Shown: positions 1 to 32,898 of the stretch, in pieces
Layout: the number at the start of each line of letters is the position of its first letter
How positions within the stretch are numbered: the first letter of the stretch is position 1
Virus record (IMG/VR): IMGVR_UViG_3300049783_001463
Location: 1-32,898 of that record
Reading direction: 5' to 3' (one strand)
DNA: 32,898 nucleotides
Source of the DNA: a virus
Notes under the pieces: model-generated
Database searches by the model: none
Told to the model about the DNA's origin: nothing
Seen by the model: only the letters and a program-made list of their open reading frames with translations
Position numbers and translations under genes: made by a program

Positions 1-151
1 GGTTTATCTGCGCTCTTGCGCCGGGTGTTTGCCTGTCGCGGTCGCGCGGTGGGAAGCAAAGTTTTTGCCGGTCGGCGCCCGGCTCGCCGCCTCCGCCGAT
101 CCTGCCCCCGCGCCTCCCCCGCCCCCGCGCTCCCCCGCGCCCCCTGGCCCT
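1..151. repeat. Terminal direct repeat, left copy
   Basis: The sequence recurs at the right end (32754-32898). The match is complete except that this copy has six extra bases (gccccc) in a C-rich run near 121-130. A reading frame continues in phase from the right end into this copy, so the molecule is best read as circular with an assembly overlap. A true terminal redundancy cannot be excluded from sequence alone. Confidence 0.93.
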
Positions 152-187
152 GGCCCCGCGCTCGATCTGTTTTCAATCCCGCCTTAA
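2..187 (+). CDS. Small four-Cys protein, C-terminal part (spans the circle junction)
   Basis: This is the continuation of the gene that starts at 32635 and runs off the right end. Joining 32635-32753 to 1-187 gives 306 nt, or 101 residues plus a TAA stop. This part carries the second Cys pair (CAGC), then a tail that becomes very rich in Pro and Ala (PAPAPPPPPRSPAPPGPGP). It ends 20 bp before a rho-independent terminator, so it is probably the last gene of the rightward early operon. The function is not recognised. Two CxxC pairs about 36 residues apart suggest a small metal-binding (zinc ribbon) fold, which is inference. Confidence 0.7.
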   Translation, partial: VYLRSCAGCLPVAVARWEAKFLPVGARLAASADPAPAPPPPPRSPAPPGPGPALDLFSIPP

Positions 188-207
188 TCGGCCCCTATTC
201 CCTCCCT

Positions 208-246
208 GCCCCCGCGCCCTTTGAAAGGGTCCGGGGGCTTTTTTTT
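208..246 (+). terminator. Rho-independent terminator ending the early operon
   Basis: GCCCCCG (208-214) pairs with CGGGGGC (232-238). An inner CCCTT/AAGGG stem follows, and eight T residues (239-246) come directly after. It lies 20 bp downstream of the small Cys-protein stop. Confidence 0.8.
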
Positions 247-424
247 GTGCCTGAGCGTGATCGCCGCCGCCTCGCCTTCTCGAAAGCCTCTTGATGCCCT
301 GCCCGAGCGGGACGGATTGAGGGGGGGCGGAGGAGGCGAGGCGACTTGCCCCCCTCGCGCCCAGGGCTATATGCGCTCTTTTTCCCCGCACCCCTACCGC
401 GCGAAAGAGGGGGAAAATCAAATC

Positions 425-750
425 TCGGTCCCGCTTGGGAGCGAAAGGGACTGAAAAAGGGACCGAAATCATTCGGATTTATTTAGGAATTGTGTTTTAT
501 GTCAGTGCGTTATCTGTAAAATTAGCGCCAACGGGACCGACGGGACCAAAAAGCCGGGGCTTGTTATATATGAGAAGGGGGTGCGGGGTCCGTTTTTTCT
601 TTCATTATGTGTAACCTTTCTTTTTCAGTCCCATTAATCCCATAATAAAAAGAAAAGGTTTTGAAACAATAAGTTACGCCAAAAAAAAGCGGGATTGACT
701 GTTTTTTTTCGGTCCCTTTTCGGTCCCGCTCCCCCTGCTTTCGGTCCCGC
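425..750. repeat. Iteron-like cluster of TTTCGGTCCC / GGGACCGAAA motifs
   Basis: Copies in one orientation lie at 425-435, 708-717, 718-728 and 739-750. Copies in the other orientation lie at 444-455, 456-467, 531-539 and 540-550, with degenerate copies near 586-592 and 626-631. Pairs are tandem with 9-12 bp periods. The phage encodes a primase and an SF3 helicase. In satellite phage P4 the equivalent alpha protein binds short origin iterons, so an origin is a reasonable guess. Confidence 0.55.
613..660. repeat. Long A/T-rich inverted repeat
   Basis: The left arm AACCTTTCTTTTT (613-625) pairs with AAAAAGAAAAGGTT (647-660), with one bulged base and a 21-nt loop that contains a degenerate copy of the GTCCC motif. 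It sits in the middle of the iteron-like cluster. It could be an easily melted origin element or a transcription terminator. Confidence 0.55.
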
Positions 751-773
751 GCTGGTTCAAAATATAAAATGAC

Positions 774-789
774 AACACAATATAAAGGG
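774..789 (+). promoter_or_regulatory. 16-mer AACACAATATAAAGGG, copy 1
   Basis: Identical to 26681-26696 upstream of the Cro-like gene. There the TATAAA forms the -10 box of a plausible promoter. Here it lies about 42 bp upstream of the ATG of the first late-side gene, so it likely marks a co-regulated promoter. No good -35 is visible at the right spacing in this copy, which may mean that it needs an activator. Confidence 0.45.
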
Positions 790-830
790 GCTATACCCTT
801 ATAAATGCACAAGATAAGGGGTTATGACAT

Positions 831-1568
831 ATGCAGAGACATTCAAGCGCGGGCGCATTTATCGACCGTCTGAGCGTCGGGATTATCGCCACGGCGGCGG
901 CTCGGCGACAAAAGACCGGCGCCGGGTCTGGCGAGCGCGCCCCGGCTGGCCTCGGTCGCGGGGCGGTCGATCTGGTTTCAATCGAGGAGCGTATCACGAC
1001 CCGCGACGGTGTTGTCGTCTTTGCGACGGAGGCGGGCAAGCGCACCGCCGTTCACAAGGTGCCACCGGTCCTGGCAAAGCTCTCAAGGCTCGACGGGCGC
1101 CGCCTTGCCGCGCTGGCCTATGCGGCGGCGGTCGAGGGCGTCGGCGCGGTGCGCGGGTCGGACTTGTCGGGCAATGTCTCGCGGGCCTCCTCGGGGTCGG
1201 TGCCAGACGGCGGCGCGGCGGTTCGGGTTGAGGATGCCGCAACGGTTCGCGCGGTTCGCGGCGTGGTGAATGGCTGGGCCTGGTCGCGCGCGCGGGGGGG
1301 CTTTGTTCCTGGCCCCGAGCGCCTGGTCCTGGCCCCTTCCAATAAGCGCGGCGACCGGTTAGCGGTGCGCGCGCTGGCCCTTGTCGATGCGGTGTGCCTT
1401 GAGGGGCGCGATATGAGTTACATCCTTGAGGCCCACGGCTGGACGGCTCACTCGCGCGACACCGCGCGCTTGAATGCTGCTATCCTTGAGGCGCTAGGGG
1501 AAATGTCGGATTTTTTCGGGTTCGCAAGCCGGGTGGCGCCTGTCGAGTTTGGTCGGTCGGTGCGATAA
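831..1568 (+). CDS. Putative DNA-binding protein, possibly DUF6456-like
   Basis: This encodes 245 residues. ATG 831 is preferred because AAGGGG lies 9 bp upstream; an ATG at 824 opens a shorter frame. The N-terminal two thirds are Ala/Arg/Gly-rich with no motif I know. The C-terminal segment (about residues 177-232) is a compact helical stretch, RLAVRALALVDAVCLEG followed by a Trp-containing turn and another helix pair. It reminds me of the alphaproteobacterial DUF6456 / helix-turn-helix family, but this is a weak recollection. It stands alone between the control region and the HNH/terminase block, so a regulatory role for late genes or packaging is possible. Function unproven. Confidence 0.6.
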   Translation: MQRHSSAGAFIDRLSVGIIATAAARRQKTGAGSGERAPAGLGRGAVDLVSIEERITTRDGVVVFATEAGKRTAVHKVPPVLAKLSRLDGRRLAALAYAAAVEGVGAVRGSDLSGNVSRASSGSVPDGGAAVRVEDAATVRAVRGVVNGWAWSRARGGFVPGPERLVLAPSNKRGDRLAVRALALVDAVCLEGRDMSYILEAHGWTAHSRDTARLNAAILEALGEMSDFFGFASRVAPVEFGRSVR

Positions 1569-1604
1569 AGTTTGACACTTTGGACGGCCCCGACTTATTA
1601 AAGG

Positions 1605-1674
1605 GCCTCTCCAGAAATAACGCAAGCGCCTCCGCCGCCCTCCCTCGGCTCGGGCGCTTGTGTTGTCTGGAGGC
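1605..1674 (+). promoter_or_regulatory. Strong extended hairpin before the HNH gene
   Basis: AACGCAAGCGCC (1619-1630) pairs with GGCGCTTGTGTT (1653-1664), with one G:T pair. The stem extends outward through CCAGA/TCTGG and GCCT/AGGC. No T-run follows, so it is not a simple terminator. The HNH ribosome binding site begins six bases after the hairpin, suggesting an RNA structure that stabilises the late mRNA or tunes HNH translation. Confidence 0.5.
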
Positions 1675-1693
1675 TTTCAAAGGATTTCCGGGC

Positions 1694-2056
1694 ATGTCGA
1701 CCGAGCGCCACCCCTACCGCGCTTGGTATAAAACGGCGCGCTGGAAAAAGGCACGGCTTGCGCACCTGGTGCGCGAGCCTCTTTGCCGCTCTTGCTTGCG
1801 GCGGGATATCGTAAACGATGGAACACGAAAATCAAACGGATGCCATCAAGACGATCCCCGCCGCAAGTTTAGAGTGTGCGATCACATTATCCCGCACCGG
1901 GGCGACCTCGCCCTCTTTTGGGCGGTCGATAACTGGCAAACCCTTTGCCCCGATTGTCACGACCGCGACAAGCAGCGCGAGGAGTTTCACGGATTTAGTC
2001 AAGAGCGCGGCGCCGATGGTTGGCCGATTGATCCCGCTCACCCTTCAAACCGGTAG
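1694..2056 (+). CDS. HNH endonuclease, terminase-associated
   Basis: This encodes 120 residues. ATG 1694 is chosen because AAGGA lies 9 bp upstream; a longer TTG-initiated frame runs through the hairpin and is unlikely. It is a small Cys4-type HNH nuclease: a first pair CRSC, then CDHIIPHRGD (the DH of the HNH signature), then NWQTLCPDCHDRDKQ (Asn, second Cys pair and final His). In HK97-type cos phages an HNH protein next to the terminase stimulates cohesive-end cleavage during packaging. Its position just before both terminase genes supports that role, so cos packaging is likely, though no cos site was identified. Confidence 0.9.
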   Translation: MSTERHPYRAWYKTARWKKARLAHLVREPLCRSCLRRDIVNDGTRKSNGCHQDDPRRKFRVCDHIIPHRGDLALFWAVDNWQTLCPDCHDRDKQREEFHGFSQERGADGWPIDPAHPSNR

Positions 2057-2219
2057 CCACCCCCGGCCCCTCGCGATTGTTTCGCATGGGGGGGGGGTGG
2101 GTCCGATCCTTGGGGCCTTTGGTCAAGGACCGGAGGGGAATGCTTTCTGTGCGCAAAACGGGAATTGAATAGAAAAAGCCACCTCCTGATCGGGTTTGGC
2201 GGATGGAGTTTTTTTTGCA

Positions 2220-2702
2220 ATGGCGCGAGGCCGCACCCCCCAAAATGAAGCGGTCGTTCCGATGCGCGAGGAGGGCCAGCCCTCGCATAATATGGAAGCG
2301 CGCGCCCAGGCCCAGGCCGAGGCATTGCGCCCCGAGGGCCTGGAAGGTCCGCTTCTTTGGACCTACCGCCGCCTAGCGCCTGCCCTTTGTCACCCTTCTG
2401 TGGCGCGGCTCAACGCTAGTAATATTTTTATGTTTGTGCAGCTTTGCCGGGCGATCACCCGGCATGAGCGCCTCGCGACTGAGCTTGACGAATTGAAAGA
2501 GACCTACAAGGTGGTGACCCGCAACGGGACGCAATTCAAAACGCGCCCCGAGGTCGCGCAACTCAACGAAACTTTCCGGCAAATCCGGGGCCTCGCGGGC
2601 GAGTTCGGGATGACCCCGGCAACGGCGCGCGGCTTAACTGACGGCGGGCAAATGCCCTTCGACCTGGGCGACCCGCTCGACCCCCACGGTTATATGACAT
2701 GA
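2220..2702 (+). CDS. terS: Terminase small subunit, P27 family
   Basis: This encodes 160 residues. ATG 2220 follows GGAG by 11 bp; an upstream in-frame TTG would add eight residues but lacks a ribosome binding site. The N-terminus is MARGRTP, followed by a helical body with 'LFVQLCR'-type packing helices, a charged linker (ELKETYKVVTRNG) and a C-terminal helical segment containing FGMTPATARGL. This arrangement is typical of P27-like small terminases, which recognise phage DNA and load the large subunit. The gene overlaps the large subunit start by ATGA, indicating translational coupling. Confidence 0.82.
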   Translation: MARGRTPQNEAVVPMREEGQPSHNMEARAQAQAEALRPEGLEGPLLWTYRRLAPALCHPSVARLNASNIFMFVQLCRAITRHERLATELDELKETYKVVTRNGTQFKTRPEVAQLNETFRQIRGLAGEFGMTPATARGLTDGGQMPFDLGDPLDPHGYMT

Positions 2703-4513
2703 CCGGCGCCGAGCTTGGCGCCGGGCCTGTCGGCGATCCTGTCACGGCCTGGGCCGGGGATGTCGTCTCGGGCGCGGTTATCGCGGGGCCTCACGTTCGG
2801 GCGGCGGCGGCGCGACATTTGCGCGACCTGGAACAAGGCCCCGCGCGCGGTCTCTTTTTTGATGTCGCGGCGGCGCAACGGATGATAGATTTTTTCCCCC
2901 GCGTCCTGCGCCTCAACGGGGGCCAGTTCGAGGGCAAGCCGTTCTACCTGCACCCGAGCCAGGCTTTTCGCATTGGTTCGCTTTTTGGCTGGAAACACAA
3001 GGCAAGCGGGCTTCGACGGTTCCGGCGCTTTTACGATGAGGAGGGAAAAGGAAACGGCAAGTCGCCGCTTATTGCGGGCATTGGTCTCGCGATGATGGTC
3101 GCCGACAATGAGCCGAGCGCGGAAATTTACGCGGCGGCGGCGATCAAAGACCAGGCGATGGTGATGTTTCGCGACGCGGTTTCGATGCGCGATCAATCGC
3201 CGGTCCTACGCAAGCGGATTAGCGCCCAGGGCGAAAACCCGGTCTGGCAATTAACCTATAGAGGCGCGCGCGGCGACAAGCGGTTTTTCAAGCCTATCTC
3301 GGCGGAAAAGAAAAAGTCCGGGCCCCGCCCTCATTGCGCGCTCTGTGATGAGGTCCACGAACACCCGAGCCGGGACGTGATCGACATGCTAGAGGCCGGT
3401 TTCAAGTTCCGTCGCCAGCCTCTTTTGATAATGGCGACAAACTCGGGGAGCGATCTAAAATCTATTTGTTGGGAGGAACACCAGCACGGGGTGAATGTTT
3501 CCTCGGGCATGGTTGAGGACGATACGACTTTCGCGTTTATTTGTTCCCTTGATCCTGGCGACGATTGGGAAAATGACCCCTCTTGTTGGATAAAGGCAAA
3601 TCCGCTTCTCGGCACGATCCTCACCGAGGAGTATCTCGCCGACCGGGTGGCGCGCGCTAAAATGATGCCGGGCAAGCGCAACGGCATAGCCCGGCTTCAT
3701 TTTTGCCAATGGACGCAAGCGGTGACGGCGGCAATTCGGCGCGAGCCTTGGCTCGCCTGTCACGGCGATGTCGACCCGGACGCGCTTACGGCGGCGGGGT
3801 TCCCTTGTTTCGGCGGTCTCGATCTGTCGCAAGTTCGCGACTTCTCGGCGCTCACCCTGACGTGGGTTCTTGATGCAACAAAGGGCGCGGAAAAGTTCGC
3901 CTCGAAAACTTGGTTCTGGACACCGAAAGACACGCTCTTGACGCGCGCCGGGACCGACCAGGCACCTTATGATCTATGGGCCGACCAGGGCTTTATTGAG
4001 GCGGTTCCCGGTGAGCGCCTCAAGTATGCTTGGCTCGCGGATGCTATCGCGCGGCTCAACTCGAAACACACGCCCGAGGCTATCGCCTGCGACCAGTACG
4101 GGCTTGAGCGGCTCACCGAAAGCCTGACCGATATCGGCGCGGTTATCCCCGCCGAAATCCACCCTCAAGGATACCAAAAAAGGGTGCTTGAAAAAGACCC
4201 GGACGCGCCCGAGGGGGCGACCGAAATTTACCTTTGGATGCCTGACACGATCAATAAGCTAGAGGAGGCGATTTACGACGGGCGCTTGACGCTCGCTAAA
4301 AATCCGCTCCTCGATAGCATGGCGGCGTCGGTTACTTACGATGAAAACCGGACCGGTCACCGGATGTTCGACAAGCAAAAAGCGCATGGTCGAATTGACG
4401 GGATGGTCTCGCTTGCGATGTCGGTCGGCATCGCTCTTTGCCGCGACCGGTCGCGCGAGGTCTCGCCCTGGGACAATGACAAATTTTCTATGGAGGTTGA
4501 CGCATGGGGTTAA
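2699..4513 (+). CDS. terL: Terminase large subunit (HK97-type, Terminase_1)
   Basis: This encodes 604 residues, the usual family length. It is the ATP-driven packaging motor and DNA nuclease. The Walker A-like loop is GKGNGKS at residues 116-122, with Lys121. The Walker B and catalytic Glu are in ALCDEVHEH (Asp217, Glu218). The RNase H-like nuclease domain starts with FGGLDLSQVRDF (Asp375 as first metal ligand), and a late acidic residue lies in RIDGMVSLAM (Asp567). The start overlaps the small subunit stop (ATGA) and the end overlaps the portal start by 10 bp, so the three are one coupled unit. The adjacent HNH gene suggests cos-type packaging. Confidence 0.95.
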   Translation: MTGAELGAGPVGDPVTAWAGDVVSGAVIAGPHVRAAAARHLRDLEQGPARGLFFDVAAAQRMIDFFPRVLRLNGGQFEGKPFYLHPSQAFRIGSLFGWKHKASGLRRFRRFYDEEGKGNGKSPLIAGIGLAMMVADNEPSAEIYAAAAIKDQAMVMFRDAVSMRDQSPVLRKRISAQGENPVWQLTYRGARGDKRFFKPISAEKKKSGPRPHCALCDEVHEHPSRDVIDMLEAGFKFRRQPLLIMATNSGSDLKSICWEEHQHGVNVSSGMVEDDTTFAFICSLDPGDDWENDPSCWIKANPLLGTILTEEYLADRVARAKMMPGKRNGIARLHFCQWTQAVTAAIRREPWLACHGDVDPDALTAAGFPCFGGLDLSQVRDFSALTLTWVLDATKGAEKFASKTWFWTPKDTLLTRAGTDQAPYDLWADQGFIEAVPGERLKYAWLADAIARLNSKHTPEAIACDQYGLERLTESLTDIGAVIPAEIHPQGYQKRVLEKDPDAPEGATEIYLWMPDTINKLEEAIYDGRLTLAKNPLLDSMAASVTYDENRTGHRMFDKQKAHGRIDGMVSLAMSVGIALCRDRSREVSPWDNDKFSMEVDAWG

Positions 4514-5808
4514 AATCCTTTTTCAAGGGACGCCCGGCGCCGGAAACGCGCGCCCAGGTTGTCGCGGTTGATGCGAGCGCGGCCTCGACGGTTCAAGAGA
4601 TTTTCGGGCTTGTCGGCGCTGGCGACCGCGTGACCTTTGACCAGGCAATCGGGGTGCCTGCGATCTGGGCGGCGGTCGGGTTTTTGTCCGGCGCTATGGC
4701 GGCTTTGCCTCTCAAGGTAAAGCACCGCGAGGCCGGTATCGAGACCGAGGCCGACGACGAGCTTTCGGATTTGATGGGGCGCGCGGCAAACGATGAGGTG
4801 ACCGCTTTCCAGTTTCGGAAATCCTTTTTCCAGGATGTTTTAGGCTCGGGTCGCGGGTATGCTTTTATCGAGCGCGACGCGCGCGGTGATCCGATTAACC
4901 TTTATAATCTGGACTATAGCGGTGTCACGGTGCGCCGGACGGTCGCGCGGGGCCTGGTCTATGACTACACCCGCGCCAACGGTTCCACGATCACTTACCC
5001 CGCAAGCGATATTATCGACGTTTCTTTCATGCTCAAGGGCGACCACCTTTCGAGCTATAACCCCATAGCGACTTGCGCGGCGGCGATTTTGCAATCAATC
5101 AACGCCTCGCGCTATGCCTCGACGGTGTTCGGAAAAAACGGCATCCCGCCCTATTTGCTGAAAGGCCCTTTTGCGTCGGCGGATGTTGCGCAACGCGCGG
5201 CGGCGGATGTCGCAAAGGCGGCAATGCGCCAAGCTGCCGAGGGGCGCCCGATACTGCCTATGCCTGTCGGACATGATCTTGTGCGGCTCGGCGATGATCC
5301 CGAAAAAATGCAGCTCACCGAGGTGCAGCGTTTTTGTGTTGAGCAAGCGGCGCGCATTTGGGGCATTCCCCCGGTGTTTTTGCAAGACCTTTCGAAAGGC
5401 ACGTTTTCAAATAATGAGCAACAGGATTTGCATTTCGTAAAGCACACCCTCTCGCGTTGGGTGGTTCAATCCGAGCAAGAAATGAGCCTCAAACTTTTTG
5501 GGCGTTCTGGAAAGCTCGCGGGCCGGTCGGGCCGGTTGAATGTGAAGTTCAATCTCGACGGGACTTTGCGCGGCGATTTCAGAACCCGGATGGACGGCCT
5601 ATCGACGGCGGTTCAAAACGGATTGAAAACCCCGAATGAAGCGCGCGGCCTTCTTGGCGATGCGCCTCTCGCGGGCGGCGAGGGCCTGATGATCCAGTCG
5701 GCGACCGTTCCTATATCGCTTTTGAATGAGCGACTAGCCTCGGAAAATGCCCGGCTCGCGGCGGAAATCGCGGCTCTAAATTTGAAAGGTTCTGAAAATG
5801 GAAAATAA
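4504..5808 (+). CDS. Portal protein, HK97 family
   Basis: This encodes 434 residues. It forms the dodecameric ring at the capsid vertex through which DNA enters and leaves. Recognisable stretches are FDQAIGVPAIWAAVGFLSG near the N-terminus, the SSYNPIATCAAAI segment, the conserved RIWGIPPVFLQDLSKGTFSN block and the NEARGLLGDAPLAGGEG segment close to the end, which together are characteristic of Phage_portal (HK97 gp3-like). ATG 4504 overlaps the terminase stop and its own stop overlaps the protease start, consistent with a tightly coupled head operon. Confidence 0.95.
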   Translation: MGLKSFFKGRPAPETRAQVVAVDASAASTVQEIFGLVGAGDRVTFDQAIGVPAIWAAVGFLSGAMAALPLKVKHREAGIETEADDELSDLMGRAANDEVTAFQFRKSFFQDVLGSGRGYAFIERDARGDPINLYNLDYSGVTVRRTVARGLVYDYTRANGSTITYPASDIIDVSFMLKGDHLSSYNPIATCAAAILQSINASRYASTVFGKNGIPPYLLKGPFASADVAQRAAADVAKAAMRQAAEGRPILPMPVGHDLVRLGDDPEKMQLTEVQRFCVEQAARIWGIPPVFLQDLSKGTFSNNEQQDLHFVKHTLSRWVVQSEQEMSLKLFGRSGKLAGRSGRLNVKFNLDGTLRGDFRTRMDGLSTAVQNGLKTPNEARGLLGDAPLAGGEGLMIQSATVPISLLNERLASENARLAAEIAALNLKGSENGK

Positions 5809-6379
5809 AAATGAGGTCCGTTTTTTATGCGCCTCGCAAATCGAGGTGCGCGCCGCTCTCGACTCTGGGCTTGTTCCGGTTGTGGGCTATGCCTCGGTCT
5901 TTAATGAGGTCGCCGACATCGGCGGTTTCTGGGATGAGGTTGTCGCGCCCGGCGCGTTTTCTGCAACGCTTGCGGCGGGCGATGATGTGGCCTTCCTTAT
6001 CGACCACGAGGGTTTACCCTTGGCGCGCACCCGGTCCGGCACCTTGCGCCTGTCTCAAGACACGCGCGGCTTGCGGGTCGAGGCCGACCTCGACCCGAGC
6101 GACCCCGATGTGCAGCGGATTTTACCGAAAATGCGGCGCGGGGATTTGACTGCAATGTCTTTCGCTTTTCGCACCGCTAAAAATGGCGATTATTGGGACG
6201 AAAGCAAAACCCCGCCCTTGCGCACCTTGCTCGATTTGACTTTGCGCGACGTGGCAATCGTGACCTTTCCGGCCTATGCCGGGGCCGACATCGCCTTGCG
6301 CTCGCGCGCGGCGGCGCAATCTTGCGGCGCTCATAATTTCGCGACCCGCGCGCGGATGCGCCTCAAGCTCGACGCCTGA
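5798..6379 (+). CDS. Prohead maturation protease, HK97 family (peptidase U35)
   Basis: This encodes 193 residues. It cleaves the N-terminal delta domain of the capsid protein and itself during head maturation. Family signs are VVGYASVFNEVADIGGFWDEV with PGAF, then the catalytic His region FLIDHEGLPLARTRSGTLRL (His70), and the catalytic Ser in LTAMSFAFR (Ser121), followed by LRDVAIVTFPAYAGADIALRS. ATG 5798 overlaps the portal stop by 11 bp and AAAGG lies upstream. No separate scaffold gene is present, which fits the HK97 strategy in which the capsid N-terminus acts as scaffold. Confidence 0.95.
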   Translation: MENKNEVRFLCASQIEVRAALDSGLVPVVGYASVFNEVADIGGFWDEVVAPGAFSATLAAGDDVAFLIDHEGLPLARTRSGTLRLSQDTRGLRVEADLDPSDPDVQRILPKMRRGDLTAMSFAFRTAKNGDYWDESKTPPLRTLLDLTLRDVAIVTFPAYAGADIALRSRAAAQSCGAHNFATRARMRLKLDA

Positions 6380-6385
6380 CGAAAT

Positions 6386-6403
6386 AGCGGCGCGCGCGCC
6401 GCT
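6386..6403. repeat. 18-bp perfect palindrome between protease and capsid genes
   Basis: AGCGGCGCGCGCGCCGCT equals its own reverse complement. Only a TTCT follows, so it is not a clear terminator. It may fold in mRNA and shield or process the capsid message. A CG-rich palindrome can arise by chance in this genome, so confidence in function is low. Confidence 0.4.
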
Positions 6404-6477
6404 TCTGGCCCCTTCCCAAACCCCCCGGCGCGCCTTGGGCCTCGCGCCTCCCTTTTCTACCCTATGAGGTTTTTTGA

Positions 6478-7755
6478 ATGACTAAAGTAAAAGAATTGCG
6501 CAGCGCTGCGCAAGCGATCACGGTCGAGGCGCGCGCGCTTCTTGAGACCATCACGCCCGACATGAGCGCGGAAACCGCGGCCTCGGTCGAATTGCGTTAC
6601 GACGCAATGATGGCCGACCGCGAAAATAAGGTCGCCCAGGCGACGCGCTTCGAGCAATCGGACGCGGCTATCGCCGCCGATGAGGCGCGCGCCGATGCCG
6701 AGGCGCGCGCGGCCCATGCCCGGCGCCCTCACTCGCCTGCCAGTTTCACCCCCGAAAGTGATACGCCCCGCGATGAACACCGCGAGGCGTTCAAAGCAAT
6801 GCTGCAAGCGGGCGGCGACTTTTCCGAAATGTCGACCGAGGCGCGCGCGGCTTTGCGCGGTCTTACGCAAGAGTTTCGGACACAAACCACCGGGCCGACC
6901 TCGGCGGGCGTTCTTGTGCCGACCACCCTCGCGGCCTCGATCAACATTGCAATGGCGCTGCACGGTCCGATGTACGACGGCGATGTCGTGACGGAAATCA
7001 ACCTCGCCAATGGCGCGCCGTTTGACCTTCCGCAAGTTGATGACACCGGCTCCGAGGCGGCGGCGGCATCCGAGGGCGCGGTCCCTGCTGATGACGATAG
7101 CGCGGATTTGACGATCAACAAGGCATCGCTCGGCGCGTTTGATTTCATCACCCCTTGGATCAAATGGTCTCTTGCGCTGTCGATGGATAGTGGTTTCGGG
7201 TTCGAGCCTTTGCTTGCGAAAATCATCGGCGAGCAACTCGGGCGCAAGGCAAACCGGGCTTTGACGACGGGCACCGGCTCGGGCCAGCCTCTCGGGATTG
7301 TCAACGGCTCGCTTCTCGGCGTGACGGCGGGGTCGGCGACCTTGATTACCTTTGATAATATCAAAGACCTGATCCACTCGGTCGATCCGGCTTACCGGTC
7401 TGCCCCCAAGGCGCGCTTTATGATGCATGACAGCAGCGTCAAGGCCCTGTCCAAAATCAAGGATAGCAACGGCGTTTTCATCTGGCAATATGGCGACGTT
7501 TCGAAAGGCGTCCCCGCGACGCTTGAGGGCAAGCCGGTGTCGATAAATCAGGCAATGGCGGGCGCCCAGGTGGCGTCCAAGCCTATTATCTTTGGTGACA
7601 TGGCGGAATACTACACTCGCAAAGCCGGGGCGCCTCTTATCGGCGTGGCGCGCGAGAAGTTTTTCCCGAACACCGGCCTTGCGGGCGTGATCCGTCTCGA
7701 CGGCGCGCTCGGGACTGCAAAGGCTATTCGCCACCTGGCGATGGCAGCGTCCTAA
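6478..7755 (+). CDS. Major capsid protein, HK97 fold
   Basis: This encodes 425 residues. Residues 1 to about 105 are a charged Ala/Glu/Arg-rich coiled coil, the delta (scaffolding) domain. A cleavage point is expected close to FRTQTTGPTSAGVLVP (about residues 132-147), where mature HK97-type capsids begin. Later blocks are typical of the family: QLGRKANRALTTGTGSGQP LGI, the PKARFMMHDSSV segment, GVFIWQYG, LEGKPVSINQAM and KPIIFGDMAEYYTRKAG. A GAGG sequence 9 bp before ATG 6478 serves as ribosome binding site. A terminator directly downstream would produce abundant capsid mRNA. Confidence in identity is high; the exact cleavage site is inferred. Confidence 0.96.
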   Translation: MTKVKELRSAAQAITVEARALLETITPDMSAETAASVELRYDAMMADRENKVAQATRFEQSDAAIAADEARADAEARAAHARRPHSPASFTPESDTPRDEHREAFKAMLQAGGDFSEMSTEARAALRGLTQEFRTQTTGPTSAGVLVPTTLAASINIAMALHGPMYDGDVVTEINLANGAPFDLPQVDDTGSEAAAASEGAVPADDDSADLTINKASLGAFDFITPWIKWSLALSMDSGFGFEPLLAKIIGEQLGRKANRALTTGTGSGQPLGIVNGSLLGVTAGSATLITFDNIKDLIHSVDPAYRSAPKARFMMHDSSVKALSKIKDSNGVFIWQYGDVSKGVPATLEGKPVSINQAMAGAQVASKPIIFGDMAEYYTRKAGAPLIGVAREKFFPNTGLAGVIRLDGALGTAKAIRHLAMAAS

Positions 7756-7762
7756 AAAATAG

Positions 7763-7792
7763 GGCGGGGTGGCGGTTGCCTCCCCGCCTTTT
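7763..7792 (+). terminator. Terminator after the capsid gene
   Basis: GGCGGGG (7763-7769) pairs with CCCCGCC (7782-7788) across a 12-nt loop, then TTTT and further T-rich sequence. It is located 8 bp after the capsid stop. Tail genes continue in the same direction, so it is probably partial and sets a high capsid to tail ratio. Confidence 0.7.
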
Positions 7793-7822
7793 GCTTTTCT
7801 TTTTTTCTGCGGAGGCTTTGCA

Positions 7823-8422
7823 ATGGCTTTGAGATTGATAACGCCCCCGGCCTCGGGGCCGGTTTCGCTTGAGGATTTCAAAGCGCATTTGCGGGTAACT
7901 CACGGTGATGAGGACGTTCAAATCGCCGGGTGCCTTGCGGCGGCGGTCGCCATGATCGACGGCAAGGGGATGCTCGGGCGCGCGCTGATGTCTCAATCGT
8001 GGGTCCAGGCCGAGGAGCATGTCCCCGGCGCGCGCGGTCTTTGGGGGGTCCGGTCTTTAGAATTGACGATGGGTCCTGTTCTGGAGGTCGAGCGGGTTTC
8101 GTTTTTGCAATCCGACGGCACCCGGCTCGATGCCGACCTCGCCGACTTTCGCCTCGCCCAGGACGGTGACCGCTTTTTACTGCACTCGACAAAATGGGGC
8201 GGCTCGACATTGCGCGAGCCGGACGCAATCGAGGTGACCTACCGCGCCGGGTTCGGCGCGCTTGCAAGCGATGTTCCGGCGCCGATTTGCCAGGCGGTAA
8301 AAATCCTCGGCTCGCATTTTTACGAATACCGCGAGGAGGTTATCGTAGGGACAATCGTCTCGAAACTGCCTTTTTCTGTCGAGGCTTTGCTCATGCTTTA
8401 CCGCACCCGGTTTTATTCATGA
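7823..8422 (+). CDS. Head-tail connector, HK97 gp6-like
   Basis: This encodes 199 residues. ATG 7823 has GGAGG 7 bp upstream; the longer TTG-type frame starts inside the terminator and is rejected. The N-terminal pattern LRLITPPASGPVSLEDFKAHLRVTHGDED, followed by a helix ending in GKGMLGRALMSQSW, matches the phi-E125 gp8 / HK97 gp6-like connector family. The central part (LTMGPVLEVERVSF, ...FRLAQDG..., IEVTYRAGFG) is also typical: the AGFG motif precedes a final helix bundle that lines the channel below the portal. It overlaps the next gene by ATGA. Confidence 0.88.
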   Translation: MALRLITPPASGPVSLEDFKAHLRVTHGDEDVQIAGCLAAAVAMIDGKGMLGRALMSQSWVQAEEHVPGARGLWGVRSLELTMGPVLEVERVSFLQSDGTRLDADLADFRLAQDGDRFLLHSTKWGGSTLREPDAIEVTYRAGFGALASDVPAPICQAVKILGSHFYEYREEVIVGTIVSKLPFSVEALLMLYRTRFYS

Positions 8423-8751
8423 GCGGGCGCCTAGACCAGAAAATCGCCCTCGAATGTTTGACCACCTCGCCCGACGGCGCGGGGGGTAGTCTGCGCACCT
8501 TTGCGGCGGTCGAGTTTGACCCGGCGCCCTTTGCCGGGGTTGTGCTGAAAGGCGGCGGTGAGGGCGAGCTTGCGGGGGGCAAGGTCGCGCGGCAAGCGGC
8601 GGTCTTTACCCTGCGCGCGCGCGGCGATCTGAAGCCTACCGACCGGATATTTTGGGACGGTCGCGCTTGGGATATCAAATTCATAGGTCGCGCCGGTGCG
8701 CGGGTTCGTTACATCAAAATCGAGGCGGAAACGGGGGGGCGGGCGCTATGA
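8419..8751 (+). CDS. Head closure / head-tail adaptor protein
   Basis: This encodes 110 residues. ATG 8419 overlaps the previous stop (ATGA). It is a small beta-rich protein of the SPP1 gp16 / HK97 gp7-8-like type, with GRLDQKIALE at the N-terminus, a FTLRARGDLKPTDRIFWDGRAWDI segment in which 'D.I.WDG..WDI' is characteristic, and a terminal RYIKIEAE strand. Such proteins form the ring that seals the filled head and takes the tail. Gene order (connector, adaptor, gp10-like, tail terminator) supports the call. Confidence 0.82.
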   Translation: MSGRLDQKIALECLTTSPDGAGGSLRTFAAVEFDPAPFAGVVLKGGGEGELAGGKVARQAAVFTLRARGDLKPTDRIFWDGRAWDIKFIGRAGARVRYIKIEAETGGRAL

Positions 8752-9155
8752 TCGAGCTAAGGATAACGGGCGACCGCGCTATCGCCGATTTGCTTTCCCA
8801 GGTCGCGACGCGCCATGCTGCGAATATTGCCTCGGCAATGGTTCACGGCGTCGCCGGGGAGGTTCGGGACGGCGCAAAGGATGGCGCGCCGGTCGATGAG
8901 TCCGACTTGAAAAAGGCGATAAAAACCAAAAAACGGCGGCGCAAGTTCAGTGTGTTTCGGTCCGATGTTATCGTCCTGCGCCGCGCTTTCTATTGGCGCT
9001 TTATCGAGTACGGAGAAGGACCGGCGCGCGAAAATGCTTTTTTTCTGCGCGCCGTTGAAAGTCTGCGCCCGAGGATGCCCGACATCGTGAAAGAGCAATT
9101 CATCAAAAAGCTAAAGGCGGCGATCAAGCGGGCGCAACGGAGGGCGGCGCGATGA
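8748..9155 (+). CDS. Tail completion protein, HK97 gp10 family
   Basis: This encodes 135 residues. ATG 8748 overlaps the previous stop. The segment VRDGAKDGAPVDESDLKKAI (in which most family members have '...AP.dtG.L..si') and the following FYWRFIEYGEGPARENAFFLRAVE block (equivalent to 'yg.fvE.Gt....a.PFlrPA') are the signature of HK97 gp10-like proteins at the head-tail junction. The C-terminus is a basic amphipathic helix. Its place between adaptor and tail terminator is the usual one. Confidence 0.85.
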   Translation: MIELRITGDRAIADLLSQVATRHAANIASAMVHGVAGEVRDGAKDGAPVDESDLKKAIKTKKRRRKFSVFRSDVIVLRRAFYWRFIEYGEGPARENAFFLRAVESLRPRMPDIVKEQFIKKLKAAIKRAQRRAAR

Positions 9156-9574
9156 GCGGCGAGACGGAAATCCAGGCGGCGCTATTTTCGGCGCTTACTG
9201 GCGATGCGCCTTTCCTGGCCCTGGTCGCGGCGGTTTACGATATCGCGCCCGAGGTGTCGGTCGGGGTTTCTGATCTGGCCTTCCCTTATGTGACATTCGG
9301 GGAAATCGTCACCAGTCCTTACGACACGCAAAGCTCTATCGGATTGAGCGCGGTCGTTAGGGTTCACACCTACTCGGCAAGCGGCTCTTTGCTTGAGGCG
9401 CGCGCCATACAAGCGGCGCTCTACCGGGTGTTGCATCGCCGCCCCCTTGCGGTTGCGGGCTACACCTGCACCCGGTGCGCGCGCGAGGGGTCCGAGTGCG
9501 GGCGCGGTAAAGACGATATAATCAAGGGCGTTTGCGAGTTTCGCATCGTTATAGACAAATCAAAGGAGTTTTGA
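9152..9574 (+). CDS. Tail terminator-like protein (DUF3168)
   Basis: This encodes 140 residues. ATG 9152 overlaps the previous stop by ATGA. The start EIQAALFSALTGDAPFLALV.AVYDIAP, then FPYVTFGEI and VRVHTYSASGSLLEARAIQAALYRVLH, matches DUF3168 proteins (gpU-like), which cap the tail tube at its head-proximal end. Residues about 105-125 hold an extra Cys-rich insert (CTRCAREGSECGRG) that I do not associate with the family; it could be a metal-binding loop or a lineage-specific insertion. Confidence 0.85.
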   Translation: MSGETEIQAALFSALTGDAPFLALVAAVYDIAPEVSVGVSDLAFPYVTFGEIVTSPYDTQSSIGLSAVVRVHTYSASGSLLEARAIQAALYRVLHRRPLAVAGYTCTRCAREGSECGRGKDDIIKGVCEFRIVIDKSKEF

Positions 9575-9577
9575 GAC

Positions 9578-9976
9578 ATGACTAAAAAAGCGGGCGCGGA
9601 TGCGGTCTTGAATATTGGAGGCACTCCGATTGCGGGGGTGCGCATGAGCAACGTATCGGTGGACGCGACACCGATTAGCGTTACCGACAAGGACAGTGGC
9701 GGCTTGCAAGAGTTTCTCGCGGGGCGCTCCTCCTCTAAGGCTCTGGCCTTTGCGGTTGACGGGGTTGAGGATGACGGGGTGTTGCAAACTCTGGCGCTGA
9801 CGCCTGGCACCGATATGCTTTTGACGGATTTGACTTTCGCGCTTTCGTCCGGGGTTGTTATCTCGGGGGATTTCTTTTTCGGTAGTTATGCCGAGGGAAA
9901 CCCCTATGAGGAGGCGACCACCTTTAATGCCTCCTTTGCCTCCTCGGGGCTTTGGACTTACACGGCGGCGCCTTAA
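9578..9976 (+). CDS. Major tail (tube) protein, TP901-1-like
   Basis: This encodes 132 residues. AAGGAG (9562-9567) precedes ATG 9578, the strongest ribosome binding site of the tail block, as expected for an abundant protein. The sequence is almost entirely beta strands: DAVLNIGGTPIAGVRMSNVSVDATPISVTDKDSGG at the start and YEEATTFNASFASSGLWTYTA at the end. The 'DvT.k.s.g..e.l.G..s..l...gv..d' pattern is that of the TP901-1/HK97 tube family. It polymerises around the tape measure to form the tail tube. Confidence 0.88.
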   Translation: MTKKAGADAVLNIGGTPIAGVRMSNVSVDATPISVTDKDSGGLQEFLAGRSSSKALAFAVDGVEDDGVLQTLALTPGTDMLLTDLTFALSSGVVISGDFFFGSYAEGNPYEEATTFNASFASSGLWTYTAAP

Positions 9977-9978
9977 TC

Positions 9979-10377
9979 ATGAAGGGTTTTGAGCCGGTTG
10001 AATTGTCGTGGCGGGGCTTGCCTTATCTGGTCCCCGCCGAAAATCAAATGCGCTTGATCGCGGAGGTTGAGGACGCGCTCTGCGCTGGCACCGGATTGCA
10101 AGCGATCCAGGTTTTAACGCGGCGCGGGGGGCCGTCCTATTCGCGGCTCTCTTGTGCGTTTGGCGCGGCGCTCCGCTATGCCGGGTGTCATGTTTCGGAC
10201 GAGGAGGTCTATCTCTCAATTCAAGAGGATTTCGCCGCGAGCAATTCCGAGCTTGCGGAAAAAGTCCAGTCGGCAGTTTTGGCGCTTTTGTCGATCCTGT
10301 CGCCGCCCATTGCGCGCTCGGTTCGCGGGACGCAATCGCCGGAAAAGGCGCCGGGGGTGGTCCCGCCCCCGGCCTAG
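9979..10377 (+). CDS. Tail assembly chaperone, upstream frame
   Basis: This encodes 132 residues. ATG 9979 begins two bases after the tube protein stop. The N-terminal part (ELSWRGLPYLVPAENQMRLIAEVEDAL) describes a small beta/helix domain, followed by helices and a Pro-rich end. It occupies the position of lambda gpG, or GTA gp10-like chaperones, between tube and tape measure. The frame ends at TAG 10375-10377, but a second frame stays open to 10568. A -1 slip on GGAAAAG (10341-10347) would append it. The chaperone coats the tape measure before tube polymerisation. Confidence 0.8.
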   Translation: MKGFEPVELSWRGLPYLVPAENQMRLIAEVEDALCAGTGLQAIQVLTRRGGPSYSRLSCAFGAALRYAGCHVSDEEVYLSIQEDFAASNSELAEKVQSAVLALLSILSPPIARSVRGTQSPEKAPGVVPPPA

Positions 10378-10568
10378 TCCGCACGCTCTACGGCTTGCTT
10401 GTGGGCAACGGGTGGGCAACGCGCGCCGAGTTCTGGACCTTGCCCCCTGGCGAGGTCTGGTGGCTTATCGACGCGCATTTGCCCCCCGAAATCAAGGACC
10501 GGGACGAAAAGTTTTCAACACTTCAAGACATGCTTAAAAAAGCAAAGGCGGCGCATAAAAATGAGTAG
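10348..10568 (+). CDS. Tail assembly chaperone, -1 frame extension (TAC_6-like)
   Basis: This frame lies -1 relative to the upstream chaperone and has no ATG. Only TTG 10395 and GTG 10401 are available, neither with a ribosome binding site. The translation includes WATRAEFWTLPPGEVWWLID, close to the 'aeFW.ltP.E' core of short tail assembly chaperones (Phage_TAC family), then a charged helix DMLKKAKAAHKNE. It ends overlapping the tape measure start. The most likely expression is by -1 frameshift from the upstream frame, as for lambda G/GT. Coordinates give the part read after the slip. Separate initiation at TTG 10395 or GTG 10401 remains possible. Confidence 0.68.
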
Positions 10569-12603
10569 AGTTGTAAGCGACATCGCGGTTTCTGTCGGCG
10601 CCGACATTTCGAGCTTGCGCTCTGGTCTTGATGAAGGATCGCGCCGGGTCGGCGCGTTTGGCTCTGATACACAAACGATGGCGCGCCGCTTAACTAGCAT
10701 GGGCAAAACCGCCGGGACGGTCGCGCTTGCGGTTACAACGGCGATGACCGCTATCGCCAAAAAGGGCGCCGATGCCGCGCGCGAAATCGAGCTACTCGCG
10801 CGCGCCTCGAATACGACTGTTGATGATTTTCAAAAAATGGCTTACGGCGCGGCAAAACTTGGCATCGCTCAAGACAAGCTCGCCGGGATTTTCCAGGACA
10901 CGACCGACCGGGTGGGTGATTTTCTGACCACCGGCGGCGGTCCTATGGCGGATTTTTTCGAGACGGTCGCGCCTAAAATCGGCATCACGGCGGACGCTTT
11001 CAAGGGCCTCTCGGGGCCTGCGGCTTTGCAACTTTTTGTTTCGTCGCTCGAAAAAGCCAATGTTTCACAAGAGCGGATGGTGTTTTTTATGGAGGCTATG
11101 GCCTCCGACGCTACCGCGCTTTTACCTGCCCTGCGCAACGGCGGGGCGGAAATGGCGCGCTTCGGCGCCGAGGCCCAGGCGGCGGGCTTGATCCTGTCGA
11201 GCGATACAATAGCGGCGGCGGCGGGGGCGAAAAAAGGCTTTTCCGATATCGCCTCGGCGGTTGAGGTTGCTTCGGTTAAATTAGCGGCGGGCCTTGCGCC
11301 AACTATTCTAAACGTCTCCGCCGCGATAGTGGAATTGATTGGCAACACCTCGGACCTGGTGGGCGGCATCGCCGCTTTGATGTTTCCTCAATCCGAGCTT
11401 GAAAAAGGCACCGACCGGGTGGTCGAGGCTATGGCCGACGAAATCAGGCAATCGCAACTATTGGACCAGGCTTTGCGCTCTGGAAGTCAAATGTCTGTGG
11501 CGGCGGCGCGCGAGAAATTGGCCGAGGCAAAGTCGCGATATGAAAACGCGCGCGCGGCAATAGTCGAGCGGCGCGCGATTTCTCTTGGTAGCGATGAATA
11601 TTCAAAGCTCACAAATCAGATAAGCGCCGGGCAATCTATTCTCGGGAATTTGGCGGCAAACGACCAGCTTGTCCCCTTTTCTAAAAAGGAAATCTATGAG
11701 GAGGAGCAAGCGGCGCTTGTCGGACTTCTGAACAAGCGCGCCGCCTTGCTGCAATCTGACAAGGATTTGCAAGAGCAGCAAGAGCTTGCTAACTCGAATA
11801 TTTCCTCAATCGAGACGGCGATATCAAACTCGACCGGCGGGGTGGTTATCACCGGCGATTACATCGACCCGATCAAAAAAGGCGAGCGGACACCGGGCGG
11901 CGGCGGCGGCGGTGCCGCGCCCGAGGGCGCCGAGGGTCTGGTCTCACAAGATCCCCTCGACGGCCTGGTCGTCGGGTTCGATGCCGAGCGCGAAATACTG
12001 GTCGAGCAATACGATGAGCGCCTCCGGCTTTTGACCGAGTTCCGGCAAAGTAAAAATATGACCGATGAGGAGTTCAACGCGACCGAGGCTCGGATCAAGG
12101 CCGAGCATGAAGGCCGGATGGAAAACCTTGAGGCGCGGAGACGCGAGGCAACGCTCAACGGTGTGCAAGGCATGTTCGGCGATCTTTCCGCGCTTATGGG
12201 GTCGGAAAATAAGAAAATTTTTGCGGTTGGAAAAATTGCCGCGCTCGCCGAGGCGGGCATCTCGGGCTATAAATCCGCAATTCTGGCCTGGGAAAAGGGA
12301 ATGCAAATCGGAGGCCCTCCGCTTGCGGCGGCGTTTGCGGGCGCGAGTGTTCTAAAAACCGGGATGCTCATGTCTAAAATCAACAGCGCGACCGCCTCGG
12401 GGTCTGGTGGCTCGGCGGGCGGCGGGGGCGCGGGCGGTTCGGTCGATGCGCCTGTCGCGGCGGCGCCTGCCCCTGTGCAGCAAGTCAACGTGTCGATGGG
12501 GGGGCAGCAGTTCTTTCCCCGCTCGGCGATTGTCGGGCTTGTAAAGGCGATCAATGAGGCGCGCGCGGATGGCGCGAGCTTGTCAGATATAACGATAGGG
12601 TGA
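10561..12603 (+). CDS. Tape measure protein
   Basis: This encodes 680 residues. ATG 10561 overlaps the chaperone extension stop and is preferred over longer frames through that gene. It sets tail length and is injected ahead of DNA. Residues 1-40 (VVSDIAVSVGADISSLRSGL) are the usual 'vg.D.s.l..gl..a' start. A hydrophobic helix with TVALAVTTAMTAIAKKG lies near residues 55-70, then DFQKMAYGAAKLGIAQDKLAG, the TMP repeat-type segment. Long coiled-coil helices follow around residues 290-430, then a Gly-rich linker, another coiled coil, and a hydrophobic C-terminal part. At 680 residues it would predict a tail of roughly 100 nm at about 1.5 angstrom per residue (rule of thumb). Confidence 0.92.
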   Translation: MSRVVSDIAVSVGADISSLRSGLDEGSRRVGAFGSDTQTMARRLTSMGKTAGTVALAVTTAMTAIAKKGADAAREIELLARASNTTVDDFQKMAYGAAKLGIAQDKLAGIFQDTTDRVGDFLTTGGGPMADFFETVAPKIGITADAFKGLSGPAALQLFVSSLEKANVSQERMVFFMEAMASDATALLPALRNGGAEMARFGAEAQAAGLILSSDTIAAAAGAKKGFSDIASAVEVASVKLAAGLAPTILNVSAAIVELIGNTSDLVGGIAALMFPQSELEKGTDRVVEAMADEIRQSQLLDQALRSGSQMSVAAAREKLAEAKSRYENARAAIVERRAISLGSDEYSKLTNQISAGQSILGNLAANDQLVPFSKKEIYEEEQAALVGLLNKRAALLQSDKDLQEQQELANSNISSIETAISNSTGGVVITGDYIDPIKKGERTPGGGGGGAAPEGAEGLVSQDPLDGLVVGFDAEREILVEQYDERLRLLTEFRQSKNMTDEEFNATEARIKAEHEGRMENLEARRREATLNGVQGMFGDLSALMGSENKKIFAVGKIAALAEAGISGYKSAILAWEKGMQIGGPPLAAAFAGASVLKTGMLMSKINSATASGSGGSAGGGGAGGSVDAPVAAAPAPVQQVNVSMGGQQFFPRSAIVGLVKAINEARADGASLSDITIG

Positions 12604-12607
12604 CGCG

Positions 12608-13426
12608 ATGTTAATTCTTGAAACTAGCTACGCCTTGCCCGACGGCGCGGCGGCGCTTTCTCATGCCCGGATTGCGCACGCTGGTAACTGGCACACCGGC
12701 GCGCCGGTTGCCTCCTCGACAAATCCCGCCGCCGCTTATTCCGCCGACGCTCCGCAAAACGGCTTTGACTATGATACCTGGCTCGCGGCGGCGCTCCCTG
12801 CGACCTGGGAGCTTGATTGCGTGGCCCCGGTGGTTTGCGATTATTGCGCAATAGCGGCCCATAGCCTCGGGACATCCGGCGCGACGATCCAGGTGCAAGC
12901 CTGGTCGGGGTCCGCTTGGGAGGACATCCCCGGCGCCGCCGCCTCGCCCGATGACAACGCCCCGCTATTTTTTCTCTTTACGCCCCGGACGGGCGAGCGG
13001 TTCCGGGTTTATATTTCCGGGGCGGTGGTTCCTTTTGTCGGCGTGATCCGGTTCGGCCTGTCGCTGCAAATGGAGGAGCGCGCGAAATATGCGGGCTTTA
13101 CGCCCCTGCCCTTTCGCCGCCGGATAACGACGCGCGGTGCGCGCTCGCAATCGGGCGCTTGGCTCGGGCGGGTTAAGGTCCGCACCGGGGCGTCCCTGCC
13201 CTTGGAGTGGGCCGACCTGTCGCTCGCCTGGTGCATGGGTCCGCTCCTTGAGTTCACCCGCGCGCTTGAGGAAAACGCCTGCTTCATTGCGTGGCGCCCT
13301 GATTATTTGCCCGGCGAGGTTGTTTACGCCTGGCACGAGGGGCAAGCGATGCCTGCCCCGGTCGACCAGGGCGACGGCGGGGGCCTGTCTTTTTCTGTGA
13401 CTGTTGAGGTGTTAACATATGATTGA
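12608..13426 (+). CDS. Distal tail-like structural protein
   Basis: This encodes 272 residues and is located directly after the tape measure, the usual place of the distal tail (Dit) or its equivalent. The first two thirds (residues 40-160) look like a jelly-roll of the discoidin/carbohydrate-binding type: YDTWLAAALPATWELDCVAPVVCDYCAIAAHSLG, then VQAWSGSAWEDIPG and FRVYISGAVVPFVGVIRFG. The C-terminal third (ARSQSGAWLGRVKVRTGASLPLEWADL...) resembles the part that docks to the tube. A ligand-binding role is inferred from fold-like features only. It overlaps the next gene by 8 bp. Confidence 0.72.
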   Translation: MLILETSYALPDGAAALSHARIAHAGNWHTGAPVASSTNPAAAYSADAPQNGFDYDTWLAAALPATWELDCVAPVVCDYCAIAAHSLGTSGATIQVQAWSGSAWEDIPGAAASPDDNAPLFFLFTPRTGERFRVYISGAVVPFVGVIRFGLSLQMEERAKYAGFTPLPFRRRITTRGARSQSGAWLGRVKVRTGASLPLEWADLSLAWCMGPLLEFTRALEENACFIAWRPDYLPGEVVYAWHEGQAMPAPVDQGDGGGLSFSVTVEVLTYD

Positions 13427-15707
13427 TCCCTCCGACCGCGCCGCCGAGCCGGTCACAATCGTCAAGATCGACCAGCCAATTTGCGGCAATGTGTTCGGCT
13501 CGGCGCCTTGCGGCGCGACCGGCGCGGCTTGTTATCAAACCTATGCGACCTGCACCGCGCGCGAGACCTACCGCGACAACGTGGAAACCCTCCTCGCCCC
13601 GGCGTTCACTCATATTACCGGCGAGGCGATAGCCCTTTCGGAGGATGCGCGCGGCGCGTCTTTTTTCGCGGGGTTCGATTTGTCTTTCTCCGCCGATCCT
13701 GAGGGCGCGATCTGGTGCCAGGGCGACGCCGCGGCGGGGGTTTTCCTTGGCGTTACCGGTTCCGAAATTGTGTTCAGGCTTGGCGACGGCTCCGCCGCCG
13801 CGCCCTCGGGCGGCGTGGTCGACTTGCGCTTGCCTGTCGCGATCCTCGCCGGGCGCGCGGGGTCGCTCTTTGCGCGCTATGACGCGGGGCAAGGGGCGGC
13901 GTCTTTGTGGTTTGCTGATGGGAGGGCCTCGACGCTTGAGGCGCTCGGCTCTGTGGCGTTTACCGGCTCGGCCCCCGCGCTCTGGTCCGGGTCGGATGCG
14001 GGCGCGCTCGGGGTTTCCTCGGCGGATATCGCGGGCGAAAGTTCGGCGGATTTTAACGGCATTATAACTCAGGCGCGCTTTTATCCCGAGACCCTCGGGC
14101 CTGACATGGATGTCTCTTTTTATTTGCCGCTTTACTATGGTCGCGCCGGTCGGGGGCGCCCCTCCGATGCGCTTTACGTCATGCCCTTTTTGCTCGATGT
14201 TTCGGTCTCGCCCGGTCTGGTTAATATCTCGACGGCGGATAAAAACTTTAGTCCTCTCGGGATGCGCGCAAGCGCGCGAATTACGATGCAAGACGGCATC
14301 CATACCGACCGGCTTGTCGATCCGTATCTGTCAACGCGGACCTATGATCCTTTGACGCTCGGCACCCATTTTTCCAAATGGAACACGCGCAACAAATTCG
14401 GCAAGGTTGGCGCCCCGGCGACGGTCTATACCGGGTTTGCCGGGCGCCCTCTTTCGGAGTTTCAAAAACGGCGCTTTGTTACATCCTCGCTTGATTTTTC
14501 CGGCTCGGGGCTTGCGGTCTTTGACACCCGCGACGCCCTTATCAAGGCGTCTGATGAGGCGGCGCAAATTCCGCGCCTCTCGCCCGGCGCGCTTTTTGCG
14601 GATGTCCTGGCCGGGGCGCTGTCGCTTGAGGTCTCGGGCGCGGTTCTGGCCGATTACGCGGCGGCGGGGTCTTTGCGGGTTCGCGATGAGGTTTTGACCT
14701 ATAGCGCGGTTACTTTGAATGACGCGGGGCGGCTTGATTTTACCTTGATCGCGCGCGGGACCGACGGCACGGCGGAGGCGTCGCGCGATCACGGCGCGGG
14801 CGATCCGGTGCAAGAATGTTTCCGGCTTGTCGATGCCCCGGTCGACGGCGCTTTGCGCGCGATTATTTCGGGCTTCACAACGATCCCCGACGCACAACTT
14901 AATTTGCTGGCCTGGGCGGTCGAGCGCGATGCCTATCTCGCGCCCTATCTTCTCACCGGGCTTGTGACATCGCCCGAGCCGGTCAAGACGATTGTCGGGG
15001 AAATCCTTGAACAAGTTCAGGCTTTCTTGTGGCATGACCTGGAGGAAAACCGGCTCGAATTGCAAGCCCTGCGACCGATCACGACAAGGCCCCGGACCTT
15101 TACCGCCGAGCGCCATATTTTGGCCGATAGCCTTTCCCTTGAGGAAAAGCCTAAAGAGCGCGCCTCGCAAGTTTGGATGTATTTTGAGCAACGAAATCCG
15201 GCAAAGGCGGTGCGCGAGGCTTCAAACTATGCGCGGTTGCAAAGCTCGCCAAACCTGGCACTTGAGGCCCCCGCCGCTTATGGCCGCCCTGCGGTGCGCA
15301 AAATCTTTGCGCGCTTTATTCGCGGCGATGCGGTCGCGCTGGAAATCACGGCGCGGATTTTGACGCGCTATCAGGATATCCCGGTCGCCGCGACCTTTGC
15401 GGTGGCTTGGAAGGATAGCGACCTCGCACTCGGCGAAATGGTTTACCTGTCCGATGATGCGATCCAGGACAAGACCGGCGCGCGCGACATCCGGCCTTGG
15501 ATTATCACCTCGAAAGACCCCGACTTGCCCGGCGAGCGGGTGGTCTATGTCGCCGAGGATGCCTCCCTCTCGGGGGTGCTTTCTGTGATTATGGCCGACG
15601 GTTCCGCCGATTATGTCGGCGACGGCTCCGACCCTTTCGCGGCGCTTTATATTTCTGCGGACGACGGGAAAATGCCAAACGGCGACCCGGCGCCTTTGAT
15701 TAACTAA
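13419..15707 (+). CDS. Large tail tip/hub protein with N-terminal Cys motif and LamG-like domain
   Basis: This encodes 762 residues. Residues 10-48 contain VKIDQPICGNVFGSAPCGAT with Cys22, Cys31, Cys38 and Cys45. This spacing recurs at the start of many alphaproteobacterial and marine phage tail proteins, and is reminiscent of the iron-sulfur Cys set of lambda gpL (comparison by memory). Residues about 80-230 read as a LamG/concanavalin-like sandwich (FAGFDLSFSADPEGAIW... to ...ITQARFYPE). From about 260 to the end there are beta-rich hub domains; YLLTGLVTSPEPVKTIVGEI with LEENRLELQALRP resembles baseplate hub regions. It probably forms the tail tip that holds fibres and contacts the host envelope. 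Confidence 0.72.
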   Translation: MIDPSDRAAEPVTIVKIDQPICGNVFGSAPCGATGAACYQTYATCTARETYRDNVETLLAPAFTHITGEAIALSEDARGASFFAGFDLSFSADPEGAIWCQGDAAAGVFLGVTGSEIVFRLGDGSAAAPSGGVVDLRLPVAILAGRAGSLFARYDAGQGAASLWFADGRASTLEALGSVAFTGSAPALWSGSDAGALGVSSADIAGESSADFNGIITQARFYPETLGPDMDVSFYLPLYYGRAGRGRPSDALYVMPFLLDVSVSPGLVNISTADKNFSPLGMRASARITMQDGIHTDRLVDPYLSTRTYDPLTLGTHFSKWNTRNKFGKVGAPATVYTGFAGRPLSEFQKRRFVTSSLDFSGSGLAVFDTRDALIKASDEAAQIPRLSPGALFADVLAGALSLEVSGAVLADYAAAGSLRVRDEVLTYSAVTLNDAGRLDFTLIARGTDGTAEASRDHGAGDPVQECFRLVDAPVDGALRAIISGFTTIPDAQLNLLAWAVERDAYLAPYLLTGLVTSPEPVKTIVGEILEQVQAFLWHDLEENRLELQALRPITTRPRTFTAERHILADSLSLEEKPKERASQVWMYFEQRNPAKAVREASNYARLQSSPNLALEAPAAYGRPAVRKIFARFIRGDAVALEITARILTRYQDIPVAATFAVAWKDSDLALGEMVYLSDDAIQDKTGARDIRPWIITSKDPDLPGERVVYVAEDASLSGVLSVIMADGSADYVGDGSDPFAALYISADDGKMPNGDPAPLIN

Positions 15708-15720
15708 AAAAGGGGCTTTC

Positions 15721-16311
15721 ATGGCTTATCAAGCGATTACTGACGCGGAAATATTGGCGGGCAAACCTGCAACGACCTCCTTATTTGCGCGCCTTCGGAG
15801 CAATGTTTTCGAAATCATCGCCGGGACGGCGGGGGCGCCACGGATAAGGGGCGAGGCGCGCGCGCGCCTGGGCGAGGGTTTGGAGGTTCTTACGGTCACC
15901 GCCTCCGATGCTTATAGCCTGTCTTATTATATGGGGTATGAGAACCTAGCGGCGTCCACGATATCAGGCACCGAGGTTGTGGCCGCTCGCTTTACCCCTA
16001 CGGGGTATAATGGAAATTTAAGGTTTAACGCCTCGCATAGTACCGACCCGCCCCCCGGTGGGTCATCTTCTTATAACGCTACTATGTATTTTTATAAGAA
16101 CGATATCCTTATCCAGTCTTGGACAGTTAGGGGAAATGCGATTGCGCGCTCGGTTGATATATCGGTTATTCCCGGCGATGTTTTCGAGTGGCGTATCAAG
16201 GCGGGATTTTCAAACCCGACACAAATAGGCGCTATTTCTGTCGGCGGCTCCGACACCTGGGTGGGCATGACGTTCCCCGCGCTTGCGTCTACGGCGGGGA
16301 GCATTGCTTGA
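15721..16311 (+). CDS. Tail fibre/receptor-binding-like protein
   Basis: This encodes 196 residues. AAAAAGGGG lies just upstream of ATG 15721. The N-terminus MAYQAITDAEILAGKPATTS followed by LFARLRSN is a pattern I associate with small phage tail attachment proteins ('aYq.lTdaEid..sPvt..l...lrdN'). The C-terminal 130 residues form a beta sandwich rich in Ser, Thr, Gly and Tyr. Base composition here (15890-16290) is distinctly more AT-rich than the neighbouring tail genes, typical of exchangeable host-recognition modules. The receptor is unknown. Confidence 0.65.
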   Translation: MAYQAITDAEILAGKPATTSLFARLRSNVFEIIAGTAGAPRIRGEARARLGEGLEVLTVTASDAYSLSYYMGYENLAASTISGTEVVAARFTPTGYNGNLRFNASHSTDPPPGGSSSYNATMYFYKNDILIQSWTVRGNAIARSVDISVIPGDVFEWRIKAGFSNPTQIGAISVGGSDTWVGMTFPALASTAGSIA

Positions 16312-16724
16312 TGGCTTACATTTTCGCAAATCCGCAAAGCCTCGGGGTGATCCTGATATCGGAGGGCCGCTCGATCTATACCGGCCCCGGCGATCCCGGT
16401 TACGCTGAGGCGCTCGCGACCGGCCCCGCCCCTTACGCGGGGCCGGTCGAGGATGCGCCACTCGATCCCGCCGCCGCTCTTGCGCTTGAGCGCGGCGCGA
16501 TGGTCTGCACCCGCCGCCAGGGCAAGACGGCAATAGGCGCCGCTCTTTGGGCGCGCGCCGAGGCTATCGCCGCCGACCCGGAAACCCCTTGGGCGATGGG
16601 GGTCGCGATCCTCGACGCGGATATCTGGGAGCGGCTCTCGCCGGAAATGGACGCCCTCGCCTGGGCGCTTGGTCTTGAGCCGGTCGAGGTCGACGCCCTC
16701 TTTCGTTTGGCGGTGTCCTTGTGA
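16311..16724 (+). CDS. Hypothetical tail-associated protein
   Basis: This encodes 137 residues. ATG 16311 shares one base with the previous stop (TGATG), and GGGGAG lies 9 bp upstream. The N-terminal 50 residues are Gly/Pro-rich with YIFANPQSLGVILISEGRSI; the rest is helical, with WAMGVAILDADIWERLSPEM and acidic surroundings. No family recognised. By position, after the fibre-like gene and before the lysis genes, it may be a fibre assembly or tail protein. It overlaps the next gene by GTGA. Confidence 0.6.
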   Translation: MAYIFANPQSLGVILISEGRSIYTGPGDPGYAEALATGPAPYAGPVEDAPLDPAAALALERGAMVCTRRQGKTAIGAALWARAEAIAADPETPWAMGVAILDADIWERLSPEMDALAWALGLEPVEVDALFRLAVSL

Positions 16725-17008
16725 ATTGGGGGGCGCGTTTCGAGGAGGCGCTCGCCTCTTGGTCGGTGGCGCTTGGCTCGGTTGTTTTTGCGGGTCTGGT
16801 CTGGGTGCTGCGCAATATTTTGACAAATCAAAAACGATTAGACCTGCTTGAGGTCCACCTCGAAAATCAATCGAAAGTCCTCGCGCGCGCGCTTGATGCG
16901 CGGGACAATCTACGCGCCGAGGATAAGCGCGCGGTTGAGGATATGAAGGCGGAGGTTAGCGATTTGCGAAAATCTTTTTACGCCTTGTTTTCGTCGCGCC
17001 TGCCCTAG
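16721..17008 (+). CDS. Small membrane/coiled-coil protein, possible spanin or holin partner
   Basis: This encodes 95 residues and starts with GTG 16721, overlapping the previous stop (GTGA). A single transmembrane helix is clear near residues 14-33 (SVALGSVVFAGLVWVLRNIL). It is followed by a long charged coiled coil (residues 40-90). The architecture suits an inner-membrane spanin or a regulator of the lysis system, and the gene is directly upstream of the endolysin. No lipoprotein partner (o-spanin) was recognised. It is followed by a terminator. Confidence 0.62.
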   Translation: MNWGARFEEALASWSVALGSVVFAGLVWVLRNILTNQKRLDLLEVHLENQSKVLARALDARDNLRAEDKRAVEDMKAEVSDLRKSFYALFSSRLP

Positions 17009-17045
17009 CGCGCGCTCTTTCTTTCCCTTTGGGCCGATGGTCCTC

Positions 17046-17069
17046 GCCTGGCATCCGCCGGGCTTTTTT
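17046..17069 (+). terminator. Terminator before the endolysin
   Basis: GCCTGGC (17046-17052), loop ATCC, GCCGGGC (17057-17063) with one U:G pair, then TTTTTT (17064-17069). The endolysin ATG follows 14 bp later, so the structure may attenuate lysis gene expression. Confidence 0.75.
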
Positions 17070-17083
17070 GTGAGGTTTTTAAT

Positions 17084-17698
17084 ATGAAAACGGTTCGCCA
17101 GATATCAATCGAAATTTTGCGCCGCGAGGGCGGTTTCGTAAATGATCCCGACGACCTGGGCGGGGCGACAAATTTCGGGGTGACGCTTGGAAAGATGCGC
17201 GACCTCGGTCTCGATCTTGATCGAAACGGAATTGTCGATGCATCCGACGTTAAACTTTTGACAATGGAGGAGGCGCTCGAAATCTACGAGCGCGAATATT
17301 ACTCGCGCGCGAATATCCATCTTTTGCCCGAGGCTTTGCGCGCGACGGTTTACGATATGCAAATCAACGCGGGCGCCAATGCTGGCAAGATTTTGCAAAG
17401 GCTTCTTGTCGAGGTCGGCGAGCCGGTCGCGGTCGACGGCGCTATCGGTCGCGCAACGGCGGCGGCGGCGGCGCGGGCCTGGTCTAAAATGGGTGCGGCC
17501 CTGGTCGAGGCTTACGGCATCGCGCGCCGAAATTATTACTATGCGCTAGGCGATACGCGCCCGGCCTCGCGCAAATTCGCGCGCCGCCGCGATGGTGGAA
17601 AGGGCGGATGGATCACGCGCGCCGAGGAGTTTATCTCGCCGCGGTTCCATCTGTCCGAAATTGCGCACCGAAAAAGGGTTGTTAAATGGGAATTGTAA
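17084..17698 (+). CDS. Endolysin, GH108 N-acetylmuramidase, with EF-hand loop
   Basis: This encodes 204 residues. It cleaves the glycan backbone of peptidoglycan to release virions. The family hallmark EGGFVNDPDDLGGATNFGVT gives Glu15 as catalytic acid. Residues 44-55 (DLDRNGIVDASD) form a complete 12-residue EF-hand/dockerin-type loop with oxygen ligands at positions 1, 3, 5, 9 and 12, suggesting calcium binding. The second half, with VYDMQINAGANAGKILQRLL and VDGAIGRAT, is the C-terminal peptidoglycan-binding part (PG_binding_3-like). No signal peptide is seen, so export depends on the holin. GAGG lies about 9 bp before ATG 17084, and the end overlaps the holin start. Confidence 0.93.
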   Translation: MKTVRQISIEILRREGGFVNDPDDLGGATNFGVTLGKMRDLGLDLDRNGIVDASDVKLLTMEEALEIYEREYYSRANIHLLPEALRATVYDMQINAGANAGKILQRLLVEVGEPVAVDGAIGRATAAAAARAWSKMGAALVEAYGIARRNYYYALGDTRPASRKFARRRDGGKGGWITRAEEFISPRFHLSEIAHRKRVVKWEL

Positions 17699-18246
17699 AA
17701 ACGCTCGCGGGCCTGTTTATGCCCGGCGCCTCGGGGCGCTCGGCGCTGGTCGATGTCGCCGGGGTCTTTGCGCCAAATGCCGAGGCGAGCGCGGTGCGCG
17801 CCGACGCCCTGGCGCGCGCGTCTCTTGCGCAACACGGCGCCGAGCGCGCGGGGCCCGGATGGTTCGGGGCCTTTGTCGATGGCCTCAACCGGTTGCCGCG
17901 CCCGGCCTTTGCTCTTGGCACCTTGGGCCTTTTTGTTTTCTGCATGGTCTCGCCCGAGGAGTTTGCGGTGCGGGTCGCGGCTCTGGCCCTTGTTCCCGAG
18001 CCTATGTGGTGGTTACTCGGGGGCATTGTTTCTTTCTTTTTTGGCGCGCGCGAAATGAAGGCGTCGCGCGACACCCGCGCCCCGGACCTCGGCGCGCTTG
18101 TGTCTGACTACCGCGCGGAGGTCTCGAAAATCCGGGGCGAGGATAGCGCGCCGCCTCCTCTCGGGGCGGAGGCTCTCGGCGGCGCGGGGCCTGGCGAAAA
18201 CCTGGCCCTCGCTGAGTGGCGCGCGGGCCAGGGCGGCGCGACATGA
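17686..18246 (+). CDS. Holin, GTA 3TM family
   Basis: This encodes 186 residues. ATG 17686 overlaps the endolysin stop by 13 bp. Hydrophobic segments near residues 74-90 (FALGTLGLFVFCMV), 94-105 (AVRVAALALVP) and 107-121 (MWWLLGGIVSFFFGARE) match the three-helix holin found in gene transfer agents and related alphaproteobacterial phages. The GARE motif after the last helix is typical. The protein forms lesions in the inner membrane so that the endolysin reaches the wall. The C-terminal 50 residues are Ala/Gly-rich and probably disordered. Confidence 0.85.
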   Translation: MGIVKTLAGLFMPGASGRSALVDVAGVFAPNAEASAVRADALARASLAQHGAERAGPGWFGAFVDGLNRLPRPAFALGTLGLFVFCMVSPEEFAVRVAALALVPEPMWWLLGGIVSFFFGAREMKASRDTRAPDLGALVSDYRAEVSKIRGEDSAPPPLGAEALGGAGPGENLALAEWRAGQGGAT

Positions 18247-19916
18247 CCCCGGCCCCGAGGATATCGCCCGAGCGGTGCCAACGGATCAAGGGCGCAATCG
18301 AGGCGGCTTTGCGGGCGGGGTTCGATCCTGTCGGCGCGGCGCCTTGCGGGCGCGGTTCGGCGATCACCGAGGCGGTGCGCGCGCTTTGCGAGCAAGGCCA
18401 TAAAGAAACCCGGTTCCGGCTTTACCGGTTTATAAAAGCGGAGGCAAAAAACAAGGCGCGCGGCGATCTTGATTTTCTGCCCGACTGGTCGCTCTTTTCG
18501 GCGCCGGGGGTTCCTGCTTCGGCCTTGCGAAAAGGCCAGGTCCGGCGATGGATTTTGACCGCCGCTCAAGACGATACCGACATCCACCCGCGCTTCTGGT
18601 CTAACCTGCAAGCCTTTGCAACGTATCTGGGCGCCGAGTTGCATGTCGCCGGGTTTACTTACCAACAGATAAGGCACTCGGACCGGATGACTTTAAGCGC
18701 GAGCTACCGCGCCGAGGTCCGCCCCTTCTTGCGCTTTGATCCTTTGGACTGTGGGCCGGTTCTTTTTTGTGCGGAAATGAACACCCTTCCGACGGCGGCG
18801 CGGCCTTTGTCGGGCCTTGCCGCTTATTCGCGCGGGCGCGATGCGGTTTTCCCCCATGCTAAAATTGCTTACGAGACGGTGCCGCAAATGCCCGGCGCGC
18901 ATGTCCCCTCGATTATGACAACGGGCGCGGTGACCGTTCCTAATTACATTGCAAAAAAAGCCGGATTGAAGGCCGAGTTCCACCATATTCTCGGCGCGAC
19001 CCTGGTCGAGGTCGACGGCTCGGGCGCCGCCTGGTGTCGCCAGATATCGGCAACGGCGGACGGCTCTTTTCAAGACCTCGACCGCACGGTCCGGGGCGGA
19101 AAAATCAGCACCGGCAACAGGATCAAGGCGGCGACCTTCGGCGACATTCACCTCCCCTCGGTCGGCGAGGATGTTTTCGCCGCGCTTTGGGGGCCTTCGG
19201 CGGGGTCTCTTGTCGAGGCATTGCGCCCGGAATATGCTTTTTTTCAAGACCTCTTGAGCTTTGAGCAAGCCTCGCGGCATGTCGACAACGATCCATTGCA
19301 CCGCGCGAAAATGGTGCATCGCGGCCGCTCGGGAATGGAGGCGCATGTGCGCGCCGGGACATCCTTTTTGCGTGCAACCTCGCGCGATTTTTGCCGCTCT
19401 GTGATGGTCGAAAGCAATCACGACGACCGGCTCTTGCAATGGGCGCGGCGCGATGCCGACCGGCGCGACGTTGAAAACGTGGCTTATTGGCACCGGTGCA
19501 ACCTTGCGGCGCTTGAGGCATCGGCGGCGGGGCTGGACGGGTTCAACCTCTTGCGGTGGGCGCTGAAAGAGGCCGATCCGCGCCGCCTTGAGGGAATAGA
19601 TTTTATCCCTATGGGTGGGTCTTTCGTGATTTGCCAGGATAGCGGCGGGATTGAATGCGGGATGCACGGTCACCAAGGCCCCAACGGCTCGCGCGGCTCG
19701 GCGGTCGGGCTGTCGCGCATGGCTACACGGATCACGATAGGCGACAAGCACTCGCCGCAAATCGCCGACGGGGTTTATGTGGCTGGCATGACGGGCGATC
19801 TTGACCAGGGATATAATACCGGGCCGACATCGTGGCGCCGGGCGCATGTCCTGGCCTATCCCAACGGCAAGCGGACAATTATCACCCAGGCGCCCGACGG
19901 TCGGTGGCGCGCCTGA
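18243..19916 (+). CDS. T5 A1-like metallophosphoesterase, possible DNA transfer/host takeover nuclease
   Basis: This encodes 557 residues. ATG 18243 overlaps the holin stop. Residues 1-75 look like a helix-turn-helix region. The remainder carries dimetal phosphoesterase motifs in order: GDIH at Asp301-His303, SNHDD at Asn392-His393, GMHGHQGPNGSRG around His475/His477, and GDKHSPQI at residues 500-507 followed by GVYVAG and YNTGPTSW. I recognise this series, especially the last block, from phage T5 A1-like proteins involved in early DNA transfer and host DNA breakdown; the name is from memory. The final motif is normally GHxH, and here Asp501 replaces the first His, which could change metal use. 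Being next to the lysis genes rather than in an early cluster is unusual. Confidence 0.66.
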   Translation: MTPAPRISPERCQRIKGAIEAALRAGFDPVGAAPCGRGSAITEAVRALCEQGHKETRFRLYRFIKAEAKNKARGDLDFLPDWSLFSAPGVPASALRKGQVRRWILTAAQDDTDIHPRFWSNLQAFATYLGAELHVAGFTYQQIRHSDRMTLSASYRAEVRPFLRFDPLDCGPVLFCAEMNTLPTAARPLSGLAAYSRGRDAVFPHAKIAYETVPQMPGAHVPSIMTTGAVTVPNYIAKKAGLKAEFHHILGATLVEVDGSGAAWCRQISATADGSFQDLDRTVRGGKISTGNRIKAATFGDIHLPSVGEDVFAALWGPSAGSLVEALRPEYAFFQDLLSFEQASRHVDNDPLHRAKMVHRGRSGMEAHVRAGTSFLRATSRDFCRSVMVESNHDDRLLQWARRDADRRDVENVAYWHRCNLAALEASAAGLDGFNLLRWALKEADPRRLEGIDFIPMGGSFVICQDSGGIECGMHGHQGPNGSRGSAVGLSRMATRITIGDKHSPQIADGVYVAGMTGDLDQGYNTGPTSWRRAHVLAYPNGKRTIITQAPDGRWRA

Positions 19917-19945
19917 GTTCTGTTTCTTTTTTTGAGGGTTTCGAA

Positions 19946-20962
19946 ATGGCTGAAATTAAAATGATTGTAAAGTTCCCGATCTGGCGAGTTCGCTTTTTCG
20001 GGTGGTTCTTGTGGGTCTTGGCGGCGGTGTTCAAGATCCCCTTGCCCCCGGCCCTCGGTCCGGTTCTTTGCCGCGCCTTGTCCTGGCTTGTGGCCTGGTA
20101 TGGGGCTTTCGTGGTCCGGGGGGTTCGGGTGATCCCGCCGAGCAAGGGCGGGCAATCGCGGCGCCGCTCTTTGATTGAGGCTTGCGCAAATGTCGTGGTC
20201 GGTTTTTGTGTGGCGCTCGGTTCCAATATGATCTTGCTTCCCCTGGTGGGCTTGCCTGCGACCTGGGGCCAGGGCCTCGCCCTCGGTCTGGCCTTTACGG
20301 TTATTTCCTTGGCGAGGTCGTTTACCTTGCGGCGCATTTTCAATTCTTGGGATATTCGACCGGCGCGGCGGCGCCCGAAAATTTTGATAATCGGCCACGG
20401 TCGCCACGGCAAGGACGCGGCGGGGGCGATCCTGTCGGCGCGCCACGGCTTGCGCTCTTGCTCAAGTTCCGAGTTTGCCGCGCGGCGCGCGATTTTTCCG
20501 CTTGTGTCTGACATTTATTCGGATTGGCGCGCCTGCTATGCCGACCGGGGCGCGCATCGCGCTCTATGGTTTCACGCGATCGCGGCCTATAACTTGCGCC
20601 CCGGCCCCTCGCTTGCGGCGCAAGTTCTGGTCTCGCATGACATTTACACCGGGATGCGCAATCGCGCTGAGTTCGATCTATCGCGCGCGCTTTTCGATTG
20701 CGTTTTGTGGATTGATCGCTCGGCGCATGAGGCCCCCGAGGGCGGCGGCTCGATGGAGCTTTGCCCCGCCGACGCGGATGTCGTTATCGACAACAACGGT
20801 GCATTGCACGACCTTGAGGCAAATCTCGACCGGTTTATGCGGGCGCGGTTGCGCTCGGATCGCCGCGCGGCGTCTAAAACGTGGCAAATCATTGCACGGA
20901 TTTTGCACGGGTTTGACCTGTCGGGCGCCCGAAAGCCCCCGAAAGCACCCGAAAACCCTTGA
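19946..20962 (+). CDS. Membrane-domain/deoxynucleoside monophosphate kinase fusion
   Basis: This encodes 338 residues; ATG 19946 has GAGGG 8-10 bp upstream. Three parts can be seen. Residues 12-60 are hydrophobic (VRFFGWFLWVLAAVF, then LSWLVAWYGAFVV). Residues 70-134 resemble the stand-alone phage membrane protein DUF7220: QSRRRSLIEACANVVVGFCV to SLARSFTLRRIF. From residue 144 there is a P-loop kinase with GHGRHGKD (Lys156), SSSEFAA, VSHDIYTGMRNRAEF and DADVVIDNNG, as in phage dNMP kinases. The frame is continuous, with no sign of a frameshift. The kinase phosphorylates nucleotides for DNA synthesis. Why it should be membrane-anchored is unknown. Confidence 0.78.
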   Translation: MAEIKMIVKFPIWRVRFFGWFLWVLAAVFKIPLPPALGPVLCRALSWLVAWYGAFVVRGVRVIPPSKGGQSRRRSLIEACANVVVGFCVALGSNMILLPLVGLPATWGQGLALGLAFTVISLARSFTLRRIFNSWDIRPARRRPKILIIGHGRHGKDAAGAILSARHGLRSCSSSEFAARRAIFPLVSDIYSDWRACYADRGAHRALWFHAIAAYNLRPGPSLAAQVLVSHDIYTGMRNRAEFDLSRALFDCVLWIDRSAHEAPEGGGSMELCPADADVVIDNNGALHDLEANLDRFMRARLRSDRRAASKTWQIIARILHGFDLSGARKPPKAPENP

Positions 20963-21005
20963 AAACAAAGGCAATTAAAAAGATTTTTCAACGGGGCTAA
21001 AGGGC

Positions 21006-21034
21006 TTGCGTTTACAAGGGGTTACGGGCTAGTC
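21006..21034 (+). promoter_or_regulatory. Possible promoter reading into the tRNA fragment
   Basis: TTGCGT (21006-21011) and CTAGTC (21029-21034) are spaced 17 bp, and the tRNA 5' end lies 8 bp after the -10. Such a promoter would let a tRNA-Ser rebuilt by integration still be transcribed. The match to consensus is modest. Confidence 0.35.
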
Positions 21035-21042
21035 CTTACGGC

Positions 21043-21086
21043 GGAGATGTGGCCGAGTGGTCGAAGGCGCTCCCCTGCTAAGGGGG
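21043..21086 (+). other. 5' half of a tRNA-Ser(GCU): candidate attP core
   Basis: The stretch folds as a tRNA up to the anticodon arm: acceptor strand GGAGATG, T8-G9, D stem GCC/GGC with loop GAGTGGTCGAA, and anticodon stem CTCCC/GGGGG around CTGCTAA, giving anticodon GCT. After 21086 neither a variable arm, a TpsiC arm nor a CATCTCC acceptor strand is found, so it is not a working tRNA gene. A half tRNA in a genome with a tyrosine integrase is the usual mark of an attachment site in the matching host tRNA gene. Here the phage carries the 5' rather than the usual 3' half. The integrase gene ends 3.4 kb away. Confidence 0.7.
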
Positions 21087-21224
21087 CCGACACCCCCGCA
21101 AAACCCCCATAAAATCAACGCCTTGCCCCTATATCCCGCGACGCATTGCACGGATTTTGCACACCTCGCCCCCGGCCCCCCTCCCCCCTGCGCGCAATCC
21201 CTGCGCGAGAAACGGCTCCCCGAC

Positions 21225-21911
21225 ATGATTATCAAAGAGGAGCGCATAGGCGCTCAACGCCTTATCCTGGGCGATTGCCTTTCTGTGATGCCGCTCCTCG
21301 GCACGTTTGGCGGGGTCTTGACCGATCCCCCTTACGGCTTTGATTTTGGCAATTCGGGCGGGTTCTCCTCGAAAGGCGGGTGGGCGATAAATCGCGGGTG
21401 CGCGGATTGGGATAAGGAGCGCCCCGCACCCGAAATTTTTGCGCTTATGTTGGGCATGAGCGGCGATCAAATTATCTGGGGGGGCAATTATTTTGCCGAC
21501 CTCTTGCCCCCCTCTATGCGGTGGCTTTGTTGGGATAAGGGGCAACGGGATTTCAGTCTCGCCGATATCGAATTGGCTTGGACCTCGCAACGCAAGGCGG
21601 CGCGCGCGTTCACTTATCCCCGCGCGCGCGCGCTCGGCGACGGGCGCCACCACCCGACGCAAAAACCGCTTGCCTTGATGGAATGGTGCCTCGGGTTTCT
21701 GCCCCGCCCTGCGACGATCCTAGACCCCTTCATGGGGTCCGGCACCACCCTGGTCGCTTGTGAAAAAAGAGGCCGCGCCGGGACCGGGATAGAGCGCGAC
21801 CCCGAATATTTTGCGACCGCCTGCGCGCGGGTCGATGAGGCAAACCGGGCGCCGGATATGTTTAAGACCCCGGCCCCCGCCGCCGCCGTTCAAGAGGGCC
21901 TCGACCTTTAG
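21225..21911 (+). CDS. DNA methyltransferase (N6-adenine or N4-cytosine), beta class
   Basis: This encodes 228 residues. ATG 21225 is preferred; a longer TTG/GTG-type frame would run through the tRNA fragment and has a low-complexity N-terminus. Motif IV, TDPPYGFD (Asp34-Tyr37), comes before motif I, DPFMGSGTT (from Asp167), so the order is that of beta-class enzymes. HHPTQKPLALMEW (residues 142-154) is the usual motif just before motif I. It transfers a methyl group from SAM to an amino base in DNA, probably to protect phage DNA from restriction. No cognate endonuclease is nearby. It is solitary, beside the candidate att site, a typical place for acquired genes. Confidence 0.92.
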   Translation: MIIKEERIGAQRLILGDCLSVMPLLGTFGGVLTDPPYGFDFGNSGGFSSKGGWAINRGCADWDKERPAPEIFALMLGMSGDQIIWGGNYFADLLPPSMRWLCWDKGQRDFSLADIELAWTSQRKAARAFTYPRARALGDGRHHPTQKPLALMEWCLGFLPRPATILDPFMGSGTTLVACEKRGRAGTGIERDPEYFATACARVDEANRAPDMFKTPAPAAAVQEGLDL

Positions 21912-22008
21912 GGGCGGGCCTTTTCGTTTGCTTATCACTTTTTAATGTGCTTAACCCTTTAACAAGTGTCGCGCCCCGCGCCGCTTACCACCTTGGAGGG
22001 TTTCCGAA

Positions 22009-22983
22009 ATGCTACTGAATAATGGTTCTTACAATCCCGGCCCCATTGCTGGCCCCTTTGATATTGAGGAGCTTGAGGATTTGCGCTTGGTCCTCTCCTT
22101 GTCCGGCGTCTCGATGGTGGGGCGGCGCGACCTGCCCACCCCTAGCACCCCGGATTGGGCGATGAGTGACGCTCATTTAAAGGTGCGCCGGTCATTGTTC
22201 CCGACGGCCCCCGCCGCTGATACTGTGACCACCGCCGCGCCTGTCGGCGACATTCCGACCCCTCCGCCCTCATGTCTCGGCCCCATCTTGGGGGGGCTGT
22301 CGGACCGGGGTGGTGTAAACTTAAACCCTACGGCCTCACTCTCGCGGCCCCCGCGACCGCAAGCTTACGGGAATGAGGTCCGGACATGGATAGCCCCCAC
22401 CGCCTCGGCGCCTCTCCTTCCGCCTATGAATGTTATTCTCGCGGCGGTGCGGCGCGCGTCTCTCGACCGCAAGGCTTCGCTTGATGTCGACCCCCCCAAA
22501 GGGGAAACGGTTATTCCTATGCGCGCGGCGGGCCTCTCGCCCGAGGGCGCTAAAAAATTGCGCTTCGCGGTTCGGCTGGCCCAGCTTAAAAAAGAGTTAC
22601 GCGCCGAGGAATGTGCGCGGCGGGTTCATGCTGAGGCCGCTAAAAGATTGCGCGCGGCGGCTTGGCCTTCTCCTCTCGCCGAGGAGTTTCGCAAGGCGGG
22701 GCGCAAGCTTCGCTTGCCTGTCGAAAAAATGCCGGGCATCAAAGCGCGCGGCGCGGCGCTCTTGCGCGGGTTTCTCGGCGCGCGCGGGATTTTCGGGGGG
22801 CCTTGCGCGCCCAGGACATCGCCCCCCGCCGCGCCTGTCGTTTCGGAAATCTCGGAGCTTATGCACCGGCTCAATCTCGCAATAAAAAAAGAGCGGCTTT
22901 CGGGGCGACATATTGGCTTGAGTTTATCAAATGAAAACCGGTTCAATGCGCTTTTAAACTTCGAGCGCCTAGAGGATTTCTAG
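22009..22983 (+). CDS. Hypothetical protein, Pro-rich with basic helical C-terminus
   Basis: This encodes 324 residues; GGAGGG about 9 bp before ATG 22009 is a good ribosome binding site. Residues 1-50 are acidic and mixed (GPFDIEELEDLRLVLSL). Residues 60-140 are Pro/Thr/Ser-rich and likely disordered. Residues 165-250 are strongly basic helices (LRFAVRLAQLKKELRAEECA), and the last 50 residues form another helix pair (EISELMHRLNLAIKKERLSG). No family recognised. It is flanked by its own intergenic regions and followed by a strong terminator, so it may be independently expressed. Confidence 0.6.
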   Translation: MLLNNGSYNPGPIAGPFDIEELEDLRLVLSLSGVSMVGRRDLPTPSTPDWAMSDAHLKVRRSLFPTAPAADTVTTAAPVGDIPTPPPSCLGPILGGLSDRGGVNLNPTASLSRPPRPQAYGNEVRTWIAPTASAPLLPPMNVILAAVRRASLDRKASLDVDPPKGETVIPMRAAGLSPEGAKKLRFAVRLAQLKKELRAEECARRVHAEAAKRLRAAAWPSPLAEEFRKAGRKLRLPVEKMPGIKARGAALLRGFLGARGIFGGPCAPRTSPPAAPVVSEISELMHRLNLAIKKERLSGRHIGLSLSNENRFNALLNFERLEDF

Positions 22984-23012
22984 GCGCGTGATCCTGCCCC
23001 CGCTCTTTTTCT

Positions 23013-23046
23013 GCCCGGCCCCTGCTATTTCGGGGCCGGGCCTTTT
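23013..23046 (+). terminator. Strong rho-independent terminator
   Basis: GCCCGGCCCC (23013-23022) pairs perfectly with GGGGCCGGGC (23032-23041) over a 9-nt loop, followed by CTTTT and CGTTTTC. It lies between the hypothetical gene and the spike block. Confidence 0.85.
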
Positions 23047-23090
23047 CCGTTTTCCCCCGCGCCCCGGCGCCTATCTCTGGAGTTTCTAAA

Positions 23091-23354
23091 ATGTCCGATC
23101 CGTTCGCCGATTTTGTTGTCGGTCTCAATTCGCCCCCCGCCGACGGCGGCATCATTACGCCCTCCGATAGTGTCGACATCGACCCACCCTTGCGGGGGCT
23201 TCTTGTTCAAACCACCGGGCCGGTAAGGGTCACTTTGAGGAGCGGCGCGGTGGTTCCTATCCCTACTCTTGCGGCGGGGGTTATGCACCCCGGCTTGATT
23301 GTCCGGGTCTGGGCGACCGGCACCGACGTGGGCATCATAGCGGGTTTCCGTTAA
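23091..23354 (+). CDS. Spike base protein, RCAP_rcc01079 family
   Basis: This encodes 87 residues. GGAG lies 10 bp upstream of ATG 23091. The start SDPFADFVVGLNSPPADGG, the strand LRGLLVQTTGPVRVTLRSG and the end VRVWATGTDVGIIAGFR correspond to the family's 'DPF', 'r.iyv..aGdv.v...dG' and 'rV.atgT.a..I.aly' elements as I recall them. In the Rhodobacter capsulatus gene transfer agent the namesake is linked to the spike fibres on the capsid. The short beta-rich protein presumably anchors the next gene's product to the virion. Its overlap with that gene (one base) supports co-function. Confidence 0.8.
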   Translation: MSDPFADFVVGLNSPPADGGIITPSDSVDIDPPLRGLLVQTTGPVRVTLRSGAVVPIPTLAAGVMHPGLIVRVWATGTDVGIIAGFR

Positions 23355-24202
23355 TGCTCGGGTTGAGTATGGGCCTATCACTCGGCGCCGCCGCGAGAGC
23401 AATCTCGGCGGCGGCGGTGGTTGACTATCTCGCCCCGGCCCTTGCTATTCCCGGTGTGCAGTACGTCGGCGGGCCGGGCTTGTCCTATCAAGAAACGGAT
23501 AATTCAAGCGCGACCCCGGCGCTTGTCGGCGATGCGGTTGGCACGATGAAAAATCGGATGACCTCGGGCGGGCTGGTCCTGTCGTCTGTGAATGAGGGCG
23601 ACCGCCCCGCCCTTGTCAGTCGGGGCGGCGAGCTATTGGTCGAGGGCGGCGGGCCAGGCACCACGGTTCACCTTGCAACAACGGTAGCAAGCGCGCACCC
23701 TTATGCGAAATCTATTGATATGGTTTTCGCTTTTTATGTCCCGCCTGACTCGGCGGGCGGGACATCGTTCGCCCCTCACTCTCAAGTCGACACTAACGCA
23801 TGGCGCTTCTCAATGGGTGTTGCTATTTTCTCTAACCCGGAAACGCTCAACATGCTTGGCATTGACTTTGGCGTAGTTTCGGCGGCAACTTTCCTCGATA
23901 AGGTTGGGATAATGCGTGTCAGAGTGCTGCATGACGCGACCTCGGACGTGACTACGCTGACGAGTTGGATTAACGGCGGTGCCCCGGTCCAAACAGCGGC
24001 GGCGAGCGACACCGGGGGCCAGAGTATGCGAGGGTTTACACTACTAAACCTCCGCGCCACCGCTTCTCAAGGCTCGGACACCGCTTTCGGTCCTCTGGTT
24101 TATGTCGCGGGGCAAGGCATGAGCCTAGCCTCGGCAAATGCGGCCTCCGATTGGATTGCGTCCGAGCTAAATGTCGACCCTAGAACGGGGGCCATGACAT
24201 GA
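23354..24202 (+). CDS. Spike/fibre protein with lectin-like sandwich
   Basis: This encodes 282 residues. ATG 23354 overlaps the spike base stop by one base. The short hydrophobic Gly-rich start MLGLSMGLSLGAAARA may be the anchor to the base protein. Residues 100-270 form a concanavalin/LamG-like pattern (IDMVFAFYVPPDSAGGTSF, then IMRVRVLHDATSDVTTLTSW and MRGFTLLNLRATAS), suggesting carbohydrate binding on the host surface. GC is lower from 23690 to 24070 than around it, as in the fibre gene at 15721. This is the likely second host-recognition module of the virion. Confidence 0.68.
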   Translation: MLGLSMGLSLGAAARAISAAAVVDYLAPALAIPGVQYVGGPGLSYQETDNSSATPALVGDAVGTMKNRMTSGGLVLSSVNEGDRPALVSRGGELLVEGGGPGTTVHLATTVASAHPYAKSIDMVFAFYVPPDSAGGTSFAPHSQVDTNAWRFSMGVAIFSNPETLNMLGIDFGVVSAATFLDKVGIMRVRVLHDATSDVTTLTSWINGGAPVQTAAASDTGGQSMRGFTLLNLRATASQGSDTAFGPLVYVAGQGMSLASANAASDWIASELNVDPRTGAMT

Positions 24203-24540
24203 CCGCCGCGAAAGGCCATTCTCTCGCAATCGCTGTGCCTAACGACTGGCAAGGCCCCGCCGATAGCACCTTGCGCGCCGGTTATGACGTGGGGGTTTCC
24301 TGGACAAGCTGCGGGCCTTATGTCGGCGACTGGACCCACAAAGTCACGCAATTTTATGTCGCGCCTCAATATGCCGATATTTTGACCGGGCGGGTGGTTC
24401 ACTCCGACCCGGACATCCGCGCCGTGCTGTCGCATTTGATCGTCTATGAAAACGCGGCGAGCTATAGCCTCTCGGGCGCGGTTGCGGCGCTTCTTGCGCA
24501 AATGGGGGGCTATGTTATAGAGGCCCCGCCGCAAGGATAG
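24199..24540 (+). CDS. Hypothetical protein of the spike block
   Basis: This encodes 113 residues. ATG 24199 overlaps the spike stop by ATGA, so it is co-translated. No motif recognised. The sequence has aromatic-rich stretches (VSWTSCGPYVGDWTHKVTQF), then helices around LSHLIVYENAASYSLSG. The 3' end overlaps the 3' end of the opposing integrase gene by 26 bp. It may be a spike chaperone or a third spike component (inference from position). Confidence 0.62.
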   Translation: MTAAKGHSLAIAVPNDWQGPADSTLRAGYDVGVSWTSCGPYVGDWTHKVTQFYVAPQYADILTGRVVHSDPDIRAVLSHLIVYENAASYSLSGAVAALLAQMGGYVIEAPPQG

Positions 24541-25735
24541 CGGGCGCCGCCCTGGCCCCGGCAAACTCGGGGCGGGTAAAATCCCACCCAAATTCCAAAA
24601 GGCGCGCGCCGAGGTTCTCGGGCGCGATCTTTCGATACCGGTTTGCCATGTCGGATTTTCTCCACCCGCCCAGGTCCATAAGGCCCCCGAAATCCTTTGT
24701 CTGAGAATAATACCAGGTTGCCCAGGTATGGCGGAGAATGTGGGGGGTGACCTCGCGCCCGAGGCCAGCGGCATCGCGCGCGGCGTTGAAGGCGTGGGCA
24801 AGCTGGCCCCCCCCGGCCTCTTGCAATTTGTATGCAATATTTCGCGGGGTTCTAAGGATTGCGCCGCTTGTGGGGAGGTCGGTTTCGAGCATGATGTCGA
24901 GCGCGCGCCGGGGGAGGCGTATCATCCGGGCATCGCCGTTTTTTGTTTTCCCGAGCCATGCCTCGCCGGTCTCGGGATAAAAGGCCCCGGCCTCGATTGC
25001 GATAGCCTCGCCGGTCCGGCACCCGCCGCCGATCAAGAGCGCCACGGCGCGCAATATGTGACGGCTTGCGGGCGTTTGCCTGACGGCGCCGAGGAGCGCC
25101 TCCGCCTCCTCGGGGGTAAGCCACCGCACCCGCGCTTGATCGCCGCCCCGCCTGCGCAAGCGTCTCGGTGGGCAAAGACCATCGGCGGCGGCCATATTCA
25201 AAACCGCACTAACTGGGGTTATGAGTTGCCGGGTGATTGTCGCGGGGGCGGCGACCGGGTAAAGCGCGCGCGCCGCCCGGTTTACTGCGTCGTTATCAAT
25301 CTCGGCGAGGAGCGTCTCGGGGCCGAAATATTCCAGGACGCGGGCCAGGTGCCGACCCTCGCCGCCGCTTTCCAGATATGTGAGCGCGGCCTCGGCAAAG
25401 GTTAGGGTTGCCCCGCGCCCGAGGGCGTGGCGCTGGAGGATTTGCGCCTCGCGCCGCGCCCTGAATTTTTCGGCGAGCTTTTTGTCGTCAAGGCCAGTGC
25501 TTTCGAAAATGCTTTGTCCGGCGACGGTCCCTCGAATGTAGAAATTCGCGGCGCCGGGGCGCCTTGTGAGTTTGAGCGGCGATTTTCCTCTCCCTGAATA
25601 AAGGCCCCGGCGAGGTCGGCGGGGCGGTAAAGTATGCGCACCCGCCCTGTGACGTGTAGCGCGGCAAGCTCGCCCCCCGCGCGCATCCTGTCGAGGGTCC
25701 ACCGGCTCGAATGTATGCCCCGCGCCGCGAGCCAT
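24515..25735 (-). CDS. int: Tyrosine integrase (start uncertain; probable -1 frame fusion to the excisionase-like ORF)
   Basis: The open frame encodes 406 residues; the recognisable integrase begins only at about residue 51 (KSPLKLTRRPGAANFYIRG). Catalytic signs are CRTGEAIAIE (Arg I), TKNGDARMIRLP (beta-hairpin Lys), HILRHTWATW (HxxR) and GGWRKSDMANRYRKI, where Trp stands in for the second His and Tyr is the nucleophile. Residues 1-50 overlap another frame that encodes a convincing excisionase and do not look like protein. The only starts are ATG 25735 and GTG 25702, neither with a good ribosome binding site. A -1 slip on GGAAAAT (25588-25582, minus strand) would fuse the two. It catalyses site-specific integration and excision. 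Confidence 0.85.
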   Translation of the reverse strand: MARGAGHTFEPVDPRQDARGGRACRATRHRAGAHTLPPRRPRRGLYSGRGKSPLKLTRRPGAANFYIRGTVAGQSIFESTGLDDKKLAEKFRARREAQILQRHALGRGATLTFAEAALTYLESGGEGRHLARVLEYFGPETLLAEIDNDAVNRAARALYPVAAPATITRQLITPVSAVLNMAAADGLCPPRRLRRRGGDQARVRWLTPEEAEALLGAVRQTPASRHILRAVALLIGGGCRTGEAIAIEAGAFYPETGEAWLGKTKNGDARMIRLPRRALDIMLETDLPTSGAILRTPRNIAYKLQEAGGGQLAHAFNAARDAAGLGREVTPHILRHTWATWYYSQTKDFGGLMDLGGWRKSDMANRYRKIAPENLGARLLEFGWDFTRPEFAGARAAPAILAAGPL

Positions 25736-25812
25736 GCGAGCGCCTGGTCGCTCGACAAAAGGCCCCCTTGATCCAGGCGCGCGCGGGGGTTTTCTACGCT
25801 GGAAAGGGTCAC
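25402..25812 (-). CDS. Excisionase-like DNA-binding protein
   Basis: This encodes 136 residues if read to its own stop; the meaningful part is residues 1-77. It starts at GTG 25812 with AGGGGA 6 bp upstream. Residues 17-72 follow the winged-helix excisionase pattern: GLLSSDQALAWLAARGI, a recognition helix, GELAALHVTGRVRILYRPAD and LAGAFI. From residue 78 the frame overlaps the integrase and becomes low-complexity (Ser/Ala/Pro/Lys), which looks like read-through of a non-coding frame. It probably directs excision, or serves as the N-terminal domain of a fused integrase. A promoter-like sequence lies at 25888-25916. Confidence 0.72.
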   Translation of the reverse strand: MTLSSVENPRARLDQGGLLSSDQALAWLAARGIHSSRWTLDRMRAGGELAALHVTGRVRILYRPADLAGAFIQGEENRRSNSQGAPAPRISTFEGPSPDKAFSKALALTTKSSPKNSGRGARRKSSSATPSGAGQP

Positions 25813-25887
25813 AAGATCCCCTCGCGCCGGGTCGGGTTTTGGTTGTGCATGTCTGGCCCTTTTGCTGTGATTACTCTCGATTTCGAG

Positions 25888-25916
25888 GGCCTAGCACAAT
25901 AAAAAGGGCTGGTCAA
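25888..25916 (-). promoter_or_regulatory. Candidate promoter for xis-int
   Basis: On the minus strand TTGACC (25916-25911) and TAGGCC (25893-25888) are separated by 17 bp, with a TG just upstream of the -10. It lies 76 bp upstream of the GTG start of the excisionase-like gene. The spacer contains the CACAATAAAAAGGG box read on the other strand. Confidence 0.5.
25895..25908 (+). promoter_or_regulatory. Near-copy of the CACAATATAAAGGG box
   Basis: CACAATAAAAAGGG differs from the copies at 776-789 and 26683-26696 at one position of 14. It overlaps the spacer of the xis-int promoter candidate, so a regulator bound here could control integration genes. Confidence 0.4.
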
Positions 25917-26030
25917 ACTTTAGTGGCTTGGGCAATCTGTAGTAAATTATGCCCCATATATATTGACAAGCACGGCTCGCGCTGCCACGGATGCCCCCTA
26001 GAGTTGATATTTTACAGGGGCGCGTGCAAA

Positions 26031-26225
26031 ATGAATGCCAATTTTCAAGAAATTGTTGCTACGCGAGTTGATGTCGAGCGGCTGTCCGAGGCCGAGCTAT
26101 TCGCCCTTTGTGACCGTCTTGAGGCCCTGGTCGATGCGCCGATGCCCTCGCAAAAAAACGGCGCGGCTCAACTGTCGGCGTCTGGCCTGACGGCATCGGG
26201 CCTTTCGAAATCCGGCCTTAAATAG
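26031..26225 (+). CDS. Small hypothetical protein between integrase and repressor
   Basis: This encodes 64 residues; ATG 26031 has CAGGGG about 10 bp upstream. The N-terminal 40 residues look like a genuine amphipathic helix pair (VDVERLSEAELFALCDRLEA). The end is a Ser/Gly/Leu repeat (SGLTASGLSKSGLK) that overlaps the repressor 3' end on the opposite strand by 58 bp. No family known. It is the only rightward gene in a leftward lysogeny block, so an antirepressor or regulatory role is possible but unsupported. Confidence 0.45.
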   Translation: MNANFQEIVATRVDVERLSEAELFALCDRLEALVDAPMPSQKNGAAQLSASGLTASGLSKSGLK

Positions 26226-26542
26226 TCCGCAAGAATTCGGAGCGCCTGGGCGCTTTGATCCTCTGGCATTCTTTCGATTATCGAGTGCCAGCGTAAGCGC
26301 GCCGGGGTTATCGCGCCGGGGATATGCAAGACCCCGATAGGGATGTCGAGGACGTGGCAAACCTCTGACAAGTTTTCGTATCCTATTGACGATTTGCCGC
26401 CGATAAAGGCCCCAAGGGCGTTTGCGCTCATACCGGCCTCGATGGAGACATGCGCCGCCTTTACGCCTCGCAAGGCAAGGGCAATGCGGACATTAACGCG
26501 CGCGGTGTCGGTCCTGTCTTCCTTTGATACTTTCGGCGGCAT
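26168..26542 (-). CDS. CI-like repressor, XRE-type helix-turn-helix
   Basis: This encodes 124 residues. ATG 26542 (MPPKVSKEDR) follows AAAGGGAAAAAAGAC; a longer frame to 26614 would begin within the operator and is rejected. Residues 13-62 form an XRE domain: VNVRIALALRGVKAAHVSIE, then AGMSANALGAFIGGKSSIGYENLSEVCHVL. The C-terminal part is short and lacks a LexA-like Ser/Lys peptidase domain, so induction is not by RecA-stimulated self-cleavage of a classical CI. It ends with repeated RPD units. It is transcribed away from the Cro-like gene and probably keeps the early operon silent in the lysogen. Confidence 0.78.
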   Translation of the reverse strand: MPPKVSKEDRTDTARVNVRIALALRGVKAAHVSIEAGMSANALGAFIGGKSSIGYENLSEVCHVLDIPIGVLHIPGAITPARLRWHSIIERMPEDQSAQALRILADYLRPDFERPDAVRPDADS

Positions 26543-26610
26543 GTCTTTTTTCCCTTTGCTTTGCCCTGGCGGGTTCCTGTGGTTTTCTTGGCCTTCGGGA
26601 TACCTTCCTC

Positions 26611-26626
26611 TCATTATATATAATGA
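26611..26626. promoter_or_regulatory. 16-bp perfect palindrome, probable operator
   Basis: TCATTATATATAATGA is its own reverse complement. It lies between the divergent repressor (26542) and Cro-like (26721) genes, in a short AT-rich spacer of a GC-rich genome, where dimeric XRE regulators would bind. Confidence 0.65.
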
Positions 26627-26665
26627 CTGTCTCTAGAAAAAAGGCCCTCGGCAATAGATTTTCGC

Positions 26666-26693
26666 TTGCGCTTGCCCATTAACACAATATAAA
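26666..26693 (+). promoter_or_regulatory. Early promoter candidate
   Basis: TTGCGC (26666-26671) and TATAAA (26688-26693) are separated by 16 bp. The -10 lies inside the 16-mer shared with 774-789. Transcription would start about 27 bp before the Cro-like ATG and run through the early operon. Confidence 0.55.
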
Positions 26694-26696
26694 GGG
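26681..26696 (+). promoter_or_regulatory. 16-mer AACACAATATAAAGGG, copy 2
   Basis: Exact match to 774-789. It covers the -10 of the early promoter, so it may be a conserved promoter core, an operator, or both. Confidence 0.5.
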
Positions 26697-26720
26697 ACCA
26701 TCACAACAAAGAGGGACACA

Positions 26721-27032
26721 ATGGAAAAGCAATTAAAGCGGCGTTATAAGGTCGTTACCGTTTCGATGGACGGCGCCCCCGCCGCCGCCGATGAGACCGC
26801 AATTTTTCGGGCGTGGGTTTCTGATAGCCTGGCACGGACCGGCGCCTCGCCTTCGGCGGTCGGGCTTCGGTCTGGCGTTAGTAAAAACCACCTCGGCGCG
26901 TGGCTCAACTCGACGCGCGGTATCACGCTTGAAAATGCGCTTTCTGTCGAAAAGCTCCTTTATGAATGCGCCACGGAAAAAGGCGTTCTTCTGTCCTCGG
27001 TCGGGGCTTTGCGGGGCGGGCCTGATGTCTGA
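26721..27032 (+). CDS. Cro-like helix-turn-helix regulator
   Basis: This encodes 103 residues. AGAGGGA lies just upstream of ATG 26721. Residues 26-75 form an XRE-type fold: AIFRAWVSDSLARTGASPSA, then VGLRSGVSKNHLGAWLNSTRGITLENALSVEKLL, with the recognition helix at SKNHLGAWL. As first gene of the rightward operon and divergent from the repressor, it occupies the Cro/early activator position. The 20-residue N-terminal extension is basic and then Ala-rich. It overlaps the next gene by 8 bp. Confidence 0.75.
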   Translation: MEKQLKRRYKVVTVSMDGAPAAADETAIFRAWVSDSLARTGASPSAVGLRSGVSKNHLGAWLNSTRGITLENALSVEKLLYECATEKGVLLSSVGALRGGPDV

Positions 27033-27258
27033 TTTGGGCGCGCGCCTCACTCCGAAAGAGCGCCTTTGCTTGCGCTCGATTTGCGAGGTCTCGGGGTGTT
27101 CTCTTGAGGCTTTATATCCCGAAATGATCCGGGCTTATTTGCGGCTTATTATCGACGCCCCCGCCGCTCTGCCCCCGCGCCCTCTTGTTTCCCTAGTGCG
27201 CGCTGCAAAGCTCTCTTGCGCGCCCCTGTCGGCGGTTGAGGGGTCCGGTAATGCTTAG
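27025..27258 (+). CDS. Small hypothetical protein
   Basis: This encodes 77 residues; ATG 27025 overlaps the Cro-like stop. It begins ARLTPKERLCLRSICEVSGC with two Cys, then a helix SLEALYPEMIRAYLRLIIDA, and has a Pro-rich second half. It has no recognised domain. The LTPKERLCL start followed by a helix resembles a short helix-turn-helix, but it is too short to be sure. It overlaps the next gene by 8 bp. Confidence 0.6.
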   Translation: MSDLGARLTPKERLCLRSICEVSGCSLEALYPEMIRAYLRLIIDAPAALPPRPLVSLVRAAKLSCAPLSAVEGSGNA

Positions 27259-27505
27259 GCGACCGAATATAAAAAACCCCTATTTGTCGTCATGCTCTGT
27301 CGCTTTGAAGCGAATTTGCGGGGTTTGCGTCCATCACGGCGCCGACACGCTCGCGCCCGTTTCCGGGACTTGTGGCATGTTCGGGCATGAAACCTCGACC
27401 CGCGCGGCGGCGGGCGATTGCGACGCCTGGGCGCGCAAGTCTGCGCGCGCCGATAGCGCCCCCGCTCCCCTGCCTCCTCTCTCCTCTCACGAAAGGCCCC
27501 TATAA
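27251..27505 (+). CDS. Small four-Cys metal-binding-like protein
   Basis: This encodes 84 residues; ATG 27251 overlaps the previous stop. Cys23, Cys26, Cys41 and Cys57 are arranged as CGVC...GTCGMFG...GDCDAW, a spacing seen in small phage and bacterial Fe-S or zinc proteins ('C..C......gtC.......dCd.W'), with another Cys at 15. The C-terminal 25 residues are Ala/Pro/Ser-rich. Role unknown; it is immediately followed by ssb, whose ATG begins at 27506 directly after this stop. Confidence 0.65.
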   Translation: MLRRPNIKNPYLSSCSVALKRICGVCVHHGADTLAPVSGTCGMFGHETSTRAAAGDCDAWARKSARADSAPAPLPPLSSHERPL

Positions 27506-27988
27506 ATGGCCGGTTCTCTGAATAAAGTTCAAATCATAGGCCACCTCGGGCGCGATCCCGAGGTCCGAAATTTTCAAAACGGCGGCAAGGTTTGCAATCT
27601 GCGCATAGCGACCTCGGAAAAATGGAAAGATCGCAACAGCGGCGAGCAAAAAGAGCGCACGGAATGGCACGCGGTGGCGATCTTTGCCGAGGGTCTGGTC
27701 TCGATTGCGGAGAAATACTTGCGCAAAGGATCGCAAGTCATGGTCGAGGGCCAGCTTGAAACCCGAAAATGGCAAGACCAGGCGGGCAATGACCGCTATT
27801 CCACCGAGATAACCTTGCGGCCCTATCGCGGCGAAATTCTCTTGCTCGGCTCGGCGCCTGATAACTCGCGCGGCGGGGGCGGCGGATATGAAGATCGCGG
27901 TGCGCCCTCCTCGGGCGGTCCGGCGTCCGGCTCGGGGGGCCGATCCACCCCGCCGCCCTCCGATATCGACGACGAAATCCCCTTTTAA
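27506..27988 (+). CDS. ssb: Single-stranded DNA-binding protein
   Basis: This encodes 160 residues and is a complete SSB. The OB fold spans residues 1-112: SLNKVQIIGHLGRDPEVRNF, then NLRIATSEKWKDRNSGEQKE, RTEWHAVAIF and YLRKGSQVMVEGQLETRKWQ. A Gly/Ser/Pro-rich linker leads to the acidic tip DIDDEIPF, the usual docking tail for SSB partners. It protects single strands at the replication fork with the primase and helicase encoded downstream. GAAAGGCCCC precedes the ATG. Confidence 0.97.
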   Translation: MAGSLNKVQIIGHLGRDPEVRNFQNGGKVCNLRIATSEKWKDRNSGEQKERTEWHAVAIFAEGLVSIAEKYLRKGSQVMVEGQLETRKWQDQAGNDRYSTEITLRPYRGEILLLGSAPDNSRGGGGGYEDRGAPSSGGPASGSGGRSTPPPSDIDDEIPF

Positions 27989-28012
27989 CTTTTGCGCCCT
28001 GGAGGCTTTGCG

Positions 28013-29131
28013 ATGACTTTTTCCCCTGATCCTCGGGTCGATCTTGCGCGCCTTGTGCCGATGTCCGAGGCGGTCCACCGCCTCGGGCTGGCCGATATGC
28101 GCCGCGACGGGCGCGAGCTTGTCGGGCCTTGCCCGGTTTGCGGAGGCAAGGATCGCTTTCAAGTAAATGTGACATCGGGGGTGTTTTTCTGTCGTCAATG
28201 CCCCGACGCGCGCGGCGACGCCCTGGCACTTGTCGCGCATGTCATGGGGTGCGATTTTCTAGGCGCGGTTTCGTATCTGGTCGGCGAGCGGGCGGTTGAG
28301 GTCACCCCCGCCGAAATCGAGCGCCGCCGCCGTTTGGCCGATGTCGCGCGCAAAAAGGCCGAGGGGATTGCGGATGATTTCCGGGCGCGCGCGATCAAGG
28401 ACGCGGTGCAAATCTGGACATCGGCGACCCCGGCTCTTGCCTCGCTTGTCGAGGAGTATCTCGCGCGGCGCGGCATCCCGCGCGCGGTGATCGCAAGGGG
28501 CCTTCCGTCCTCGCTTCGGTTCAAGGCCGATCACCCTTACGTTCGGCGCATTGGCGGCGATCTTGTGACGCTGCACCGGGGGCCTTGCATGGTTGCCGCG
28601 ATCCAGGGCCGCGACGGTCGTCTCTCGGCGGTTCATCAAACGTGGCTGGACCTGAGCGCAGAAAAAGGCCGCGCCACGATCAAGCACGGCGCGGTGGATT
28701 TTCCGTCAAAATTGATGCGCGGCTCGAAAAAGGGCGGCGCGATCCGGTTGTCGCGCTCTGCCAAAAACGGGCATTGTGCCCCGCGCGCCCTTGTCATGGG
28801 CGAGGGTATCGAGACGACATTCTCGGCGCTTGCTTGCGACGTTATCCCCGGCGCTGCCTATTGGGCCGGGGCCGATCTTGGCAATATGTCGGGCGTGATG
28901 GAAAAGGGCGCGCGGGGGGTTCCCGATCTTTCGGACCTCGCCGCCTTTGTCCCGCCGCCTTGGGTCTCGCGCCTGGTTTTCATTCAAGACGGCGATAGCG
29001 CCCCCGCGCCGACCCGCGCGCGCCTGGAGGCCGGATTGCGCCGCGCGCGACATTTTCTCCCCGATCTTATCACCCAGATTGTCCACCCCGGCGCCGGGGT
29101 CGACCTTAACGACGTTCTAAGGGGCGGCTAA
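28013..29131 (+). CDS. DNA primase, zinc finger plus Toprim
   Basis: This encodes 372 residues. ATG 28013 has GGAGG 7 bp upstream. The CHC2-type zinc ribbon has Cys40, Cys43, Cys60 and Cys63 in GPCPVCGGKDRF and VFFCRQCPD. The Toprim catalytic elements are VMGEGIETTFSA (Glu264) and LVFIQDGDSA (Asp326, Asp328). It is of the type found in P4-like and alphaproteobacterial phages, in which primase and helicase are separate. It synthesises RNA primers and works with the SF3 helicase three bases downstream. Confidence 0.93.
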   Translation: MTFSPDPRVDLARLVPMSEAVHRLGLADMRRDGRELVGPCPVCGGKDRFQVNVTSGVFFCRQCPDARGDALALVAHVMGCDFLGAVSYLVGERAVEVTPAEIERRRRLADVARKKAEGIADDFRARAIKDAVQIWTSATPALASLVEEYLARRGIPRAVIARGLPSSLRFKADHPYVRRIGGDLVTLHRGPCMVAAIQGRDGRLSAVHQTWLDLSAEKGRATIKHGAVDFPSKLMRGSKKGGAIRLSRSAKNGHCAPRALVMGEGIETTFSALACDVIPGAAYWAGADLGNMSGVMEKGARGVPDLSDLAAFVPPPWVSRLVFIQDGDSAPAPTRARLEAGLRRARHFLPDLITQIVHPGAGVDLNDVLRGG

Positions 29132-29134
29132 AAA

Positions 29135-30901
29135 ATGGATACTCAAGACAATATTCGGGCGATGTTTAGCGCCGCCGAGGACATCGACCCCCGCGCCGCC
29201 GATGCCCCGCGGCCGCCCCCCGAGGCGCCGGTCGAGGAGGGGCCGACAACGATAGAGCGGTGCGCGCTTCTGCCCTTGAATGACTACGGCAACGGGTGCC
29301 GATTTATTGAGCATTTCGGCGAGGATATTATTTTCGCCCCTCGCGTCGGGTATTTCCGGTGGACTGGCAAGGTGTGGCGCCAAGATGAGGACAAGCTACT
29401 CGTTCGATCTTTGGCCCACAAAGTCGCCGATTGTATCCTTGAGGAGGTGCAAGCCTTGGCGCTTGAGCCTTGGGAAATCGACGCGATAGGCGCGCAAGGG
29501 TCCGCAAAGGTCGAGCTTGCCGCCTTGACTAATAAAGAGGATTTGACGGGCGCCGAACGGCTTCGGATAAAGGCCCTCCGCGAGACTGTCGAGTTAGGAG
29601 ACGCGGCGCGCAAGGCCCTCGGCACTCGCAAGCGCGCGCATCGCCAGCACGCAAAAATGGCCGGAAATACCGCCTCAATCAATAACATGCTGACCGAGGG
29701 CCAGGTGCAAGTTGCGGTCCCGCTTGAGGATATGAACACCGACCCGCTCGCGATCAATACCGAGTCCGGGGTGATCTATTTCAGAAAAGAGGCTTGCCCG
29801 GTAGAGGCCGCGCGCGACCGTCATGTCGAGGTGTGGGGGCATGTTCTTGAGCCTCACAAGCGCGAAAATCGTATCTCGAAAATGATGCCGGTGGACATCG
29901 ACCCCGCCGCGACCTGTCCCGAGTTTCTCAAGTTTCTAACTCAGATTATGCCCTCGGAGGAAATGCGCGATTTTATCCAACGGTGGTTTGGCTATACGCT
30001 CACCGGCCTGACGACCGAGCAGAAACTCGCGTTTTTTCACGGCGGCGGGCGCAATGGAAAATCGACCCTTGTCGATGTTATCGCGCGGATAATGGCGGAT
30101 TATGCAACAACGGTGCCGATTGAAAGTCTTACCGGCGCGGATCAAAGAAAAGGGTCGGACGCCACCCCCGATCTTGTCCGGTTGCCAGGCGCGCGCATGG
30201 TTCGCGCCTCCGAGCCTGAGCAAGGCCAGCGGATGAAAGAGGCTATAATCAAGGCGCTTACCGGCGGCGAGCCGATCTTGATAAGACGGATGCAACAGGA
30301 ATTTGTTGAGATCACCCCCGAGTTTAAGCTCACAATCTCGGGCAATCACAAGCCGGACATTCGCGGCTCTGATGATGGTATTTGGCGGCGCGTTCTTTTG
30401 GTTCCCTTCGAGGTTCAAATCCCCGAGGCGGATGTCGACATGTTTTTATCTGGTAAGCTCTGGGCAGAGCGCGCGGGGATTATGAATTGGCTACTTGACG
30501 GCGCCCTTTCTTATCTGTCGAGCGGATTGCGCGCGCCGGGGAGCGTTATTGACGCGACAAAGGTTTACCGCGAGGAAAGCGACCCCTTGCGCTTTTTCCT
30601 GCAAACCGAGTGCGACATCACCGGCGCCTCCGAGGATTTTATCAAAGCGCGCGACCTGATAGCGGGCTTTCAATACTGGCAAGCCGAGGCGGGAAATGAT
30701 CCTTATGGCAAGCGCCATGTGTCGACGCAATTAAGGCAAAGGGCAGGCACTCACAAAGACCCCGAGACCGGCGCGACGTTCTCGCCGCTCAAGCGGTCCG
30801 ATACCGGATATGTTGGGATTAAGTTCAAGCCTTCTTTCGAGGTCTCTTATGCTCTGCACCGCTCGGGCTTGAATAGAGGGGAGGGCGGCGATTATGCTTA
30901 A
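29135..30901 (+). CDS. Superfamily 3 replicative helicase (P4/D5-like)
   Basis: This encodes 588 residues. Domains in order: an N-terminal acidic Pro-rich tail; a D5-N region (residues 45-290) with ANMLTEG-like MLTEGQVQVAV and DPLAINTESGVIYF; then the SF3 ATPase. Walker A is HGGGRNGKSTL (Lys309), Walker B is VRASEPEQG (Glu360), motif C is LTISGNHKP (Asn404), and an Arg finger is likely in GIWRRVLLVPF (Arg418/419). A C-terminal D5-type winged helix follows. It unwinds the phage origin, possibly the repeats at 425-750. The end overlaps the next gene by 8 bp. Confidence 0.95.
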   Translation: MDTQDNIRAMFSAAEDIDPRAADAPRPPPEAPVEEGPTTIERCALLPLNDYGNGCRFIEHFGEDIIFAPRVGYFRWTGKVWRQDEDKLLVRSLAHKVADCILEEVQALALEPWEIDAIGAQGSAKVELAALTNKEDLTGAERLRIKALRETVELGDAARKALGTRKRAHRQHAKMAGNTASINNMLTEGQVQVAVPLEDMNTDPLAINTESGVIYFRKEACPVEAARDRHVEVWGHVLEPHKRENRISKMMPVDIDPAATCPEFLKFLTQIMPSEEMRDFIQRWFGYTLTGLTTEQKLAFFHGGGRNGKSTLVDVIARIMADYATTVPIESLTGADQRKGSDATPDLVRLPGARMVRASEPEQGQRMKEAIIKALTGGEPILIRRMQQEFVEITPEFKLTISGNHKPDIRGSDDGIWRRVLLVPFEVQIPEADVDMFLSGKLWAERAGIMNWLLDGALSYLSSGLRAPGSVIDATKVYREESDPLRFFLQTECDITGASEDFIKARDLIAGFQYWQAEAGNDPYGKRHVSTQLRQRAGTHKDPETGATFSPLKRSDTGYVGIKFKPSFEVSYALHRSGLNRGEGGDYA

Positions 30902-31412
30902 TCCTGCCCCCGCCGCCTTGCCCCCTAAAATCGGGCGCCCTGGCATCCCGGTCACGATCCGGGGGGTATTTTATGAAAACATGAAGCTCGCCGCCGAGGC
31001 CCTCGGGGTCGGCGAGGAAACGGTCCGCACGGCGCGCAAGCGCGGCGCGCGCTCTTTGCAAGGTGTGGGCTTGCGCGGGCGCTTTGTGCCGATCACGGTC
31101 GACGGGGTGGTCTATGAAAGCCGGGCGGATGCGGCGCGCGCGACCGGCTTGTCTTATGGCGCCTTGCGCTCCTTTGATGCGCGCCCCGATCTTGTGGCGC
31201 TTGTTGCGGCGGTGGTGGGTCGACATCCGGTCGCGCCTCCGCCGGGCGATCCTGAGACCGATTGCGCCGAATGTTGCGAAATGATCCTCGCGGCGATACG
31301 CGGCGCGGCGCGCCGGGGCCACTCGCCCGAGGCGATAGCGCGCTCTGTCGAGGCTCTGGCGCGAGCGGGCGCTTTGCGCGGCGCGGCGGGTTCTTTGGGG
31401 GGTCTGCTATGA
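30894..31412 (+). CDS. DNA-binding protein with NUMOD1-like repeats
   Basis: This encodes 172 residues; ATG 30894 overlaps the helicase stop. Two copies of a 'vdGv.Yes...AA.a.Gls...vr' unit are visible: VTIRGVFYENMKLAAEALGV (from about residue 20) and ITVDGVVYESRADAARATGL (from about residue 67). This is the helix-turn-helix typical of homing endonuclease tails, but no nuclease domain is present. The C-terminal part holds TDCAECCEMI (three Cys) and an Ala-rich helix. It could be a sequence-specific regulator or a remnant of a homing enzyme. It overlaps the methyltransferase start by ATGA. Confidence 0.65.
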   Translation: MLNPAPAALPPKIGRPGIPVTIRGVFYENMKLAAEALGVGEETVRTARKRGARSLQGVGLRGRFVPITVDGVVYESRADAARATGLSYGALRSFDARPDLVALVAAVVGRHPVAPPPGDPETDCAECCEMILAAIRGAARRGHSPEAIARSVEALARAGALRGAAGSLGGLL

Positions 31413-32638
31413 GCCGTCAAATTATCGGCGCGACTTTTTGCTCTGGCATCGGCGCGCCCGAAATGGCAACGCAAGCGCCCGACGGCACCTCTTGGGTTGA
31501 TTGGCGTTTGGCGTCTGAAATTGAGCCTTTCCCCCGCGCGGTTCTTTGTGATCGCTTCGGCTACAAGCTGCCCGAGGAGCACAATCAAGGGGAGGCCCTT
31601 TTGTGGGGGGATTTTACAGAAGTCACCCCGGATTTGCTGCGCCGGCGCGGCGTTCCCCTCCCCGATCTAATTGTCGCCGGAACCCCTTGTCAGGATTTTT
31701 CCCTCGCGGGCCTTCGGGCTGGCGTCTCTGGTGATCGTGGAAACCTAACCTTAAAATTTGTGGAGTTATGTCATGCAATTGTCGATGTTCGACCAGATAG
31801 AAAACTCGCCGTCTTGTGGGAAAACGTCCCCGGCGTCCTGTCCGATCCAAAAAACGCCTTCGGAAATTTCTTGGGCGGGCTTGTCGGGGCAAATTCTGCC
31901 CTGTGTAACCCAGGAAGGGACGGGTGGCCCTGTGAAGGTATGGTTGAGGGACCAAGGTCACGGGTCGCTTGGAGGGTTCTCGATGCTCAATACTTCGGCC
32001 TTCCCCAACGTCGGAAAAGAGTCTTTGTTGTTGTTGATTTTGGAGGGGCGGTCGATCCCGCAAAAATACTTTTTGAGCCAAAGGGCTTGCAAGGGGATTT
32101 TGCGCCGGGCCGAGAGGCGCGGCAAGACACTTCCCCGCGCGCTCGGCGTGGCGCTTCACATTGGAGCGGCGGACCTCACCCTACCCTAAGCCAATCAAAT
32201 AGTTCTGGGGGAATTGGTTCGAGTAATCAGGAAATCTTTAGTGGCGGCTCTGGGCTTGTCAATAATGCGCTCGATAGAGCGCCGAGTGAGTGGCCGGGGC
32301 GCATTGCCTCAACGCTTAACGCGGCCTTTGGCGATAAGCTCGGGCTTGATAATCAGCATATAAATTCGGGCGCTCCTTTATTCGTTTCTCAAGCGTGGGA
32401 TTTACGAGGCCGCGAGGATGGTGCGCAATTTGAGGGGCCGAGTTCCGTTTCGCGTATTAGGCGCTTAATGCCCTTGGAATGCGCGCGCTTGCAAGGGTTC
32501 CCCGACGATCACACCGCGATAGTTTACAAGGGGAAATCCGCCCCGGATGGTGTGAGATATAAAGCCTATGGCAACTCTATGGCGGTCCCTTGTGTCGGTT
32601 GGATACTCGACCGGATGCGCAAGGAGTTAGCTCCTTGA
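31409..32638 (+). CDS. DNA (cytosine-5) methyltransferase
   Basis: This encodes 409 residues; ATG 31409 overlaps the previous stop by ATGA. Motif I is ATFCSGIGAPEMA (SAM binding), motif IV is GTPCQDFSLAG with catalytic Cys94, motif VI is WENVPGVLS (Glu138), motif VIII is FGLPQRRKRVF, and the C-terminal motifs IX-X are RRLMPLECARLQGFPDD and YGNSMAVP. Between VIII and IX lies the variable target-recognition region. It methylates C5 of cytosine in an unknown target, likely for protection against host restriction. Residues 122-260 are also coded in a second frame that carries its own gene. Base composition from about 31740 to 32450 is more AT-rich than the rest. Confidence 0.95.
   Translation: MSRQIIGATFCSGIGAPEMATQAPDGTSWVDWRLASEIEPFPRAVLCDRFGYKLPEEHNQGEALLWGDFTEVTPDLLRRRGVPLPDLIVAGTPCQDFSLAGLRAGVSGDRGNLTLKFVELCHAIVDVRPDRKLAVLWENVPGVLSDPKNAFGNFLGGLVGANSALCNPGRDGWPCEGMVEGPRSRVAWRVLDAQYFGLPQRRKRVFVVVDFGGAVDPAKILFEPKGLQGDFAPGREARQDTSPRARRGASHWSGGPHPTLSQSNSSGGIGSSNQEIFSGGSGLVNNALDRAPSEWPGRIASTLNAAFGDKLGLDNQHINSGAPLFVSQAWDLRGREDGAQFEGPSSVSRIRRLMPLECARLQGFPDDHTAIVYKGKSAPDGVRYKAYGNSMAVPCVGWILDRMRKELAP
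31773..32189 (+). CDS. Overprinted gene inside the cytosine methyltransferase (+1 frame)
   Basis: This encodes 138 residues entirely within the methyltransferase gene. ATG 31773 has GGAG 7 bp upstream, as good as the neighbouring genes' sites. The start MQLSMFDQ and the C-terminal motif FLSQRACKGILRRAERRGK (residues 100-118) match a small phage protein that I recall as a stand-alone gene near DNA methyltransferases ('fLSa.AC.GILRRAekRGK.LP'). The methyltransferase frame over the same bases (LFEPKGLQGDFAPGREARQ) is also normal for its own family. Both frames therefore look selected. Function unknown. It may act with the methyltransferase. Recognition is by memory and should be tested. Confidence 0.68.
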   Translation: MQLSMFDQIENSPSCGKTSPASCPIQKTPSEISWAGLSGQILPCVTQEGTGGPVKVWLRDQGHGSLGGFSMLNTSAFPNVGKESLLLLILEGRSIPQKYFLSQRACKGILRRAERRGKTLPRALGVALHIGAADLTLP

Positions 32639-32898
32639 CCTCCTGCCCTCCCCTATCCCCCCGCGCGCTTTTTTGCCATATTTGCCGCGCTCCTGTCGCG
32701 CCGTTCTGGTTCCGGCGCCCTGGCCGGTTCCTTGATATCCCCGAGGCGCGCCGGGTTTATCTGCGCTCTTGCGCCGGGTGTTTGCCTGTCGCGGTCGCGC
32801 GGTGGGAAGCAAAGTTTTTGCCGGTCGGCGCCCGGCTCGCCGCCTCCGCCGATCCTGCCCCCGCGCCTCCCCCGCGCTCCCCCGCGCCCCCTGGCCCT
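32635..32898 (+). CDS. Small four-Cys protein, N-terminal part (continues at 2-187)
   Basis: The start is TTG 32635, overlapping the methyltransferase stop (cctTGA), with AAGGAG (32621-32626) 8 bp upstream. No ATG or GTG is available nearby. The first Cys pair is in ALFCHICRAPVAPFWFRRPG and the second is in SCAGCLPVAVARWEAKFLP. The frame stays open to the window end and resumes in phase in the left repeat copy. The full product is 101 residues (99 if the shorter repeat copy is real). By gene order it belongs to the early operon. Function is unknown, with a zinc ribbon suspected. Confidence 0.72.
   Translation, partial: MTSCPPLSPRALFCHICRAPVAPFWFRRPGRFLDIPEARRVYLRSCAGCLPVAVARWEAKFLPVGARLAASADPAPAPPPRSPAPPGP
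32754..32898. repeat. Terminal direct repeat, right copy
   Basis: Matches 1-151 but lacks six bases (gccccc) in the C-rich run. It indicates a circular molecule of about 32,747-32,753 bp. Confidence 0.93.

Follow-up and report, generated by a model that had tools for sequence, protein, structure and literature searches.

A gene nested in the +1 frame of a phage C5-cytosine DNA methyltransferase gene encodes a candidate small subunit

Results

The methyltransferase gene and its nested frame

The window analyzed here, an entire IMG/VR virus record (32,898 bases), contains on its plus strand a gene (alpha, 31409-32638) for a C5-cytosine DNA methyltransferase (C5-MTase) of 409 aa, which matched Pfam PF00145 (E 4.9e-28) and TIGR00675 (2.6e-30). 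The catalytic motifs are all present in alpha: motif I (FCSGIG, 31436), motif IV (TPCQ, 31682), motif VI (ENV, 31820), motif VIII (QRRKRVF, 32006-32026), motif IX (RRLMPLECARLQGFP, 32459-32503) and motif X (YKAYGNSM, 32558-32581). A search for the DILE/KYxLS segment that follows motif VIII in canonical enzymes, using a hidden Markov model (HMM) of that segment, gave no match in the main frame of the window. An ORF at 30894-31412 runs over the start of the methyltransferase gene, its TGA (31410-31412) overlapping the ATG at 31409, and its product matched the I-TevI DNA-binding domain (Pfam PF20987, E 1.7e-6).

A second ORF of 138 aa (beta, 31773-32189) lies on the same strand in the +1 frame of alpha, and is proposed below, on the basis of comparative tests, to encode a small subunit. 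The frame is open from 31755, following an in-frame TAA at 31752, and its stop codon ends at 32189. The start codon ATG (31773-31775) is preceded at 7 nt by a Shine-Dalgarno (SD) sequence, GGAG (31762-31765). These coordinates agree with the initial annotation, which had also correctly placed the C-terminal nested motif FLSQRACKGILRRAERRGK (residues 100-118, 32070-32126) over main-frame LFEPKGLQGDFAPGREARQ (32069-32125). The ORF alone is unremarkable: an equally long stop-free +1 stretch was kept in 18% of synonymous shuffles of this GC-rich gene (P=0.18), so the single window sequence is weak evidence and proves nothing about the nested frame.

Conservation of the open frame among homologues

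Because hits from a search with the nested protein are biased, homologues were selected for their resemblance to the N-terminal part of the methyltransferase, a region not in the overlap, which gave 80 viral loci (set B; 65 non-redundant), and were compared with a null of synonymous codon shuffling that keeps the protein and its codon usage (100 shuffles). The nested frame was stop-free in 75 of the 80 loci, and the +2 frame in none of them. Among the non-redundant homologues, 62 of 65 were stop-free versus 1.9 expected (maximum 5), so that stop codons of the kind that would speak against dual coding are rare in related phages. Mean identity of the nested translations was 0.62 versus 0.29 after shuffling, a figure inflated by common ancestry, which does not affect the flank controls. 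Normalized codon homozygosity, as a measure of synonymous constraint, rose from 0.196 before the overlap to 0.585 within it and fell to 0.103 beyond it; in a sliding window it peaked at 0.87 over main-frame LFE...RRD..PR, the stretch homologous to LFEPKGLQGDFAPGREARQ. The excess constraint anticipated at synonymous sites is thus present and limited to the overlap.

Two further sets gave the same picture. The clade of the window (80 non-redundant members, selected by nested similarity) was stop-free in 80/80, with 0 stops versus 174 expected and a constraint of 0.178, 0.584 and 0.109 before, inside and after the overlap. An independently selected set of Streptococcus phages (set C) was stop-free in 37/39 versus 0.03 expected, with constraint values of 0.203, 0.572 and 0.124. 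Differences at 4-fold sites followed suit, at 0.613, 0.266 and 0.642 before, inside and after the overlap in set B and 0.582, 0.258 and 0.592 in the Streptococcus set. A broken nested frame next to an intact alpha was seen in a few relatives, with a late stop in L156 and an early one in L146 and L150.

Since the first positions of Leu and Arg codons in the main frame are third positions of nested codons, synonymous changes at these residues report on codon phase. In the gammaproteobacterial set B, third-position synonymous Leu/Arg changes fell from 0.516 to 0.298 in the overlap, and first-position changes stayed nearly constant (0.197 to 0.169), which is the pattern expected of a +1 coding overlap; the contrast was not clear in the Streptococcus set. 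An OLGenie-like count gave a nested dNN/dNS inside the overlap of 0.45 in set B and 0.40 in set C (0.40-0.51 in related sets) and of 0.79-1.02 in the flanks, except for 0.34 upstream in the Streptococcus set, where the flank is a short, highly conserved stretch.

Canonical phage C5-MTases served as a negative control. Their corresponding region contained 335 +1 stops versus 322 expected (56 non-redundant sequences), and synonymous constraint was about 0.02 throughout; this set is more diverged (mean nucleotide identity 0.52), which lowers constraint everywhere, and the stop count is independent of divergence. Canonical enzymes are therefore without +1 conservation, and C5-MTase sequence as such does not give rise to the nested gene. 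Chance is excluded as the cause of the open frame across homologues, and we regard it as nearly certain that 31773-32189 is genuinely dual-coding. Stops, constraint, codon phase and initiation signals all agree with the earlier proposal that dual coding persists at this locus, and in hundreds of phages a single stretch of DNA was found to encode, in its two frames, the two motifs seen there.

Conserved initiation signals

Among 80 relatives of the window clade, the nested ATG was kept in 78 versus 32.6 (maximum 42) in synonymous shuffles, the SD 4-mer in 56 versus 8.7 (maximum 16), and both together in 55 versus 3.3 (maximum 8). The main frame at the SD reads either GTG GAG (Val-Glu) or GTG AGG (Val-Arg), and the SD is preserved in both cases. 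In many gammaproteobacterial relatives a TAG stands in the nested frame two codons 5' of the nested ATG (TAG CCA ATG), which rules out a simple read-in of ribosomes from further 5' in this frame. The nested ORF thus has its own conserved translation signals.

Relationship of the nested protein to canonical enzymes

In canonical C5-MTases the main frame contains, directly after motif VIII, the segment LxDILExxVxEKYxLSxKLWxGxxRRK. Beta residues 88-116 (32034-32120) share with it the pattern LxDILExxVxxKYxLSxKxxxGxxRR, and an HMM made exclusively from canonical main-frame proteins scored 17.8 bits on the window nested protein (i-Evalue 1.4e-4 at Z=1000). Across two groups of nested proteins, the score was above zero in 86/86 and 9/9, with 65 and 8 of them at iE<0.01. 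Significance was reached by none of the 172 controls, which were shuffled or reversed sequences. Nor was the segment found in the main proteins: in three sets of 66, 82 and 80, the first being the relatives of alpha, none was significant and a single score exceeded zero. In the six frames of the whole window, the nested ORF was the only match. The converse search, with nested profiles against canonical proteins, placed the best match directly after motif VIII in 30/32 and 31/35 cases, and the PADLOC C5-MTase profile matched nested frames between motifs VIII and IX. In the sets sampled, the segment is found either in the main frame or in +1, a complementary distribution.

An AlphaFold2 model of the window nested protein, built with 86 sequences, showed a helical C-terminal domain (residues 82-133, 32016-32171) with helices at 82-91, 103-116 and 122-133. 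Its pLDDT was 95-97 per 10 residues for 101-130 and about 55 or below for residues 1-80, and the model suggests that the N-terminal half of beta is probably disordered. In a separate model of a canonical enzyme (L409, mean pLDDT 93), the segment folds as a short helix that is followed by a short turn at EKY and, after xLS, by a long helix; the two models agree in the order of these elements. A fold search with the nested model gave no significant match in the PDB, and the only conspicuous matches in a viral library were a phage cytosine methyltransferase and Mycobacterium phage Thibault gp104. No convincing match to nested proteins was obtained in Pfam or NCBIfam, and no PDB sequence match was found.

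Sequence comparison thus indicates that the C-terminal domain of beta is homologous to the segment opening the small (target-recognition) domain of canonical C5-MTases. The homology covers a short stretch of about 30 residues, and the rest of beta is without known relatives. Convergence keeps a small residual probability, given the puzzling occurrence of motif VIII and the segment in two frames of one DNA stretch.

Distribution and annotation of the nested gene

A tblastn search with the nested protein returned 135 phage records, including those of P1 (dmt), P7 and Vibrio, Mycobacterium and Ruminococcus phages; in the four records checked first and in eight viral contigs, the match was the +1 frame of a methyltransferase. 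Among 469 loci, 309 of 310 hits of the nested profile lay in the +1 frame of a C5-MTase; the -1 frame of the remaining one (L389), a fragment, contains no methyltransferase. Searches by tblastn against phages and plasmids, and scans of viral contigs and of 84,980 species genomes, yielded no free-standing homologue, and the stand-alone phage relatives suggested in the initial annotation were not borne out. This absence does not tell against dual coding here, because the stop-free frame and the excess synonymous constraint are both strongly present. Streptococcus phage MM1 orf14 and Mycobacterium phage Thibault gp104 were considered as free-standing genes and rejected, as each is the nested frame annotated as a gene; Vibrio phage 1.088 was likewise rejected, as it has a mere remnant in a truncated Dcm. 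In that phage (1.088.O; L259, 1431-2045) the methyltransferase is internally deleted, with motifs IV-VIII gone, and retains 55 codons of the nested frame as a remnant (RYYLSEKACAGILR).

One copy of the gene is already known under a fitting name: orf14 of the pneumococcal phage MM1, inside orf13, has been labeled 'C5 methyltransferase beta subunit', and its family is PHROG phrog_16143. Like window beta, it is a +1 ORF nested in a C5-MTase gene, and a profile-profile comparison of phrog_16143 with the window type gave E 7.7e-10 over 47 columns. Unlike window beta, MM1 orf14 starts earlier in the methyltransferase gene, has another N-terminal half and ends shortly after the YFLS motif. The window nested protein itself had no direct match to the phrog_16143 profile, which matched 9 of the 11 members of A1, several weakly.

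Phage P1 dmt contains the same nested family in its +1 frame, although alpha of P1, unlike that of the window, is fused to an adenine methyltransferase. A tree built from motifs I-VIII joined the window type and the P1 type in one clade (100/100) and did not place them firmly relative to the canonical and Streptococcus types. P1-type dmt, counted by its DNA, is present in 493 of 5,426 complete E. coli genomes, and in the E. coli records listed the methyltransferase is annotated alone, with the nested gene lacking any annotation. Standard prokaryotic annotation excludes long, fully nested same-strand genes, of which, to our knowledge, few are established. No paper describing the overlap was found in the open-licence literature searched. 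The nested gene has been overlooked by nearly all annotation.

Discussion

A gene with very strong comparative support thus recurs inside methyltransferase genes of phages of many hosts, including the textbook phage P1. The best explanation, which we consider probable, is a natural split C5-methyltransferase whose beta polypeptide is encoded inside alpha. The nested ORF would initiate at its own SD and ATG, and its product would be a small protein with an overprinted N-terminal half and a helical C-terminal domain. Alpha would contribute all catalytic motifs without the post-motif-VIII segment, and beta would dock on alpha and supply this segment in trans. Supplying the missing segment is the most likely role of beta, because alpha is without it while beta carries a homologue, and we hold it reasonably likely that beta is a subunit of this kind. 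We infer that beta is produced, associates with alpha, and is required for methylation or tunes it. The overlap may have originated in a canonical gene, through a deletion that shifted the frame between motif VIII and the segment.

In M.EcoHK31I, the small polypeptide (beta) is reportedly encoded in another frame inside the large one (alpha), an arrangement also seen in the window pair. Natural C5-MTases of two polypeptides include M.EcoHK31I and M.AquI, and enzymes of this class reassemble after being cut between motif VIII and the target-recognition domain (PMC3404938). The large subunit of M.EcoHK31I (YGGCCR; Lee, Kam and Shaw 1995) lacks only motif IX, which the small one carries (PMC3404938), and the window pair resembles it in that the small polypeptide carries an internal element absent from the large one. 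The element differs, however: M.EcoHK31I beta has motif IX, whereas window alpha keeps motifs IX and X, and window beta has the segment that lies between motif VIII and the target-recognition region. No motif IX was found in window beta; RRLMPLECARLQGFP at 32459-32503 belongs to alpha. The window pair falls outside the EcoHK31I type because its alpha has motif IX, and by analogy it may work like M.EcoHK31I as a variant with another element in beta. Relative to that enzyme, what appears to be new is that beta carries the segment after motif VIII and not motif IX. M.AquI (CYCGRG), whose small subunit contains the distal variable region and motifs IX-X (PMC3404938), is likewise split naturally after motif VIII; motifs IX and X of the window are in alpha, unlike those of M.AquI.

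The initial annotation had suggested a methyltransferase partner or an inhibitor, and the partner is the better supported of these roles. A regulator or inhibitor that mimics the small-domain segment and competes for docking, on its own alpha or on a host or competing C5-MTase, would show the same homology to the canonical segment, and fixed expression inside the alpha gene would couple its dose to that of the enzyme. However, the segment is absent from the main proteins that have a nested frame, as would be expected of a missing part more than of a competitor, and the known natural precedents are subunits (PMC3404938); we regard inhibition as rather unlikely. It is still less probable that beta has a function unrelated to methylation, such as DNA binding or anti-restriction, and resembles the segment by convergence. 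The N-terminal half is unlike anything known, the helices are basic and the PDB gave no significant sequence or fold match, which would suit such a function, but the segment HMM separates nested proteins from all decoys, the nested ORF is its sole match in the six frames of the window, and the nested gene was found only inside C5-MTase genes. Programmed frameshifting from alpha into the +1 frame, giving a single protein with an alternative C-terminus, would be compatible with overlapping frames in the same direction; it is made very improbable by the conservation of both ATG and SD far above the synonymous null and by the TAG two codons before the nested ATG in many gammaproteobacterial relatives. 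An artefact, in which the open +1 frame stems from a conserved main protein, GC-rich composition or a DNA/RNA-level signal, is compatible with the window sequence alone (P=0.18) but contradicted by the synonymous-shuffle nulls, flank controls, codon-phase test and canonical-MTase control, and has a negligible probability.

Simple overprinting of one family by the other, as first proposed, explains half of beta at best: it may account for the N-terminal half, but the C-terminal domain is a homologue of the segment in canonical C5-MTases. The split-enzyme reading also has a practical side: if the main gene of a cloned phage C5-MTase is recoded for expression, the second subunit would be lost unnoticed, and the enzyme could then look inactive.

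Other nested and interrupted genes

Another protein, phrog_1008 (329 aa, 'DNA methyltransferase'), is, like window beta, nested in the +1 frame of a phage C5-MTase gene and associated with strong synonymous constraint; unlike window beta, it has about 300 aa and spans nearly all of the alpha gene. Its loci (L269, L282-L361) belong to a C5-MTase subfamily with AYYNE...CHFFAG...GRLRAYGNAI. Synonymous constraint was 0.522 in the overlap versus 0.218 upstream, 4-fold-site differences were 0.180 versus 0.591, and nested dNN/dNS was 0.60 versus 0.99. The canonical-segment HMM gave no match to the post-motif-VIII segment in the phrog_1008 nested protein, and a motif IX seen by eye in the C-terminus of this type was rejected, its HMM score being near zero. 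We tentatively raise the possibility that dual coding is an ancient, stable state of a class of phage C5-MTases, in which the segment would be kept either in frame or in a +1 subunit, the two states would interchange, and phrog_1008 would be a second instance.

A very divergent C5-MTase of a jumbo phage, Caulobacter phage RBC11 (L263, 888-1970), contains an open +1 frame of 152 codons whose C-terminus can be aligned (ESIPAALYMSPSRRATLLDNATKAGRTL); the segment profile scored below significance there. In Omega-like mycobacteriophages, a gene for an HNH endonuclease splits the dual-coded methyltransferase gene and interrupts both frames, as in phage Thibault (L264, 320-2121) and phage Schatzie (L177, 348-1871); a submitter has remarked on unresolved intron boundaries there. 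In the E. coli P1-type plasmid p1606e (NZ_CP083706; L261, 3-2504), the PCQ motif of Dmt contains an intein (GGTP / C...HN / CQAF) that matched Hint_2 and LAGLIDADG_3, and in several E. coli P1-type records dmt is about 1 kb longer, probably through the same intein insertion.
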